Part shown: positions 1-64,000 of the stretch, piece by piece | How positions within the stretch are numbered: the first letter of the stretch is position 1 | How the letters are laid out: the number at the start of each line of letters is the position of its first letter | Source of the DNA: Actinomyces naeslundii | Lineage (GTDB): Bacteria; Actinomycetota; Actinomycetes; Actinomycetales; Actinomycetaceae | Assembly: GCF_001956585.1 (NCBI RefSeq) | Contig: NZ_MSRR01000019.1 | Coordinates: 62,001-126,000 of the forward strand | DNA length: 64,000 bases | Reading direction: 5' to 3' | Made by a program: the position numbers and the translations under genes | The notes under the pieces: generated by a model | What the model saw: only the letters and a program-made list of their open reading frames with translations | Told to the model about the DNA's origin: nothing | The model's database searches: none

Positions 1-748
1 CCGGAGCGGGGTTGTGCCCCCAGGCCCAGCCCATGACCGCACCGACGGTGAAGACCGGCAGGTAGCTGCCCGAGCCGGGGCTGGCGGTGATGACCGGAAC
101 GGCCAGGGCGGCCGCCACCGGCAGCCAGGAGAGCCGCCGGCGTGCGCACAGGGCCACCCCGAGGATCATCAGGGGCAGCACGAAGGAGAAGATCGCCTCG
201 GCGTGCAGCGACCACAGCACCGTGTTGCGGTAGGCGTGCTTGGGAATGAGCAGGTACTCCATGAGCATCTGGCGCGCGCTGAGGCCCGTGGGATGCGTGA
301 CCGTCATCCAACGGCCCAGCGCCGGGTCCTCCGAGCGAGGTACCAGCAGCATCGCGATGACCGCGAAGGTGGTGGAGGCCGCCGCCGGCAGCCACAGGCG
401 CACGAAGCGCCTCGGGGCGTAGTCGACCCAGTCGAAGCGCCGCCCCTGAGCGTGGCGACGGGCCACCGGGTAGGTCAGGGCGACGCCGGACAGGACGAAG
501 AAGATGAGGACGGCCTCGTGGCCGGCCCACAGCAGGTGGAGAGGGCTCTGGGTGAGGATCCGGTTGAAGGCGCCGGTGGGGACGACTCCGGGGCGGGCGC
601 CGACCTCGGCCAGCGCCGGCACGGTCTCCAGAGCGTGGTGGATGAGCACGACGACAGCGGCCAGCCCGCGCAGCCCGTCGAGCTCGACGAGCCTCACCGC
701 CGCCGGCTTGCCGGAAGAGGGAGGGGGAGTGGAGGGGGAACTGGACAT
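1..748 (-). CDS. Acyltransferase family 3 membrane protein, C-terminus outside window
   Basis: Reads leftwards from an ATG at 746-748 and runs off the window, leaving about 249 codons. After a short Ser/Pro-rich start comes ELDGLRGLAAVVVLIHH, then AGHEAVLIFFVLSGVALTYPVA and WSLHAEAIFSFVLP, the pattern of acyltransferase_3 (OafA/YrhL-like) integral membrane proteins that O-acylate cell-envelope glycans. Several hydrophobic segments are visible. The acetylated substrate cannot be told from sequence. It lies divergent from tRNA-Gln and glmU, so it is probably a separate transcription unit. Family assignment is firm; the specific role is unknown. Confidence 0.8.
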   Translation of the reverse strand, partial: MSSSPSTPPPSSGKPAAVRLVELDGLRGLAAVVVLIHHALETVPALAEVGARPGVVPTGAFNRILTQSPLHLLWAGHEAVLIFFVLSGVALTYPVARRHAQGRRFDWVDYAPRRFVRLWLPAAASTTFAVIAMLLVPRSEDPALGRWMTVTHPTGLSARQMLMEYLLIPKHAYRNTVLWSLHAEAIFSFVLPLMILGVALCARRRLSWLPVAAALAVPVITASPGSGSYLPVFTVGAVMGWAWGHNPAP

Positions 749-955
749 GGGGCCATCCTGCCCTGTCGCCCCGGCTCACTGAGAAGTCCTGTGAGTGTGG
801 CATCGGTCCGTACGCGTCCTCGGAGCGTGTGACGTTCGGCCTGGAGCGTCTCGATGGCGCGCTGAAGCGCCTCGAAGGTGCTGAGGGCGACCGGGACGTG
901 AGAGACTGTCCCGGCGTCGCGCCCCTCGCCGTCCGACGAGGTCGGGACGCACCTT

Positions 956-1027
956 TCCGCCCTGGTGTAGCGGCAGCACGCAGGCCTTTGGAGCCTTGAG
1001 GCCCGGGTTCGAATCCTGGGGGCGGAG
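956..1027 (+). tRNA. tRNA-Gln (anticodon TTG)
   Basis: A 72-nt cloverleaf can be folded by eye. The acceptor stem is TCCGCCC/GGGCGGA and the D stem GTGT/GCAC. The anticodon loop CTTTGGA gives TTG, and the T arm is CCGGG-TTCGAAT-CCTGG, followed by discriminator G. CCA is not encoded. The first anticodon-stem pair is C-T, a mismatch. Placement just upstream of glmU matches the arrangement in other actinobacteria. Confidence 0.93.
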
Positions 1028-1220
1028 CGGCGTAGCATGAGGGCGTTGGGGTTCCCTCGCTCTCACGCCCATCGGCGGCCCTCCGGTCGTCTGCGGGCCG
1101 CGCGCCAATCGTCCGTCCATCCGTACCTGATCAGAATCCGTTGGAGTCCGTCCCCGGCTCCGTCCGGTCATCGGCCGGATCCGTCGGGAGTCCGGGCGCG
1201 AACCTGTGAGAAGAGGACAC

Positions 1221-2213
1221 GTGACCCCCACCGCACCCGCCGCCGTCATCGTCATGGCCGCAGGCAAGGGAACTCGTATGCGATCGGTCACTCCCAAGGT
1301 CCTGCACCGGATTGGCGGTCGCAGCCTTGTGGATCATGCCGTCACCGCCGCCAGGGGGCTCGAGCCCCATCACCTCGTCGTCGTCGTGCGCCACGAGCGT
1401 GACGCCGTCGTCGCCCACCTCGCCGAGGTCGCCCCCGACGCCGTCCCGGCCGACCAGGACGAGGTCCCCGGCACCGGGCGGGCCGTGGCCTGCGGTCTGG
1501 CCTCCTTGCCCGAGGACCTGGCCGGGCCCGTCGTCGTCACCAGCGGGGACGTCCCCCTCCTGGACACCGCGACCCTCCAGGCACTGCTGGCCCAGCACAA
1601 CGAGCGCGGTGATGCCGTCACCCTGCTGACCACCGAGCTCGAGGACCCCAGCGGCTACGGGCGCGTCGTGCGCGAGGCCGATGGCACCGTCTCGGCCGTC
1701 GTCGAGCAGCGCGACGCCACCGAGGCCCAGCGCGCCATCCGGGAGATCAACGCCGGTGTCTACGTCTTCGACGCCGTCCACCTGCGCACCGCCCTGACGA
1801 CCCTGGGAACGGACAACGACCAGGGCGAGGTCTATCTCACCGACGTTGTCGCCCATGCCCACCGCTCCGGCCGGTCCACCAGTGCACTGGTCGTCACCGA
1901 CCACTGGCTCGTCGAGGGCTGCAACGACCGCGCCCAGCTCGCCGAGCTCGGCGCCGAGCTCAACCGGCGGATCCTGCGCGGCTGGATGGCTCAGGGCGTC
2001 GGCGTCGTCGACCCGGCCTCCACCTGGGTGGATGTCACCGCCGAGCTCGCCCAGGACGTCATCCTTGAGCAGGGGGTCCTCATACGCGGAACCACGCGAA
2101 TCGGCCAGGGCGCCCGAGTGGGTGCCTACGCGATCCTCACCGACGCCGTCATCCCGGCCGGTTGCGTCGTCGCCCCCTTCAGCCAGCTCGACGCCGACGC
2201 CGCCCAGGCCTGA
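1221..2213 (+). CDS. glmU: UDP-GlcNAc pyrophosphorylase domain of GlmU, truncated C-terminus
   Basis: 330 aa from GTG 1221, chosen because GAAGAGGA sits just upstream; an in-frame GTG at 1206 would put that site inside the gene. The N-terminal uridylyltransferase domain is complete: AAGKGTRMRS with PKVLH (residues 13-29), TSGDVPLLD, GYGRVV and EINAGVYVFD. It would make UDP-GlcNAc from GlcNAc-1-phosphate and UTP for peptidoglycan. Typical bifunctional GlmU is about 450-480 aa, with a long left-handed beta-helix carrying the acetyltransferase site. Here only a few hexapeptide turns remain before the stop, and no trace of the missing part follows. prs lies directly downstream, as usual. The family call is firm; loss of acetyltransferase activity is inferred from length. 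Confidence 0.9.
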   Translation: MTPTAPAAVIVMAAGKGTRMRSVTPKVLHRIGGRSLVDHAVTAARGLEPHHLVVVVRHERDAVVAHLAEVAPDAVPADQDEVPGTGRAVACGLASLPEDLAGPVVVTSGDVPLLDTATLQALLAQHNERGDAVTLLTTELEDPSGYGRVVREADGTVSAVVEQRDATEAQRAIREINAGVYVFDAVHLRTALTTLGTDNDQGEVYLTDVVAHAHRSGRSTSALVVTDHWLVEGCNDRAQLAELGAELNRRILRGWMAQGVGVVDPASTWVDVTAELAQDVILEQGVLIRGTTRIGQGARVGAYAILTDAVIPAGCVVAPFSQLDADAAQA

Positions 2214-2332
2214 CGCATGAGCGCACCGGATCGCCGGTCCCGACCGGGTCGGCCGGGCCGATCACAGACCTCAACCTCCGTCTCCAACAGTCACACCGAG
2301 GGCCGCACCGGCCGTGAGAAGGGAACCACTTC

Positions 2333-3325
2333 ATGACGGGCATCATTACCAAGGGTGAGAAGCGGCTGGTCGTCGTCTCCGGACGAGCCCATCCCGAGCT
2401 CGCCCAGGACGTGGCCAGTGAGCTCGGCACCGAGGTGCTGTCCTCCACGGCCTACGACTTCGCCAATGGGGAGACCTACGTCCGCTTCAACGAGTCGGTG
2501 CGCGGCTGCGACGTGTTCGTCGTCCAGTCCCACGGCGACCGTGTCAACGACTGGCTCATGGAGCAGCTCATCATGGTCGACGCCCTCAAACGCGCCTCCG
2601 CCAAGCGCATCACCGTGGTGGCCCCCTTCTTCCCCTACGCCCGCCAGGACAAGAAGCACCTGGGGCGCGAGCCCATCAGCGCCCGCCTCGTGGCGGACCT
2701 GTACAAGACCGCCGGCGCCGACCGCCTCATGAGCGTGGACCTGCACACCTCCCAGGAGCAGGGCTTCTTCGACGGCCCCTGGGACCACCTGTGGGCCCAG
2801 CCGGTGCTCGTGGACTACGTGCGCACCCGCGTCGACCCGGCCAACGCCGCCGTCGTCTCGCCCGACGCCGGCCGTATCCGGGTGGCCGAGCGCTGGGCCA
2901 ACCAGCTCGGCGGCACGCCGCTGGCCTTCGTTCACAAGACCCGCGACGTCACCCGCCCCAACGAGTCCGTGGCCAACCGCGTCGTCGGTGACGTCGAGGG
3001 GCGCTCCTGCGTCCTGGTCGACGACATGATCGACACCGGTGGCACCATCGCCAAGGCCGTCCAGGTGCTCCTGGACTCCGGCGCGAAGGACGTCATCGTC
3101 GCCGCGACCCACGGGGTGCTCTCCGGGCCTGCCGTGGATCGGCTCTCCACCTGCGGTGCCCGGGAGGTCATCGTCACCGACACCCTGCCGATCCCCGCCG
3201 GCAAGCGCTTCGATCAGCTGACGGTCCTGCCGATCGCGCCGCTGCTGGCCCGGGCCATCAAGGCCGTCTTCGACGACGGCTCGGTGGCCTCGCTCTTCGA
3301 CACCGTCGGCGTCGCCGGCGCCTGA
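2333..3325 (+). CDS. prs: Ribose-phosphate pyrophosphokinase
   Basis: 330 aa, normal length. Makes PRPP from ribose-5-phosphate and ATP for nucleotide, His and Trp synthesis. The catalytic flexible loop contains RQDKK (104-108), VDLHTSQEQGFF follows at 135, VSPDAGRIRVAERWA around 175, and the PRPP-binding loop CVLVDDMIDTGGT at 226-238. The start ATG is preceded by GAAGGGA. It lies 119 bp after glmU on the same strand and probably shares a transcript that ends at the strong hairpin after the gene. Confidence 0.97.
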   Translation: MTGIITKGEKRLVVVSGRAHPELAQDVASELGTEVLSSTAYDFANGETYVRFNESVRGCDVFVVQSHGDRVNDWLMEQLIMVDALKRASAKRITVVAPFFPYARQDKKHLGREPISARLVADLYKTAGADRLMSVDLHTSQEQGFFDGPWDHLWAQPVLVDYVRTRVDPANAAVVSPDAGRIRVAERWANQLGGTPLAFVHKTRDVTRPNESVANRVVGDVEGRSCVLVDDMIDTGGTIAKAVQVLLDSGAKDVIVAATHGVLSGPAVDRLSTCGAREVIVTDTLPIPAGKRFDQLTVLPIAPLLARAIKAVFDDGSVASLFDTVGVAGA

Positions 3326-3375
3326 GGCCGGCAGGCCTGAGAGCCTGCCAGACCCCAACGCGCGACATACACCTG

Positions 3376-3415
3376 CTCTCGCCGGGCCCCACCGCTGGGC
3401 CCGGCGAGAGGTTTT
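3376..3415 (+). terminator. Rho-independent terminator after prs
   Basis: Perfect 14-bp GC-rich stem (3376-3389 with 3397-3410), 7-nt loop, then GTTTT. Confidence 0.9.
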
Positions 3416-3419
3416 GCCA

Positions 3420-3717
3420 TGAGCCCGGTGGGCAGTACGGCCCATGTCGGCAAGCTTCAACCAGCGGATACAGTGATATGACCGACTAGATAACGGTTTG
3501 GTTGCGATTCAACCATACGGTTGCGTAGCGTGGAGTCGTCACCAAATCGTGTCCTGTTTGCACGGAGCGTGTTCGCCGAACTAACGCGCTTTACCGGTTA
3601 ATTTAATGTCCGTCACAGGCGTTCCAATGGCGGTGCGTGCCACATGCATCCCCGCGGAATCCGCCGCTTTGCCGACATCCTGCGTGCACCTCGCAGCCCT
3701 ATCTTCCGGAGGTCCCT
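3420..3717 (+). other. Intergenic region upstream of the secreted propeller gene
   Basis: About 300 bp without a gene. It is clearly more AT-rich than its surroundings (for example TTACCGGTTAATTTAATG near 3591-3608), as expected for a promoter region. No single -10/-35 pair stands out. A small inverted repeat GGTTG-N5-CAACC lies near 3500. An in-frame ATG at 3637 exists but gives a peptide unlike a signal sequence, so this stretch is treated as 5' leader. Confidence 0.4.
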
Positions 3718-5553
3718 GTGCGCCGTCGTTCCAACATCCCTCGTCCTGCCATCATCCTCTCCCTCCTTCCCATCCTCCTCGCCTCGATGGTTGTCCTGAC
3801 CCCCACCGTTCCGGTGGCCGTGGCCGAGGAGAAGGCCGAGGCCAACGTCGCCGGACAGGCCTCTGAGCCCACCGGTCAGTCACCCCAGGAGCCCCCGTAC
3901 ACGGCCGCGCCTCTGCCCACGGTCCAGATCGACGGTGTCGCCTGGGGCCAGCTCGTTGTCGGCGATGTGGTCTACGTCGTCGGCGAATTCCACAATGCCC
4001 GCCCGGCCGGAGCGCCCAAGGGGCAGCAGGAGGTCCCGCGGTCCAACATCCTGGCTTACGACCTCAATACCGGAGAGCTCATCGAGGACTTCGCCCCCAG
4101 TCTCAACGGCGCGGGAAGAAGCCTGGCGGTCTCTCAGGACGGCAAGACCCTCTACGTCGCCGGAGAGTTCGACCAGGTCAACGGCGAGGCGCATAGCCGC
4201 ATGGCCGCCTTCGACATCTCCCAGGGGCACGGCACCCTCATCTCCTCCTTCCGGCCCAAGTTCAATACGGTCGTCAAGGACATCGCGGTCGCCGGCGACA
4301 CTGTGTACGTCGGGGGCTTCTTCACCAAGGTGAACGATCAGAAGCGCGTCAGGTTGGCCGCGCTCAAGGCGTCCACCGGCGAGCTCCTGAACTGGACCGC
4401 CTCCGCGGAGGGCCCTAACGCGCAGGTCTATGCGATCGAGGTCTCCCCGGACCACTCCAAGGTCGTCATCGGCGGGTCCTTCTCCTCGGTCAACGGCTCG
4501 AGCCAGCCCGGCTACGGGATGGCGCTCCTGAGCGCCTCGACCGGCGAGATGCTGCCCATGCCCGTCAACGACACCGTGCGCACGGCCGGACAGCATGCCG
4601 CCATCTTCGACATCGCCGTCGACGACGCCGGTTTCTACGGCACCGCCTACTCCTCCGTCGGGCGCCTCGATGAGGCCAATCTCGAAGGATCCTTCAAGGC
4701 CGACTGGGAGGGCAACCTCATCTGGCTCGAGCCCTGCCATGGAGACACCTATGGGATCGCTCCCACTAAGGAGATGGTCTATACGGTGGGCCACGCCCAC
4801 TCCTGCGAGACCATCTACGGCTTCCCCAACATGACCGAGGTACGCAAGGACGGCACCCACCCCCTGTACGCGCGGGCCATGGCCTTCACCAACAGCGCTG
4901 ATATCACCATCCGCCACCAGGGAGTGGTCGATGGCTATCAGGACTGGTCGACCTCGGGGCTCAAGAGCCCCACGATCGTGGGCTGGTACCCGGACCTGGA
5001 GGCGGGGAAGGTCACGGGCGCGTCGCAGGCCGCCTACAAGGTTGACGTCACCGATCAGTACATCGTCATGGTGGGCGAGTTCATTGAGGCCAACGGCAAG
5101 ACCCAGCAGGGGATCGTGCGCTACCCCCGGCGCGCGGGCCAGCGTACGCTGCCGCCCGAGGGCAAGGCGGAGACCCTGGCCGCCAAGGCCGAGGTGACGA
5201 CGTCGGGCACTGTCAAGGTCTCCTTCACCGCCACCTGGGACCGGGACGACCCGACGCTGACCTACAGCCTCTACCGGGACAACGAGACCACGCCGGTGGT
5301 CACCGAGAAGATCGGTGACACCCGCTGGGCGCTGGGGTCCCACAGCATGGAGGACAGCAGCTGCCCGGCCGGTGAGCACACCTACCGACTCGTGGTCTCC
5401 GATCCCAGTGGCAATACGATCACTGCCCAGCTCCCGAGCGTCACGGTCCCCAAGAATGCGGAGAATGCCGCCAAGAACGCGAACCAGAACGGCAATAACC
5501 AGGCCAACAACGACGAACAGGCCGACGAGCCCGAGGAGGAGGACGGTAACTGA
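3718..5553 (+). CDS. Secreted beta-propeller (delta-60-like repeat) protein with Fn3-like C-terminal region
   Basis: 611 aa from GTG 3718, which has GGAGGT four bases upstream; starting here exposes a normal signal peptide (RRR, hydrophobic core, AVAEE at about 36). The body has at least five blade-like repeats sharing V/L-Y/V-V-x-G-x-F followed by xxVNG or xxANG (encoded near 3970, 4150, 4303, 4462, 5065), the pattern of delta-60/PQQ-like propellers. A beta-rich region resembling a fibronectin type III fold follows (about 485-575), ending in an Asn-rich then acidic tail. There is no LPXTG sorting signal or C-terminal membrane segment, so it is probably released or non-covalently held. Its function is unknown; a role in surface adhesion is only a guess. 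Confidence 0.75.
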   Translation: MRRRSNIPRPAIILSLLPILLASMVVLTPTVPVAVAEEKAEANVAGQASEPTGQSPQEPPYTAAPLPTVQIDGVAWGQLVVGDVVYVVGEFHNARPAGAPKGQQEVPRSNILAYDLNTGELIEDFAPSLNGAGRSLAVSQDGKTLYVAGEFDQVNGEAHSRMAAFDISQGHGTLISSFRPKFNTVVKDIAVAGDTVYVGGFFTKVNDQKRVRLAALKASTGELLNWTASAEGPNAQVYAIEVSPDHSKVVIGGSFSSVNGSSQPGYGMALLSASTGEMLPMPVNDTVRTAGQHAAIFDIAVDDAGFYGTAYSSVGRLDEANLEGSFKADWEGNLIWLEPCHGDTYGIAPTKEMVYTVGHAHSCETIYGFPNMTEVRKDGTHPLYARAMAFTNSADITIRHQGVVDGYQDWSTSGLKSPTIVGWYPDLEAGKVTGASQAAYKVDVTDQYIVMVGEFIEANGKTQQGIVRYPRRAGQRTLPPEGKAETLAAKAEVTTSGTVKVSFTATWDRDDPTLTYSLYRDNETTPVVTEKIGDTRWALGSHSMEDSSCPAGEHTYRLVVSDPSGNTITAQLPSVTVPKNAENAAKNANQNGNNQANNDEQADEPEEEDGN

Positions 5554-5604
5554 GCTCTCGGAGCGAGGCGGTGCTGACGCCTGGGACTCAGGAGCCGGTA
5601 CAAC

Positions 5605-5640
5605 AGGGCGGGCCCGATGCATGAGCATCGGGCCCGCCCT
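5605..5640. terminator. Strong hairpin between convergent genes
   Basis: Perfect 16-bp stem (5605-5620 with 5625-5640) and ATGA loop, placed between two converging coding regions. There is no T-tract on either side, so this is probably a bidirectional transcript end. Confidence 0.7.
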
Positions 5641-5679
5641 GAATGTGTATCGACAGGTGTATCGACTCGGTGGGTCGGC

Positions 5680-7923
5680 CTACCAGGATCGGCGTGGCGG
5701 CTGCGCACTGCGCCGCGCCGAGGCCGCTGATGACGCCGAGGCCATCTGCTGGTTGGGCTGGATCGACGGCGGCGGAGGCGGCGGTGGGGCGTCCGGTGGG
5801 TCGGGGCTGCGGTGGCGGCCGCCGACCGAGGCCGCCACCGGCGTGAGGTGGCGGGTCTGATCGGTCGAGGAGTCCTCGGCCAGCGGCGCTACGAGGGTCA
5901 GGCGCGGCTTGGACATCCGCCGACGACGGGCGAGGGTCTGCCGGCGCGAAGGAGCCTGCTGACGCACCGACGTCGGGCGGGCCACGGGAGAGGACTCCGC
6001 CTCGGGCGCCGAGTCCTGGACGCGGGCGGCGGAGCGCGTGGCTTCCGTGGCCGGAGCGGGCTCGGAGGACGAGGCCGAGGACTGGACCCGGCGGCGGCTC
6101 GTCGTCGGGAGGGACGAGGCGTCCTGCCAGCCGGTCGACGACGCCGGACGGTCCGCCGACGGCGAGGTGATGCGACGGCGGGTGGGGACACTTGGTGCGG
6201 AGGTCGACGTCGGAGCCGAAGCACGCCTCCGGCCGGGTGCTGGAGCCGGAGAGGACGAGAGGGACGCGGAGGTCGTCGTGGAGGACGGGTACTGGTACGA
6301 GGCCCCGACCGGGGGCGTGGAAGAGGCCGGGGAGGCTGAGGACGCCGGGACCGTCTGCCCGGTGGGAAGCGCTGTGCTGCGCCGGGTCGGGGCATCCGGT
6401 GCGCCCGGGGACCGGTGGCTCCCGGAGGTCGGGGCGGGAGTGTAGGACTGCACCGCGAGCGAGGGGGAGGCCGGAACCGTCAGGTCCTCGGGAGTCGGAG
6501 GCGGTGGCGGCAGAGGGGCGTGCGTGTAGGACGGTGCGGTCTCGGGCGAGGACTCCGCCGAGGTGGTCCCGGTCGATGCGGAGGCTGCGTGCCCGCCGCT
6601 CTGCTGACGGTGCAGGGCTGAGGAGATGCCGGCGGTGAAGGAGCTGTGCGCGGGGGCCGGGGCCGCGGACGCCGAGGACAGCGGAGCCGCCGAGGGGATC
6701 GACGTGGCTGAGGCTGCCGAGCTCATGGGGGCCGCAGACTCCGTCGACGATGTGGAGGGCACCGAGGAGACCGGCGACACCGAGGCCGGTGTCGGCAGCG
6801 GGGCGTGGGACGGGTCCTGAACGACGGGCTGTGCCAGAGGGGGAGAGTATGCGGGCGAGGAGACGGCGGGCAGGGCGGTGGTCTGCTGCGGCGCCTGCTG
6901 CGCGGAGAGGGGCGTGCCCGCCGCGGATGCCGCCGTCGGCTGGGACGTGGCGGCCGGAGCCGAGGCCGACGACGTTCCCTGGGGTGCGGGTGCCGAGCCC
7001 ACCTCGAGGCCGGATGCCGCGCTCCACGCGGGACTGGTCGCCTGAATCGGCGAGGACGGGGCTGGGGCCTGGGAGAGCGACGTCGGATCGGCTGCTGGAA
7101 CGGCCGGCTGAGAAGCGATGGCGCCGGAGGCCTGGGCGTACTCGGGGGACTGCGGGAAGGCGGTGTTGTTGGGTGAGCCCGGAACCTGTGGCTGGGGTTG
7201 GAGCTGCTGGTACTGGGGCTGAGCAGGAGGCTTGGGTCGGAGCAGGTCGGAGGTCTTCTGTCGAAGGGTTCGCAGGGCGGCCGCCGCCCGGCCGGTGCCG
7301 GTTACACCGCTGCGCTCACCGCTGTGACCGCTGTCGCGGCGGTGACGGAACATGGCGTAGGAGATGGAGGCCAGTAGCCCCAGCAGCAGCCCGGAGGCCG
7401 CCGAGGCTCGGGCACCGGGGCGCTCCATGGTGGTGTTGTCGGGGGTGGCCGGCGAGGTGGTGCTCGTCGTCATGCCCAGGGCCTGCTTGCCCAGCAGTTC
7501 GCCGGAGGAGAGCTCCCTGTTGAGGGAGGCCGCCGTCGCCTTGGCCATATCGACGGCCTTCTGCTTGCTGTCGGCCTTGGCCGTGATGGACAGGACCAGG
7601 GTCTCGGGCGGGTTGGTGACCGTCAGAGCATCCGACAGGTCAGCGGTCTTCATGTTGAGGGAGGCCGCTGCCGGATCGAGGACCTTCGGGCTCGTGGAGA
7701 GCTCCACCAGGGTGGGCATGAGGTCCTTGGCCTGGGTGGAGAAGGAGGGGGTCTCCTTGGACTTGGGCTGGATGCCCAAAGTCGTGGTCGCCGCCGCGAC
7801 CGGCTTCGTGGACAGGGCCACCCCCAGCCCGGCCAGGGTGCATACGAGCAGGATGACGAGGCAGGCCACGAGATTCCTGCGGATGGCGTGAAGGATCTGC
7901 GAAGGCTGCACGCTGCTCCTCAT
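5680..7923 (-). CDS. Wzz/chain-length-determinant-like membrane protein with very long Pro/Ser/Ala-rich tail
   Basis: 747 aa from ATG 7923. A GTG four codons on (7911) has AGGAG directly before it and may be the true start. Residues about 18-38 form TM1. Residues 40-170 form a short periplasmic-type domain (TTTLGIQPKSKETPSFSTQAKDL and ITAKADSKQKAVDMAK), as in actinobacterial Wzz/YveK proteins. TM2 is at 178-192, followed by RHRR. About 550 residues of low-complexity Pro/Ser/Ala/Thr sequence follow, with no recognisable kinase domain. It is divergent from an O-antigen ligase/polymerase-like gene, so a role in controlling surface polysaccharide assembly is likely. The tail would be cytoplasmic and is much longer than usual for the family. 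Confidence 0.75.
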   Translation of the reverse strand: MRSSVQPSQILHAIRRNLVACLVILLVCTLAGLGVALSTKPVAAATTTLGIQPKSKETPSFSTQAKDLMPTLVELSTSPKVLDPAAASLNMKTADLSDALTVTNPPETLVLSITAKADSKQKAVDMAKATAASLNRELSSGELLGKQALGMTTSTTSPATPDNTTMERPGARASAASGLLLGLLASISYAMFRHRRDSGHSGERSGVTGTGRAAAALRTLRQKTSDLLRPKPPAQPQYQQLQPQPQVPGSPNNTAFPQSPEYAQASGAIASQPAVPAADPTSLSQAPAPSSPIQATSPAWSAASGLEVGSAPAPQGTSSASAPAATSQPTAASAAGTPLSAQQAPQQTTALPAVSSPAYSPPLAQPVVQDPSHAPLPTPASVSPVSSVPSTSSTESAAPMSSAASATSIPSAAPLSSASAAPAPAHSSFTAGISSALHRQQSGGHAASASTGTTSAESSPETAPSYTHAPLPPPPPTPEDLTVPASPSLAVQSYTPAPTSGSHRSPGAPDAPTRRSTALPTGQTVPASSASPASSTPPVGASYQYPSSTTTSASLSSSPAPAPGRRRASAPTSTSAPSVPTRRRITSPSADRPASSTGWQDASSLPTTSRRRVQSSASSSEPAPATEATRSAARVQDSAPEAESSPVARPTSVRQQAPSRRQTLARRRRMSKPRLTLVAPLAEDSSTDQTRHLTPVAASVGGRHRSPDPPDAPPPPPPPSIQPNQQMASASSAASARRSAQPPRRSW

Positions 7924-8375
7924 CTGGTCTGGATCGGGTCGATTCCGGTGGCCGCAGGGATCCGAGGACCCGGCGGATATGGAAAGGCTACGGTCCAACC
8001 CTAACTGTAAGATCACGCTCAGGTCTCGGTGACTGTAGTAGCCTTCGCTGCGCGCCTGGCCATGCTGGAGGTTCTTCGGTCGTGAGGGATCCGTCGATGT
8101 GGTGAGTCTTTCACCGGAGCCGGGCGGCAGGTGAGGGTCCTGAGGACTCCCACGACAACGGTGAAAAAGACGGTGAGGTCGGCCCGAGGCGGTCGACGTC
8201 GTCGGACTTCTTCCGGTCCTACCTGACCTCGGTCAGGGTGTCGAAGATGCTCTCAGCATCTTCTCGGGCGGTTCTCACTGCGCTTCCTCGCTCCTGGACG
8301 CGCACTGACGAGCCACCCACCCAACGATCACCCACAACGGCGTCACCGAGACGCCACCAGAACAAGGGAGGAACG
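7924..8375. other. Divergent promoter region of the polysaccharide genes
   Basis: 452 bp between two divergent genes. It must hold promoters for both, but none is clear by eye. The only marked structure is the 9-bp inverted repeat at 8243-8263. A reading frame from 8238 continues into the downstream gene but has no protein-like character before 8376. Confidence 0.4.
8243..8263. repeat. Perfect 9-bp inverted repeat
   Basis: GAAGATGCT-CTC-AGCATCTTC, 113 bp upstream of the polymerase-like gene. It could be an operator, or a leader hairpin or attenuator; nothing else supports either. Confidence 0.45.
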
Positions 8376-9761
8376 ATGTCCCTCGCCAGGACCCTGTTCA
8401 TCGTCCTCCCTGTAGTGGCCGCCGCCCTGGCTGTCCTCATCTTCGTGGCCGACCGCATCCACCGCCGGCCCATCATCGGGGCGGGGCTGGTGATGGGGGC
8501 CATCGGGTTCGTGCCGGTGTGGGTGATGATCCCCGTCGAGCCCAACGTGCCTCCTGCCACCCTGGCCTGCTTCCTGGTGATCGTCGCCCTTCTACCCGGT
8601 TTCTCGTGGCGCCTGACCAGTGGGGACCTCATGGTCGCCACCGCCTGGGGTCTGGTGGGCCTGTCAGTCGCCGCGGCCACACCGCTCAACTACGTCCTGT
8701 CCGACGTCGTCTTCGGGGCGCTGCCGGCCTACCTCGCCGGGCGGCTGCTTGTGGAGCGGCTCGGGCTGCGACGCATGGCTGAGGTCCTAGCGGTCGTGTG
8801 GGTCATGGTGTCCGTGCTGGCGCTGTTCGAGGCCGTCACCACCGTCAATCCCTTCAGCTACATCACCGTGCACAACAACCTCTACGAGGAGTGGGCCCCG
8901 CCCCTGGCCAGGGGCAGCCTCACCCGCGTCGAGGGGGCCTTCGGCCACCCCATCGCCCTGGGGGTGTGCCTGGCGGCGGGGATCCCGCTCATCCTGGCCA
9001 CGCGGTGGAGGCCCGGCTACCGGATCGCGGCCGGGGCCCTTGTCCTGGGGGCGACCATCCCGACCTTCTCCCGCACGGCCATCGCCTGCGCCGTCATCGC
9101 CGTCATCCTCAGCCTCATGCAGGTGCACACCAATATCCCCGCTCTGTGGCGGATGAGCTTCCTCATGGTGCTGGTCGGTGTGGGCAGCGTCCTGCTTCCC
9201 TACGTCCTGGGCGTCTTCGACTCGGCCGGCCGCGAGCAGGAGGACTCGGCCGTCTACCGCGGCGACATCCTTGTCCTGGTGCGCCAGCTCAAGCCGCTCG
9301 GGCTGTCCTCGGCCTATCAGAAGTCGGGGGACTCGGTCGCTTGGGGCGGCTACACCTCCATCGACAACCACCTGCTGCTGACGGCGCTGCGCTTCGGCTG
9401 GATTCCCGTGGTGCTTGTCATGGCGGGACTGCTGGTCTACCTGGCACGCGCCTTCGTCCAGCGCTCGAACCCCGCCCAGATCGCGCTGCTCAGCCTCATC
9501 CCGGCCTACGGGACGGTCGCCTTCATCACCCAGATCGGCACCGTCATGTGGCTCATCGCCGGGATGGCGGCCTCGGCGCAGGTCTCCGTCCTGCTGGAGA
9601 GTCGCAACAACACCGCGGGCGGGGGCGTGGGTGTCGTCGCCGGGCACGACAACCCCTGGAACCGGATCCGCAGCGGGGACTGGTCCCGCAGGGCTTTCGC
9701 CGGTCGGCCGGTCCGCTCGGCCGTCCACGCCACCGATGGCGCCGAGGCGCGGAGTCACTAG
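8376..9761 (+). CDS. O-antigen ligase/polymerase-like polytopic membrane protein
   Basis: 461 aa from ATG 8376, preceded by GGGAGGAA. Most of the protein is hydrophobic, with about 11-12 membrane segments. A central loop contains GSLTRVEGAFGHPIALG and a later loop PLGLSSAYQKSGDSVAWGGYTSIDNHLL; the positioned Arg/His/Asp residues resemble the Wzy/WaaL (O-antigen_lig) family that joins or polymerises lipid-linked glycans. Divergent from the Wzz-like gene. The 3' end lies immediately before mfd, so translation of mfd may be coupled. Polymerase versus ligase cannot be decided from sequence. Confidence 0.75.
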   Translation: MSLARTLFIVLPVVAAALAVLIFVADRIHRRPIIGAGLVMGAIGFVPVWVMIPVEPNVPPATLACFLVIVALLPGFSWRLTSGDLMVATAWGLVGLSVAAATPLNYVLSDVVFGALPAYLAGRLLVERLGLRRMAEVLAVVWVMVSVLALFEAVTTVNPFSYITVHNNLYEEWAPPLARGSLTRVEGAFGHPIALGVCLAAGIPLILATRWRPGYRIAAGALVLGATIPTFSRTAIACAVIAVILSLMQVHTNIPALWRMSFLMVLVGVGSVLLPYVLGVFDSAGREQEDSAVYRGDILVLVRQLKPLGLSSAYQKSGDSVAWGGYTSIDNHLLLTALRFGWIPVVLVMAGLLVYLARAFVQRSNPAQIALLSLIPAYGTVAFITQIGTVMWLIAGMAASAQVSVLLESRNNTAGGGVGVVAGHDNPWNRIRSGDWSRRAFAGRPVRSAVHATDGAEARSH

Positions 9762-9771
9762 ACTCGCGGCC

Positions 9772-12700
9772 GTGCTCCTGACCGCGCTCCTGCCTCCGCT
9801 GCTCGCCGACGCCGACATCGCCCGCACCGTTCGCGCCGCCTCCTCCCGCTCGCGCTCCGACCGCAGCCTCGTGGTGGCACCGGGTGCCCGCCCCGCCGTC
9901 CTGGCCGCCATGACCCTGGGCGAGGAGGGCGTCCAACGGGTCGCCGGCGACGACGCCGAGGCGGCCGGCTCGGCCGCCGTCGGGCGGAAGGACACTGACG
10001 GTAGCTTCGCAGACGCCTCCGGCACGCCCCTGCTGGTCGTCACCGCCACCGGTCGCGAGGCCGAGGAGACCGCCCTGGCCCTGCGCAGCTACCTGCCGGC
10101 AGACGACGTCGCCGTCATGCCCGCCTGGGAGACCCTGCCCCACGAGCGCCTCTCACCGCGCGCCGACACCGTGGCCCAGCGCCTGTCCGTCCTGCGCCGT
10201 CTGGCCCACCCCGAGGAGGGCGGGGCGATCCGCGTCCTCGTCGTCCCCGTGCGCGCCCTGCTGGCGCCCGTCATCGCTGGGCTCGGCGAACTCGAGCCCG
10301 TCCAGCTGGCCCCCGGTCTGACCGTGGGCCTGGAGGAGACCGCCCGCCGTCTGGAGGCCGCCGCCTACACGCGCGTCGACATGGTCGAGTCCCGCGGCGA
10401 GTACGCCGTGCGCGGCGGCATCCTCGACGTCTTCCCGCCCTCCGAGCCGCGGCCGGTGCGCGTGGACTTCTTCGGTGACGAGATCGACGAGGTCTCCTCC
10501 TTCGCCGTCGCCGACCAGCGCACCATCGAGGCGCTGGGCGCCGTGACCGCCACCGCCTGCCGCGAGCTGGTCCTCACCGACACGGTCCGCGAGCGCGCCG
10601 CCGCCCTGGCCGACGCCGTCCCCGGCGCCGCCGACATGCTGGAGAAGATCAGCCAGGGCATCGCCGTCGAGGGCATGGAGTCCCTCGCCCCGGTGCTGGT
10701 CGACGCGATGGTCCCGCTGCTCGACCTCGTCGGCGACCGGCTCACGGTGCTGCTGGAGCCCGAGCGGGTGCGCAAGCGCGCCGAGGACCTCACGGCCACC
10801 ACCACCGAGTTCCTCGCCGCGGCCTGGACCTCGGCGGCCTCCGGCGGCACGGTCCCCGTCGACCTGTCCGCCGCCGCCTTCGCCCACCTGGCCGAGGCCC
10901 GGGCCCTGGCCCTGTCCTCCAACCGCGGCTGGTGGTCCTTCACCGCCCTGGCCGCCGGCCCCGAGACCACCCGCCTGGACCTCAGCGACCCGCGCACCTA
11001 CCGCGGCGAGCTCGAGCGGGCGGTGGCCGACCTGGGGCGGCTGGCCCGCCAGGGCTGGACCGTCGTCGTCGCGACCGACGGGCCCGGACCCGGCCGGCGC
11101 ATGGCCCAGCTCCTGGGCGACGGCGACGTCCCCGCCCGCATCGTCGACCGGCTCTCGGAGGTCACCGAGCTCGGCCGCGACGGCGACTGGGCCCCCGCCC
11201 CGGTCGTCCCTGCCGATGAGACGGACGGTTCGGCCGGCGACACCGGACCCGACGGTGCCCCGATCACGGGCCCCGGCGACGGCGTCGTGCGCGTCACCCA
11301 GGCCAGTGCCGGCCACGGCTTCCTCGCCGAGGGACTGCGCCTGGCCCTCATCGCCGAGTCCGACCTCACCGGGCGGGCCTCGGCAGGCCCCCGCGAGCGC
11401 CGCAGCCTGCCTGCCCGCCGCGCCCGCCGCTCCGTGGACCCACTGTCCCTGCACGCCGGGGACCTCGTGGTCCACGCCCAGCACGGGGTGGGGCGCTTCA
11501 TCGAGCTGAGCCGGCGCACCGTGGGCGGGGCCCGATCGTCGGCCACCCGCGAGTACCTCGTCATCGAGTACGCCCCCTCCAAGCGCGGCCAGCCCGGCGA
11601 CCGCCTCCTGGTGCCTACCGACGCCCTGGACCAGGTCACCAAGTACGTCGGTGGCGACAGCCCCGCCCTGAGCAAGATGGGCGGCGCCGACTGGGCCAAG
11701 ACCAAGTCCAAGGCCCGCAAGGCCGTGCGCGAGATCGCCGGAGAACTCGTGCGACTCTACGCAGCCCGCGCCGCCACCACCGGCCACGCCTTCAGCCCCG
11801 ACACCCCCTGGCAGACCGAGCTGGAGGAGGCATTCCCCTACACCGAGACCCCCGACCAGCTCTCCACCATCGACGAGGTCAAGGCCGACATGGAGAAGGC
11901 CCAGCCGATGGACCGGCTCGTGTGCGGCGACGTCGGCTACGGCAAGACCGAGATCGCCGTGCGCGCCGCCTTCAAGGCCGTCCAGGACGGCAAGCAGGTG
12001 GCGGTCCTGGTGCCCACTACGCTGCTGGTGAGCCAGCACGCCGAGACCTTCACCGAGCGCTACGCCGGCTTCCCGGTGACCGTGGGGGCCCTGTCCCGCT
12101 TCCAGGATGCCGCCGAGTCCGCCAAGATCCTTGAGGGCCTGGAGAAGGGGAGCGTCGACGTCGTCGTCGGCACCCACCGCCTCATCACCGGCCAGGTGAG
12201 GTTCAAGGACCTCGGCCTGGTCATCATCGACGAGGAGCAGCGCTTCGGGGTGGAGCACAAGGAGACCCTCAAGGCGCTGCGCACCAACGTGGACGTCCTG
12301 TCGATGTCCGCCACCCCGATCCCGCGGACCCTGGAGATGGCGGTCACCGGTCTGCGCGAGATGTCCACCCTGGCGACCCCGCCCGAGGACCGTCACCCGA
12401 TCCTGACCTACGTGGGCGCCTACGAGACCAAGCAGGTCTCCGCCGCGATCCGCCGCGAGCTGCTGCGCGAGGGGCAGGTGTTCTTCGTCCACAACCGGGT
12501 CGAGGACATCGATGCCACCGCCGCGCGCCTGGCCGAGCTGGTCCCCGAGGCGCGCGTGGCCACCGCCCACGGGCAGATGAACGAGCACCAGCTGGAGGCC
12601 GTCATCGACTCCTTCTGGCGCAAGGAGACAGACGTCCTCGTGTGCACCACGATCGTGGAGACCGGGCTGGACGTGTCCAACGCCAATACCCTCATCGTCG

Positions 12701-13575
12701 ACCGCGCCGACCGCATGGGCCTGTCCCAGCTCCACCAGCTGCGCGGGCGCGTGGGGCGCGGCCGGGAGCGGGCCTACGCCTACTTCCTCTACCCCTCGGA
12801 CAAGCCGCTGACCGAGACGGCCCTGGAGCGCCTGCGCACCATCGCCACCAACACCGATCTGGGGGCCGGGATGCAGGTGGCCATGAAGGACCTGGAGATC
12901 CGCGGCTCGGGCAACCTGCTCGGCGGCGAGCAGTCCGGGCACATCGCCGGGGTCGGCTTCGATCTGTACGTGCGCATGGTCTCCGAGGCCGTCTCCGCCT
13001 ACAAGAAGGCCCTGGCCCGCTCCGGGAAGGCCGGTGCCGACGCCGTCGGCTTCGAGGAGGGCGACGACGAGGACGTCGAGCTGCGCATCGAGCTGCCCGT
13101 GGACGCCACCGTCCCCGAGGACTACATCCCCCACGAGCGCCTGCGCCTGGAGGCGTATACGAAGTTCGCGGCGGCGCGCTCGGGCGAGCAGGTCGACGAC
13201 GTCCTGGAGGAGCTGGCCGACCGCTACGGGCCGGTGCCCGAGGCGACCGCCCGTCTGGCGGCGCTGGCGCGGCTGCGGGCCCTGGCCGCCCAGCTGGGGG
13301 TGCGCGAGATCGTCGCCCAGGGCAAGTCGGTGCGTTTCGCCCCGGTGGACCTGCCCGAGTCGGCGCGCATGAAGGTCACCCGCCTCTACCCGGGCACGGT
13401 CCTCAAGCCGGCCACGCGCACCATCGTGGTGCCCGCGCCGGGCACCAACCGCATGGGCGGGGCGGCGCTGTCCGGCGAGGAGGTCGTGCGGTGGGCCGAG
13501 GTGCTTCTGCACGCCGTCGTCGAGGGCGATGCCGCCTACGAGACCGAGGCCACCACCTACCGCAAACGCCGCTGA
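9772..13575 (+). CDS. mfd: Transcription-repair coupling factor
   Basis: 1267 aa from GTG 9772; an in-frame ATG at 9736 overlaps the previous gene and cannot be excluded, as neither has a convincing ribosome site. Mfd removes RNA polymerase stalled at DNA lesions and recruits UvrA. In order: the UvrB-like N-terminal module; the RNA-polymerase-interacting CarD-like domain (LHAGDLVVHAQHGVGRF near 559); Walker A GDVGYGKTE near 720; IIDEEQRFG near 818; SATPIPRTLEMA; the motif V-VI region VETGLDVSNANTLI and QLRGRVGRG; then the C-terminal D7 domain. Length fits the family (about 1150-1270). The long Ala/Arg-rich linker between the first two modules (about 480-555) is variable in actinobacteria. Confidence 0.97.
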   Translation: MLLTALLPPLLADADIARTVRAASSRSRSDRSLVVAPGARPAVLAAMTLGEEGVQRVAGDDAEAAGSAAVGRKDTDGSFADASGTPLLVVTATGREAEETALALRSYLPADDVAVMPAWETLPHERLSPRADTVAQRLSVLRRLAHPEEGGAIRVLVVPVRALLAPVIAGLGELEPVQLAPGLTVGLEETARRLEAAAYTRVDMVESRGEYAVRGGILDVFPPSEPRPVRVDFFGDEIDEVSSFAVADQRTIEALGAVTATACRELVLTDTVRERAAALADAVPGAADMLEKISQGIAVEGMESLAPVLVDAMVPLLDLVGDRLTVLLEPERVRKRAEDLTATTTEFLAAAWTSAASGGTVPVDLSAAAFAHLAEARALALSSNRGWWSFTALAAGPETTRLDLSDPRTYRGELERAVADLGRLARQGWTVVVATDGPGPGRRMAQLLGDGDVPARIVDRLSEVTELGRDGDWAPAPVVPADETDGSAGDTGPDGAPITGPGDGVVRVTQASAGHGFLAEGLRLALIAESDLTGRASAGPRERRSLPARRARRSVDPLSLHAGDLVVHAQHGVGRFIELSRRTVGGARSSATREYLVIEYAPSKRGQPGDRLLVPTDALDQVTKYVGGDSPALSKMGGADWAKTKSKARKAVREIAGELVRLYAARAATTGHAFSPDTPWQTELEEAFPYTETPDQLSTIDEVKADMEKAQPMDRLVCGDVGYGKTEIAVRAAFKAVQDGKQVAVLVPTTLLVSQHAETFTERYAGFPVTVGALSRFQDAAESAKILEGLEKGSVDVVVGTHRLITGQVRFKDLGLVIIDEEQRFGVEHKETLKALRTNVDVLSMSATPIPRTLEMAVTGLREMSTLATPPEDRHPILTYVGAYETKQVSAAIRRELLREGQVFFVHNRVEDIDATAARLAELVPEARVATAHGQMNEHQLEAVIDSFWRKETDVLVCTTIVETGLDVSNANTLIVDRADRMGLSQLHQLRGRVGRGRERAYAYFLYPSDKPLTETALERLRTIATNTDLGAGMQVAMKDLEIRGSGNLLGGEQSGHIAGVGFDLYVRMVSEAVSAYKKALARSGKAGADAVGFEEGDDEDVELRIELPVDATVPEDYIPHERLRLEAYTKFAAARSGEQVDDVLEELADRYGPVPEATARLAALARLRALAAQLGVREIVAQGKSVRFAPVDLPESARMKVTRLYPGTVLKPATRTIVVPAPGTNRMGGAALSGEEVVRWAEVLLHAVVEGDAAYETEATTYRKRR

Positions 13576-13637
13576 CGGCCGGATCCTATTCGGTTCCCAT
13601 CTACTGGACAGGGCGTTGACCCACCATGAGGTCGGAT

Positions 13638-13656
13638 TTAGGTTAGCCATACTTAA
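13638..13656. promoter_or_regulatory. DtxR/IdeR-type iron box
   Basis: TTAGGTTAGCCATACTTAA agrees at 15 of 19 positions with the DtxR/IdeR consensus (TTAGGTTAGGCTAACCTAA). It lies 66 bp upstream of a siderophore-binding lipoprotein gene, where Fe-dependent repression makes sense. The match and context are seen directly; regulation is inferred. Confidence 0.75.
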
Positions 13657-13721
13657 AGTGCGATTGTGAAGGAGGTCGCAGATCTCCTCTGGTCGTGAGG
13701 CCATCCATGGGAAGGACCGCG

Positions 13722-14765
13722 ATGAATACGTTCCCGCGTCTCGTCATCGGACGGCGGCGGCTCCTGGCTGCGACCCTGACCGGGGTTGTGTCTCTGGGCC
13801 TGGCCGCGTGCGGACGCTCCGGCGGCAGAGGCTCGGCCGGCTCCAGCGGCTCGGCGTCGTCGGGATCCCAGGGATGGCCCCGCACCGTCAAGACCGACGA
13901 CGGCGACCTCGCCCTTTCCTCGAAGCCCCAGCGCATCGTGTCCACCTCCATAGCCCTGACCGGCTCGCTGCTGGCGGTGGGAGCTCCAGTGGTGGCCTCG
14001 GCCGTGACGGCTCCTAACACCGACGGCCTGAGTGACGATTCCGGCTTCTTCGTCCAGTGGTCTGATGCGGCTAAGAAGCAGAAGGTGGAGAAGCTCTACG
14101 AGATCAAGTCGGTCGACGTCACCAAGGTGGCCGGCTACGAGCCGGACCTCATCGTCGTGGCCAAGAGCGGTGGCGACTCGGCGGCCGATCAGGTCGAGCA
14201 GCTGCGTGACATCGCGCCGGTCCTGGTCGTCGACTACACCGGGCGCTCCTGGCAGGACGTCACCCGCACCATCGGTCAGGCCACAGGGAACGAGCAGCAG
14301 GCGGACACGGTGATCGCCGACTACGACGCGCACGTCTCTGCGACCAAGGAGGCCATCACTGTTCCCGAGGGGACGACATCGGCCTTCATCGTCTACGGCG
14401 GTGGTGGCGGCGGCGCCGCGGCCCTGACCGCGGAGTCTCCCCAGGTTCAGATCCTGACCTCTCTCGGGTTCACCATGGCCGACATCCCCGAGGAGGTGAA
14501 GGGCGATACCTCCAAGGGGCAGCGGCAGGACATCGTCAAGTTGTCCAACGAGAATGTCCAGACGGGGCTGCCTGGTGACAACTGGGTGATCGTCGCCGCA
14601 GACAGTGCCAGCCGCCAGAAGGTCGTCGACGACCCGACTTTCTCCACAGCGACCCAGGTGACCCACGGGCGGGTGGCCTACACCCCGGCCTCCACCTTCC
14701 GCCTCGACTACTACTCCGCCGTCATCATGCTCGACTCCCTCAAGGAGAGTTACAAGAAGGGCTGA
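13722..14765 (+). CDS. FepB-type iron-siderophore ABC transporter substrate-binding lipoprotein
   Basis: 347 aa from ATG 13722 (GGGAAGGA upstream); in-frame starts at 13695 and 13707 are possible. A lipoprotein signal ends LGLAAC (Cys30). The mature part is a periplasmic-binding (helical backbone, TroA-like) fold: PQRIVSTSIALTGSLLAVG, EPDLIVV, VLVVDYTGRSWQDVTRTIGQATG, and ending FRLDYYSAVIMLDSL, which is characteristic of FepB-like proteins. It would capture ferric siderophore at the cell surface. No permease or ATPase gene adjoins, so it must pair with a transporter elsewhere. The iron box upstream supports the assignment. It sits between mfd and the SurA-like gene, a position usually free of such genes. 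Confidence 0.9.
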   Translation: MNTFPRLVIGRRRLLAATLTGVVSLGLAACGRSGGRGSAGSSGSASSGSQGWPRTVKTDDGDLALSSKPQRIVSTSIALTGSLLAVGAPVVASAVTAPNTDGLSDDSGFFVQWSDAAKKQKVEKLYEIKSVDVTKVAGYEPDLIVVAKSGGDSAADQVEQLRDIAPVLVVDYTGRSWQDVTRTIGQATGNEQQADTVIADYDAHVSATKEAITVPEGTTSAFIVYGGGGGGAAALTAESPQVQILTSLGFTMADIPEEVKGDTSKGQRQDIVKLSNENVQTGLPGDNWVIVAADSASRQKVVDDPTFSTATQVTHGRVAYTPASTFRLDYYSAVIMLDSLKESYKKG

Positions 14766-15160
14766 GCGCCGGACGGAGCCTTGTGTCCGCTTCACTCTCT
14801 GGGCTGCCTTGATGTAGGTGCTGTGGCTGTGTGACGGTTGCTGGAACTGTTCAAGGTCAGGTGGCGGGGATTCATCTGGGGTGGACGTTCTCACCTGCGC
14901 TGGAATCCGTGAGGGGTGTGTTGAGGAGAGTTCAACACGTATCGACCCAAGTGGCCGGATGCGAGCAGGCGTCATGCAACCGGCACAAGATATCCGGGGT
15001 TCGGCGTCTCACTCCTATCAAGAGATGGCGTTATGGGCATGGGTACGAGTGGCGGTTGTGCGGGCTGCGTGCGTCGTCGGGAGCGGAACGGTAAGGTCAG
15101 GGGCCAGAAACGTTGTGACACCATGTCGCCCTCCGATGTCGTCCCCTCCAGGAGCAGACC
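14766..15160 (+). other. Intergenic region, no gene seen
   Basis: About 395 bp. Open frames here lack protein-like features. A weak hairpin (CGGAC/GTCCG) follows the upstream stop. A perfect 7-bp inverted repeat GTGTTGA-N7-TCAACAC spans 14918-14938 and could be an operator. The downstream gene has its own ribosome site at the right edge. Confidence 0.4.
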
Positions 15161-16021
15161 GTGACCCGAAGCCTCCCCGCACGTACGCGCGTCCTCGCTG
15201 CCGGCGTTGCACTTCTTCTCACCGTCGGGGCGCTGGCGGGCTGCTCCGACCGCCCCGGCCAGGCGGCCGACATGACGTTCACCGGCCTGGACGGTGCCAG
15301 CCACTCCATCGTCGTGACCGAGAAGGACATCGACGTCGTGGCCAAGGACATGGAGCCCAAGCCCGGCCAGCAGACGGGGCAGCAGCGTCAGACCCCGACG
15401 CGGGTCGATATCGCGGGCGCCCTCATCGAGGCCCCCATCATCGAGGAGGTCGGCAAGGCCCACGGCATCACCATCACCGATGCGGAGATCGTGCAGCTGG
15501 CCAAGGAGCAGCTGGGCTTCGAACCGCGCCGGGCGAGCACGCTGACTTACCTGCGGGCGAACCTCCTGTTCAACCAGTTCCGTCAGCAGCAGGCCCAGGC
15601 TCAGGCCATTGTCGCTGACCTGAGCAAGCTCCGCGCCACGATGAGCGGCAACCGCTCGCCGCGCTACCCGGACAGCGCCCCGGCCTGGTGGACCCAGGAG
15701 GACCCCCGGCTCCAGTCCGCCAACAATCCTGCCGGTGGTGGTCAGCAGCAGGCTCCTCAACAGGGCGGCCAGCAACAGCCCCAGCAGCAGGGCGGCCAGC
15801 AGCAGGCCCCCCAGCAGGGTGGCGGCCAGCAACAGCCCCAGCAGCAGGCCCCGCAACAGGGCGGTCAGCAGCAGAACGGTCAGCAGCAGGCCCCTCAACA
15901 GCCCCAGCAGGGCGGGGCCGAGCAGCCGTCCGACTCCGGCCAGACCGAGAACGGCCAGACCGACGGCGGTGCCGGTGAGGGAGGCCAGGACACCGGCCAG
16001 GCCGAGGGGAACGGTCAGTAG
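15161..16021 (+). CDS. SurA N-terminal-like lipoprotein with Gln/Pro/Gly-rich tail
   Basis: 286 aa from GTG 15161 with AGGAG upstream. Lipobox ALAGC, Cys28. Residues 30-165 are helical and match the SurA-type chaperone N-terminal region found next to eno and mfd in many actinobacteria (ALIEAPIIEEVGKAHGITITDAEIVQLAKEQLG is the hallmark, seen around 85-120). The peptidyl-prolyl isomerase domain of true SurA is absent. From about 190 to the end the protein is repeats of QQQAPQQGG and similar, highly Gln-rich, ending in a Gly/Glu/Thr tail. It is probably a membrane-anchored envelope folding factor; that function is inferred from family and position. Confidence 0.75.
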   Translation: MTRSLPARTRVLAAGVALLLTVGALAGCSDRPGQAADMTFTGLDGASHSIVVTEKDIDVVAKDMEPKPGQQTGQQRQTPTRVDIAGALIEAPIIEEVGKAHGITITDAEIVQLAKEQLGFEPRRASTLTYLRANLLFNQFRQQQAQAQAIVADLSKLRATMSGNRSPRYPDSAPAWWTQEDPRLQSANNPAGGGQQQAPQQGGQQQPQQQGGQQQAPQQGGGQQQPQQQAPQQGGQQQNGQQQAPQQPQQGGAEQPSDSGQTENGQTDGGAGEGGQDTGQAEGNGQ

Positions 16022-16109
16022 ACGGCTGCCGGAACCGATGGTCGCCGTCCAGTGTTTCTCGCCGGGCGTGAACACTGTGCATTCCTCAGGACCATGGCCC
16101 TCGTGGTGA

Positions 16110-17498
<1,389 letters not shown>

Positions 17499-17566
17499 GC
17501 CTGAAGGCGACTTCCCGCCGTCGGGCGGCTGGCTGACACAGCGGCTCGACGACGGTGCACGCTCCC

Positions 17567-17610
17567 CGCTCCGGGGCGGACGGGTCCTCCTGTCCGCCCC
17601 GGAGCGTTTG
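17567..17610 (+). terminator. Terminator after eno
   Basis: Perfect 15-bp stem (17567-17581 with 17592-17606) followed by TTTG. Confidence 0.85.
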
Positions 17611-17716
17611 TGACGGTGCAGGGGTGTCGGCGAAGGACCGGGGCGAATCCGGAGCGTGAGCAACGCGCCCGGTGAGGTGCGGCCTCGTGCGGCTCCCGGT
17701 GAGGCAGGATGCCGGT

Positions 17717-18415
17717 ATGACTCCGCGCCGCCCCGCCTCCAGCCAGTCCGGGACGCGCCGCGTCTCCCGCGGTGCCCGCCCCCGTCAGGTTCCGGCCGAG
17801 CGGACGGCCTCCTCGTCCGGATCGGGATCGGCCGGCTCCGAGCCCGAGGGCCTGCCGACGACAGTGCCCGAGCGGGTCCTGCCGCCCCGGATCGTCACCC
17901 TGGCGGTCGTGGGCCTGCTGGCCTTCGTCGTCGTCTTCACCTCGCTGCGCGCCTACCTGTCCCAGCAGGCTCAGTACGACGCCGTCGTCGCCAAGATCAA
18001 GGAGGCCTCCGACACCTCCACCGCCTTGGAGGATGAGCTGGCCCAGTGGAAGGACGACACCTACGTGCGCGCCCAGGTGCGCGAGCGCCTCGGCTACGTC
18101 ATGCCCGGCGACACCAGCTACGTCGTCGTCGGTGCCGACACCGTCAAGCAGCCCAGCGCCGGCGGCGAGGCCACCCAGGACTCCCAGGACGTCCCCTGGT
18201 ACCAGGCGCTACGCGAGTCCTCGCAGGCCGCCGGCCAGAGCAGGAGCGGGACCGACGGCGCCTCGACGGACGGTTCCAAGACAGACCCGGGCGGTAAGGC
18301 CCTCAACCCCACCCAGAAGGGCCTGCCCACCGGCGCGCCCAGCCAGGCACCGTCGGAGCCGCCCAAGACCTCGCCGAGCCCGGTTCCCACCCCGCAGACG
18401 AAGGAGACCCCGTGA
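17717..18415 (+). CDS. Septum formation initiator (FtsB/DivIC family)
   Basis: 232 aa from ATG 17717. The cytoplasmic N-terminus (about 57 aa) is basic and Ser/Pro-rich. TM is about 59-77 (VTLAVVGLLAFVVVFTSL), followed by a coiled coil (78-111) and the conserved end WKDDTYVRAQVRERLGYVMPGD, diagnostic for actinobacterial DivIC/FtsB downstream of eno. The extracytoplasmic C-terminus is a Thr/Pro/Ser-rich tail. It likely works in the divisome with FtsL and FtsQ. Its stop overlaps the next start. Confidence 0.9.
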   Translation: MTPRRPASSQSGTRRVSRGARPRQVPAERTASSSGSGSAGSEPEGLPTTVPERVLPPRIVTLAVVGLLAFVVVFTSLRAYLSQQAQYDAVVAKIKEASDTSTALEDELAQWKDDTYVRAQVRERLGYVMPGDTSYVVVGADTVKQPSAGGEATQDSQDVPWYQALRESSQAAGQSRSGTDGASTDGSKTDPGGKALNPTQKGLPTGAPSQAPSEPPKTSPSPVPTPQTKETP

Positions 18416-19005
18416 GCCCGATCCTCGAGCCTCAGGAGACCGAGCCGGCTGCTGAGCAAGCCAGTGAGCATGTCGGCGAGCATGTTGGTGAGCAAGGCGC
18501 TGAGCGGACGACGGAGTCTGTCACGCCCGCCGACCTCGAGGCCCTGGCGGACCAGCTGGGGCGGGTGCCGCGCGGCGTCGTCGCCATCGCCGCCCGCTGC
18601 GTGTGCGGGCGTCCGACCGTGGTGCGCACCGCACCGCGCCTTGACGACGGCACCCCCTTCCCGACCAGCTACTACCTCACCCACCCGGCCGCTGTGAAGG
18701 GCTGCTCCACCCTCGAGGCCGAGCACCTCATGGAGACCTTCAACGCCGACCTCGCCGCCGACGAGGAGCTGGCCGCCGCCTACGCCGCCGCCCATGCCGA
18801 CTACCTGGCCCGGCGCGCCGAGCTCGGGCAGGTCCCCGAGATCGACGGCGTCTCCGCCGGCGGGATGCCCGTGCGCGTCAAGTGCCTCCATGCCCTGCTC
18901 GGGCACGCCCTGGCCACCGGCCCCGGCGTCAACCCGATCGGCGACAGCACCCTGGAGGTTCTGCGCGAGCGCGGACTGTGGGATCCTGAGCGCTGCTTCT
19001 GCTGA
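18412..19005 (+). CDS. DUF501 family protein
   Basis: 197 aa. GTG 18412 overlaps the upstream stop by 4 bp, implying translational coupling. The conserved DUF501 core begins TPADLEALADQLGR (about 38), with VAIAARCVCGRPTVVRTAP, PFPTSYYLTHP, CSTLEAEHLMETFN, and ends VRVKCLHALLGHALATGPGVNPIGD and RCFC. Conserved Cys (CVCG, KCLH, RCFC) and His residues suggest metal binding, but no activity is established. In actinobacteria this gene sits between divIC and ppx, as here. Confidence 0.9.
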   Translation: MSPILEPQETEPAAEQASEHVGEHVGEQGAERTTESVTPADLEALADQLGRVPRGVVAIAARCVCGRPTVVRTAPRLDDGTPFPTSYYLTHPAAVKGCSTLEAEHLMETFNADLAADEELAAAYAAAHADYLARRAELGQVPEIDGVSAGGMPVRVKCLHALLGHALATGPGVNPIGDSTLEVLRERGLWDPERCFC

Positions 19006-19137
19006 CCGGTCAGGCGGCCCGCCCGGCCTGCCTCGGGCCTGACGGCTGTCCAGTCGGCCGTCGGCGTCCGCACTGCCCGTCCGGTCCTTGTTCGTCCCCA
19101 CCCTCATCAGCCCGCCCCAGCCCAGGAGGCCCTCGTC

Positions 19138-20169
19138 ATGACCCGCGTCGCCGCAATCGACTGCGGCACTAACACCATCCGCCTCCTCATTGCCGAGGCA
19201 GACCGAGATCAGTCGGGTCGCCCCCGCCTGGAGGTGCTGCGCCGCCGCAACGAGATCGTGCGCCTGGGACAGGGCGTGGACCGCACCGGCATGCTCGACC
19301 CCGAGGCCCTGGAGCGCACCCTGAGGGTCGTGGCCGCCTACGCCGCCGACTGCGATGAGCTGGGCGTGGCCCCCGGCGAGGCCGTCCGGCGTTTCGTGGC
19401 CACCTCCGCCACTCGCGACGCCAGCAACCGGGAGGACTTCGTGGCCGGCGTGCGCCGGCTGCTGGGGGTCGAGCCCGAGGTCGTCAGCGGTCAGGAGGAG
19501 GCTCGTCTGTCCTTCAGCGGCTCGCTCCTAGGAGCCCGCGGGGCAGAGGGCGCAGAAGTACAGGGACGGGCCGGGCGAGTGCCTGCGCCGCGTCTCGTCG
19601 TCGACCTCGGGGGCGGCTCCACCGAGCTGGTCCTGGGGATGGACGAGCCCCGCGCCGCCATCAGCCTGGACACCGGCAGCGTGCGCATCACTGAGCGGTT
19701 CCTGTCGAGCGGCGTCACCGTGGGGGCCGAGGCGGCCGCGCGTGCCGAGGTCCGCGGTCTCCTGGACGATGCCGAACGGGTCGTCGACCTGTCCGCCCCC
19801 GGCCGGCTGGTGGGGCTGGCCGGCACCATCACCACCGTCACCGCCCACGCCCTGGGCCTCCAGGACTTCGATCCGCAGGCCCTGAACGGCGCCGAGCTGA
19901 GCCCCGACGCCGTCCTGGCGTCCTGCGAGGCAATCATCCACTCCACCGCCGAGCAACGCGCCTCCTGGGGCTACCTCGCCCCCGGGCGCCGCGACGTCAT
20001 CGCCGCCGGAGCCCTCGTGTGGAGCGAGGTCGTCACCCGAGTGGTGGAGCGGACCGCCGCTGCCGGGCGCCCGCTGGAGCGAGTCACCACCAGCCTCTAT
20101 GACATCCTCGACGGTATCGCCCTGTCGCTTGTGCCTGCACAGGCAGGTCCGGAAGGAGACGAGGTGTGA
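19138..20169 (+). CDS. ppx: Ppx/GppA-family exopolyphosphatase
   Basis: 343 aa. ASKHA-fold phosphatase acting on polyphosphate or pppGpp. Motifs: VAAIDCGTNTIRLLIAE (phosphate-1), VVSGQEEARLSF, LVVDLGGGSTELVLG (phosphate-2), LDTGSVRITERFL, LVGLAGTITTVTAHALGL. Length is that of the short actinobacterial two-domain form without the C-terminal HD domain. A short variable insert with Gly/Arg lies near 130-150. Polyphosphatase versus pppGpp phosphatase cannot be separated by sequence alone. The stop overlaps aroD. Confidence 0.93.
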   Translation: MTRVAAIDCGTNTIRLLIAEADRDQSGRPRLEVLRRRNEIVRLGQGVDRTGMLDPEALERTLRVVAAYAADCDELGVAPGEAVRRFVATSATRDASNREDFVAGVRRLLGVEPEVVSGQEEARLSFSGSLLGARGAEGAEVQGRAGRVPAPRLVVDLGGGSTELVLGMDEPRAAISLDTGSVRITERFLSSGVTVGAEAAARAEVRGLLDDAERVVDLSAPGRLVGLAGTITTVTAHALGLQDFDPQALNGAELSPDAVLASCEAIIHSTAEQRASWGYLAPGRRDVIAAGALVWSEVVTRVVERTAAAGRPLERVTTSLYDILDGIALSLVPAQAGPEGDEV

Positions 20170-21047
20170 GAGCGTCGTCGCTGACCTGGGGCGGATGCAC
20201 CATTCCCGGCGACGGGGGAGTGCCCGCCGTGGCCGTCTCCCTGACCGGTCCGACCGCCGCCCATGCCCGGGCCCAGGCCCGCCATGGCATCGATGCCGGC
20301 GCCGACGTTCTCGAGCTGCGCGTCGACCTGCTCGAGGAGGTCGACGCCCTCGTCGCCTTCACCGAGGCCCTCGGTGAGGAGCCGTCTACCACCGATTCGA
20401 TGGTCGTGACCACTGCGGCCGCCCAGGTCCTGGAGTGCCTGCGCCGTATGGCCGACGTCGTTGACGCCACTCCCTTGCTGCTCACGTGCCGTACCGCTGC
20501 CGAGGGCGGCCGGGCCCGCCTGGACGACTCCGGCTACGGCGCCCTCCTGTGCTCCGTCCTCGACGAGCTGGCCGGCTGGGAGCCCGGGCGCCGCCCGAGC
20601 GCCATCGACGTCGAGGTCCAGCGCGGCTGCCTGCCGCAGGTCTCCGAGCAGGCCCACGGGCTGGGGATCGACGTCGTCGCCTCCTTCCACGACTTCAAGA
20701 CCACCCCCGCCGACGACGTCCTCGAGGACGTTCTGTCTCGCATGGCCTCCGAGGGCGCGGACCTGGCCAAGATCGCCGTGTGGCCCACCGGTGCGGACGA
20801 CGTCGCCCGCCTCCTGGGCGTGTGCGCGCGGGCCACGGCGGCCCCGGGGAAGGGAACGGGCCTGGGCCTGCCTGTGGCCGCCATGTCCATGGGGGCGCTC
20901 GGCGCGGTCAGCCGTGTGGCCCCGGTCTTCGGGTCAGCGCTGACCTTCGCCGTCGTCCCTGACGAGCAGGGGGAGACCCAGGCCTCTGCCCCCGGTCAGC
21001 TGCCGATCCAGGACGTGCGCCGCTGCCTGGAGCTGCTGCGAGCCTGA
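20166..21047 (+). CDS. aroD: 3-dehydroquinate dehydratase, type I
   Basis: 293 aa. GTG 20166 overlaps the ppx stop by 4 bp. Third step of the shikimate pathway. The Schiff-base Lys is K202 (DLAKIAVWP), the catalytic His is H175 (VVASFHDFKTT), and DVLELRVDLLEE is the substrate-binding strand near 47. The N-terminus is slightly longer than in E. coli AroD (252 aa). Confidence 0.93.
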   Translation: MRASSLTWGGCTIPGDGGVPAVAVSLTGPTAAHARAQARHGIDAGADVLELRVDLLEEVDALVAFTEALGEEPSTTDSMVVTTAAAQVLECLRRMADVVDATPLLLTCRTAAEGGRARLDDSGYGALLCSVLDELAGWEPGRRPSAIDVEVQRGCLPQVSEQAHGLGIDVVASFHDFKTTPADDVLEDVLSRMASEGADLAKIAVWPTGADDVARLLGVCARATAAPGKGTGLGLPVAAMSMGALGAVSRVAPVFGSALTFAVVPDEQGETQASAPGQLPIQDVRRCLELLRA

Positions 21048-21078
21048 CTCGTCCTCCTGGCGATCTTGCGCAGGTGTC

Positions 21079-22296
21079 TCACAGGCCTTCCTCCCAGGCC
21101 AGGATCGTGCGGGCCATGAGACCGGTGTTGCCGGTCTGGCAGTGACTCGCCGCGCTCTCGGCCCTGGTGAAGGTGCGGGTGGTCACCGAGCGGGCGGCGG
21201 TGAGGCGCTCGGCCTGACGAATCATCTGGTGGTGCGGCACGAACTCGTCCTCGGCACCCTGCATGAGCAGCACGTCCCCGGCGACCCTGGGGGAGACGCC
21301 GGCCGTGGAGAAGGTGGCCGCAGCGCGTAGGAACTCAGCGGGCGAGTGCGTCCCCGTGACGTGCATGCCCTGCCACATGCCCCACCAGGTCACCGGGCTG
21401 CGACGGGCCTGCTCGGTCAGTACCCGATTGAGAACCTTCGTGGGAGTCCGGGTGATGAGCGGCTCGAGGTGTGCGAGAGACCGCCCGGCACCGCGCGCCA
21501 GAGCCGGCGGAAGCGCCTGGGAGACGAGGACCTCCAGGAAGTCGTCGAGCACGTCGAAGGCGACGACGCGCCTGACTCGCGGCTCGCCGGCGGCGGCGTG
21601 CATGACGAGCCCGCCTCCCAGGGACATGCCGACGAGTGTGGTCTCCTCGATGTCGAAGTGGTCCAGGACCGCCGAGACCGGCGCTGCCCAGTCGGTGCGC
21701 ATGGTGAGCCTCTGGCCCGTCCTGAGTCCGGGCGACGTACCTGCCTCCAGATCGGCCTCCAGAGTGCCGCCCTGGCCAGGGCCCTCGAAGGCGATGACTC
21801 TCCGTCCGCGCTTCGCCACAGCGGCCAGGACAGGGAAGGTCTCCTCGATATAGGAGTCGAAGCCGCCGAGGACGACCCACGTACTTCGTGGAGGCTGTGC
21901 GGCGTCGGGGTCCGTCAGCTCATAGGCGGGCAGGAACCCGCCCTCGAAGGGGATGAGCTCGGGCTCCAGCGCGAAGCAGCGTCGCAGAGAGGAGACGAAC
22001 CTCCGACGAGTCGGTGCCTTGAGCGGGTTACCGGGTTGCATGAAGAACTCCGCCCCGCGGGCGAAGAAGGCCGCCTCCAGGTCGTGCTCCTGATCCCGGA
22101 CCCGATCGGCGAGGTCCAGGTAGGTCCGCACCCAGTCGGCGATCCGGGTGGTGCGCGGCACCACCGGCAGGAAGTCGGCGACCGCCCGCTCAGTGACGAG
22201 CCACCGGTTGGCCTGCAGGTTGAGGAAGCGGTTGCTGCTCAGGCGACGGAAGCCGATAGCAGGTGCATCCAGGTCGAGTGCGTACGTGACGTCCAT
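21079..22296 (-). CDS. Alpha/beta hydrolase
   Basis: 405 aa from ATG 22296, which has AAGGGG at proper spacing; an ATG at 22314 lacks one. There is an N-terminal helical lid of about 150 aa, then TWVVLGGFDSYIEE, AFEGPGQGGTLEAD (oxyanion region), nucleophile elbow VGMSLGGG, acid in GAEDEFVPHHQM, and His in SAASHCQTGN. The GPGQG and long N-terminal cap resemble the FrsA/DUF1100-like and dipeptidyl-hydrolase groups acting on small esters or C-C bonds. The substrate is unknown. It is divergent from a TetR regulator, its likely repressor. Confidence 0.85.
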   Translation of the reverse strand: MDVTYALDLDAPAIGFRRLSSNRFLNLQANRWLVTERAVADFLPVVPRTTRIADWVRTYLDLADRVRDQEHDLEAAFFARGAEFFMQPGNPLKAPTRRRFVSSLRRCFALEPELIPFEGGFLPAYELTDPDAAQPPRSTWVVLGGFDSYIEETFPVLAAVAKRGRRVIAFEGPGQGGTLEADLEAGTSPGLRTGQRLTMRTDWAAPVSAVLDHFDIEETTLVGMSLGGGLVMHAAAGEPRVRRVVAFDVLDDFLEVLVSQALPPALARGAGRSLAHLEPLITRTPTKVLNRVLTEQARRSPVTWWGMWQGMHVTGTHSPAEFLRAAATFSTAGVSPRVAGDVLLMQGAEDEFVPHHQMIRQAERLTAARSVTTRTFTRAESAASHCQTGNTGLMARTILAWEEGL

Positions 22297-22390
22297 GAGG
22301 GCCCCTTGATCCATAAAAGCAAGAAAATTGCGTTTAGGACTGTAGTGTGCGATCCGTCGTCGACGCAAGCCGCTGTCCTAGGCTGATGTC
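22297..22390. promoter_or_regulatory. Divergent hydrolase/TetR control region
   Basis: 94 bp, locally AT-rich (AAGCAAGAAAATTGCGTTTA). TAGGAC at 22335-22340 and its complement GTCCTA at 22375-22380 form widely spaced half-sites. Autoregulation by the TetR protein is inferred from the gene arrangement; the operator itself is uncertain. Confidence 0.4.
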
Positions 22391-23041
22391 ATGGAGCCGA
22401 GCAGCAGTGAAGAGCCGGGGAAGGGTGGCCCGGCCGGTGCCGTGAGCTCCGTGGGCACCGTGCGATTGCGCCCCGGCGGCCGTTCCAGGCGCGTGCGCCG
22501 AGCGGTGCTGGACGCCGTTGTTGAGCTGCTGGAGGAGGGCGGTGCCCGGGCGGTCACCATCGCCGAGGTCGCCAAGCGCTCCGGGGTCAACGCCTCCTCG
22601 ATCTACCGCCGCTGGCGCGGCGTCGATGCCCTCATCCTCGACGCCGCCCAGGACCTGAGCCTGGACGCCATCGAGGTGGCCGACACCGGCTCCCTCGAGG
22701 ACGACCTGTGCGTCACGGCGGTGTCGGTAGCTGCCTTCCTGCGCACGGACCTCGGGATCGCCATGGCCCGTGCCCTCATTGACGCGCCCCCGGAGGTCCT
22801 GGAGCGCATCGGCGACTGGCCGCAGTTCTGGGCCACCCGCCTCCGGCGCTTCGAGCCGGTCTTCACCCGCGCCGCCGCGCGTGGGGAGGTGGCGGCCGAC
22901 GTCGACCAGTCCGTCATCGCCTCCATTAGCGAGATGATCGCCGCGCAGACCTACTTCCTCACCCTCTTCCGGCGCGAGGAGGTCGACGATCCCGCCGCCC
23001 GACTCATCGTCCGCCGCGCGCTCGCGGCCGCTGGGCTGTAG
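22391..23041 (+). CDS. TetR/AcrR-family transcriptional regulator
   Basis: 216 aa. N-terminal DNA-binding domain at about 33-80: RVRRAVLDAVVELLEEGG, VTIAEVAKRSGVNASSIYRRW, DALILDAAQDLS. The C-terminal ligand domain is all-helical. Divergent transcription from the alpha/beta hydrolase suggests it represses that gene and responds to the hydrolase substrate or product. Confidence 0.92.
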   Translation: MEPSSSEEPGKGGPAGAVSSVGTVRLRPGGRSRRVRRAVLDAVVELLEEGGARAVTIAEVAKRSGVNASSIYRRWRGVDALILDAAQDLSLDAIEVADTGSLEDDLCVTAVSVAAFLRTDLGIAMARALIDAPPEVLERIGDWPQFWATRLRRFEPVFTRAAARGEVAADVDQSVIASISEMIAAQTYFLTLFRREEVDDPAARLIVRRALAAAGL

Positions 23042-23556
23042 GTCCGGCCCCCGCGGGACCGCCCGATATGGACGCATGCGGTGATGGATCTTGAGTCTGG
23101 CAGCGCCCAGGCTCTTGCCAAGGCCTCAACCGGTACGGCTGATCCCGCTCCCGCCTTATGGTCCTCATTGCGACGGAGTACCACATGTGATTCGACAGTC
23201 TAGCTGCAGGCCTGCGGCTCACGCGTTCGTAGGGTAGGTCGAGCCTTCGAGGGGAGAGAGGGCGCCGCGCGACCTAAGGCGCGACCGCGCGAACCGGTCC
23301 GGTCTTGCTGGGGCTCGTTGCGTGTGCCTGGCCCATCAGCCCCTTCAGGTGAGGCGCCCCACCGGCACCTGGCTGTTCGCGGGGTGCGCCCATGCCGTAG
23401 TCTTGCCCACGTTGCCCCGGCGAGGGACGTGCCTTGAGAAGGTGCGCATCCGTGATCGACGTGGTGGTACCTGGCGGTACTGCGCGTCGTCGCGCCCAGC
23501 CGGACCACCATCAGCCGCGGGGCACCGGGCCCCGCCTCATCCGCAAGGAGAGCCTC
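23042..23556 (+). other. Long intergenic region before bL25
   Basis: 515 bp with no credible gene; frames spanning it are out of register with bL25 or lack protein character. It contains an inverted-repeat element (23222-23238 and 23273-23291) related to the one at 31550-31620. The rest is presumably promoter and leader for the ribosomal protein gene. Confidence 0.4.
23222..23291. repeat. Decayed copy of an inverted-repeat element
   Basis: Left arm CGCGTTCGTAGGGTAGG differs by one base from the left arm at 31551-31567. The right arm CCTAAGGCGCGACCGCGCG matches the right arm there at 15 of 19 positions, and the loops are of similar length (34 and 35 nt). Within this copy the arms pair at only 11 of 17 positions. 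Confidence 0.5.
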
Positions 23557-24171
23557 ATGGCCAACAACGCCATCACCCTCAAGGCCCAGGACCGTACCGA
23601 GTTCGGCAAGGGCTCGGCCCGCCAGGCCCGCCGCGCCGGCCAGGTCCCCGTCGTCGTCTACGGACACGGCACCGAGCCCCGCCACCTCCTGCTCGAGGAG
23701 CACGCCACCCGCCTGGCCCTGCGCAACAACGACAACGCCCTGGTTGAGCTGGACATCGACGGCGGCGAGACCCTCCTGGCCCTGGCCAAGGACGTGCAGC
23801 GCCACCCCATCCGTCCCGGCGTGCAGCACGTCGACTTCCTCCTGGTGAACCGCAACGAGCGCGTCGACGTCGAGGTTCCGGTCACTGTCATCGGCACTGC
23901 CGCCCCCGGCACCATGCACATGATCGAGGCCGTCACTGTCATGGTCTCCGCCCCGGCCGTCTCCGTGCCCGAGGCCATTGAGGTCGACATCACCGGTGTG
24001 GCTGCCGGCACCGTCCTCACCATCGCCGACATCACCCTGCCCGAGGGCGTCGAGGCCGTCTCCGACGCCGAGACCGCCGTGGTCAACGTGGCCAACGAGC
24101 ACGCCGTCGCCTCCGAGGTTCCTGAGGTCGTTCCCGCTGAGGGCGACGACGCCGAGGCCGCGGCCGAGTGA
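23557..24171 (+). CDS. rplY: 50S ribosomal protein bL25 (Ctc/TL5 type)
   Basis: 204 aa from ATG 23557 with AAGGAG upstream. The N-terminal 5S-rRNA-binding domain (KAQDRTEFGKGSARQARRAGQVPVVVYGHG) is followed by the TL5/CTC C-terminal beta domain (about 95-185, with VQHVDFLLVNRNERVDVEVPV) and an acidic tail. pth follows 99 bp downstream, the usual pairing. Confidence 0.96.
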   Translation: MANNAITLKAQDRTEFGKGSARQARRAGQVPVVVYGHGTEPRHLLLEEHATRLALRNNDNALVELDIDGGETLLALAKDVQRHPIRPGVQHVDFLLVNRNERVDVEVPVTVIGTAAPGTMHMIEAVTVMVSAPAVSVPEAIEVDITGVAAGTVLTIADITLPEGVEAVSDAETAVVNVANEHAVASEVPEVVPAEGDDAEAAAE

Positions 24172-24270
24172 ATCACGCGTGACTTACATGTTCAGCCCTG
24201 ACGACGTGCCGGCCGGCATCTTCAGTGCATCCTGCGCCATCTGTGTCCGGTCCGTTCGGGGACAGGCCGC

Positions 24271-24873
24271 ATGAGTGAGGCCTGGCTCGTCGTCGGGCTG
24301 GGGAACCCCGGGACCCGGTACGCCCGCAACCGCCACAACGTCGGCTACATGGTGCTCGACGTCCTGGCCGAGCGCACCGGGTCCCGGTTCTCCAACCACA
24401 AGAAGGCTCGTGCCCGCGTGGCCGAGGGGCGGCTGGGCATGATGTCCGGCGGCGCCCCCGGCCCCCGCGTCATCCTGGCCGAGCCCTCGGTGCTCATGAA
24501 CCTCTCCGGTGGCCCCGTGTCCGGGCTCGTCTCCTACTACGGCATCGACCCCACCGCACGTCTGCTCGTCATCCACGACGAGCTCGACCTGCCCGCCCAC
24601 GAGCTGCGCCTCAAGCGCGGAGGCGGCGAGGGGGGCCACAACGGCTTGCGATCCATCAGCAAGTCCGTCTCCACCAAGGACTATGCGCGGTTGCGTGTGG
24701 GCATCGGCCGCCCACCGGGCCGCCAGGACCCCTCCGACTTCGTCCTGTCCGACTTCCCCGGCCGTGATCGCGCAGACCTCGGCGTCACCCTGGAGCAGGC
24801 CGCCGACGCCGTCGAGCAGGTCGTCACGCTCGGCTTCGACGCCGCCCAGCAGCGACTCCACGCGCCCCGCTGA
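24271..24873 (+). CDS. pth: Peptidyl-tRNA hydrolase
   Basis: 200 aa. Recycles peptidyl-tRNA released from stalled ribosomes. Motifs: VVGLGNPGTRYARNRHNVGYM with the catalytic His (NRHN), PSVLMNLSGGPVSGL, HDELDLP with the catalytic Asp, and GGGEGGHNGLRS. Normal length. Confidence 0.97.
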   Translation: MSEAWLVVGLGNPGTRYARNRHNVGYMVLDVLAERTGSRFSNHKKARARVAEGRLGMMSGGAPGPRVILAEPSVLMNLSGGPVSGLVSYYGIDPTARLLVIHDELDLPAHELRLKRGGGEGGHNGLRSISKSVSTKDYARLRVGIGRPPGRQDPSDFVLSDFPGRDRADLGVTLEQAADAVEQVVTLGFDAAQQRLHAPR

Positions 24874-24917
24874 CCGAGGGGCGCTCCGTCGTCGGCTGCC
24901 CTCGATGAGGGCCGGGC

Positions 24918-25652
24918 TCAGGCCATGAGGCCGGTCTCGTAGGCGACGACGACGGCCTGGACCCGATCGCGCACGTCCAGCTTGGCCAGCACATTGCCCA
25001 CATGCGTCTTGACGGTGGTGGCCGAGACAACGAGGTGCTCGGCGATCTCCGCATTCGACATGCCCTGGCTCATGAGCACCAGGATCTCCTTCTCACGCGG
25101 AGTCAGCGAGTCGATGCGCGGATCCGAGGCCTGGGCCGGCGTCCCCGAGTTGGGTAGCGAGGAGGCGAACATCTCCAGCATCCGCTGGGTGATGCGCGGT
25201 GAGACGACCGCCTCCCCGGAGGCCACCGTGCGGATCGCCTCGGCGAGCTCGGCGGGCCGGGTGTCCTTGAGCAGGAAGCCGGAGGCCCCGGCGCGCAGCC
25301 CGGCGAAGGCGTACTCGTCCAGGTCGAAGGTGGTCAGAATGAGCACGCGCGTGCCCGGGCACTCGCGGGCGATGCGCTCGGTGGCCTCAATGCCGTTCAT
25401 ACCTGGCATGCGCACGTCCATGAGGATGACATCGGGGTGCAGGGCCTTGGCCTGGGCCAGGGCGGAGGTTCCATCGGAGGCCTCACCGACGACGGCGATG
25501 TCCTCCTCGGCCTCCAGCACCATGCGAAAGCCCATGCGCATGAGGGCCTGGTCGTCGGCGAGCACGACGCTGATGGTGCCGCTGACCTCACCGGGCCGTT
25601 CGGCCCCACCGGGCTGGAGGGGCTCGCCGTTACTCACAGGGGCATCTGCCAT
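24918..25652 (-). CDS. NarL/LuxR-family response regulator
   Basis: 244 aa. The receiver domain (27-140) has the acidic pair DD at 33-34, the phospho-acceptor Asp79 (ILMDVRMPG), Thr in ILTTFD, and Lys in FLLKDTRP. The LuxR HTH (about 180-240) reads LTPREKEILVLMSQGMSNAEIAEHL. The start overlaps the histidine kinase 3' end by 19 bp, so the two are co-translated. It likely controls the ABC exporter genes immediately upstream in the same orientation. Confidence 0.95.
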   Translation of the reverse strand: MADAPVSNGEPLQPGGAERPGEVSGTISVVLADDQALMRMGFRMVLEAEEDIAVVGEASDGTSALAQAKALHPDVILMDVRMPGMNGIEATERIARECPGTRVLILTTFDLDEYAFAGLRAGASGFLLKDTRPAELAEAIRTVASGEAVVSPRITQRMLEMFASSLPNSGTPAQASDPRIDSLTPREKEILVLMSQGMSNAEIAEHLVVSATTVKTHVGNVLAKLDVRDRVQAVVVAYETGLMA

Positions 25653-27517
25653 GAGGAAGTCCCTTCGTCATGCTCGTCCCAGCGCAGGACCGCTCGGACT
25701 CGCCAGCCCGTGGGTGTCGGGCCGGCCTGTACGGTCCCACCATAGACCGATGCGCGCTCCCGCATGCCGATGAGACCTTTGCCAGATCCGTGCATCGGAC
25801 GTGTGCCGGGGGCGGCCTCGTTGTCCACGGTCAGGATCACGGTGCCGATGTGCCGCTCGACGTCGACCTTGACGGCCGGCGTCGTCGGGGCGTAGCGCAG
25901 CACGTTGGTCAGCGCCTCCTGGGCGATGCGGAACACCGTGAGCTGGAGGGACTTGTCCTCGGGGAGAGCGGTGCCCACCCACCGGTAGCTGACGGGCACG
26001 CCCGCCGCCTCGAAACGCCTGACCAGCTCGGTGATATCAGCCTGTTCAGGGGCCGGAGCCAGGGGCAGGTCTCCCTGGGACCGGTCGTCTCCGCCGTCGG
26101 TGGCCTGCTGACGCAGGCTGGCGATGGGGGCACTGGGCTCGACCGGTGTGACCGTTCCCAAGGGAGCAAACTCGGGTACCGGCACGTCGCGGACCTCGTG
26201 GCTGTGCGCCGAGGACGCCGAGGCCGTTGAGGGCGCTGGCGGTTCCGGGGACTGTGAGGATGTTGCGGGTTCCGGGTCTGTTGAGCCGATCAGGTCGGTG
26301 GTGGGGCCGTCGGCGACCGACGGGTCCTCCCGCAGGACCCCCACCAGGCGGCGGGTATCGGCCAGTGCGCTGCGTCCGGCCTCGGCCAGGGTCTCCATGG
26401 CCTGCTTGGCGACGGCCGGGTTCCGCTCCACGGTGGCGGCGGCGCCGTCGGCCATGGTGATCATGACGGCCAGGGAGTGGGCGACGACGTCGTGCATCTC
26501 CCGGGCGATGCGGCTGCGCTCCTCGGCCGCCGCCAGCAGCGCGGTCTGCTCACTGGCCAGAGCCATCCTGGCTGAGCGGGCCTTGAGGGCCTCGAGACGC
26601 AGACGAGTATTGCGGGCGTTGAAACCCACCAGGACACCGATAGCGGTGATGAGGCTCGCAATGAGGATGTTCTTGACGAGCACGAAGAGGGGGTAGGAGG
26701 TGATGAAGTAGGTGTCAGTGGTGGAGACGACCACGTTGATCGCCCATGCCGCCCAGGTGGTGGAGGCTCGACGGTGAGAGGCGAGGGTACCCAGGCAGAT
26801 CGGCATGGCCAGGAGGGGGATCAAGGCGATACCGAATGACATGGAGCCACGCTGCTGGTCAGTGAGGTGATAGACGTGCACCTGCATGAAGAGGTAGATC
26901 TCAGGGATTACCAGCAGAATGGCCCACACCCATATGGGATAACGTCGTCGCAGCGCGAGTGCGACTCCACCAATCGCCAGTGTGGACAGTGTTATCGGCA
27001 GATGCAGAGTGACGTCGTGGTCGGCGTCCGGCCCTACGGTGGCCAAGAGGATCATCAACAGGTTCAGCAGAACGATCCCGACAGCGATGAGCGTATCGGC
27101 GATTGCGGGAGAACGGTGGTACCACTGCTCGATGGTGCGCCACATGCTTCGGGGCCTGGGCGCTGGGTGGAGACCTGGGTCGATGTCAGCGGACAAGTCA
27201 GTGGCGGGATGGCCTGGCTGAAGGTTGGGCAGCTGGCTGGGCATAGGTCTCAGTGTGTCATTCCACGGGGTTGTGATCGACGACGACTTGAGTGGCTGCG
27301 TTGACCCGGGCCGCTGGGAGCGGGGCCTGTGTGCGTCGTCGGGGGAGAGGGGCTGGCGCTGGGGCGTGGTCGCCGTCGGCAGGGAACGGACCATGGCCCG
27401 CAGGAGGGCCGGGTTGCTCAGGACCGAGCGGAGCGACTCCCTCGCCTCGGGAGAACCGGAGTTCTCCCGAGGCGAGATGGGTGAAGGGGCTGAGGGAGGA
27501 GGCGTGGGGACTGACAT
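25634..27517 (-). CDS. Sensor histidine kinase, HisKA_3 type
   Basis: 627 aa from ATG 27517 with GGAGGTC upstream. A long disordered N-terminus (about 130 aa, Pro/Ser-rich) precedes about six membrane segments (141-300). The dimerisation/phosphoacceptor motif is ERSRIAREMHDVVAHSLAVM (His342), and the ATPase domain is at about 515-610 (FRIAQEALTNVLRYA, GSGKGLIGMRERA). About 100 residues of Pro/Ser/Ala linker are inserted between these domains, which is unusual. There is no extracellular sensor domain, so the signal is probably membrane-derived, as in DesK/LiaS-like kinases. Confidence 0.93.
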   Translation of the reverse strand: MSVPTPPPSAPSPISPRENSGSPEARESLRSVLSNPALLRAMVRSLPTATTPQRQPLSPDDAHRPRSQRPGSTQPLKSSSITTPWNDTLRPMPSQLPNLQPGHPATDLSADIDPGLHPAPRPRSMWRTIEQWYHRSPAIADTLIAVGIVLLNLLMILLATVGPDADHDVTLHLPITLSTLAIGGVALALRRRYPIWVWAILLVIPEIYLFMQVHVYHLTDQQRGSMSFGIALIPLLAMPICLGTLASHRRASTTWAAWAINVVVSTTDTYFITSYPLFVLVKNILIASLITAIGVLVGFNARNTRLRLEALKARSARMALASEQTALLAAAEERSRIAREMHDVVAHSLAVMITMADGAAATVERNPAVAKQAMETLAEAGRSALADTRRLVGVLREDPSVADGPTTDLIGSTDPEPATSSQSPEPPAPSTASASSAHSHEVRDVPVPEFAPLGTVTPVEPSAPIASLRQQATDGGDDRSQGDLPLAPAPEQADITELVRRFEAAGVPVSYRWVGTALPEDKSLQLTVFRIAQEALTNVLRYAPTTPAVKVDVERHIGTVILTVDNEAAPGTRPMHGSGKGLIGMRERASVYGGTVQAGPTPTGWRVRAVLRWDEHDEGTSSWQMPL

Positions 27518-27554
27518 GGGTCAAGACCTCCGGATGACAGGACGGTTCGCCGAC

Positions 27555-28442
27555 TCAGGCGTCGCGCCGGGAGAAGACGACCCAGGCGGCGATGAGCGGG
27601 ACGAGCGCCCAGGCGACGAAGACCGCGATGGCCTGGCCGTGGCTGAGGAACTGGACGCCATCCCCTCCCCACTGGGTCGCGTTCTGGAACGGGTCTGAGA
27701 CGGCCGAGGAGACGGTGCTGGGCAGGCAGCCGATGACCTTGTTGATCCACTCCCACTTGCTGGCTGCGAGCTGGAGGGGGACGGCGACGACGAACAGGAG
27801 GGAGACGATGACGGTGATGGCGCCGGCGGTTGAGCGCAGCAGGAAGCCGATGCCCAGGGTCATGAGGGCGATGACGGCGTAGGCCAGTCCCGAGCCCCAG
27901 ATGTAGCCGGCGTAGTGGGCGTCGGTGAGGGATCCAGCGTGCTCGCCGAGGAAGGGCTTGGAGATCGCCCAGGACAGGAAGACGGACACGGATCCCAGGA
28001 TGAAGGAGACGACGGCCAGGACCACGGCCTTGGACAGTAGGAGTCGTCCGCGTTTGGGGACGGCGGCCAGGGAGGAGCGGATTTGTCCGGAGGAGTACTC
28101 GCCGGTGATGATGAGGGCTCCCAGGACCGCGACGACGATCTGCCCGAAGTTCAGACCTGCGGTGATGGATTCCTTGGCCGTGTCCTGGTACTGCTCGGAC
28201 TGTCCGAAAGCGGCGGCGAGGCCGGCGCCGAACAGGACGGTCAGTGCGATGGCGATGAAGGACGTGATCCAGGTTGAGCGCAGGGTCCAGAGCTTGATCC
28301 ACTCCGCGCGTACGGAGCGCAGGATGGTCTGGCGGCCCTGGATGTGCACGCCGGTGCGGCGGGGGAAGACGTTACTCGCAGCGTTGGCGGTGGTCTTCGC
28401 GGGTGCTTGGAAGACGGGGGTGGTGGGGGCGTTGGCAGTCAT
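27555..28442 (-). CDS. ABC-2 type exporter permease
   Basis: 295 aa from ATG 28442. A cytoplasmic leader with RSVRAEWIKLWTLRSTW precedes six membrane segments, including LIITGEYSSGQIRSSLAAVPKRG (the conserved ABC-2 cytoplasmic loop) and a late SKWEWINKVIGCLPSTVSSAV. Pairs with the ATPase gene 72 bp upstream to form a DrrAB/BcrAB-like exporter, probably for a lipid, peptide or drug. Confidence 0.9.
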   Translation of the reverse strand: MTANAPTTPVFQAPAKTTANAASNVFPRRTGVHIQGRQTILRSVRAEWIKLWTLRSTWITSFIAIALTVLFGAGLAAAFGQSEQYQDTAKESITAGLNFGQIVVAVLGALIITGEYSSGQIRSSLAAVPKRGRLLLSKAVVLAVVSFILGSVSVFLSWAISKPFLGEHAGSLTDAHYAGYIWGSGLAYAVIALMTLGIGFLLRSTAGAITVIVSLLFVVAVPLQLAASKWEWINKVIGCLPSTVSSAVSDPFQNATQWGGDGVQFLSHGQAIAVFVAWALVPLIAAWVVFSRRDA

Positions 28443-28513
28443 GGCAGGACTTTCTGTGCAAGAGGACTGGTGCAGCTGATGTGCGGAGGTGGTGACGTGC
28501 GAATGCGGGCCTG

Positions 28514-29458
28514 CTAGGCCGCCCGGTTCTGGGACTGGGGCACGTCCTGGTGGGCGGGATCGGTGCGGTACTCGACGGAGTCGCTGGTCAGGTTCAGGTA
28601 GGCCTCTTCGAGGCTGGCGTGGATGGTGGTGAGCTCGTGCAGGACGATGCCGCCCTGGGCGGCGAGCTCGCCGATGGCGGCGGCGGTGGCGTCGGTGGTC
28701 TCCAGGACGCTGGGGGCCACGGGACGAGCGGCCAGGTTGCGGGCGGCCATGAGCTCGGCGAGCCGGGTGGCCTGCGGCGAGGCCACGCGCACGCGGTCGG
28801 TGGTGGCCGAGGCGATGACGTCGTCGACCCGGCCGGTCGACAGGATGCGACCGCGACCGATGACCAGGAGCTGGTCGGCGGTCTGGGCCATCTCGCTCAT
28901 GAGGTGGGAGGAGATGAAGACGGTGCGGCCCTCGCCGGCCAGGCGGCGGCAGGTCTCTCGCACCCACTTGACGCCCTCGGGATCCAGGCCGTTGACGGGC
29001 TCGTCGAACAGAAGCACGCCGGGGTCGCCCAGGAGAGCGGCGGCGATGCCCAGGCGCTGTCCCATGCCCAGGGAGAAGCCCTTGACGCGCTTCTTGGCCA
29101 CCGAGGTCAGACCGGTGATCTCCAGGACCTCGTCGACCCGCTTGGTGGGGATGCCGTTGGAGGCGGCCAGCTGACGCAGGTGGCTGCGGGCGCTGCGCGA
29201 TCCGTGCAGGCCCTTGGCGTCCAGCAGGGCGCCCACCTCGCACAGGGGAGCGGACAGCTCCCGGTAGGGGTGCCCGTTGACGGTGACCGTGCCACTGGTG
29301 GGCTTGTCCAGGCCCATGATCATGCGCATCGTGGTGGATTTGCCGGCCCCGTTGGGGCCCAGGAAGCCGGTCACGGTGCCGGGCTTGACGGTGAAGGAGA
29401 TGTTGTCGACCGCGGTCTTGTGACCGTAGCGCTTGGTGAGATTGACTGCCTCGATCAT
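28514..29458 (-). CDS. ABC exporter ATP-binding protein
   Basis: 314 aa, DrrA/BcrA-like. Walker A GPNGAGKST (34-42), signature FSLGMGQR (128-135), Walker B VLLFDEPVNGLDP, H-loop in VFISSHLMSEM. The C-terminal 80 aa extend beyond the core, as in drug/bacteriocin-resistance ATPases. First gene of a reverse-strand cluster ATPase-permease-kinase-regulator; an antibiotic-sensing detoxification role is inferred from that layout. Confidence 0.93.
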   Translation of the reverse strand: MIEAVNLTKRYGHKTAVDNISFTVKPGTVTGFLGPNGAGKSTTMRMIMGLDKPTSGTVTVNGHPYRELSAPLCEVGALLDAKGLHGSRSARSHLRQLAASNGIPTKRVDEVLEITGLTSVAKKRVKGFSLGMGQRLGIAAALLGDPGVLLFDEPVNGLDPEGVKWVRETCRRLAGEGRTVFISSHLMSEMAQTADQLLVIGRGRILSTGRVDDVIASATTDRVRVASPQATRLAELMAARNLAARPVAPSVLETTDATAAAIGELAAQGGIVLHELTTIHASLEEAYLNLTSDSVEYRTDPAHQDVPQSQNRAA

Positions 29459-29888
29459 GATGTTCCTTCTTCGACGTAGGCCTCGGATGAGGTGGAGGCT
29501 GGCTTGCCTGGTTTTCCAGGGGCCAACCGGATGGCTCCAGCCTAGAAAGGCGCCGTCATCGGCGAATCGGCCGGGGTGACGAACCTGGGACTATCCGGGG
29601 CCAAGCCGCCAGGGGGAGGCGGATCGTCCTGGAGGATGAGAACCGATTGATCGGGGTGTCCGGGCGGACCGGAGAAAACCGCTGGAGGAAGGCGCCGGCG
29701 TGTGGCGAATGGATGGGTACCTCTCCCCTGAGCGCTACGTCGTCAGGGAAAAGGGTTCCCTTCGGCGCACCGGGAGTGCGCATAATTGGGTCCAGTCTCC
29801 GGTAACGGCCCTCCACGGCCGGCCGGGCTGCGAGCGGGCGCCCCCGGGCCGTTCGCCCCAGACCCCCTCAGAGAGGATTGAGAGGATC
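29459..29888. other. Divergent promoter region, 430 bp
   Basis: Separates the ABC exporter cluster from the Bax-inhibitor gene. A palindrome GCGCAC-N5-GTGCGC (29765-29781) abuts CATAAT (29781-29786), which could be the -10 of the forward gene. CCTGG-TTTT-CCAGG near 29506 may act on the exporter side. No gene was found. Confidence 0.4.
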
Positions 29889-30872
29889 ATGTCCAACCCC
29901 TTCTTCAACCGTAGCGCCGCCTTCCAGGAGGGCGGCCGGGTGGAAGGGTCGGCCCCGACCCAGACGCCCAACGGATACCCCACGATGCCCGGCTACCAGG
30001 CCGGCCAATACGGTCAGTACGGCCAGCAGGCCGCCGGCTACGGGCAGCAGTACGGCCAGTACGGTCAGGCCGCCAACCAGTACGGTCAGACTGCCGGATA
30101 CGGCCAGGTGAGCCCCGAGCAGATGGCCGGCCTGGAGGCCCAGTACCAGGCGCCGTCGGCCACCAACGCGGACATGCGCCGTATGACCTACGACGACGTC
30201 ATCATCCGCACCGCCGGAATGTTCGCCCTCATCCTGGCCCTGGGCGCCCTGTCCTGGAACCTGGTAACCAGTACGGATGAGTCGACCATCGGGTTGGGCC
30301 TCATGGCGATGTTCGTCGGCTTCGTCGGCAGCCTTGTCCTGGGACTCGTCAACTCCTTCAAGCGGGTGCCCTCCCCGGCCCTCATCCTGGCCTACGCGGC
30401 CTTCGAGGGCCTCCTGCTCGGCGGTTTCTCCGGCTTCATGGAGGCCCGCTACGAGGGCATCGTCGTCCAGGCCGTGCTGGCGACGCTGGCCACCTTCGGT
30501 GCCATGCTCGCCGCCTACTCCTACGGTGGCTTCCGGGTCCAGGGGCGGTTCCGCCGGGTGGTGGTCGTGGCCACGTTCGGTTACGGGATCTTCTGCCTCA
30601 TCAACCTCGGTCTCATGGCGACCGGTGCGACCACCGGGGCCTGGGGACTGCGCTCCATGACCATCATGGGGATCCCGCTGGGCATTCCGCTCGGGATTCT
30701 TGCGGTCGTCCTGGCCTCCCTCTTCCTGGCGATCGACTTCGAGTCCATTGAGAACGGGGTTCGCAACGGGCTGCCTCAGCGCTATGCCTGGGCGGGGGCC
30801 TTCGGCCTGGTCCTCACCATCGTGTGGCTCTACGTGGAGTTCCTCCGCCTGCTGAGCTATTTACGAGACTGA
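29889..30872 (+). CDS. Bax inhibitor-1/YccA-family membrane protein
   Basis: 327 aa from ATG 29889 (GAGAGGA upstream). Residues about 36-85 are Gln/Tyr/Gly repeats (QYGQ units). DMRRMTYDDVIIRTAGMF then begins the membrane part, with seven segments typical of BI-1 and ending LVLTIVWLYVEFLRLLSYLRD. Members are proposed Ca2+ or proton channels linked to membrane protein quality control; the role in actinobacteria is not established. The terminal Asp/Arg pair is conserved in the family. Confidence 0.92.
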   Translation: MSNPFFNRSAAFQEGGRVEGSAPTQTPNGYPTMPGYQAGQYGQYGQQAAGYGQQYGQYGQAANQYGQTAGYGQVSPEQMAGLEAQYQAPSATNADMRRMTYDDVIIRTAGMFALILALGALSWNLVTSTDESTIGLGLMAMFVGFVGSLVLGLVNSFKRVPSPALILAYAAFEGLLLGGFSGFMEARYEGIVVQAVLATLATFGAMLAAYSYGGFRVQGRFRRVVVVATFGYGIFCLINLGLMATGATTGAWGLRSMTIMGIPLGIPLGILAVVLASLFLAIDFESIENGVRNGLPQRYAWAGAFGLVLTIVWLYVEFLRLLSYLRD

Positions 30873-30930
30873 CTCGATTCGCGGGCTCGAGGCCGATTCG
30901 TCCGGTCCGGGCTTGCGCCACCGCCTCGGA

Positions 30931-30964
30931 CGGGGCCGGGACGTGTTGCAGCGTCCCGGCCCCG
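30931..30964 (+). terminator. Hairpin after Bax-inhibitor gene
   Basis: Perfect 13-bp GC stem (30931-30943 with 30952-30964), 8-nt loop, no T-tract. Confidence 0.6.
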
Positions 30965-31116
30965 CCGCGTATCCGGGCGATTGTCCGCTGCGTGCCCGCC
31001 GTGGTTTCCTCGGCGCGCTCCGGGGCGCCTCGGCCCCGTTAGACCCGCGTGGGGAGTTCGCGATGGGCCGAGGCCCGTAGCGACCTCGGACCAGGGGCCT
31101 CACGTAGGCTCGCCGC

Positions 31117-31524
31117 ATGATCAACATCAACATGCCCTCCGTCGAGGGCGCCAAGGGCACCAAGCCCACGCTCACCTTCCCCGGGCCCGAGGCCCCCGAG
31201 GGCCTGCAGGTCCAGGTGCTCGACGCCGGCGACGGCCAGGTGGTCGAGGCCGGTGACACGATCGTGGCCAACTACCTCGGGCAGATCTGGGGCGGCGACG
31301 TCTTCGACAACTCCTACGACCGCGGTCAGCCGCTGAACTTCCAGGTCGGTGTCGGCATGGTCATCCGTGGCTGGGACGACGCCCTCGTGGGGCAGCGCGT
31401 GGGCTCGCGCCTCCTGCTGTCCATCCCCTCCGAGCTCGGCTACGGCGACCGCGGCGTCCCGCAGGCCGGTATCCGGGGCGGCGACACCCTCGTCTTCGTC
31501 ACGGAGATCCTCGGCGTCATCTGA
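31117..31524 (+). CDS. FKBP-type peptidyl-prolyl cis-trans isomerase
   Basis: 135 aa, a single FKBP domain without signal peptide, so cytoplasmic. Family residues visible: VANYLGQIWGGDVFDNSYDRGQPLNFQVG, MVIRGWDDALVGQRVGSRLLLSIPSELGYG, GDTLVFVTEILGV. Single-gene unit. Confidence 0.95.
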   Translation: MININMPSVEGAKGTKPTLTFPGPEAPEGLQVQVLDAGDGQVVEAGDTIVANYLGQIWGGDVFDNSYDRGQPLNFQVGVGMVIRGWDDALVGQRVGSRLLLSIPSELGYGDRGVPQAGIRGGDTLVFVTEILGVI

Positions 31525-31549
31525 GCCGGGCTCTCCCGTCCACTGGTCC

Positions 31550-31620
31550 GCGCGTTCGTACGGTAGGCGCCGCAGACGTACCTCAGGGGTGCGTCCCGGA
31601 GCCCTACGGTACGAACGCGC
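31550..31620. repeat. Long inverted repeat (18-bp arms, 35-nt loop)
   Basis: Arms 31550-31567 and 31603-31620 pair at 17 of 18 positions (GCGCGTTCGTACGGTAGG with CCTACGGTACGAACGCGC). It lies 25 bp after the FKBP stop and may act as a terminator, but a similar arm pair at 23222-23291 suggests a small dispersed repeat. Confidence 0.65.
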
Positions 31621-31727
31621 GCTTGCTCGCGGCGGCTCGGCTCGGCGATAGCTGCGATGACCTGTGAGTGGTGCGCTCGCCCGCCGGATGCTTGCCGGCT
31701 CTTTCACGCGGCTGCTGTCATGGTGCG

Positions 31728-32768
31728 ATGAAGTTGCTTCCGCCCAAGGCTCGTCCCGGTGATCGCGTCGCGATCCTGTCCCCTTCCTTGGCGGCCCCCG
31801 GTTTCGCCCCGGCGGTTCACGAGCAGGCCATGACCAGGCTCGCCGCTCTCACCGGCCTGGTCCCCGTGGAGTACCCGACCACGAGGCAGCTCGGCGCCTC
31901 GCCCGAGGAACGTGCCCGCGATCTCAATGCCGCATTCGCCGATCCAAGCATCCGCGCGATCTTGGCGACCGTGGGCGGCGAGGACCAGATCGCGGTCATA
32001 CCGCACCTCGACGGCGCCGCGGCGCTGTCCGACCCCAAGCCATTCCTCGGGTTCAGCGACAACACGAACCTCCACCAGTGGCTGTGGTCGCTGGGCATCG
32101 CCAGCTTCTACGGCGGTTCCACCCAGGTCCACGTCGGCCCGGGCCCGCACGTCGACCCGATCCACCTCGACTCGCTGCGGGCGGCGCTGCTGACCGGGGC
32201 AGAGCTGGAGATCACCGAACCGGGGGAGTCCGAGGACATGGGGCACGACTGGCTCGACCCCCGAGCCCTCACCGAGTTCGGTGAGCGCGAGGCCACCGAG
32301 CCCTGGACCTGGGCGGGGCCGTCCCGCTCGGTGACCGGTCCCACCTGGGGTGGCTGCCTCGAGGTGCTCCAGTGGGTGCTGACCGCCGGCCGGTTCCCGG
32401 CCGACCCCCACGTCCTGGACGGCGCCGTCATGCTCATCGAGACCTCGGAGATGCTCCCGTCAGCTTCTGAGGTGGCGTGGATCCTGCGCGCCATGGGCGA
32501 GCGCGGACTGCTGGCCGCCGTCGACGCGGTCCTCGTGGCTCGCCCACCCGCCTCCTCGCTGGAGGACCGCCGGGACGCCCCGGCCAGGGCCCGCTTCCGA
32601 GCGGAGCAGCGTGATGCCGTCGTCGAGACCGTCGGGCGCTACAACCCTGAGGCGGTCATCTGCGTAGGGGTCCCCTTCGGACACACCCGCCCCCAGTGGA
32701 TCGTGCCGCACGGCGGAACCATGACTCTTGACGGCGCCTCGCACCGGATCACTGCCAGCTACGCCTGA
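31728..32768 (+). CDS. LD-carboxypeptidase (peptidase S66, LdcA/MccF family)
   Basis: 346 aa from ATG 31728; no clear ribosome site. The nucleophile Ser110 lies in FLGFSDNTNLHQWLW, the catalytic Glu in MLIETSEMLPSASEV, and His in VPFGHTRPQW. S66 enzymes cleave the terminal D-Ala from muropeptide tetrapeptides during wall recycling, or inactivate microcin-C-like compounds (MccF branch). Which applies cannot be settled here; the absence of a signal peptide fits either. Confidence 0.9.
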   Translation: MKLLPPKARPGDRVAILSPSLAAPGFAPAVHEQAMTRLAALTGLVPVEYPTTRQLGASPEERARDLNAAFADPSIRAILATVGGEDQIAVIPHLDGAAALSDPKPFLGFSDNTNLHQWLWSLGIASFYGGSTQVHVGPGPHVDPIHLDSLRAALLTGAELEITEPGESEDMGHDWLDPRALTEFGEREATEPWTWAGPSRSVTGPTWGGCLEVLQWVLTAGRFPADPHVLDGAVMLIETSEMLPSASEVAWILRAMGERGLLAAVDAVLVARPPASSLEDRRDAPARARFRAEQRDAVVETVGRYNPEAVICVGVPFGHTRPQWIVPHGGTMTLDGASHRITASYA

Positions 32769-32795
32769 ACAGCTCGGGGCTGCGGCACCTGGGAT

Positions 32796-33015
32796 ACTCT
32801 AGAGACGGCGCGCTCGCGCCACACCCGGTAGCACGAACTGCACGGTCCGGAGGAAGTCCGGATGACGCCGTCGGGCCACAGGCCCTGCATCCGCCCCGAA
32901 CTTGTCGTGGGCAAGCGACAACCAGGCGTTCGTCACCTCGGGGATGCCGTTCATCGGACGTCACGGGGACTCCTGCTGCGCCGGGTGCGATCACTCGCAC
33001 CCGAAAAGGAGTCCC
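32796..33015 (+). ncRNA. Structured 5' leader of DUF2992 gene, candidate yjdF-class riboswitch
   Basis: About 210 nt following a possible -10 (TACTCT, 32796-32801). By eye it forms several nested stems. A closing stem GACGGCG (32805-32811) pairs with CGCCGTC (32867-32873). Inside it is TCCGGA-GGAAG-TCCGGA. Next come GGGCC-ACA-GGCCC, then CCCCGA...TCGGGG extended by GCAT...ATGC, enclosing TTGTCG...CGACAA. Last is GGGACTCCT (32966-32974) pairing with AGGAGTCCC (33007-33015) around GGGTGCGA/TCGCACCC. That last stem buries the Shine-Dalgarno AGGAG directly before ATG 33016. The yjdF RNA class precedes genes of this family in Firmicutes and binds azaaromatics; membership here is inference from gene context and structure. 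Confidence 0.65.
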
Positions 33016-33528
33016 ATGTCAAGCACGCCCACCCCCGACAGGCGGACCGGTGTCCCCGCCAGCATCTCAGCCCAGCTCACCGTGTTCTTCGACGGCCGCT
33101 TCTGGGTCGGCGTCCTCGAGCACCATGAACTCCGCCATGGCGGCGACGCGAACAGTCGTGCCATCACGGTGCGGGCGGCACGACACGTCTTCGGCGCCGA
33201 GCCCAGCGACGTCGAGCTCTACGACTTCCTCCTGACTCATGGCGGGATCCTCATCGACCGGGCCGCTGCTTCTCCTCCGGTACCGGCGCCCAGATCAGTG
33301 GACTCGTCGTCGACTCCCCGCCCCAATCCCAAGCGCGCCGCCCGGCAGGCCGCCAAGGAGGCCGCCCGGGCGCGCCCGTCCACCGCTGCGCAGGCCGCCC
33401 TGGCCGCTGCTCGCGAGGAGTCATCCGCTCGCGGGGCCCGCAACCGGAGCCGGCGCCGCCGTCAGGAGGCGGACGAGGCCTGGGTTCGCCGTCGGGAGCG
33501 GGCCAAGCGCCGTCATCGCGGCCGTTGA
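33016..33528 (+). CDS. DUF2992/YjdF-family protein
   Basis: 170 aa from ATG 33016, preceded by AAAAGGAGTCCC. The conserved core is ISAQLTVFFDGRFWVGVLEHHE, then ITVRAARHVFGAEPSDVELYDFLL. The second half is a Lys/Arg/Ala-rich charged helix ending in RRRERAKRRHRGR, typical of YjdF. Function is unknown; in Bacillus the gene is controlled by a riboswitch sensing azaaromatic compounds, suggesting a role in handling toxic heterocycles. The structured leader with a sequestered ribosome site supports post-transcriptional control. Confidence 0.85.
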   Translation: MSSTPTPDRRTGVPASISAQLTVFFDGRFWVGVLEHHELRHGGDANSRAITVRAARHVFGAEPSDVELYDFLLTHGGILIDRAAASPPVPAPRSVDSSSTPRPNPKRAARQAAKEAARARPSTAAQAALAAAREESSARGARNRSRRRRQEADEAWVRRRERAKRRHRGR

Positions 33529-33786
33529 CGCAAGAGAGGTGTTCCGGAAATCGTGGCTGCGAGGGCTGCCTGGCGGGCGTCGGCGTCGGTGCCCGGTAGC
33601 CTCCTCCAGACCGCGCCGGATCAGCGTTATCGCGGGTGTCACGTCTCAGGGAGAGGAAGCGGTGCGGCACCAGGGGCCAACGAGGGCTACGCTATGGCAA
33701 CACGGCGTCGTGAAGCGCTGGCCATTCCCCTGCGGCCGGCTCCTTGCGACGCCGTTCCAGTCCGCTTGCCTGAGAAGGAACCGCTC

Positions 33787-35673
33787 ATGCCGCAGTACCG
33801 CAGCGCCACCTCCACCCACGGCCGCAACATGGCGGGCGCCCGGGCTCTGTGGCGGGCCACAGGCGTCAAGGACTCGGACTTCGGTAAACCTATCATCGCC
33901 ATCGCGAACTCCTTCACCCAGTTCGTCCCCGGGCACGTGGGCCTGCGCGACGTCGGGCGCCTCGTGGCCACCGAGATCGAGGCCGCCGGCGGCCTGGCCA
34001 AGGAGTTCAACACGATCGCCGTCGACGACGGCATCGCCATGGGCCATGACGGCATGCTCTACTCCCTGCCCAGCCGCGATCTCATCGCCGACTCCGTGGA
34101 GTACATGGTCAGCGCCCACTGCGCCGACGCCCTCGTGTGCATCTCCAACTGCGACAAGATCACCCCGGGCATGCTCATGGCCGCCATGCGGCTCAACATC
34201 CCGGCCATCTTCATCTCCGGCGGCCCCATGGAGTCGGGCAAGATGATCGCCGCCGACGGCACCACCCGCAAGCTCGACCTCATCGACGCCATGATGGACG
34301 CCGCTGACCCCACGGTCGCCGACGAGACCATCAGCGCCATCGAGCGCCTGGCCTGCCCCACCTGCGGCTCCTGCTCGGGCATGTTCACCGCCAACTCCAT
34401 GAACTGCCTCACCGAGGCCCTCGGCCTGGCCCTGCCCATGAATGGCACCCTGCTGGCCACCCACGCCGACCGCGGCGAGCTCTTCAAACGGGTGGGCCAC
34501 CAGATCGTCGAGATCACCCGGGCCTACTACGAGCACGACGACGACTCCGTCCTGCCGCGCTCCATCGCCACCAAGGCCGCCTTCGAGAACGCCATGAGCC
34601 TGGACATCGCCATGGGCGGCTCCACCAATACCGTCCTGCACCTGCTGGCCGCCGCCCAGGAGGCCGAGGTCGACTTCACCATGGCCGACATCGACCGCCT
34701 CTCGCGCAAGGTCCCCCACCTGGCCAAGGTCGCGCCGTCGACGAACCTCTACCACATCGAGGACGTCCACCGCGCCGGCGGCATTATCGGCATCCTCGGC
34801 GAGCTCGACCGCGGAGGCCTGCTGGAGACCTCCACCACCAACGTCCTGCGCTCCACCCTGGGTGACGAGCTCGCCGCCTACGACATCGCCCGCCCCGGCC
34901 CCGACGGCGTCCCCGGCTCCCAGGTCAGCGAGGAGATCCGCACCGGCTACCTCGCCGCCCCCGCCGGCGTGCGCACCACCGAGATGTTCTCCCAGGCCTC
35001 CCGCTGGGAGTCCCTCGACACCGACCGCGCCGCCGGCTGCATCCGCGACATCGCGCACGCCTACTCCGCCGACGGCGGCCTGGCCGTCCTCTTCGGCAAC
35101 ATCGCCGAGAAGGGCTGCATCGTCAAGACCGCCGGCGTGGACGAGTCGATCCTGACCTTCTCCGGGCCCGCCGTCGTCTTCGAGTCCCAGGAGGACGCCG
35201 TCGCCGGGATCCTCGGCAAGCAGGTGACCTCCGGTGACGTCGTCATCATCAGCCACGAGGGACCGCGCGGTGGCCCCGGTATGCAGGAGATGCTCTACCC
35301 GACGACGTACATCAAGTCCATGCACCTGGGTAAGGAGTGCGCCCTACTCACCGACGGGCGCTTCTCCGGGGGCACCTCCGGCCTGAGCATCGGTCACGTC
35401 TCCCCGGAGGCGGCGGCCGGCGGACTCATCGGCCTGGTGCGCAGCGGCGACGTCATCGACATCGACATCCCGCGCCGCTCCATCTCCGTGCGCCTGAGCG
35501 ATGAGGAGATCGAGCGCCGCCGGGCCGAGGAGGAGGCCCGCGGAGAGGACGCCTGGACCCCGCACGTGGACCGGCCCCGCAAGGTCTCCGCAGCACTGCG
35601 CGCCTACGCGATGCTCGCCACCAGCGCCGACCTGGGCGCTGTACGCGACCTCAAGCGCCTCGGGATGAAGTAG
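33787..35673 (+). CDS. ilvD: Dihydroxy-acid dehydratase
   Basis: 628 aa from ATG 33787 (AAGGA upstream). Fe-S dehydratase in valine/isoleucine/CoA synthesis. Cluster-binding Cys are in [10 protein letters not shown] (about 122) and [19 protein letters not shown] (about 190-205). Further signatures are [21 protein letters not shown] and the C-terminal LKRLGMK. The length fits the longer IlvD class. ilvA lies 6.6 kb downstream, so the pathway genes are not in one operon here. Confidence 0.97.
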
Positions 35674-35719
35674 CCCGGGCGGGCCGGGGGTGACGACCCG
35701 GACTGACCAATTGCGTATT

Positions 35720-35734
35720 TGAAAATCGTTGTCA
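35720..35734. promoter_or_regulatory. Zur-like box 1
   Basis: TGAAAATCGTTGTCA matches the actinobacterial Zur palindrome TGAAAATGATTTTCA at 12 of 15 positions. It overlaps a possible -35 (TTGAAA, 35719-35724) of the importer promoter. Confidence 0.6.
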
Positions 35735-35738
35735 CTCG

Positions 35739-35744
35739 TATCTA
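35739..35744 (+). promoter_or_regulatory. Possible -10 hexamer of importer operon
   Basis: TATCTA lies between the two Zur-like boxes, 10 nt before GTG 35755, so the transcript would have almost no leader. Confidence 0.4.
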
Positions 35745-35754
35745 AAGTTTGCGT

Positions 35755-36606
35755 GTGACAATCGTTCTCAGATCGTTGGTGGTGCGCTCCGGCAGCACTG
35801 CGCTGGTCGACGGCGTCGACCTGCGTCTTGCACCCGGGAGCCGGACCGCCCTGGTCGGCGCCTCCGGTGCGGGCAAGTCCCTGACCTGTGCCGCGCTCGC
35901 GGGCACCCTCCCCGCCGGACTGGAGGTCTCCGGCTCCTTAACCGTTGATCCCGACGGCGGTGGTTCTGGTAACGGCTCGCGCGCGGACTGCGATCAAGGA
36001 GGCAGGACCGAGCGCACCAACCTTCTGGGGCTGCCAGCTGCGCGGCGTCCCCGCGGCTGCCGCATCGCGCTGGTGCCCCAGGACCACTCGACCGCCCTGC
36101 ACCCGCTCATCGCGGTCGGTCGCCAGATCTTCCTGGCCTCCCAGGCCGCCGGACGCACCCTGGGCGAGGCCGATCAGTGCGCCACCGACTATCTCTACGC
36201 CGTCGGACTCGACGAGTCTCTCGCCGACCGCGTGCCCAGTCGTCTCTCCGGAGGCCAGCGCCAACGCATCAGCCTGGCCCTGGCCCTGGCCGCCGAGCCC
36301 GCCCTCATGATCGCCGACGAGCCCACCACCGCCCTCGACGTCGTCGCCCGAGCCGAGATCCTCAGGCTCCTGACCTCCCTGACCAGCCTGCCCGAGGCCC
36401 CGGCCCTGCTTCTCATCACTCACGACCTGCCCGCCGCCGCGATCTGCGAGAACGTCGTCGTCCTTCACGGCGGCGCCGTCATAGAGCGCGGCCCCGCAGC
36501 CCAGGTCCTGGCTCACCCCGAGCATCCGGTCACGGCCGCCATGTGCGAGGCCGCCGCCGAGGAGACCATCGACGGGGCCCTGGCCGCTGCCGGAGCCGCC
36601 GCATGA
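35755..36606 (+). CDS. Opp/Nik-type ABC importer ATPase 1
   Basis: 283 aa from GTG 35755; an in-frame TTG at 35749 is the alternative. Walker A GASGAGKS (35-42), signature LSGGQRQRISLALALA, Walker B ALMIADEPTTALD, H-loop LLLITHDLP. DppD/NikD-like. A Gly/Ser/Asp-rich insert of about 30 aa separates Walker A from the Q-loop (ALVPQDHSTALHPL). The conserved C-terminal extension after the ATPase core is short, and no Cys-rich Fe-S motif is seen. First gene of a tightly coupled four-gene operon; the stop overlaps the next start. Confidence 0.93.
   Translation: MTIVLRSLVVRSGSTALVDGVDLRLAPGSRTALVGASGAGKSLTCAALAGTLPAGLEVSGSLTVDPDGGGSGNGSRADCDQGGRTERTNLLGLPAARRPRGCRIALVPQDHSTALHPLIAVGRQIFLASQAAGRTLGEADQCATDYLYAVGLDESLADRVPSRLSGGQRQRISLALALAAEPALMIADEPTTALDVVARAEILRLLTSLTSLPEAPALLLITHDLPAAAICENVVVLHGGAVIERGPAAQVLAHPEHPVTAAMCEAAAEETIDGALAAAGAAA
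35756..35770. promoter_or_regulatory. Zur-like box 2
   Basis: TGACAATCGTTCTCA matches the Zur consensus at 11 of 15 positions and overlaps the start codon of the first importer gene. It lies 36 bp from box 1, centre to centre. Confidence 0.55.
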
Positions 36607-37478
36607 GCGGGCTTGAGGCACGTGGTCTGACGCGCTCCCACCCGGGGCTCGACGGTGAGCATCACGTGGCGTTGCGTGGCGTGGACCTCAGCCTGGCGCC
36701 GGGGGAGAACGTGGCGCTGATCGGGCGCTCGGGGTGCGGGAAGACGACGCTGCTGCGGGCTCTGCTGCTGCTCGACTCCCCGGGCCCGCAGGACCGGGGC
36801 GAGGTGCTGCTGGACGGTGAGGCCGTGCGCAGGGGTGGTGCCCGGAGCCTACGAGCCTTTCGCCGGGCGGTGCAGTACGTGCCCCAGGACGCCGCCGCCA
36901 CGCTCGACCCGCGCCGCCCGGTACTGGCACAGGTGACCACCCCGCTGCGCACCCTGGGCGTGGTGCGTCATCGCGATGACGCCGATGCACGGGCTCGGCA
37001 GGTGCTGGAGAGCCTGGACGTACCGGCCGACATCTGGGGATCGCGGCCGCACGAGATCTCCGGGGGCCAGGCCCAGCGGGTCTCCATCGCCCGGGCCCTG
37101 GCCCTGTCGCCGCGCTACCTGCTGCTCGATGAGCCGGTCTCCGGGCTCGACCCGGCCCTGCGCCGCCAGACCCTCGACCTGCTTGCGGCCATCGAGGCCG
37201 AGCCCGACGCCGCCGCGAGCGACGAGGAGGAGCCCGCCGCCGAGGCCGGAGCCCGGCCCGCCCCGGCTGACTACTGCGCCCGGCCCGCCCCGGCCCTACT
37301 GGTGGTGTCGCACGACCTGGCCGCCGTCGCCCGTGTCTGTAGGCGCGCACTGGTCATGGACGACGGCGCCATTGTCGAGGACGCCCCCATGCACCACATC
37401 CTCACCCGACCCAGCCACCCGGCCACCCGCACCCTGCGCGACGCCGTTCCCACCCTGCCGACCGCAACAACCGGCTGA
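36603..37478 (+). CDS. Opp/Nik-type ABC importer ATPase 2
   Basis: 291 aa from ATG 36603, overlapping the previous stop by 4 bp. DppF/NikE-like: Walker A GRSGCGKTT (41-49), VQYVPQDAAATLDPRRPV, signature ISGGQAQRVSIARAL, Walker B YLLLDEPVSGLDP, H-loop LLVVSHDL. A 30-residue acidic/Ala/Pro insert (about 197-226, EAEPDAAASDEEEPAAE then ARPAPADYCARPAPA) sits between the D-loop and H-loop, where the fold is normally tight. Confidence 0.93.
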   Translation: MSGLEARGLTRSHPGLDGEHHVALRGVDLSLAPGENVALIGRSGCGKTTLLRALLLLDSPGPQDRGEVLLDGEAVRRGGARSLRAFRRAVQYVPQDAAATLDPRRPVLAQVTTPLRTLGVVRHRDDADARARQVLESLDVPADIWGSRPHEISGGQAQRVSIARALALSPRYLLLDEPVSGLDPALRRQTLDLLAAIEAEPDAAASDEEEPAAEAGARPAPADYCARPAPALLVVSHDLAAVARVCRRALVMDDGAIVEDAPMHHILTRPSHPATRTLRDAVPTLPTATTG

Positions 37479-37526
37479 CGACCGCCCCGACCGATGACAC
37501 CCCGACACAGGCCCGAAGGAGCATCC

Positions 37527-39083
37527 ATGTCATTGCCCGCCCCCGCCGTCACCCGCCGCCAGGTCCTCGCCGCCCTCGGCGTCGGAGCAGGCGCCGCCGC
37601 CATCGCCTCCTGCTCGCGCAGCTCCACCGGTGACGGCCGCATCCGACTGGCCATGTTCCACGCCCCCGAGAGCAAGCTCAACCCGCTCACCAACGACGGC
37701 TCCAAGCTCGTTCGCTGGTCCTGCGCCGAGAGCCTCACCACGCTCAACGCCGACGGCGACGCCCAGGAGCTGCTCGCCACCGCCTGGAAGCGGGAGGGCG
37801 AGACCACCTGGCGCCTCACCCTGCGCGAGGGTGTCACCTTCCACGACGGCACCGCCCTGAGCGCCGAGAACGCGGCCGCCGCCCTCACCTTCGCCGCCAC
37901 CGCCGCCAAGCCGCCGCGCGTCCTGGACGGAGTCAAGCTCACCGCGAAGGCCGACGGCAAGGACCTCCTCCTGACCACCGAGGCCCCCGACCCCCTCATG
38001 CCGCAGCGCCTGTCCAGTCCCCAGCTCGTCATCCTGTCCCCGGCCGCCTACCCCAGTTCCGCCGACGGCGCCATCGACCCCGTCGGCCACGGCACCGGCG
38101 CCTTCATCCTCAAGCAGGCCAACGGCTCCTCCGGTGCCACCCTGGAACGCAACGACAAGTACTGGGGCACGAAGGCCACCGCCCCCGGCATCGACGTCAC
38201 CTACGTTCCCGACGGCGCCGCCCGCGCCAACGCCCTGCGCACCGACACCGCTGACATCGTCGAAGCCCTCCCCGTCGCCCAGGTCGGCAACATCGACAAG
38301 AACCTTCTCCACGAGGTAGCCACCCCGCGCACCTCCACCCTCTACCTCAACACCCGCTCCGGCCCCTTCGCCGACCCCGCCCTGCGCGCCGCCGCCCGCA
38401 ATGCCGTCGACCCCGCCGCCCTCATCAAGACCGTCTTCGAGGGCCACGCCGACTCCCCCGTCGGGCTCCTGGGGCCGGCCGTGCCCTGGGCCGCCGAGCT
38501 GCGCGCCTGGAAGAAGGAGACCTACCCCGGAGCCTCGGGTGCGGCCGCCACCGGCAAGGTCCCCGGCGCCACCGCCGCCGGGACCGTCCCCGCCGGCACC
38601 GCCATCACCCTGGCCTCCTACACCGACCGCCCCGAGCTCGGAGAGATGGTCCCCCTCCTGGCCCAGCAGCTCGAGGCCGCCGGCTTCAAGGTCACCCAGG
38701 ACGTGCGCGAGTACAACCAGATCGAGTCCGAGGCCCTCGCCGGCAAGTTCCACGCCGTCCTCGTGTCGCGCTCCACCGTCCTGGACTCCGGCGACGCCGT
38801 CGCCTACATGACCGCCGACTTCTCCTCCTCCGGCTCCTACTCCATGAGCGGCCTGCACGACGAGAAGGTCGACGCCGCCATCTCCCAGGCCGCCGCCACG
38901 CAGCCCGGCGACGAGCGCCACAAGGCCATCATGGCCGCCGAGCAGGCCATCCTCGCCTCCGGCGCCGCCATCCCGCTGGCCCACGAGCGCCTCATCCAGG
39001 GCGAGGCCGCCGGAGTCACCGGCGCCCAGCGCGACCCGGGCGAGCGCGCCCTCATCACCTCGGCCACGACCGTGAAGAAGTGA
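37527..39083 (+). CDS. Family 5 (Opp/Nik) extracellular solute-binding lipoprotein
   Basis: 518 aa from ATG 37527 with GAAGGAG upstream. RR at 10-11 followed by a hydrophobic stretch and IASC (Cys29) make a lipoprotein signal, possibly Tat-dependent. The SBP_bac_5 pattern is present: ESLTTLNADGDAQELLATAWK, WRLTLREGVTFHDGTALSAENAAAAL, GTGAFILKQ, LERNDKYWG, DPALRAAARNAVDP. Family 5 proteins bind peptides, nickel or metal-metallophore complexes. The Zur-like boxes upstream make a zinc or zincophore ligand plausible, but this is inference. Confidence 0.92.
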   Translation: MSLPAPAVTRRQVLAALGVGAGAAAIASCSRSSTGDGRIRLAMFHAPESKLNPLTNDGSKLVRWSCAESLTTLNADGDAQELLATAWKREGETTWRLTLREGVTFHDGTALSAENAAAALTFAATAAKPPRVLDGVKLTAKADGKDLLLTTEAPDPLMPQRLSSPQLVILSPAAYPSSADGAIDPVGHGTGAFILKQANGSSGATLERNDKYWGTKATAPGIDVTYVPDGAARANALRTDTADIVEALPVAQVGNIDKNLLHEVATPRTSTLYLNTRSGPFADPALRAAARNAVDPAALIKTVFEGHADSPVGLLGPAVPWAAELRAWKKETYPGASGAAATGKVPGATAAGTVPAGTAITLASYTDRPELGEMVPLLAQQLEAAGFKVTQDVREYNQIESEALAGKFHAVLVSRSTVLDSGDAVAYMTADFSSSGSYSMSGLHDEKVDAAISQAAATQPGDERHKAIMAAEQAILASGAAIPLAHERLIQGEAAGVTGAQRDPGERALITSATTVKK

Positions 39084-40825
39084 GCGGCGTGCTCACTCGG
39101 CTCGCCGGGCGCCTGCGAACGGGCGACCTCGTCACCGGCATCTCGCGCCTGCTCGCCCTGGCCTGCCTCGTGGGTCTGGTGGGCATGCTGCCATGGCTCT
39201 CGGGCAAGGACCCGGCCCTGACGATCCTGCGCGCCACCTCCTCCGACCGGGAGCCCACACCGGAGGTCCTGGCATCCATCCGCAAGAGCATCGGGATCGA
39301 CGGCGGCCCCCTCCACGTCATCGGCCACTGGTTGGCCGGAGTGGCCCGCGGCGACCTGGGCCGCTCCTGGGTCTCGGGAGCCGACGTCGGCCCGGATGCC
39401 GTGGACGCCTTCGGAGTCTCCCTGAGCCTCATGGCCGCCGCGCTCGGCGTCGGGGTCGTCGTGGCCGCCGCACTGGTCCTGCCCGCCCTGCGCGACGGGC
39501 TGCGAGGGCGACCCCGGCCCCGCGGCGGCGCCGCATCCGCGGTCCTCATCTCCCTGCCCGAGTACCTCCTCGCCCCGATCCTCATGCTCGTCCTGGCCGT
39601 CTACCTCAGGATCCTGCCGCCCTTCGGGTGGGGCAGCCCCGAGAAGGTCATCATGCCGGCCCTCAGCCTGGGCCTGCCCACCGGCGGCTACCTCGGTGGA
39701 CTCGTCTCCGACGCCGTCACCGCCACCTTCTCCGAACGGTGGGTGGCCACCTGGTCCACCGCCGGCATCCGCGGCCGACCCCTGGCCGGAGCCGTCCTGC
39801 GGCGGGCCCTGGCACCACTGACCGGGCAGGTGGCGCTCGTCGTCGTCGCCCTGACCGGCGGCGCGGTCGCCGTGGAGAAGATCTTCGCCATCCCCGGGCT
39901 GGGGCGCGAGCTCCTGGACGCCGCCTCCGCCCAGGACGTGCCGGCCCTCCAGGCCCAGATCCTGCTGCTGCTCGCCCTGGCGCTGACCACCGGCGTCATC
40001 GCCGGAGCGGTCCGACGCCTCCTCATGGGGCGGGCCGCTGGGGCGGGCGGACTCACAGCACCGCCTCCGGTGGAGCACCCGGGGCGGGCTGCCCGCGTCA
40101 TCGCCGTCAGCGGTGCCGCCCTGCTGGCCCTCATGGTGGCCGTCGGGATTCGGCGCGACCCCTACGCCGTCGTCGCGGACAAGCTCGCGCAGCCCAGCGC
40201 CGCCCTCCCGCTGGGCGCCGACTCGCTCGGGCGCGACGTGCTGGCACGGGTCGCTCACGGGGCCGTGTCCACGGTGAGCGGCGCCGTCATCGTCACGGTG
40301 GTGTGCTTCGTCATCGCCCTGCTGGTGGGGCTGGCGCCGCGGGCCGCCACGGGCTTCATCGAGGTCGCCAACGCCGCCCCGCCGATCCTGGCCGGGCTCA
40401 TCGTCGCCGGCGTCTCCGGGCCCAGCGCCACGGGCGCTGCCATCGCCGTGGCCGGCGTCGGCTGGGCGCCGTTGGCCTCCCATGCCGCTGGGCTCGTCGC
40501 CGAGAGCCGTCAGCGACCCGACGTCCTTCTGGCACCGGTCCTGGGGGAGGGACGTGTGCGGATCGCCCTGACCCGGGTCCTGCCCGCCGTCATCGGGCCC
40601 CTGGCGCGACATGCGGCCTTGAGGCTCCCTGGCAAGGCCCTGGCCCTGGCCGGGCTCGGTTTCCTCGGTCTGGGGGCGCAGAGCCCCACTCCTGAGTGGG
40701 GACTGGTCCTGTCCGATGCCCTGCCTTATATCGAGCGGGCCCCCTGGGCCGTGGTCACACCGGCCGCCGCCCTCGTGGTCCTGTCGGTCACGGCAGTGGC
40801 CGCCTCCCGCAGCGCCAGGCGCTGA
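39080..40825 (+). CDS. Fused two-domain ABC importer permease (OppB-OppC/NikB-NikC fusion)
   Basis: 581 aa from GTG 39080, overlapping the previous stop by 4 bp. Residues about 1-315 form a NikB/OppB-like permease: LGRSWVSG, SLPEYLLAPILMLVLAVYLRILPPFGWG, ATWSTAGIRG, AVAVEKIFAIPGLGRELLDAA. Residues about 335-581 are NikC/OppC-like: LPLGADSLGRDVLARVAHGA, then a degenerate EAA-type loop VLGEGRVRIALTRVLPAVIGPL, and ALAGLGFLGLGAQSPTPEWGLVLSDALPYI. The two are normally separate genes. About twelve membrane segments in all. One chain would supply the whole channel for the two ATPases and the binding protein. Confidence 0.9.
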   Translation: MSGVLTRLAGRLRTGDLVTGISRLLALACLVGLVGMLPWLSGKDPALTILRATSSDREPTPEVLASIRKSIGIDGGPLHVIGHWLAGVARGDLGRSWVSGADVGPDAVDAFGVSLSLMAAALGVGVVVAAALVLPALRDGLRGRPRPRGGAASAVLISLPEYLLAPILMLVLAVYLRILPPFGWGSPEKVIMPALSLGLPTGGYLGGLVSDAVTATFSERWVATWSTAGIRGRPLAGAVLRRALAPLTGQVALVVVALTGGAVAVEKIFAIPGLGRELLDAASAQDVPALQAQILLLLALALTTGVIAGAVRRLLMGRAAGAGGLTAPPPVEHPGRAARVIAVSGAALLALMVAVGIRRDPYAVVADKLAQPSAALPLGADSLGRDVLARVAHGAVSTVSGAVIVTVVCFVIALLVGLAPRAATGFIEVANAAPPILAGLIVAGVSGPSATGAAIAVAGVGWAPLASHAAGLVAESRQRPDVLLAPVLGEGRVRIALTRVLPAVIGPLARHAALRLPGKALALAGLGFLGLGAQSPTPEWGLVLSDALPYIERAPWAVVTPAAALVVLSVTAVAASRSARR

Positions 40826-40888
40826 GACCTTGCAGCAGCGGGTGTGGTGAGGCGCGAGGGGCCGGCGCCACCGTGCACAAGAAACAGA

Positions 40889-40924
40889 GGCGGGCGCCAA
40901 CCGAAACATGGGTTGGCACCCGCC
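40889..40924. terminator. Hairpin between convergent importer operon and DUF4242 gene
   Basis: GGCGGG-C-GCCAACC (40889-40902) pairs with GGTTGGC-A-CCCGCC (40911-40924), with one internal C/A mismatch and an 8-nt loop. Probably serves both strands. Confidence 0.75.
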
Positions 40925-40943
40925 GTGTCTGTCGATCGGGACC

Positions 40944-41477
40944 TCAGCCCTCCAGGGCGTGGAGGCGGTCGATCGGGGTGGAGACGGCCTCGCGGGCGCG
41001 CACCACGGCCTCCTCGTCGGGGGCGTCGTAGAAGCACAGGCACTTGACCGTGTCCTCACGCACGTAGGTGCGCAGGAAGCTCACCTCCGGGACCTGGGCG
41101 TACTTGGGGGAGTTGGCCTTCTTGCGGGCCAGGTAGGTCTCCATCGAGATCTCCTCGGGGATGTCCCACTCCACGAGGTAGTCGGCCTTGCGGGCCAGGG
41201 CGCGCACGTCCTCGATCTGGGCGCCCACGAGGCGGACCTCGTCGGGGCCGGTGACCTCGGCGTCGGCCGCAGCGGACCGGACGGCCTCGGTCAGGGCGGT
41301 GACGTCGTCGGAGCCGAGCTCGACGACAGTGAAGATGCGCTCGTGGCTGGCGGTGACCTGCGACTCCAGGACGGAGGCGCCGGCGGCCTCAACGGCCTGA
41401 GAGATCCGGGCGATGAGGGCCTCGGCGGCCTCGCGTGACGGTGTTGCGGGGACGAGCTCGAAGAGCTGGAGCGACAT
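40944..41477 (-). CDS. DUF4242 (SCO4226-like) protein with a duplicated ferredoxin-like fold
   Basis: 177 aa from ATG 41477, with AAGGAG upstream. The C-terminal half (about 100-170: DYLVEWDIPEEISMETYLARKKANSP and TYVREDTVKCLCFYDAPDEEAVVRAREAV) is the DUF4242 signature of the Streptomyces nickel-binding protein SCO4226. The N-terminal half (FELVPATPSREAAEALIARISQAVEAAG, VTASHERIFTVVE) looks like a divergent second copy of the same fold. Its function is unknown; a metal role fits its position convergent with a putative metal importer, but this is only suggestive. Confidence 0.75.
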   Translation of the reverse strand: MSLQLFELVPATPSREAAEALIARISQAVEAAGASVLESQVTASHERIFTVVELGSDDVTALTEAVRSAAADAEVTGPDEVRLVGAQIEDVRALARKADYLVEWDIPEEISMETYLARKKANSPKYAQVPEVSFLRTYVREDTVKCLCFYDAPDEEAVVRAREAVSTPIDRLHALEG

Positions 41478-41766
41478 GACGGCTCCTTTCCGTAGGGTGT
41501 GCATACCAACCTTGCGGTCCATCCGAATTATTCCCGCCGGATCCCGTGAGCTGATGATGTGCTCGCTCTGCGGACTCCCATAGGCATGAATATTTCTAGA
41601 TATAGACAGTTATGGGAGGTGTTGGTCGCCAGTGCTGGTGTGAGCCTCCTCCGGCTCTGCGCACAGTTGTGCGTCGCCGGGCCTTGACGCTCCGGGTGCG
41701 CCGGCGGGTAGAGCAAGGTGGCCTGGCGGTTTTGTTACGTCGGTTTTGAGGAGGTCGGCCTGAGAA

Positions 41767-41886
41767 TGTCCAAATCGGTGACAAAGACCCGAAACAGGTC
41801 CAAGGCGTCAGATAAGAACCGCATGATTTCAACGTTTCTGCGCGCGATTTACCGACATCGGAGCTCCTTTGTCACCGATTTGGACA
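41767..41886. repeat. 120-bp inverted-repeat element, copy A
   Basis: Begins TGTCCAAATCGGTGACAAAG and ends with its exact reverse complement, a perfect 20-bp terminal inverted repeat; pairing continues four bases outward (AGAA/TTCT). The interior is unrelated to flanking genes but shares AACCGCATGATT (offset 51-62) and GCTCCTTTGTCACCGATT with copy B at 58416-58535, which has the same total length. There is no transposase, so it is MITE-like, or a structured RNA/DNA element. A short open frame crosses it here, but the equivalent frame in copy B has stops, so it is not coding. Confidence 0.8.
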
Positions 41887-41917
41887 TTCTGAGCCCTTCG
41901 TCGCGATCAGCGGCCGA

Positions 41918-42304
41918 TCAGTTCTCGGTCCGGGGCGCGCTTCGGGGCGTGTTGTCAACCAGTTCAGCAAGCTGAAGGCGTGCCTCGGCCTCGATGGCAG
42001 CCGTGTCGTACTCGGCTCGCTCGGCCTCGGCCATCGAGGCCAGCGACTCCTGCCTGACCTGCTCCCACGAGGATGTGGCCGTGAAGCTGACTGATGCGGC
42101 GCGCATGATCTTCCCCGTTCTTCTCTTCAATACGCTGGCTGGCCTCATGAGCGGCAGCGCGCCTGGAGCGCGGGACCTCAGCTTCTTCGTTTTTGGCTCC
42201 CTCTTATAGAGGAATTCAGCGTCCTGGTGCTCATATGCCTCGTGCGCAACACGTGCGTGCGCCAGCGCCGGCTTGAGCCAGGCGGCGCCTTGCCCGTTAC
42301 GCTG
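41918..42304 (-). pseudogene. Antitoxin-like (Xre/HigA N-terminal) remnant
   Basis: An open frame of 128 codons with no start at its 5' end, bounded by TGA at 42305-42307. The middle and end read SFTATSSWEQVRQESLASMAEAERAEY then DTAAIEAEARLQLAELVDN. This resembles the helical N-terminus that precedes the HTH in Xre-type antitoxins (the ELAELV position), but the HTH is missing and the frame stops 32 bp from the 120-bp element. The upstream part (AYEHQDAEFLYKREPKTKKLRSRA) is not recognised. A decayed toxin-antitoxin fragment is the best guess. Confidence 0.4.
42298..42303 (+). promoter_or_regulatory. Candidate -10 for leaderless ilvA transcript
   Basis: TACGCT ends 7 nt before GTG 42311, the spacing of leaderless actinobacterial mRNAs. 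TTGAGC at 42273-42278 could be the -35 (19-nt spacer). No Shine-Dalgarno sequence precedes the start. Confidence 0.5.
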
Positions 42305-42310
42305 TCACTC

Positions 42311-43876
42311 GTGAATGAGCTCGACAGCGTCAGCAGCAACGGAACCCCGGCCTGGGACAGCGCCCGCTACCTGCGGGAGATCCTCAAGGCCCCCGTCTAC
42401 GAGGCGGCCGAGCACACGCCGCTCCAGGAGATGCCCGCCCTGTCAGCCCGCCTGGGCAACACTGTCGAGGTCAAGCGCGAGGACCTCCAGGCCGTCCACT
42501 CCTTCAAGATCCGCGGCGCCTACAACGCGATGCGCTCCCTGAGCGCGGCCGAGCGCGAGCGGGGCGTCGTCACCGCCTCGGCCGGCAACCACGCCCAGGG
42601 CGTGGCCCGCTCCGCCGCCCTGCTGGGGATCAGCGCCATCATCGTCATGCCCACCGTCACCCCGCAGATCAAGGTCGACGCCGTTCGCGCCCTGGGCGGC
42701 GAGGTCCGCCTCCACGGCGACAACTTCGACGCCGCCAAGGCCGAGGCCACCCGCCTGGCCGAGGCCGAGGGCTACTCCTACATCGCCCCCTTCGACGACC
42801 CCCGCGTCATCGCCGGCCAGGGCACCATCGGCCTGGAGCTCATCCAGCAGGACGCCCACCTCGACCGCGTCTTCGTGCCCGTGGGCGGCGGGGGCCTGGC
42901 CGCCGGCGTCGCCGTCCTCATCAAGCAGCTCATGCCCGCCGTCAAGGTCATCGGCGTCGAGCACGAGGAGTCGGCCTGTCTCAAGGCCGCCCTCCTGGGT
43001 GGCGAGCCCATCACCCTGCACCACGTGGGCCTGTTCGCCGAAGGGGTGGCCGTGCGCCGCATCGGCGAGGAGACCTTCCGCATGTGCCGGGCCCTGCTCG
43101 ACGACGTCGTCACCGTCTCCTCCGACGAGACCTCTGCCGCCGTACGCGACATCTTCGATGACGTGCGCGCCATCTCCGAGCCCTCCGGGGCCCTGGCCCT
43201 GGCCGGTCTCAAGCGCTACGCCGCTGAGCACCACCTGTCCGGCGAGCGCCTCGCCTTCGTCCTGTCCGGTGCCAACCTCAACTTCCACCAGTTGCGCTAC
43301 ATCTCCGAGCGCAGCGAGATCGGTGAGCAGCGCGAGGCCATCCTCGGGGTCACCATTCCCGAGGAGCAGGGTTCCTTCCTGCGTTTCGCCTCGGTCCTGG
43401 GCGCCCGCTCGGTCACCGAGTTCAACTACCGGCTCTCCGCGGCCCGTGCCGCCACCGACCCCGCCCGCATCTTCGTGGGCGTGCGCATCGCCCGCCGCCA
43501 GGAGCGTGCCGAGATCGTGGCGGACCTGGAGGAGGCCGGCTACGACGTCATCGACCTCACCGACGACGAGCTCGCCAAGGTCCACGTGCGCTCCATGATC
43601 GGCGGGCGCGCCACCCCGGGCGTGCCCGAGCGCCTCTTCTCCTTCCTCTTCCCCGAGTCTCCCGGGGCGCTGGCCCACTTCCTGGAGGTCCTGGGTACCC
43701 GCTGGAACATCACCCTGTTCCACTACCGCACCGACGGTGCCGACTACGGCCGCATCCTGTGCGCCTTCGCGGCCGGGCCCGACGACGTCGAGCTGACCGA
43801 GCACATGGACCGGCTCGGCTACTCCTACAACGAGGAGACCACCGACCCCGCCTTCCGCTTCTTCCTGGCCCGTTGA
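42311..43876 (+). CDS. ilvA: Threonine ammonia-lyase, biosynthetic
   Basis: 521 aa from GTG 42311. Makes 2-oxobutyrate from threonine, the first committed step to isoleucine. PLP Lys66 lies in VHSFKIRGAYNAM, SAGNHAQGVA follows, and the phosphate loop is VGGGGLAAGV. The C-terminus (about 340-521) holds two ACT-like regulatory domains (EQREAILGVTIPEEQGSFLRFASVL, then RLFSFLFPESPGALAHFLEVLG), so it should be feedback-inhibited by isoleucine. Full-length biosynthetic form. Confidence 0.96.
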   Translation: MNELDSVSSNGTPAWDSARYLREILKAPVYEAAEHTPLQEMPALSARLGNTVEVKREDLQAVHSFKIRGAYNAMRSLSAAERERGVVTASAGNHAQGVARSAALLGISAIIVMPTVTPQIKVDAVRALGGEVRLHGDNFDAAKAEATRLAEAEGYSYIAPFDDPRVIAGQGTIGLELIQQDAHLDRVFVPVGGGGLAAGVAVLIKQLMPAVKVIGVEHEESACLKAALLGGEPITLHHVGLFAEGVAVRRIGEETFRMCRALLDDVVTVSSDETSAAVRDIFDDVRAISEPSGALALAGLKRYAAEHHLSGERLAFVLSGANLNFHQLRYISERSEIGEQREAILGVTIPEEQGSFLRFASVLGARSVTEFNYRLSAARAATDPARIFVGVRIARRQERAEIVADLEEAGYDVIDLTDDELAKVHVRSMIGGRATPGVPERLFSFLFPESPGALAHFLEVLGTRWNITLFHYRTDGADYGRILCAFAAGPDDVELTEHMDRLGYSYNEETTDPAFRFFLAR

Positions 43877-44095
43877 TCCGTGAAAAATGGGGCCTCCCGG
43901 CACCCTGAAGGCAGGGGGTGGAGCGGCTGGGCCCGTTGTGGCAGGTATCATGCAATAAGGGGTCGCTGCCTCTGTTGGAGTTCCCATAGAATTGTTGATG
44001 ATTCATTTGTCGCGGCCGGGCGTGCCGTGATTGCGTAGAGCGGCCTCCACCTGACGCGATCCCGGCCCGGCCTCCCTTTGACCAGGAGAAATAAC

Positions 44096-44650
44096 ATGAC
44101 CCGTCTTGCCGTCGTCGTCGGTTCCGTCCGCCCCAACCGTGTGGGCGGCTCCATCGCCCAGTGGGTGGTCGACCAGGCCAACGAGATCGAAGGCGTCGAG
44201 GCCGAGATCGTCGACATCGCCTCCTTCAACCTGCCCCTGTTCTCCGAGGAGGTCCCCCCGCGCATGGCCGTCCCCAGCGACCCGGCCGGCGCCGCCTTCG
44301 ACGCAGCCCTGAAGTCCTTCGACGCGCTGATCTTCGTCACCCCCGAGTACAACTTCTCCATCCCTGGCGCACTGAAGAACGCCATCGACTTCCTCCAGCC
44401 CGGCGCCGTGGCCAACAAGGGCGTGGGCGTGGTCGGCTACTCCTACAGCGTCGGCATCCGCGCCGTCAGCCACCTCCAGCAGATCCTCCAGGGCATGGGC
44501 GCCACCGTCGTGGCCTCCAACGTGTTCCTGTCGCTCAACACCGACTTCGCCGACGGCGCCTTCTCGCCGGCCTCCTTCCACGACCCCGAGGTCCCGGCCA
44601 TGGTGCGCGACGTCGTCGCCCACTCCGACGCCCTGGCCTCCCTGCGCTGA
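44096..44650 (+). CDS. NADPH-dependent FMN reductase
   Basis: 184 aa from ATG 44096 (AGGAGAAATAAC upstream). Flavodoxin-like: VVVGSVRPNRVGGSIAQWV (phosphate loop), PLFSEEVPPRM, FVTPEYNFSIPGALKNAIDFL (the FMN-binding PEYN motif). Reduces flavins, quinones or metal oxyanions in this family; the physiological acceptor is unknown. Confidence 0.93.
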   Translation: MTRLAVVVGSVRPNRVGGSIAQWVVDQANEIEGVEAEIVDIASFNLPLFSEEVPPRMAVPSDPAGAAFDAALKSFDALIFVTPEYNFSIPGALKNAIDFLQPGAVANKGVGVVGYSYSVGIRAVSHLQQILQGMGATVVASNVFLSLNTDFADGAFSPASFHDPEVPAMVRDVVAHSDALASLR

Positions 44651-44795
44651 AGGCGCGGAACTCGGCTGACCAGCTGAACCGGAGGACGCCAGTCCACCAC
44701 GTCGCCGTCGGCGGTACCTGCGGGTGCCCCGGCGGCGACGTCGTTCGTGCTGCGGCTGCCGGGTCTCGGATCAGCGGGTGGGTAGGGTTTCCATC

Positions 44796-46739
44796 ATGAC
44801 TGAGCGCAGCGAGCGAGGCGGTTCCCACCGGGACGACAGGGGCGGACGCGGCTACCGGGGTGGTTCTGGTGGCGGCGACCGCGGTTACCGAGGCGGCTCG
44901 GGTGGAGGCCGCGGGGGAGGGGGCCGTGGTGGCGACCGCGGTTACCGAGGTGGTGACCGTGGCTACCGGGATGGCGAGCGCGGCCGCTCGCGCCGCGTCT
45001 ACGACGACGAGCCCCGCGACGGCCTCCTGGCCGACCTCGTCGGCCACCTCCACGCCCTCGACGGACGCTCCTACGCCGCCTACAAGGCGATCGTCGGGCG
45101 TTACCGCGCGCCCGCCGGCTGGTTCCTGCACATCGACCGCGTCCAGGCCGACCCCTACGCCCCGCCCACGCGCATCCACGTGGACGTGCCCACTGACCTG
45201 CACGGTCTGGAGCTGCTCGACGAGGCCGACCTGCTGGCCGACGTCGACCGGCGCCTGGCCGTGGGCGACTTCCTCACCCGCGAGCTGCACGCCGGATTCC
45301 GTGGTACGGCGCTGTCGATCGCCTCTCCCGGGCAGGAGATCCTTCAGCGCTCCAGCATCATCGTGCGCCCCGATGAGAAGAAGGAGGGGCCCGGTTGGGT
45401 CCTGGAGATCCGCGCCCGCCTGGCCCTGCCCGCCCAGGGCCGCTCCATCCAGGGCCACGAGGCCTCCCGGATCGTGGGGCGCGACCTCGTGCGCGAGCTG
45501 GAGGAGGCCATGGACCTCACCGGCGAGCGGGGCGACCGGCTCGTGCGCCACATCGCCATCCTCGAGGACCACCGGGCCCTGACCGCGACGGTGGCCCGCA
45601 ACGGCTGGGTGTCCTTCCTCGCCGACGGATCCGTCCTGCCGCGCCGCTCCGGGGTGAGCGACGAGCCCCTGGATGGTGGTGTCCCCCTGGAGGCCCCCGA
45701 CTCCATGGCCGCCACGGTCGAGCTCCCCCACGCCGGAACGGTGCGCGGCACCGTCGTCGAGGCGGGGGTCAACGTCATCGTCGGAGGCGGCTACCACGGC
45801 AAGTCCACGCTGCTGAGCGCCATCGAGCGCGGCGTCTACCCGCACGTGCCCGGGGACGGGCGCGAGCTCGTCGCCACGGTCCCCGACGCCGTCAAGGTGC
45901 GGGCCGCCGACGGGCGCGCCGTGACCGGCGTCGACCTGACGCCCTTCATCTCCCACCTGCCGGCCGGGCGCGACACCGCCTCCTTCACCACCCGCAACGC
46001 CTCGGGATCCACATCCCAGGCCGCCTCCATCATCGAGGCCGTCGAGGCCGGCTCCACCGCACTGCTGCTGGATGAGGACACCTCCGCCACGAACCTGCTC
46101 ATCCGCGACTCGCGCATGCGCGAGCTGGTGGCCGCCGAGCGCGAACCCATCACGCCCCTGGTGGACCGGATCACCGCGCTCTTCCGCCGGCGGGGCGTCT
46201 CCACGGTCATGGTCATGGGCGGCTCTGGGGACTACCTGGACGTGGCCGACCGGGTCCTGCTCATGGACGCCTACCACCTGCGCGACGTCACCGAGCAGGC
46301 CCGCCGGGTCGTGGCCGACCAGCCCCGGCCCGTCACCGAGCTGGAGGACTTCGCCGAGCCTCGGCGGCGCGTCCCCGAGCCGGCCCCGCCGCGCACCCGT
46401 CGGGGACCGGTGCGCACCCGTGCCCAGGGCACCTCCACCCTCGTCCTGGACCGGGAGGACATCGACATCTCCGACGTCGGCGGCGTCACCGACCCCGGGC
46501 AGGCCGAGGCCATCGCCTACGCCCTGCGCGCCCTGCTGGAGCAGCGCTTCGACGGGGTCTCCCCGCTGCGCGAGTGCCTGGACGATCTCGAGGCCCTGCT
46601 CGACGACGAGGGCCTGGACGCCCTGACCGACGAGCACGAGCGGCCCGCCTTCCTCGTGCGCCCGCGCATGGTCGACGTCGGGGCGGCCGTCAGCCGCTAC
46701 CGCAAGCTCGAGCTGGCCGGCCGGCCCGGCGAGGACTGA
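44796..46739 (+). CDS. ABC-ATPase domain protein with N-terminal RGG-rich tail
   Basis: 647 aa from ATG 44796. Residues 8-60 are Gly/Arg/Tyr repeats (GYRGG, DRGYRGG), an RGG-type RNA-binding tail. The rest matches the soluble P-loop ABC-ATPase family PF09818 (related to trypanosome MRB1590): DLVGHLHALDGRSYAAYKAIVG, Walker A VGGGYHGKSTLL (about 329-340), FTTRNASGSTSQAASIIEA (signature-like), Walker B ALLLDEDTSATNLLIRD, MVMGGSGDYLDVADRVLLMD. No transmembrane partner adjoins. The RGG tail plus the relationship to an RNA-editing factor suggest an RNA-associated role; this is inference. Confidence 0.85.
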   Translation: MTERSERGGSHRDDRGGRGYRGGSGGGDRGYRGGSGGGRGGGGRGGDRGYRGGDRGYRDGERGRSRRVYDDEPRDGLLADLVGHLHALDGRSYAAYKAIVGRYRAPAGWFLHIDRVQADPYAPPTRIHVDVPTDLHGLELLDEADLLADVDRRLAVGDFLTRELHAGFRGTALSIASPGQEILQRSSIIVRPDEKKEGPGWVLEIRARLALPAQGRSIQGHEASRIVGRDLVRELEEAMDLTGERGDRLVRHIAILEDHRALTATVARNGWVSFLADGSVLPRRSGVSDEPLDGGVPLEAPDSMAATVELPHAGTVRGTVVEAGVNVIVGGGYHGKSTLLSAIERGVYPHVPGDGRELVATVPDAVKVRAADGRAVTGVDLTPFISHLPAGRDTASFTTRNASGSTSQAASIIEAVEAGSTALLLDEDTSATNLLIRDSRMRELVAAEREPITPLVDRITALFRRRGVSTVMVMGGSGDYLDVADRVLLMDAYHLRDVTEQARRVVADQPRPVTELEDFAEPRRRVPEPAPPRTRRGPVRTRAQGTSTLVLDREDIDISDVGGVTDPGQAEAIAYALRALLEQRFDGVSPLRECLDDLEALLDDEGLDALTDEHERPAFLVRPRMVDVGAAVSRYRKLELAGRPGED

Positions 46740-46764
46740 CCGCTGGCCCCGCACCCACACTTCG

Positions 46765-46814
46765 ACAAAAACTTCAGAAATGACCCGGAGCCGCGTCGTT
46801 TCTGAAGTTTTTGT
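46765..46814. terminator. Bidirectional terminator
   Basis: Perfect 16-bp stem ACAAAAACTTCAGAAA (46765-46780) with its complement (46799-46814), 18-nt loop. A-tract and T-tract lie within the arms, so it can work for both converging genes. Confidence 0.85.
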
Positions 46815-46849
46815 TGGTGAGTGAGCCGGTGGTGGCTGCGCGGCTCGCG

Positions 46850-47581
46850 CTAGGCGGCTGAGCTGGTCCGGTACGCGCTGCGGTACTCGCTGGTGCGGGT
46901 GTGGATGAGGCGGGGGATCGAGATGGTCTTGTCGAACAGCCCGTCGCGGTAGCCGGCCTGGAGGCCGAACAGCACCATGACTCGCAGCGCCATGGGGTTG
47001 CTTGTGCGGGCCATGCGCCGCAGCGTCGAGTCGGGCATCTTGCGCAGGACGCTGACGATCCTGCCGGCGTCGCGCCAGTTGGCCCGGACTGGCGGAACGT
47101 TGAGGCGCTCGAGGGCCTCAACCTCGCGCAGGAAGAAGTCGGCTCCTTCCCTCTCGGCCGCGCGCCACCAGCCGGCGCGGTAGGTGGCCTCGAGCTGCTC
47201 GACAGCGTCGCACAGGGCGTCGTAGTCGACGCCGACAACCTCGGTGCGCAGCTCCTCGGCCCGGATCCGTTCCAGCGTGGCGTGCGCCAGCGGCAGGATG
47301 GCGCGGGCGACGTCGTCGACGGCGTTGTTGCGGGTGAGACGGTCCGCCTCCGGCAGGGGCTTGCCGTCTCGGGGCAGGTGGGCGTCGACCTCCTCCAGGT
47401 GGGCGATGGAGGTGCGCAGGTCGCTGGTGAGGCGGGCGGTGGAGCGTGGGACCCCCAGGGCGATGAGCAGCTCGGTCGCGGCGCGCCACTGGAAGTCCGT
47501 GTCCTCGGCCCAGTGGGTCTCCGACTGCGTCCCCTCCGGCGTCTGGTCCGGGGACGGGGTGCTGGTCTGCTGGCTGCTCAT
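46850..47581 (-). CDS. Hypothetical protein, all-helical
   Basis: 243 aa, not recognised. The N-terminal 25 residues are Ser/Thr/Pro-rich. The rest is predicted helical with conserved-looking blocks FQWRAATELLIALGVPRSTARLTSDLRTS, YRAGWWRAAEREGADFFLREVEALERLNVPP and MALRVMVLFGLQAGYRDGLFD. No signal peptide or membrane segment. Third-position GC and length argue for a real gene. It converges on the RGG-ATPase gene through a shared terminator. Confidence 0.65.
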   Translation of the reverse strand: MSSQQTSTPSPDQTPEGTQSETHWAEDTDFQWRAATELLIALGVPRSTARLTSDLRTSIAHLEEVDAHLPRDGKPLPEADRLTRNNAVDDVARAILPLAHATLERIRAEELRTEVVGVDYDALCDAVEQLEATYRAGWWRAAEREGADFFLREVEALERLNVPPVRANWRDAGRIVSVLRKMPDSTLRRMARTSNPMALRVMVLFGLQAGYRDGLFDKTISIPRLIHTRTSEYRSAYRTSSAA

Positions 47582-47733
47582 CAGGGTTGAGCCTCCTGTG
47601 GTGCGCAGGGAAACAGGTCAAGCGGTCGCGGGCGCTCAAGGCTGGGAGTGCTGGCTGGCGGCCAGGGGACAGCGTCTCAAGGCAACGTGTGAGAACCCTG
47701 GTGATTTACGCTTCAAAGGCTGGGGTGCTCTCC

Positions 47734-48450
47734 TCAGGCCGGCGCGTCTTCGGGGGCCAGGACGTCGGTCTGGGCGGGCAGGTCCGTGAGGCCGACCGGG
47801 CAGGTCACCCCGTTGGGGCCGTGGTTGCAGTAGCCGTTCGGGTTCTTGTGCAGGTAGGCCTGGTGGTAGTCCTCAGCCAGGTAGTAGGGCCCGCCGAACT
47901 GAGCCGGCGCGTCCGCTGCGTCCTCGATGGTGGTCACGCAGGTGCCCAGGCCCAGGCGGGTCAGCTCACCCTGGAAGGCCTCGCGGACCCGCACGGCCGT
48001 CTCGCGCTGGGCGGGCGTCGTCGTCCACACCGCCGAGCGGTACTGGGTGCCGATGTCGTTGCCGTGGCGGTTCAGGTGCGTGGAGTCGTGGTTCTCCCAG
48101 AAGGTCTTGAGCAGGGTCTCCCCGCTCTCGCCGCAGACAGCCGGGTCGTAGACGACGCGCACCGTCTCGGCGTGACCGGTGGTTCCGGTGCACACCTCCT
48201 GGTACGTGGGGTTGGGCGTCTCGCCGCCCATATAGCCGACCGACGTCGAGACGACGCCGTCCTGGCGCCACAGGATCCGCTCCACGCCCCAGAAGCAGCC
48301 GCCCGCCAGGTAGATGACCCGACTGCCTTCGGGCCACGGTCCGTCCAGGGGCGTCCCCAGCACCGGGTGGTCTCCGGGGGTGGGCAGGACCGGCGTCTCG
48401 CGGCCGGCCGGCGCCGATCCGCTGAGCGAGTGACGAAGGGCGTTGAACAT
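47734..48450 (-). CDS. msrA: Peptide-methionine (S)-S-oxide reductase
   Basis: 238 aa. Catalytic Cys52 in LAGGCFWGVERIL. Further family blocks are VGYMGGETPNPTYQEVCTGTTGHAETVRVVYDP, LKTFWENHDSTHLNRHGNDIGTQYRSAVW, YYLAEDYHQAYLHKNPNGYC. The C-terminal Cys (NGYC, VTCP) could be resolving residues. The N-terminus carries an extra 40 aa typical of actinobacterial MsrA. Cytoplasmic. Confidence 0.96.
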   Translation of the reverse strand: MFNALRHSLSGSAPAGRETPVLPTPGDHPVLGTPLDGPWPEGSRVIYLAGGCFWGVERILWRQDGVVSTSVGYMGGETPNPTYQEVCTGTTGHAETVRVVYDPAVCGESGETLLKTFWENHDSTHLNRHGNDIGTQYRSAVWTTTPAQRETAVRVREAFQGELTRLGLGTCVTTIEDAADAPAQFGGPYYLAEDYHQAYLHKNPNGYCNHGPNGVTCPVGLTDLPAQTDVLAPEDAPA

Positions 48451-48526
48451 GAGGACACGGTACTGCGCCCCGCCTCTATTCCCGCCCGCGCTTCACTGAC
48501 CGCGAGGAAGAGGAGGGGCGAGACAT

Positions 48527-48593
48527 CGAGCCGGGCATTTCTCTCGGCGCCCCACCGAGATTCTGAGGGGAGCCGAGAGAAATGCCCGGCTCG
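48527..48593. terminator. Long hairpin after greA
   Basis: 22-bp perfect stem (48527-48548 with 48572-48593), 23-nt loop, 13 bp beyond the greA stop. No T-tract on the greA strand; it may be a transcript-stabilising or terminating structure. Confidence 0.65.
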
Positions 48594-48605
48594 GCGGAAA
48601 GAGAA

Positions 48606-49091
48606 TCAGACCCGCTCGACCTTGACGATCTCGGCCTTGATCTCCCGGCCGGTGGGGGCCTCGTAGGAGACGGTGTCGCCCGCGCGGTGCCCCATGAGGG
48701 CCTGGCCCAGCGGGGCGTCGGGGGAGAAGACCTTGACGCCGTCGGGCACGTCCGCGGTGATCTCCTGGCCGCCGAGGGCGAAGACCTGCTCCTTGCCCGC
48801 TACCTTCGCGGTGACGATCGTGCCGGCCGAGACCGAGCCGTCATCGGCTGCCTCACCGATCTGGGCGTTCTCCAGGGTCTCCTCGAGCTGGATGATGCGC
48901 GCCTCGTTGAGCCCCGCCTCCTCGCGGGCCGCGTGATAACCGGCATTCTCCCTCAGGTCACCCTCCTGCCGGGCCGCCTCCACGCGCTGGGCGATCTCCT
49001 TGCGCTCGGTCGTCTTGCGGTGCTCGAGCTCGGCGGACAGGCGGTCGTAGGCCTCCTGCGTGAGCCAGGTGCCCTGTGACTGCTCGGACAT
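48606..49091 (-). CDS. greA: Transcription elongation factor GreA
   Basis: 161 aa from ATG 49091 with AAGGAGG upstream. N-terminal coiled coil WLTQEAYDRLSAELEHRKTTERKEIAQRVEAARQEGDLRENAGYHAAREE with the conserved acidic tip DLRENAGY, and C-terminal FKBP-like domain with SPDAPLGQALMGHRAGDTVSYEAPTG. Rescues backtracked RNA polymerase. Normal length. Confidence 0.96.
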   Translation of the reverse strand: MSEQSQGTWLTQEAYDRLSAELEHRKTTERKEIAQRVEAARQEGDLRENAGYHAAREEAGLNEARIIQLEETLENAQIGEAADDGSVSAGTIVTAKVAGKEQVFALGGQEITADVPDGVKVFSPDAPLGQALMGHRAGDTVSYEAPTGREIKAEIVKVERV

Positions 49092-49415
49092 GGGTCCTCC
49101 TTGGATGACTGGTACTGGTCGCGCGGCGGCCGGTAGGGCCTCCTTGCGACGACGACACCCGGCGGCTCCTCGTAGGGCCAACCGGGTTTGAAGCGCGAGT
49201 CTACGCCGTAGTCTGAAGAGACACTGGGCACTTGACGAAAGGTCTTGAAATGTTGAGGGTTTGTGACGGTGGCCCGAGGGGTGTGAATCCACGCTGACCT
49301 GCCCGGTCAGTGTCAGACGCTGTTGTCAGGAAGTCGGTAGGACACATGGCCCGCTCGACGGCGTGGCGGTCGTCGAGCAGTGCCCAGTCGCCTTCCGGCC
49401 GGCCTCCCGAACCGT
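49092..49415 (-). other. Intergenic region upstream of greA
   Basis: 324 bp between two reverse-strand genes. A possible greA -10 (TAGACT on the reverse strand, 49198-49203) is the only promoter-like sequence; no convincing -35. Nothing else recognised. Confidence 0.35.
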
Positions 49416-50132
49416 CTACCGCAGGACCGCCAGGAAGCAGGCCACGCACTGGCAGGCCCACGCGGCCACGGTGCACACGTGGAAGATCTCGTGGAAGCCG
49501 AACCAGCGCGGCGAGGGGTCGGGCGTCTTGCGGGCGTAGACCACTGCGCCCAGCGTGTAGGTCACGCCGCCGGCCACCAGCAGCCACACGATCGCCGGGC
49601 CGCCGGTTCTCCAGAACTGCGGCAGGAACCAGACTGCCACCCAGCCCAGGATGATGTAGAGGGCGGTGGTGAACCAGCGCGGAGCGTGCATCCACAGCAG
49701 GTTCGTGGCCGTGCCGATCGCGGCGCCCGCCCACACGATGCCCAGGACCAGGGCGGCCGTGCGTGTGGGCAGCAGCGCCGCCGACAGGGGCGTGTAGGTG
49801 CCGGCGATGAGCAGGTAGATGTTCGCGTGGTCGATCCGCCGCAGCGTGGCCGCCACCTTCGTGGACCAGTGCCCGGTGCCGATGTGGTAGATGCCGGAGT
49901 TGGCGAACAGCAGCAGCGAGCAGGTTAGGTAGATGGCGCAGGCCCACTTCAGGCCCGCCCCCGGTGCCAGTACCGTCAGCACGATGCAGGCCGCCAGGGC
50001 CAGCGGCGCGGTGCCGGCGTGGATCCATCCGCGTAACCTCGGCTTGACGGCGGCGATGACGCCCTTGGCGCTCGTGGACGCGGAGCGCTTCGGGGGCGCA
50101 GCCGGCGGCGTCGATGGCGATGTCGATGACAT
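49416..50132 (-). CDS. trhA: Hemolysin III/TrhA (PAQR-type) membrane protein
   Basis: 238 aa from ATG 50132 (AGAAGGA upstream, spacing 11); an ATG at 50234 is possible but gives an implausible N-terminus. Seven membrane segments. PAQR signatures: RLRGWIHAGTAPLALA, FANSGIYHIGTGHW, RRIDHANIYLLIAGTYTP, and GFHEIFHVCTVAAWACQ with the metal-site His residues. TrhA homologues influence membrane fluidity; haemolytic activity should not be assumed from the family name. Divergent from uppS. Confidence 0.9.
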   Translation of the reverse strand: MSSTSPSTPPAAPPKRSASTSAKGVIAAVKPRLRGWIHAGTAPLALAACIVLTVLAPGAGLKWACAIYLTCSLLLFANSGIYHIGTGHWSTKVAATLRRIDHANIYLLIAGTYTPLSAALLPTRTAALVLGIVWAGAAIGTATNLLWMHAPRWFTTALYIILGWVAVWFLPQFWRTGGPAIVWLLVAGGVTYTLGAVVYARKTPDPSPRWFGFHEIFHVCTVAAWACQCVACFLAVLR

Positions 50133-50184
50133 GGGCGTGGGCGTCCTTCTGGGTGGCGCGGGCCGCGAAAGGGGCGGTGTCTCT

Positions 50185-50220
50185 AACCTTACGAGTCCGT
50201 AGGTTACGTGAGCGTAGGTT
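50185..50220. promoter_or_regulatory. Operator-like repeats between trhA and uppS
   Basis: AACCTTACG (50185-50193), CGTAGGTT (50198-50205) and CGTAGGTT again (50213-50220): one inverted and one direct repetition of the same half-site, within 90 bp upstream of trhA. This looks like a TetR-type operator array; the regulator is unknown. Confidence 0.45.
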
Positions 50221-50500
50221 GTGGTGGTATCCATCTGGAGGACGATGTGATTCGAGTGGCACGGTCGTTCTCTCCGGTCGGTCGCTCGGCGAGCGCCGTA
50301 TGGGTGGATGCGGCCGAAAGGACTGACGTGCTCCCGTTGTCCCCCGGCAACCCTGAGTGAACCTGATGGTCGGGTTTGACCGGGCTGTTAATCGTCTCGC
50401 TCAGCGCCGGACGGATGACGCGCGATACCGTTGGAGGTGGCCCCGCGCCGTCGGGTCCCCGCCCTTATCACCACCACCGAGGAACCCTGAGGAACACGGC

Positions 50501-51310
50501 ATGGCAGGCGACAACTTCCTCTATGACATCTACGAGCGTCGGCTGGCTGCGCGCATCGATCCGGCCACGGTGCCCCACCACGTGGGCGTCATTCTCGACG
50601 GCAACCGGCGCTGGGCCAGGTCCATGGGCTTCGGTGCCGCCCAGGGGCACAAGCGCGGCGCGGACAAGATCGAGGAGTTCCTCGGCTGGGCGGAGCAGAT
50701 GGGGGTCCAGGTCGTCACCCTGTGGCTGCTGAGCACCGACAACCTCTCACGCGATCCGGCCGAGCTCTCGCCCCTGCTCGACATCATCGCCCACGCCGTC
50801 GACGAGCTCGCCGAGACCGGTCGCTGGAGGCTACGGCTCGTGGGCGCTGTCGACCTCCTGCCCGAGCCGCTGGCCGAGCGCCTGCGTGCCGCCGTCGCCC
50901 GGTCCCAACCGCCGGAAGCCAAGGCTGAGGGGAAGAAGGGCGAGGCCGTCGGTCCGGAGGACCGGCCCATGCAGGTCAACATCGCCGTCGGCTACGGGGG
51001 CCGTCAGGAGATCGCCGACGCCGTGCGCGAGCTCCTGCGCGAGCGGGCCGCCGCCGGGGCGAGCCTGGAGGAGGTCGCCGCCTCGCTCAGCGAGGAGGAC
51101 ATCACCGACCACCTCTACACCAAGGGCCAGCCCGACCCCGACCTGGTCATCCGTACCTCGGGCGAGCAACGGCTCTCCGGGTTCCTCCTGTGGCAGTCGG
51201 TGCACTCCGAGTACTACTTCTGCGAGGTCAACTGGCCGGCCTTCCGGCGCGTGGACTTCCTGCGGGCGCTGCGCGACTTCGCCAGCCGGGAGCGCCGTCT
51301 GGGAAGGTAG
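50501..51310 (+). CDS. uppS: Isoprenyl (polyprenyl) diphosphate synthase, cis type
   Basis: 269 aa from ATG 50501 (GAGGAA upstream). Cis-prenyltransferase: HHVGVILDGNRRWAR with catalytic Asp33, GHKRGADKIEEFLGWAEQMGVQVVTLWLLSTDN, and GQPDPDLVIRTSGEQRLSGFLLWQSVHSEYYF. Actinobacteria often have two such enzymes, one making a short Z,E-farnesyl product and one the C50-C55 carrier; the sequence alone does not tell which this is. An insert with EAKAEGKKGEAVGPEDR (about 187-203) is Lys/Glu-rich and unusual. Confidence 0.94.
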   Translation: MAGDNFLYDIYERRLAARIDPATVPHHVGVILDGNRRWARSMGFGAAQGHKRGADKIEEFLGWAEQMGVQVVTLWLLSTDNLSRDPAELSPLLDIIAHAVDELAETGRWRLRLVGAVDLLPEPLAERLRAAVARSQPPEAKAEGKKGEAVGPEDRPMQVNIAVGYGGRQEIADAVRELLRERAAAGASLEEVAASLSEEDITDHLYTKGQPDPDLVIRTSGEQRLSGFLLWQSVHSEYYFCEVNWPAFRRVDFLRALRDFASRERRLGR

Positions 51311-51519
51311 CCCGCCTCATGTTGTGGCCGTTGGGGGTGGGGTTGGGGCCTCAGGTGTCACGAATGGCGACTTTTCCGTCGATCCTGCGGCCGTCGTCCC
51401 TGGGCTGCGCCGTAAAACCGCTGGTCACAGCGTTTCGATGCTGGCCGCGGAGAGTGCCTGCGCGGTGAATAGTCGCCCGGAGTGACACATGGGCCGATGC
51501 GGGTGTGCGCTGGCGGGGA

Positions 51520-52233
51520 TCAGACCTCGAGGAAGCCGCGCAGGCCGCGTTCGAGCAGGGCGCTGCGCACCTCGGCGACGAGGTCTCGCATGGAGGATTC
51601 CGCCGCTGCGGCGTCTCCGGCTGCGATCGCGCCGGCGACTCGCTCATGGAGCTCGAGCGCCTCAGGCTGAGGCACCTGTACCTGGCCGGTGAGCCTGGCC
51701 CGCCCGGAGAGCACCTCCGCGACAACGTCGGTTAGCGCCTTGAAAGTGTCGTTGTGGCTGGCCTCCAGGATGAGGCTGTGGAAGGCGATGTCGTCGTCGA
51801 GGTAGGAGGCGACGTTCCCGGTGGTGCCCTTGGCTCGAATCGCGGTCGCCAGCGTCAGTAGCCCGGAGCGCTGGTCCTCGGTGGCTCGGCGGGCCGCCGC
51901 CGCGGCGGCGACCGGCTCGATGGCGGCGCGCAGCTCGGTCAGGGCGCCGAGCTTGGGACCGTGCGGATCGGCCTCGAGCTGCCAGCGCACGAGCTCGGGC
52001 GCCAGGGCCGACCAGTGCTCGCGCGGTAGAACCACAATGCCCACCCGACGTCGCGAGGCGACGATGCCGACGGACTCCAAGGTGTGGACGCAGTCGCGCG
52101 CCAGTGTCCGGGAGACACCGTAACGGGACTGGATCGCCTCCAGTGTCAGGCTCTGGCCCGGCGTCATCTCCCCGGTCACGATGGCACGCCCGAGGGAGTC
52201 GAGGACGTCGCGACGGCGGTCAGTGGAGGGCAT
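51520..52233 (-). CDS. GntR-family (FCD domain) regulator of gluconate genes
   Basis: 237 aa. Winged-helix N-terminus (DVLDSLGRAIVTGEMTPGQSLTLEAIQSRYGVSRTLARDCVHTLESVGIVASRRRVGI), then an FCD effector domain (about 95-225) with ELRAAIEPVAAAAAARRAT, DDDIAFHSLILEASHN and LHERVAGAIAAGD; the Asp/His residues fit the metal-dependent carboxylate site. Divergent from gluconokinase, so it most likely represses gntK-gntP and is relieved by gluconate. Confidence 0.92.
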   Translation of the reverse strand: MPSTDRRRDVLDSLGRAIVTGEMTPGQSLTLEAIQSRYGVSRTLARDCVHTLESVGIVASRRRVGIVVLPREHWSALAPELVRWQLEADPHGPKLGALTELRAAIEPVAAAAAARRATEDQRSGLLTLATAIRAKGTTGNVASYLDDDIAFHSLILEASHNDTFKALTDVVAEVLSGRARLTGQVQVPQPEALELHERVAGAIAAGDAAAAESSMRDLVAEVRSALLERGLRGFLEV

Positions 52234-52359
52234 AGGCGGGCTTCCGGAGGAGTGGTGCGAGATGTCTGTGGGAGATGCTATCCGACCCTTTTAAAAGTAC
52301 TACGTTTGAGGTAGATTTGTCGTATCAGTTCACGACAACGGCGTCATCAAGGAGCAGAT
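52234..52359. promoter_or_regulatory. Divergent gluconate control region
   Basis: 126 bp, AT-rich in the middle. Palindrome CTTTTAAAAG (52288-52297) and inverted repeat CTAC-N7-GTAG (52300-52314) are candidate operators. GGAG at 52351-52354 is the gntK ribosome site. Confidence 0.5.
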
Positions 52360-52884
52360 ATGAGTCGATCCGTTGAGCACCTCGTCCTCATGGGAGTCTC
52401 CGGCTGCGGCAAGACCACGGCCGCGCTCAACCTTCACCACGCACTGGGCTGGCCCGTCGCCGAGGCCGATGACTTCCACCCCGAGGTCAACATCGACAAG
52501 ATGAGCCGCGGCATCGCCCTGACCGACGAGGACCGCTGGCCCTGGCTGGAGTCCATGCGCGACTGGATGAGCGAGCGCGCCGTCGACGGCGTCAAGACGA
52601 TCGTCACCTGTTCCGCGCTCAAGCGTTCCTACCGCGACCTGCTCTCCAGCGCGCAGGGGCGGGTCTTCTTCATCCATCTGCTCGCCCAGGCCGATGAGCT
52701 CCAGGAGCGCATGGCTCACCGTGAGGGACACTTCATGCCCCCGAGCCTGCTGCCCTCCCAGTTCGCCGCCCTCGAGCCTCTGTCCGACGACGAGGACGGC
52801 GTCACCGTGGTCTCGCGGGCGACGCCGGAGGAGACCTTCGAGGCGATCCTCACCGCACTCGAGCAGGCCTCGGCCGCCGTTTGA
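52360..52884 (+). CDS. gntK: Gluconokinase
   Basis: 174 aa. P-loop kinase making 6-phosphogluconate: Walker A GVSGCGKTT (about 13-21), EADDFHPEVNIDKMSRGIALTDEDRWPWLESM (substrate-binding DDFHP and DRxPW), VTCSALKRSYRDLL, and HFMPPSLLPSQFAALEPL. Complete. Forms an operon with the permease 137 bp downstream. Confidence 0.96.
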   Translation: MSRSVEHLVLMGVSGCGKTTAALNLHHALGWPVAEADDFHPEVNIDKMSRGIALTDEDRWPWLESMRDWMSERAVDGVKTIVTCSALKRSYRDLLSSAQGRVFFIHLLAQADELQERMAHREGHFMPPSLLPSQFAALEPLSDDEDGVTVVSRATPEETFEAILTALEQASAAV

Positions 52885-53021
52885 GCATCGCTCCTCACTG
52901 ACGATCGCCGGCGTCCACGCCAACCGACCGAGGCTCGCGGCGCACAGCCATCCCGGCCCGCCGAACCCGGCATGCGCACACCCCGTCCCCACTCCACCTT
53001 CCGACGACAACGGAGACAACA

Positions 53022-54434
53022 ATGACGTTCACTCTTCCGGCCCAACCGGTCGTGCTGCCGGCAGCCGACACCGTGAGCCACACGGACAATCACATGCAGC
53101 TCATCGCGGCCGCCCTGCTCGGCATCGCCACGATCATCGTGCTCATCGTCTGGCGCAAGATGCACCCCTTCCTTGCCCTGACGCTGGGCTCGGCGGTCCT
53201 GGCCGTTGTCGCAGGCATCCCGCTGGCCGATACCTTCACCGCATTCACCAAGGGAATGGGATCCACGATCGGTGACGTGGGCACCCTCATCGCCTTCGGG
53301 GCGATCATCGGCCGTCTCCTCATCGACTCCGGTGGCGCCGACCAGATTGTCGACACCGTCCTGGCCCGCACGCCCGGCCCCCGCCTTCCCTGGGCGATGG
53401 CGCTCATCGCCTTCGTCGTCGGCATCCCGCTGTTCTTCGAGGTCGGCATCGTCCTGCTCATCCCCGTGGTCATGATCGTCGCCCGGCGGGCCCACCAGCC
53501 GCTCATCGCGCTGGGCGTGCCCGCCCTGGCTGGTCTGTCCGCGCTCCACGGTCTCGTGCCACCGCACCCCGGACCGCTCATTGCCATCAACGCCGTCAAG
53601 GCCGACCTGGGGCTCACCCTCGGACTGGGGCTGCTGGTCGCCGTACCCACGGTCATCATCTCCGGGCCCATCGCGGCCCGCTTCATGGCCAGGTGGGTGC
53701 CGATTGAGGCGCCCGAGCCACTGGGGGCCTCGGACGACGAGTACGAGGGGCCACGACCCTCCTTCGCGACCTCGATCATGGTGGTCCTGCTGCCCGTGGG
53801 ACTCATGCTTCTGCGCACCGTCGTCGAGACCCTCGTCCCCGAGGACAGTGACAACCCGGCAGTCCACGCGGCCCTGTTCGTGGGCAAGCCGATCGTCGCC
53901 CTGCTAATCACGGTCCTGGCCTCCATGTACCTCTTCGGAACCCGCCTGGGGCTGAGCGCCGACAACGTCAGCGGACGGGTCGGGGCCTCGCTCGGACCCA
54001 TCGCCGGGATCCTGCTCATCGTCGGGGCAGGAGGAGGGTTCAAGCAGACCCTTGTCGACTCAGGGATCGCCAGCATCATCGCCACGTGGATCCAGCAGGC
54101 GGCCGTACCCGCTCTCCTGGCCGGGTGGCTCGTTGCCGTCGCCGTGCGCCTGGCCACCGGATCGGCGACCGTAGCCACCATCACCGCGGCCGGCATCATG
54201 GCGCCGTTGGCCAGTCACATGCCGCAGACCGAGGTCGCTCTTCTCGTCCTTGCGATCGGTGCCGGCTCCGTCTTCCTCTCTCACGTCAACGATGCCGGCT
54301 TCTGGCTGGTCAAGGAGTACTTCGGGATGACTGTGGGGCAAACCTTCAAGACCTGGTCGCTGATGGAGACGGTCCTGTCCGTGGTCGCGATGGCGACGAT
54401 CAGCCTCCTGGCGCTCGCCCTGGGAGTCCTCTGA
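53022..54434 (+). CDS. gntP: GntP-family gluconate:H+ symporter
   Basis: 470 aa. Twelve to fourteen hydrophobic segments. Family blocks: FALTLGSAVLAVVAGIPL, GTLIAFGAIIGRLLIDSGGADQI, GIPLFFEVGIVLLIPV, GLVPPHPGPLIAINAVKADLGLTLGLGL, and VNDAGFWLVKEYFGMTVGQTFKTWSLMETVLSV. With the kinase and GntR regulator this makes a complete gluconate uptake and activation module. Confidence 0.95.
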   Translation: MTFTLPAQPVVLPAADTVSHTDNHMQLIAAALLGIATIIVLIVWRKMHPFLALTLGSAVLAVVAGIPLADTFTAFTKGMGSTIGDVGTLIAFGAIIGRLLIDSGGADQIVDTVLARTPGPRLPWAMALIAFVVGIPLFFEVGIVLLIPVVMIVARRAHQPLIALGVPALAGLSALHGLVPPHPGPLIAINAVKADLGLTLGLGLLVAVPTVIISGPIAARFMARWVPIEAPEPLGASDDEYEGPRPSFATSIMVVLLPVGLMLLRTVVETLVPEDSDNPAVHAALFVGKPIVALLITVLASMYLFGTRLGLSADNVSGRVGASLGPIAGILLIVGAGGGFKQTLVDSGIASIIATWIQQAAVPALLAGWLVAVAVRLATGSATVATITAAGIMAPLASHMPQTEVALLVLAIGAGSVFLSHVNDAGFWLVKEYFGMTVGQTFKTWSLMETVLSVVAMATISLLALALGVL

Positions 54435-54663
54435 CCGGCCGTCGAGGTATGTGAGCGGGGTCCTTGGGACGTGGCGGATCCTCGGGCAGGATGGCTCCCT
54501 GGTCCGGGCGCCGCCCGGCCTGGCTGGTGCCCCGGTCCCGGCGCGCGTCGACACATCTACGCGCCGCGCCGTCGAACCGTGTCCGCCGGCACCTCACGCA
54601 CCGACGCGCACGCCGCCAGCGACTCGCGCCGGCGTGCTCGCGGTCCCAATCGACAGGACCCTC

Positions 54664-56190
54664 GTGGCCGCACACCGCACCTCCGCCTCCCATCGTTTCG
54701 CCTCTGGGAAGACCCCGGCCGCCGGGGAGGCCACCTTCGCCTCCCTCGGCGTGGACTCTGACCTCGCCGCCGACCTCGACGCCCGCGGTTTCACCGCGCC
54801 CTTCCCCATCCAGGCCGCCACCCTGCCCGACACCCTCGCCGGGCGCGACGTGCTCGGACGCGGCCGCACCGGCTCGGGCAAGACCCTGGCCTTCAGCCTC
54901 CCGCTGGTCCAGCGCCTGGCTCAGCAGGACAAGGCCCGCCCCGGCCACCCCATCGGCCTGGTCCTGGCCCCCACCCGCGAGCTCGCCCTCCAGATCGCCG
55001 AGGTCATCGAGCCCCTGGCCCGCGTCGTCGACATGGACGTGACCACCATCTTCGGCGGGGTCTCCGCCAAGCCGCAGGAGAAGGCCCTCAAGGATGGGGT
55101 CGACGTCGTCGTCGCCTGCCCCGGCCGGCTCCTGGACCTCATGGGGCAGGGGCTCGTCAGCCTCGACGAGGTCGAGATCACCGTCCTGGACGAGGCCGAC
55201 CACATGGCCGACCTCGGCTTCCTGCCCAATGTCCGTCGCATCCTGCGCGCCACCCCGCAGCGCGGCCAGCGCATGCTGTTCTCCGCCACCCTCGACAACG
55301 GCGTGGACGCGCTGGTCAAGGAGTTCCTCCACAACCCGCTGTAGCACTCCGTGGACCCCTCGACCTCGCCCGTGGACGCCATGACCCACCGCGTATGGAT
55401 GGTCGCGGACAAGACCGCCAAGGACGGCGTCGTGCGGCGCCTGGCCTCCGGGGAGGGGCAGCGCATCCTGTTCACCCGCACCAAGCACCTCGCCCGGCGC
55501 TTGGCTCGCAAGCTCGTCCAGACCGGGATCCCCGCCGCCGAGCTGCAGGGCAACATGAGCCAGAACGCGCGCGAGCGCGCCATGCGGGCCTTCTCCACCG
55601 GGCAGGTCCACGTCATGGTCGCCACCGACATCGCCGCCCGGGGGATCGACGTCTCCGGCGTCGAGCTCGTGGTCCACGTCGACCCGCCCGCCGAGCACAA
55701 GGCCTACCTGCACCGCTCGGGCCGCACCGCCCGCGCCGGGGCCGCCGGGAGCGTCGTCACCCTCGTCCTGCCCGAGCAGAAGCACGATGTCCAGGTCCTG
55801 CTCAAGAAGGCGAGGATCCGCGCGGATATCGAGCGCATCCGACCCGACGACGGCGCCGTGACCGCCCTCGTGGGACAGGTCACCGACGCGATCGCGCTGG
55901 AGGACATGCCCGAGGGCGTGGCCGTCAAGGGCGGCAGCCCCAGCGGGCGGGCCTCCACCGGACGGCCGGGACACGGTCACGGTGAGGCGGGACGGGGCCG
56001 AGCCGGACGAGCCGGCCGTAGCGGCGGGGCGCGTGGAGGGCACGGTGGGCGCGGTGCGAAGCGGCGCGGCGGAAGCGGCCAACGGGGCTCCGGGCAGCCC
56101 TCCGGTCGGGGAGGCCGCAGCGGCGGAGCTCGTGGTGGGCGCGGAGCCCGGGGTCGCGGAGCCAAGGGAGGCCAGGGAAGTCCTGCCTGA
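54664..56190 (+). pseudogene. DEAD-box RNA helicase interrupted by one in-frame amber codon
   Basis: GTG 54664 gives a normal DEAD-box start (FASLGVDSDLAADLDARGFTAPFPIQ). Motifs in order: GRTGSGKT, PTRELALQI, CPGRLLD, DEADHMADLGF, SATL. TAG at 55342-55344 then stops the frame at HNPL, and the same frame continues at once with HSVDPSTSPVDAMTHRVWMV, TRTKHLARRL, ATDIAARGIDVSGVELV and HRSGRTARAG, plus an Arg/Gly-rich tail of about 80 aa. Together they make about 508 codons, a full helicase. A CAG (Gln) to TAG change is the simplest explanation. Restart could occur at GTG 55351 or ATG 55381, but would give only RecA domain 2. Confidence 0.85.
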
Positions 56191-56326
56191 CGCCTCGCTC
56201 CCGCACTGAGTCCCCATCCGCGTCGGTGAGCGTCGTCGGACGCTGGTAGCCCGACCCAGGCCCGGGCCGAGCGGAACTGGAGCACCAGTGCTACGGTCGA
56301 GTGGCTGACGACGATCGGGAAGGCGG

Positions 56327-57232
56327 GTGGAGGTCGTGGCGGCGCATTTTTCGCGGAGGGCCCTGACCGGGGCGATGGCAGGTCTCTTCCTGGGCGGGTG
56401 TGCTGCTCGCGGTCCGAGGCAGGCGTCTGCGCACCCGACCCCGCCCCCGTACCTGCGCTCGCGTGGGCTGGGCGATGAGCCCAACCTGGACCCGGCGTCG
56501 GGGGACCTGCCTGCTCCCGCGGCCTTCTCCTACACCGACTCCGACGACGAGACCTCCGACTGCATCTTCTACGCAGCGGACGGTGCGCCTGTGGGGCTGG
56601 TTGTCTACCTCGACGGCGATGGGCAGTTCTTCCACAGTCAGGGCGGTCAGAGTCAGGATGAGAGGTCTCCCGGCGGCCTGGCAGGTGTTGGGGGCGTCGT
56701 CGAGGCCGCGGGCGCTCGAGGGTTCGACGTCGTCTCGGTGCGTTCTCCCGGAGACGATGGAATGTGGTGGTTGGAGGACCAGGACGGGAAGATCCGCTAC
56801 CTGGAGGAGACGCTCGACTACGTGGCCGCCGAGTGCGGGGCCAACATGGATCAGCTGTGGCTCGTGGGCTACTCCGGCGGCTCTGAGTTCATCAGTCAGC
56901 GGTTCTTCCCCGCCTATGCCGAGCGCATGCCGGGCGGGGGCTTCATCAACTTCGGGGGCGGTGACGCGCCCGAGGAGAGGGCGGCGGCCTTCTCCGGAGA
57001 CGCCAAGGAACGGCTCTCGCTGAACTGGGTGACCGGAACCCGTGACGTCTCCAGCAACAGCCTCGATGGATTCGACGGCATCGGGCACGCCCGCAACAGC
57101 CTGGCCTACTACCGCTCGGCGGGCTTCGGTCACACCTGGAGCGAATGGCCCGACGACGACCATGGCAGCATCACCGAGAAATTCGGCCGCTACGTCGGGC
57201 GCGTGCTTGATGCTGCTGCAAGCGGAAAGTAA
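56327..57232 (+). CDS. Lipoprotein alpha/beta hydrolase (PHB-depolymerase/esterase-like)
   Basis: 301 aa from GTG 56327; GTG 56336 is possible. A signal of about 24 residues ends in LFLGGCAA (lipobox-like). Then GLVVYLDGDGQFFH, a nucleophile elbow VGYSGGSEF (about 182) and a likely His in DDDHGSITEKFG. The GYSGG motif and LDGDG strand resemble secreted esterases of the depolymerase/feruloyl-esterase type. The substrate is unknown. Single-gene unit. Confidence 0.75.
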   Translation: MEVVAAHFSRRALTGAMAGLFLGGCAARGPRQASAHPTPPPYLRSRGLGDEPNLDPASGDLPAPAAFSYTDSDDETSDCIFYAADGAPVGLVVYLDGDGQFFHSQGGQSQDERSPGGLAGVGGVVEAAGARGFDVVSVRSPGDDGMWWLEDQDGKIRYLEETLDYVAAECGANMDQLWLVGYSGGSEFISQRFFPAYAERMPGGGFINFGGGDAPEERAAAFSGDAKERLSLNWVTGTRDVSSNSLDGFDGIGHARNSLAYYRSAGFGHTWSEWPDDDHGSITEKFGRYVGRVLDAAASGK

Positions 57233-57435
57233 GAAAAGGCTGCCTCGGAGGTTGGATAGTGAGTCTTTGGAGCAGTACGCGAAACGTAAGACTCAGCCGT
57301 GAGACCCGGATATGTCGTTGTGGCCGCGCGGCCTGGCCCCACTACCGTTGTCCGTGACTCCCTCAGTGCCTATCTCGGCTTACGTCCCAGGAACGAGTAG
57401 GGCCCCGGTCCCTGGTGGGGCCGAGGCCGGTGCGG

Positions 57436-57509
57436 TACCCCCTGTGGGGCTCGAACCCACGACCTTCGGATTAAAAGTCCGCAGCTCTGACCAACTGAGC
57501 TAAGGGGGC
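57436..57509 (-). tRNA. tRNA-Lys (anticodon TTT)
   Basis: On the reverse strand: acceptor GCCCCCT/AGGGGGT (first pair G-T), D arm GCTC/GAGC, anticodon loop CTTTTAA giving TTT, T arm GTGGG-TTCGAGC-CCCAC, discriminator A. CCA is not encoded. Confidence 0.93.
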
Positions 57510-57718
57510 GCACCAACGGCCGGAAGCAGAGTCCAGACGCCGTCGGCAGGTGTCAGCATAACCGGACAACCGACCACTGTGTCGAACCCGCCGCGCGGCT
57601 GGCCGCCGGCCTTTCCGCCGTCGGCCGGAAGTGAACCGGTGAGGGAGGGCTTGTCCTCTCGCGAGACAATAAGCCTGCGCGTCGTCGCCGGCGCGCCCAC
57701 ACCGCGTGAGGAGTCCCC

Positions 57719-58381
57719 ATGGCCCGCCAGTTCCACCGTCCCGCCCGGCTCGACCCCGAGGCCGCCGAGCAGATCGAGGGCAGCGCCGACACCGCCGTCG
57801 CCTCCGAGCTCGCCCACCGGGCCGCTCAGGCCCTCATCGGCGGCTTTCCCGGTACCGAGGACGGCGACGACCCCATCACCCGCTCCGGCATCGTCACCGC
57901 GGTCGCCACCAACGGCGTCGACGACATCGCCGAGCTGTGGGCGGACTCCCCGGCCACCACCCTGCCCGGCACCCTGTGGCGCCTGTTCCTCGTGCGCGAG
58001 TGGATCCGCCGCGATCCCGGGCTCGTTGCCCGCCGCTACGCCACCCTCGTCGACCTCACCGAGGCCGACGAAGCCACCACCGCCCGCCTCGAGTCCGCCC
58101 TTGGTGAGGCGCGCGCCGTGCTCGCCCCTGCCGACCTGCGCGAGCGCCTCGATGCCGTCCTGGCCGGTGGCGTCGAGGGCTCAGTCACCGCGATCGCCCC
58201 GCTGCTCAGCGCCACCGCCGGCTTCCTGCGCGCTCTGGCGGCCGGCTCCAACCCCGTGTGGATCGAGGACGACGCCGACGAGCTCGCCGACCGCGTCACC
58301 CGCCGCGACTCCGCCCTCCTGGTCACTGCCGACGAGCTCACCGACGCCGCCCGCCGCGCCGCCGCAGGCCTCCTCGACTGA
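57719..58381 (+). CDS. Conserved-looking hypothetical protein, helical
   Basis: 220 aa, family not recognised. Ala-rich and predicted all-helical: ARQFHRPARLDPEAAEQIEGS, TLWRLFLVREWIRRDPGLVARRYATLVDL, IAPLLSATAGFLRALAAGSNPVWIEDDADELADRVTRRD. No signal peptide, membrane segment or catalytic motif. Strong GC3 bias and a clean start (GAGGAG upstream) support a real gene. It is divergent from tRNA-Lys. Confidence 0.75.
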   Translation: MARQFHRPARLDPEAAEQIEGSADTAVASELAHRAAQALIGGFPGTEDGDDPITRSGIVTAVATNGVDDIAELWADSPATTLPGTLWRLFLVREWIRRDPGLVARRYATLVDLTEADEATTARLESALGEARAVLAPADLRERLDAVLAGGVEGSVTAIAPLLSATAGFLRALAAGSNPVWIEDDADELADRVTRRDSALLVTADELTDAARRAAAGLLD

Positions 58382-58839
58382 GAGGGCCTTGCGCAGGGGC
58401 TATCCGAGCGCGGGATGTCCAAATCGGTGACAAAGGCCCGGAGCAAGCGCCCGTAGGTGGATCAAAACCGCATGATTCCGCGGTTCTGCTGAAGGCGTGA
58501 AGAGTGTGCAGGCTCCTTTGTCACCGATTAGGACACCAACGGCACCATCGGCGAGATCATGAGCGCTGCGTCGGTGCAGTACCCACGCGCATCGTTGTCG
58601 CTGTGGGCAGGAAGGCCGTGCTGACGCTCGGATGCGGTTGCCGAACAGCCGCTGCACGAGGACTGGATCGCCGTGAGGAACAGGTAGGTGCGCCGGAGGA
58701 GACGTGGGGGAGCGCGAGCGGGGTCGCCTATCGACCGTGAGTCCTCAAGAGCGGGCGGGAGTGGCGGTAGCTTGCGCACTCGCCGAACTGGAGCGGATCG
58801 CCGCCCCACAAGGCCGCCCGGACGTGGGACCATGTGGAC
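58382..58839. other. Intergenic region with 120-bp element
   Basis: 458 bp. Holds copy B of the inverted-repeat element (58416-58535), then about 300 bp with no recognised gene, presumably including the ppk1 promoter. Confidence 0.5.
58416..58535. repeat. 120-bp inverted-repeat element, copy B
   Basis: Same length and alignment register as copy A (41767-41886). Left arm TGTCCAAATCGGTGACAAAG is identical; the right arm CTTTGTCACCGATTAGGACA has one change. Internal AACCGCATGATT sits at the same offset and here forms a hairpin with GCGGTT (AACCGC-N8-GCGGTT). Other interior positions have diverged. No target duplication is obvious. Confidence 0.8.
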
Positions 58840-61677
58840 ATGACCAACGACGCGCACCACTCCGCCCCCACGCCGCTCTCCCGCTTCCTGGGCGGGTGGA
58901 TGCGCCACCCGAGTCCCCAGGAGCCCGAGCAGGTGTCCGACGACGTCGAGGCGGCCGAGGCGGCCCAGTCGGCGGTGTCCCCGGAGGCCGCGGGCCCCGG
59001 CGAGCCGGCGGTCTCGGCCGAGGTCGCCGAGCCCGAGGGCCAGAGTGAGCCTGACGACGCCCCGGCCTCTCCCGACGGGTCGCCCACCGACGACGGGAGC
59101 CCCGAGGGACACAAGGCTGCCGAACACCCAGAGGGACCCGACGACTCAGCCGACTCCGAGGACAGCGAGGAGTCCGTCGAGGAGGAGCACATCATCGAGG
59201 TCGCCGATCCGCGAGACTTCGCCGATGACTCCGGCCCCCAGTACGAGGATGAGGACTTCGACGACATCGTCGGCGGCGAGGCGGCCCCGGCTCCCGGCCC
59301 CATCGGCACCGCGACCCCCGCCATCGCGCCCTCCTCCATCACCTCCGCCAGCTCGCAGTCGGCACCTTCCGCCGCTGAGGCCCTGGCGACGCCGTCGACC
59401 GCCGCGCCGGGGGAGCAGGGAGCCTCCGCCCCCGGCAGCGCGGCCAGCTCGGGCCATGCCGTCAGCCCTGTCAGCGCAGCCTCCTCGGCCACCGCTGCCA
59501 CCGCGGCCGACGCCGCGGCCTCGGCCGCCTCCGCCGACACCGCCCAGGTCGACCCCGAGGACCTCCTGCCGCCCCTGAAGTCCTTCAAGAACCGCTTCAT
59601 CGACCGGGAGCTGACCTGGCTTGACTTCAACGAGCGGGTCCTGGAGCAGGCCGAGGACCACACCCTGCCCCTGCTGGAGCGCGCCTGGTTCCTGGCGATC
59701 TTCTCCTCCAACCTGGACGAGTTCTACATGGTGCGCGTCGCCGGGCTCATGCGCCGCATCAAGGCCGGCATCACCCCGGTGCGCGCCTCCGGCCTGGACG
59801 CCAACCAGGTCCTGGCCCAGGTCACCAGCCGCGCCAAGGAGCTCACCGCCCGCCAGGCCGCCCTCTTCCAGGAGGACATCCGCCCCGCCCTGGCCGGTCA
59901 CAACGTGGACATCCTGGGCTGGGACGAGCTCAACTCCGACCAGCAGGAGCGCCTGACCCGCTACTTCCGCCACCAGATCTACCCGGTCCTGACCCCGCTG
60001 GCGGTCGACCCCTCCCACCCCTTCCCCTACATCTCGGGCCTGTCCCTCAACCTCGCTGTCATCCTGCGCAACCCGCGCAGCGGCAAGGAGCACTTCGCCC
60101 GCATCAAGGTCCCCGACTCCCTGCCGCGCCTGGTCCAGGTCCCCGGCCGCGAGCTCGACGCCGCGGACAAGGCCGCCGGCTGCGCCGTCATCCCCCTGGA
60201 GGTCGTCGTCGGTCAGCACCTCGACCACCTCTTCCCGGGCATGGACATCCTGGAGCACCACCTTTTCCGGGTCACCCGCAACGAGGACCTCGAGGTCGAG
60301 GAGGACGACGCCGAGAACCTCCTCAAGGCCATGGAGAAGGAGCTCGAGCGGCGCCGCTTCGGCGACTGCGTGCGCCTGGAGGTGGAGGACACCATCTCCT
60401 CATTCACCCGTCGCTACCTGGTGCGGGCCCTGGGTCTCAAGGGCGACGACGTCTTCGAGCTCCCCGCCCCCCTGGACCTGACCTGCCTCAACCAGCTCCA
60501 CGACCTGGACATCCCCGACCTGAAGTACCCGCGCTTCGTGCCGGTGACGGCCGCGGGCCTGGCCGCCTACGAGTCCTCCTCCGCGCCGGACGTCTTCGCC
60601 GCCATGCGCGAGCACGACGTCCTCCTGCACCACCCCTACGACTCCTTCTCCACCTCAGTCCAGGAGTTCGTGGCCCAGGCCGCCGCCGACCCCAAGGTCC
60701 TGGCCATCAAGCAGACCCTCTACCGCACCTCCGGCGACTCCCCGATCGTGGACGCCCTCATCGAGGCCGCCGAGGCCGGCAAGCAGGTCGTCGCCATCGT
60801 GGAGATCAAGGCCCGCTTCGATGAGGAGGCCAATATCTCCTGGGCCCGCAAGCTTGAGCGCGCCGGCGTCCACGTCGTCTACGGCATGGTCGGCCTCAAG
60901 ACGCACTGCAAGCTGCTGCTCGTCGTGCGCCAGGAGTCCGACGGCCTGCGCCGCTACTGCCACGTCGGCACCGGCAACTACCACCCCAAGACCGCCCGTG
61001 GCTACGAGGACTTGGGGCTTCTGACCTGTGACCGCGACGTCGCTCAGGACCTGACCACCCTGTTCAACCAGCTCTCCGGCTACGCCCCGCGCGCCCGCTT
61101 CCGCCGCCTGCTCGTGGCTCCCCGAGGCCTGCGCGACGGGCTCGTCGAGCGCATCGAGCAGGAGATCACCAACCACCGGGCCGGCCTGCCCGCCTGGATC
61201 CGCATCAAGGTCAACTCCATCGTCGACGAGACCGTCATCGACGCCCTCTACCGCGCCTCGCGCGCGGGGGTGCCGGTCGACATCGTCGTGCGCGGCATCT
61301 GCGGTCTGCGCGCCGGTGTCGAGGGTCTCAGTGAGAACATCCGCGTGCGCTCCATCCTGGGGCGCTTCCTGGAGCACTCGCGCATCTACGCCTTCGCCGG
61401 CGGCGGCCAGACCGAGCTGTTCATCGGCTCGGCCGATCTCATGCACCGCAACCTCGACCGCCGCGTCGAGGCCCTGGTGCGCATCACTGATCCCGCCATG
61501 GTCGAGGACCTTGAGTGGCTGGTCACCCACTGCGCCTCCGACGACGTCTCCTCCTGGCACCTCCAGCCCGACGGCTCCTGGGAGCGTCACCTCGTTGACG
61601 CGGAGGGCAACCGCCTCGAGGACATCCAGACCAGCCTCATGGCCCGGGCGCGCTCGCGCGTCAAGGGTCGTCACTGA
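58840..61677 (+). CDS. ppk1: Polyphosphate kinase 1 with long acidic N-terminal extension
   Basis: 945 aa from ATG 58840; a GTG two codons earlier is also possible. Residues 1-240 are low-complexity Glu/Asp/Ala/Ser/Pro. The PPK1 core then begins ([25 protein letters not shown], about 248). The catalytic phospho-His is in GLKTHCKLL (about 689), with [24 protein letters not shown] following, and [17 protein letters not shown] near the end. Reversibly polymerises ATP gamma-phosphate into polyphosphate. Typical PPK1 is about 690-750 aa, so the extension is extra. It leads the cluster ppk1-mutT1-pstS. Confidence 0.96.
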
Positions 61678-61689
61678 GACGGCCGTGCC

Positions 61690-62718
61690 ATGAGCTCGTC
61701 CAGCAAGAAGAACAGCTCGCGTGAGACCGTGAAGGCCGCAGGCGCCCTCGTGTGGCGCGAGAACGGCAAGCACCTCGAGGTGCTCCTGGTCCACCGTCCC
61801 CGCTACGACGACTGGTCCATTCCCAAGGGCAAGGTCGACCCCTGCGAGTCCGTGCGCACCTGCGCGGTGCGAGAGGTCGCCGAGGAGACCGGCGTGCAGG
61901 TCGTCCTGGGTCAGCCCCTCAGCCGCGTCCACTACAAGCTCGCCGACGGCTCCCGTAAGAAGGTCCACTACTGGGCCGCCCGTGTCGCCCTCGACGCCTC
62001 GGCCGCCGTCGCCGCACGCTGCGCCGTCAAGCCCGCCTCCACCAAGGAGGTCGACGCCGTCGAGTGGCTGCGCGTGGGGCAGGCCCGCAAGCGCCTGACC
62101 TACTCCTACGACCGTGACCTGCTCGGCGAGCTCGTCGACCTGTGGGAGGACGGCAAGCTCGACACCTGGACCCTGGTCCTCGTGCGCCACGGCCGCGCTG
62201 TCAAGCGTTCCGTGTGGAACCGCCCCAAGGAACGGGACAAGGAGACCGACGAGGCCACCCGCCCCCTGACCCACGACCAGGGCGAGACCCGGGCCCGTGC
62301 CCTCGTCCCGATCCTCGCCGCTTACGGGGTGGGCCGCGTCATCACCAGCCCCTGGAAACGCTGCGTGGACACGGTTGCCCCCTACGCCACGGCTGCGGGC
62401 CTGACCCTGGAGACGGCCGGCGCCTTCACCGAGATGGCCCACGCGAAGAACCCCAAGGGCGTGCGCTCTCTGGTCAAGAAGGTCCTGCGCGTGCGCGAGG
62501 AGCCGACGGCGCTGTGCACCCACCGGCCCGTCCTGCCCACCATCATGGACGTCGTCTCCCAGTACGCCCCCGGCAAGCTCCTGCGCTCCGTGCCCGATAG
62601 GGACCCCTGGCTCAAGACCGGGGAGATCCTCGTGGTCCACATGGCCCGCCGCCCCCGCGGCAAGATCCGCGCCGTCGCCATTGAGAAACAGCGCCCCGTG
62701 CTGTCCGAGGGGCGCTGA
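61690..62718 (+). CDS. mutT1: Nudix hydrolase fused to histidine phosphatase (MutT1-like)
   Basis: 342 aa, 12 bp after ppk1. The N-terminal Nudix domain has the box GKVDPCESVRTCAVREVAEETGV (47-69). The C-terminal histidine-phosphatase domain begins LVLVRHGRAVK (RHG, about 166), with a second catalytic region TALCTHRPVLP. This two-domain form matches mycobacterial MutT1, which sanitises 8-oxo-dGTP and degrades diadenosine polyphosphates. The pairing with ppk1 is common in actinobacteria. Confidence 0.92.
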   Translation: MSSSSKKNSSRETVKAAGALVWRENGKHLEVLLVHRPRYDDWSIPKGKVDPCESVRTCAVREVAEETGVQVVLGQPLSRVHYKLADGSRKKVHYWAARVALDASAAVAARCAVKPASTKEVDAVEWLRVGQARKRLTYSYDRDLLGELVDLWEDGKLDTWTLVLVRHGRAVKRSVWNRPKERDKETDEATRPLTHDQGETRARALVPILAAYGVGRVITSPWKRCVDTVAPYATAAGLTLETAGAFTEMAHAKNPKGVRSLVKKVLRVREEPTALCTHRPVLPTIMDVVSQYAPGKLLRSVPDRDPWLKTGEILVVHMARRPRGKIRAVAIEKQRPVLSEGR

Positions 62719-62772
62719 CCGGGGCCTCCGACCACCACGCCGAACCGACCGGTGACGCTCCTCACGGAGAGT

Positions 62773-62801
62773 GTTTACCTTTCGTTTACCGACGTCACCC
62801 G
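62773..62801 (+). promoter_or_regulatory. PHO-box direct repeats (PhoP site) upstream of pstS
   Basis: GTTTACC at 62773-62779 and again at 62784-62790, exactly 11 bp apart, followed by the weaker GTCACCC (62794-62800). Resembles actinobacterial PHO boxes (GTTCACC repeats at 11-bp period). Phosphate-starvation induction is inferred. Confidence 0.75.
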
Positions 62802-62887
62802 GAACCTTCATCCGGGGCGCCTATCGTCACCGCTGCCTGACAGTCGTCCGGCACCCGACCCACCTCCCGACTCAGCGAGGAGAGCCT

Positions 62888-63961
62888 GTGCTCCTGACCC
62901 GTCGCGGCGCCCTGGGCACCCTGAGCGCGGCCGCCCTGACCGCGCTGGCCGCCTGCGGGCGTGACGCCGGCCCCGCCGACCCCAACGCCTCCAGCGACCT
63001 GAAGGGGGAGATCCGCGGCGCGGGAGCCACCTCCCAGTCCGATGCCCAGGACTCCTGGATGAACGCCTTCATGGGCGCCAACCTGCGCGCCACCGTCGAC
63101 TACGCCGGTGGCGGCTCCGGGGCCGGACGCACCAAGCTCGTCGAGGGCGCCGTCGACTTCGCCGGTACCGACACCCCCATGACCACCGACGAGATCAGCA
63201 GGATCGGTGGCGTCGTCGAGCTGCCCCTCTACATCTCCCCGATCGCCGTGGCCTACAACCTGCCCGGCTTCACCGGGGAATCCCACGTCAAGATGACCGG
63301 AGAGGTCCTTGCCAAGGTCCTCTCCGGCGCCATCACCCGCTGGAACGACCCCGCCCTGGCCGCCCTCAACCCCGGCGCCGCGCTGCCGGACCAGCGGATC
63401 ATCGTCGTCGGCCGTTCCGACGACTCCGGCACCACCAAGGCCCTGACCACCTACCTGGCCACCGTCGCCCCCGAGGTGTGGACCCATGAGCCCGAGGAGA
63501 CCTGGCCGCTGCGCGGCGGCCAGTCCGGCGACGGCACCGCCGGCATGATCCAGACCGTCTCCGCGGCCACCGGCACCATCGGCTACGCCGACGCCTCCAA
63601 GGTCCCCGCCACCCTGGGAACCGTCGCCGTCGGCAGCGACGGGGCCTACGTGCCCGTCTCCGCCGACGCTGCGGCCGCCGCCCTCGACGCCGCCACCCTG
63701 GGCGCCGAGGCCGACGAGACCCGCCTGCTCTACACGCCCAGTCACGACGCCGACGGCGCCTACCCCATCGTCCTGGTCTCCTACCTCGCCGCCCGCCTGA
63801 GCTACGACGACGCCCAGATCGCCGCCGTCGTCAAGGCCTACCTGCGTTTCGCGGCCTCCACAAGAGGGCAGGATGCCTCTGCCAAGGCCACCGGCTGCGC
63901 CCCCATCACCCGCGAGATGCGCGAGAAGATCAACGCCGCCATCGACAAGATCTCCGCCTGA
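62888..63961 (+). CDS. pstS: Phosphate ABC transporter substrate-binding lipoprotein
   Basis: 357 aa from GTG 62888 (GAGGAGA upstream). Signal LTRRGALGTLSAAALTALAAC, Cys23 lipobox. PstS pattern: GEIRGAGATSQSDAQDSWM, DYAGGGSGAGRTKLVEGAVDFAGTDTPM (phosphate-binding loops), LAKVLSGAITRWNDPALAALNP, VGRSDDSGTTKALTTYL. High-affinity phosphate capture at the cell surface. pstCAB would be expected just beyond the window edge. Confidence 0.96.
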   Translation: MLLTRRGALGTLSAAALTALAACGRDAGPADPNASSDLKGEIRGAGATSQSDAQDSWMNAFMGANLRATVDYAGGGSGAGRTKLVEGAVDFAGTDTPMTTDEISRIGGVVELPLYISPIAVAYNLPGFTGESHVKMTGEVLAKVLSGAITRWNDPALAALNPGAALPDQRIIVVGRSDDSGTTKALTTYLATVAPEVWTHEPEETWPLRGGQSGDGTAGMIQTVSAATGTIGYADASKVPATLGTVAVGSDGAYVPVSADAAAAALDAATLGAEADETRLLYTPSHDADGAYPIVLVSYLAARLSYDDAQIAAVVKAYLRFAASTRGQDASAKATGCAPITREMREKINAAIDKISA

Positions 63962-64000
63962 GCCGGCCGGCCAGCCATCACGACGCCGCACCGAACCGCA

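Follow-up and report, generated by a model that had tools for sequence, protein, structure and literature searches.

A probable remodelled relative of the yjdF riboswitches in the leader of an Actinomyces DUF2992 gene

Does the leader of a DUF2992 (YjdF) gene in Actinomyces naeslundii belong with the yjdF riboswitches and, if so, has it kept their ligand pocket and their means of control? The window analysed here is a stretch of 64,000 nucleotides (assembly GCF_001956585.1, contig NZ_MSRR01000019.1, positions 62,001 to 126,000), in which the gene lies between an S66 LD-carboxypeptidase gene upstream and ilvD downstream. Its identity, proposed in a first-pass annotation made from the letters alone, is borne out by a PF11208 match (E 3.1e-28), with no PDB sequence match to the protein at E ≤ 1 and no NCBIfam family. 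The 225-nt leader has a folding energy of -104.5 kcal/mol, a value that 198 of 200 dinucleotide shuffles fail to reach (z -2.63), and together with the comparative evidence below it is almost certainly a conserved structured RNA. Leaders of related genes were sorted into four types, canonical yjdF RNAs as type K and the others as types C, B and A, with the window in type A.

A covarying four-stem junction

The aptamer core spans positions 32824-32985 and is modelled as a four-stem junction, P1 to P4, whose stems covary among relatives (Table 1). The structure was drawn from five short type A leaders and turned into a covariance model, R1, from whose training the window was excluded; 31 leaders were then aligned to R1, giving 30 distinct rows, of which two belong to type B. 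Within these rows 17 of 25 pairs are altered on both sides and 94.4% of 727 cells are paired, with a covariation score of 0.455, and none of 500 shuffles reaches as high in pairing, two-sided changes or score, in an alignment that was itself fitted to the structure we drew and is biased towards it. Sliding the pairing partners as a control leaves 28-49% of cells paired and scores of at most 0.123. Three rows with misplaced 3' ends (L009, L015 and L017) were kept in the 30-row count and dropped from a cleaner 20-row set, which agrees (17 of 25 pairs two-sided, 94.7% paired). Covariation is present in all four helices of these model-fitted alignments; P2 is paired in every cell, and the inner part of P1 is the weakest, a single pair there being disrupted in 13 of 30 rows. 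Around the stems, type A leaders share the core (Y)GC(A/G)C - P2 - N(1-3)GGAAG(U/C) - P2' - P3 - CGUC(A/G) - P4 - ANUCC - P1'. Comparison of the leaders shows a P1-P4 four-way junction with a T-loop-like L2 and a conserved UCC in J4/1 complementary to GGA in L2. The long insert in P3 (32870-32924 in the window, also present in L002-L010) varies in both length and sequence, and no agreed fold was found for it; a spacer role or that of a second element is conceivable.

The first-pass annotation had also folded the leader by eye into at least five stems. Homologous leaders do covary, in the P1-P4 core, and two of the stems listed at that time did not survive the comparison. Among the 10 closest leaders, the window included, 6 have breaks in the composite CCCCGA/TCGGGG stem. 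The long-range closing stem GACGGCG/CGCCGTC can form unbroken in 8 of those 10, yet was rejected since its 3' arm overlaps the covarying P3; moreover, 19 of the other 24 type A leaders have a -10-like box no more than 26-34 nt ahead of the J1/2 core, a distance that we judge too short to accommodate the 5' arm of this stem.

That box bears on where the transcript begins. A TANNNT box stands just upstream of the first stem in all 34 type A leaders, many of them close relatives, against 34 of 591 control windows, and its distance to the J1/2 core is 26-51 nt in 34 of 34 type A and 4 of 4 type B leaders; among type C, 11 of 18 leaders have one inside the searched range. A start downstream of 32970, which would leave only the final hairpin in the transcript, is on this evidence unlikely.

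Table 1. Features of the leader and gene, in window positions
Feature	Positions	Strand	Basis
-10-like box TACTCT; predicted start at about 32806-32808	32795..32800	+	TANNNT in matching place in 34/34 type A
5' hairpin GGCGC-GCUC-GCGCC, upstream of the aptamer, in nearest relatives	32807..32820	+	stem invariant in 10/10 closest leaders, hence without covariation evidence
P1 outer, 5' strand, pairs with 32981-32985	32824..32828	+	R1/R2 alignments, helix 1 covariation
P1 inner, 5' strand, pairs with 32974-32977	32830..32833	+	weaker (one pair often broken, see text)
J1/2, conserved GCAC ahead of P2 (canonical yjdF: AACAC)	32834..32844	+	alignments, pocket table
P2 hairpin, T-loop-like L2 AGGAAGU (canonical UNGGUAGU)	32845..32863	+	P2 100% paired; loop comparison
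P3 (32864-32869 with 32925-32930) plus long variable insert	32864..32930	+	helix 3 covariation
J3/4 CGUCA (canonical yjdF: CAGUAAC)	32931..32935	+	CGUC(A/G) in 34/34 type A by type-set pattern; model alignment
P4 (32936-32940 with 32964-32968), without canonical anti-SD motif	32936..32968	+	helix 4 covariation; anti-SD scan
J4/1 ACUCC: UCC complementary to L2 GGA in the aptamer, CUCC anti-SD in the OFF fold	32969..32973	+	folds, comparison
P1 outer, 3' strand; 32983-32985 also begin the platform hairpin	32981..32985	+	predicted folds
Predicted expression platform: hairpin 32983-32989/32996-33002 enclosed by the SD-burying stem 32966-32974/33007-33015	32966..33015	+	minimum-energy fold, relatives
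Ribosome-binding site AGGAG	33007..33011	+	sequence
DUF2992/YjdF gene, 170 aa	33016..33528	+	PF11208

A predicted expression platform at the ribosome-binding site

A last stem that buries the AGGAG ahead of the start codon, as the first-pass annotation had described it, is part of the minimum-energy fold: GGGACTCCT pairs with AGGAGTCCC, enclosing a GGGTGCG/CGCACCC hairpin. The CUCC/GGAG core of this stem does not vary in 14 leaders from the two nearest groups, the window among them. At the outer pair five of these leaders have G-C, four A-U and two G.U, and in three it is broken; an A.C mismatch sits inside the stem in 5 of the 14. A further 14 leaders carry another platform hairpin, in which 98.6% of cells pair and two-sided changes occur in 1 of 11 pairs, no better than in shuffles on that measure: pairing is kept and covariation is weak. 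The predicted fold and the relatives support the proposed translation-control platform with its lock on the ribosome-binding site.

Since the 3' strand of P1 shares positions 32983-32985 with the platform hairpin, the P1 fold and the platform exclude each other. When P1 is absent from the predicted fold of the window, J4/1 ACUCC and the 3' arm of P4 together act as anti-SD and pair with AGGAG, and the P1 3' strand is taken up in the hairpin between them. The arrangement differs from that of the yjdF class, for which an anti-SD in the P4 region has been described (PMC10987639, PMC4793209): the P4 anti-SD motif is found in 10 of 10 parsed canonical loci (2 of 12 unparsed) and in 0 of 56 leaders of types A, B and C, including 0 of 34 of type A, where the anti-SD lies in the region of J4/1 and the P1 3' strand instead. 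J4/1 and/or the P1 3' strand pair with the SD or beside it in the majority of the folds predicted for the 3' segment of these three types; in several leaders the SD itself is largely open in these folds.

In the window the SD-buried fold is favoured over a forced aptamer fold by 12-14 kcal/mol, and for 17 leaders the gap between unconstrained and forced aptamer folds is 4.2-16.3 kcal/mol, computed without ligand or tertiary contacts; only the size of this gap is informative, its sign being fixed by construction as an unconstrained fold cannot be worse, and the unconstrained fold itself was inspected in three of the 17 leaders and in the window. Such energies would fit a switch that is OFF by default. 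The modelled gap of the window is large for switching at equilibrium, and would call for folding during transcription or for a large energetic contribution from tertiary contacts and ligand.

Distribution and kinship to the yjdF class

The RNA follows its gene closely. Of 149 related genomes searched at the protein level 26 have DUF2992, and in the bacterial family of the window PF11208 occurs in 41 of 213 genomes. A second covariance model, R2, built from 20 leaders of types A and B with the window included, matches 41 of these 213 genomes at E ≤ 0.05, forty of which are DUF2992 genomes; 40 of the 41 DUF2992 genomes thus carry the RNA, four of them as remnants, with a weak match in 1 of the 172 others (G457, 25.5 bits, without DUF2992 over the cut-off). 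The DUF2992 genome that R2 did not match (G576, locus L107) holds a gene remnant only, without a leader. The four remnants, in G004, G016, G029 and G044, are truncated aptamers fused to a broken DUF2992 gene; in these loci (L026, L025, L070 and L011, respectively) the 5' part of the aptamer is kept and the middle has been lost repeatedly. Elsewhere, G027 has a DUF2992 fragment without RNA leader (L027, contig C9) besides an intact copy with its leader (L005), and in G566 two DUF2992 genes about 3.3 kb apart (L082 and L104, C2:1037111-1037649 and 1040451-1040989) each have a type A leader, switch and gene having been duplicated as a unit.

Under stricter many-genome filters R1 has matches in 25 of 249 relatives, and it finds the leader of the window at E 0.0047 genome-wide. 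Over 345 genomes of the class R2 gave five matches, namely the window, a strong one in another family ahead of DUF2992 (G797), and three weak ones (G617, G601 and G888, 27-29 bits) that were treated as chance, these genomes having no DUF2992 match. A PF11208 search of the order of G797 found 27 of 258 genomes, and 20 of those leaders were examined.

The first-pass annotation had placed the leader in the yjdF class, to be checked with the Rfam model RF01764. This model gives no match at E ≤ 10 to any of the 13 type A leaders searched (that of the window, 10 further loci, L054 and L055), its gathering score of 45 bits not being reached. It does match, as type K, all of 12 DUF2992 loci from other families of the phylum. 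In between, 9 of 12 type C loci are matched, 2 above and 7 below the gathering score, and 3 have no match, so RF01764 under-annotates these near-canonical leaders; for type B the scores are 25.0 bits for L060 (part of the model, E 0.84), 21.4 for L063 (E 7.4) and 24.5 for L119 (E 4.1), all below gathering with E-values computed over 4227 families, and L132 is unmatched. Because RF01764 itself is silent on type A, kinship has to be argued through intermediates: types B and C, the models R1 and R2, and the pair 17-58 of the ligand pocket.

Left to recover the window, R1 does so at 42.8 bits (E 3.7e-7). Trained on no yjdF RNA, it also matches 7 of the 12 canonical loci at 17.2-28.2 bits (E 0.00088 to 0.3) and misses the other 5, the best match outside an aptamer in the same 132 kb search reaching 16.8 bits, just under the weakest canonical match. 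R2 reaches E ≤ 0.0063 in 7 of the 12 K loci and 0.74 in one more; of the 18 type C leaders it matches 12 below E 0.005 and a thirteenth at 0.02, the remaining 5 being unconvincing. The canonical matches of both models rest mostly on J1/2-P2-L2; in the R1 alignments L041, L043, L044 and L045 agree through P1 and UCC, and L037 and L038 are out of register in the 3' half.

The types can be set side by side by their junctions and loop, with J3/4 and J4/1 sought by one pattern per type; as these patterns were set after reading the leaders, the counts state presence where the stems allow rather than unbiased discovery, with positions 17, 55 and 58 left free. In the order J1/2, L2, J3/4 and J4/1, K (10 of 12 loci, two not being parsable) reads AACAC, GGUAGU, CAGUAACC and UGUCC; C (18 leaders, L121-L131 and L133-L139, from other actinobacteria) reads AACGC, GGUAGC, (C/U)GUA(A/U)CC and UGUCC; B (L060, L063, L119 and L132) reads CUCAC, GGUAGU, CGU(U/A)G and AAACC; and A (34 leaders, window included, the four truncated ones and L055 excluded) reads (U/C)GC(A/G)C, GGAAG(U/C), CGUC(A/G) and ANUCC. 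Types B and C share gene, architecture and the absence of a P4 anti-SD motif with type A, and differ from it in retaining GGUAG in L2, with AAC-GC and UGUCC also retained in C, and CUCAC and AAACC in B. Joint alignments of several types by MAFFT were set aside, their 3' ends being out of register. One leader of the canonical group (L040, 1957-2060) has CCGUAGCC in J3/4 as in type B, yet retains GGUAGU and UGUCC, and junction variation thus exists within the known class.

On a tree of 55 DUF2992 proteins, K is split from A, B and C together (100/100), and the leader types require 4 changes where 3 is the minimum possible; long branches call for caution with this tree. Type A does not form one side of a branch in this tree, as L097 groups with B and C.

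Taken with the pocket comparison below, these data make type A leaders very probably homologous to yjdF RNAs. They share with RF01764 the downstream DUF2992 gene, the four-stem junction with its connecting segments (in model-fitted alignments), GG-AG(U/C) in L2, CC in J4/1, the pair 17-58 by compensation and a translational platform linked to the ribosome-binding site; all 34 type A leaders have complementary letters for the L2-J4/1 contact G53G54-C117C118. They differ from it in L2, where all 34 have GGAAG(U/C), with A for U55, in place of UNGGUAGU and the loop of the window is one base short, in NGCAC for AACAC and CGUC(R) for CAGUAAC, with the register of positions 14-15 uncertain, and in the long P3 and P4 inserts of the window's group. 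As the leader departs from RF01764 in model score, in L2 and junction consensus and in the P4 platform, we do not file it there and classify it as a variant type of the yjdF kind, outside RF01764 as defined. Of the earlier placement, kinship stands and strict membership does not.

Ligand pocket, mechanism and rival readings

In the crystal structure of the R. gauvreauii aptamer the ligand is sandwiched in L2 by U55 and A56. The pair U55-A14 forms the floor of the pocket and A56-U96 its roof, G53-C118 and G54-C117 lie beneath the ligand, and side contacts come from 17-58 and 18-57; stacking accounts for most of the binding, and selectivity is low (PMC10987639). We mapped the leaders onto this numbering ourselves, by loop register, base 116 being located with the per-type pattern. 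On this mapping the pair 17-58 is A-U in the 10 parsed K loci, the 4 B leaders and all but one of the 34 type A leaders, whereas all 18 C leaders have G-C there, as does L021; compensation of a putative tertiary pair in two lineages is the best single sign of a shared fold. A56, U96, G53-G54 and C117-C118 are apparently retained in type A, and its J3/4 is apparently one base short, with C in place of A97. K and C have U at both 55 and 116, all 4 B leaders have U-A and all 34 A leaders A-U, a lineage-level change rather than many events, and in A and B the L2-J4/1 contact can consist of three Watson-Crick pairs (GGU/ACC or GGA/UCC). We infer that in type A a 55-116 pair replaces U55-A14 as the floor of the pocket. 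A candidate covariation between 15 and 97 (G-C in A, U-A in L063, U.U in other B, A.A in canonical RNAs) was dropped, as extra bases before CAC in A and B make the register of 14-15 uncertain.

In our reading the leader is a cis-regulatory switch that descends from the yjdF (azaaromatic) riboswitches and has been remodelled, turning DUF2992 translation ON through a ligand; we regard this as probable, and a ligand-responsive translational ON switch as likely. A planar ligand would dock at L2 between positions 55 and 56, and so stabilise the L2-J4/1 contact and P1; the anti-SD would thereby be removed and DUF2992 translated. As the floor would be 55-116 instead of U55-A14, ligand preference may differ, a possibility that we put forward tentatively. 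With similar reserve, somewhat short of an even chance, we suggest that these RNAs form a distinct Actinomycete riboswitch class grown from yjdF, with a 55-116 floor, changed junction walls, an anti-SD moved from P4 to J4/1 and P1, and a different, perhaps more selective, ligand.

The leader could instead be an ordinary azaaromatic riboswitch of the same broad ligand range, its changed bases reflecting neutral drift that keeps a promiscuous stacking pocket. The retained positions around the ligand, the unchanged downstream gene and the low selectivity of stacking in yjdF (PMC10987639) agree with drift, whereas the changes hit conserved pocket positions and go together, 55 with 116 and likewise both junctions, and every one of the 34 type A leaders has them; we consider this account possible and rather doubtful. 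A ligand-free element, be it a tRNA-like translation enhancer, a temperature switch or an autoregulatory site bound by the DUF2992 protein, would accord with the near one-to-one association of the RNA with its own gene and with the stimulation of translation by tRNA-like leader folds, as reported by Trachman et al. (PMC9142559); it is unlikely, as conservation is strongest in the segments that make up the yjdF ligand pocket and intermediates link type A to a ligand-binding class. That the final SD hairpin alone functions, the upstream part being untranscribed or unstructured, draws on the place of SD stem and hairpin in the minimum-energy fold and is largely refuted, and very improbable, given the P1-P4 covariation, the conserved loop and junctions and the -10-like box ahead of the aptamer in 34 of 34 leaders.

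A remodelled switch of yjdF descent, our preferred reading, resembles the guanine, guanidine-IV and SAM-to-spermidine riboswitch variants, in which a few pocket bases are reported to be changed on a known scaffold (PMC9295807, PMC9788692, PMC10853860). The occurrence of yjdF RNAs in Actinobacteria, which the first-pass annotation took as an extension of the class, is not new in itself: it is reported by Li et al. 2016 (PMC4793209), who also give 1413 of 1826 YjdF coding regions as having a riboswitch, and canonical RNAs stand at 12 of our 12 loci from other families. What looks new is the remodelled type, a literature search, largely of open-access papers, having shown no Actinomyces or DUF2992 variant among the matches listed. 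The canonical, C, B and A leaders form a series before the same gene in which pocket bases change in a few defined steps, with an expression platform that has moved between stems on a conserved aptamer and an Rfam model blind to every type A leader tested; compounds still bound by all types would be candidates for the natural yjdF ligand.
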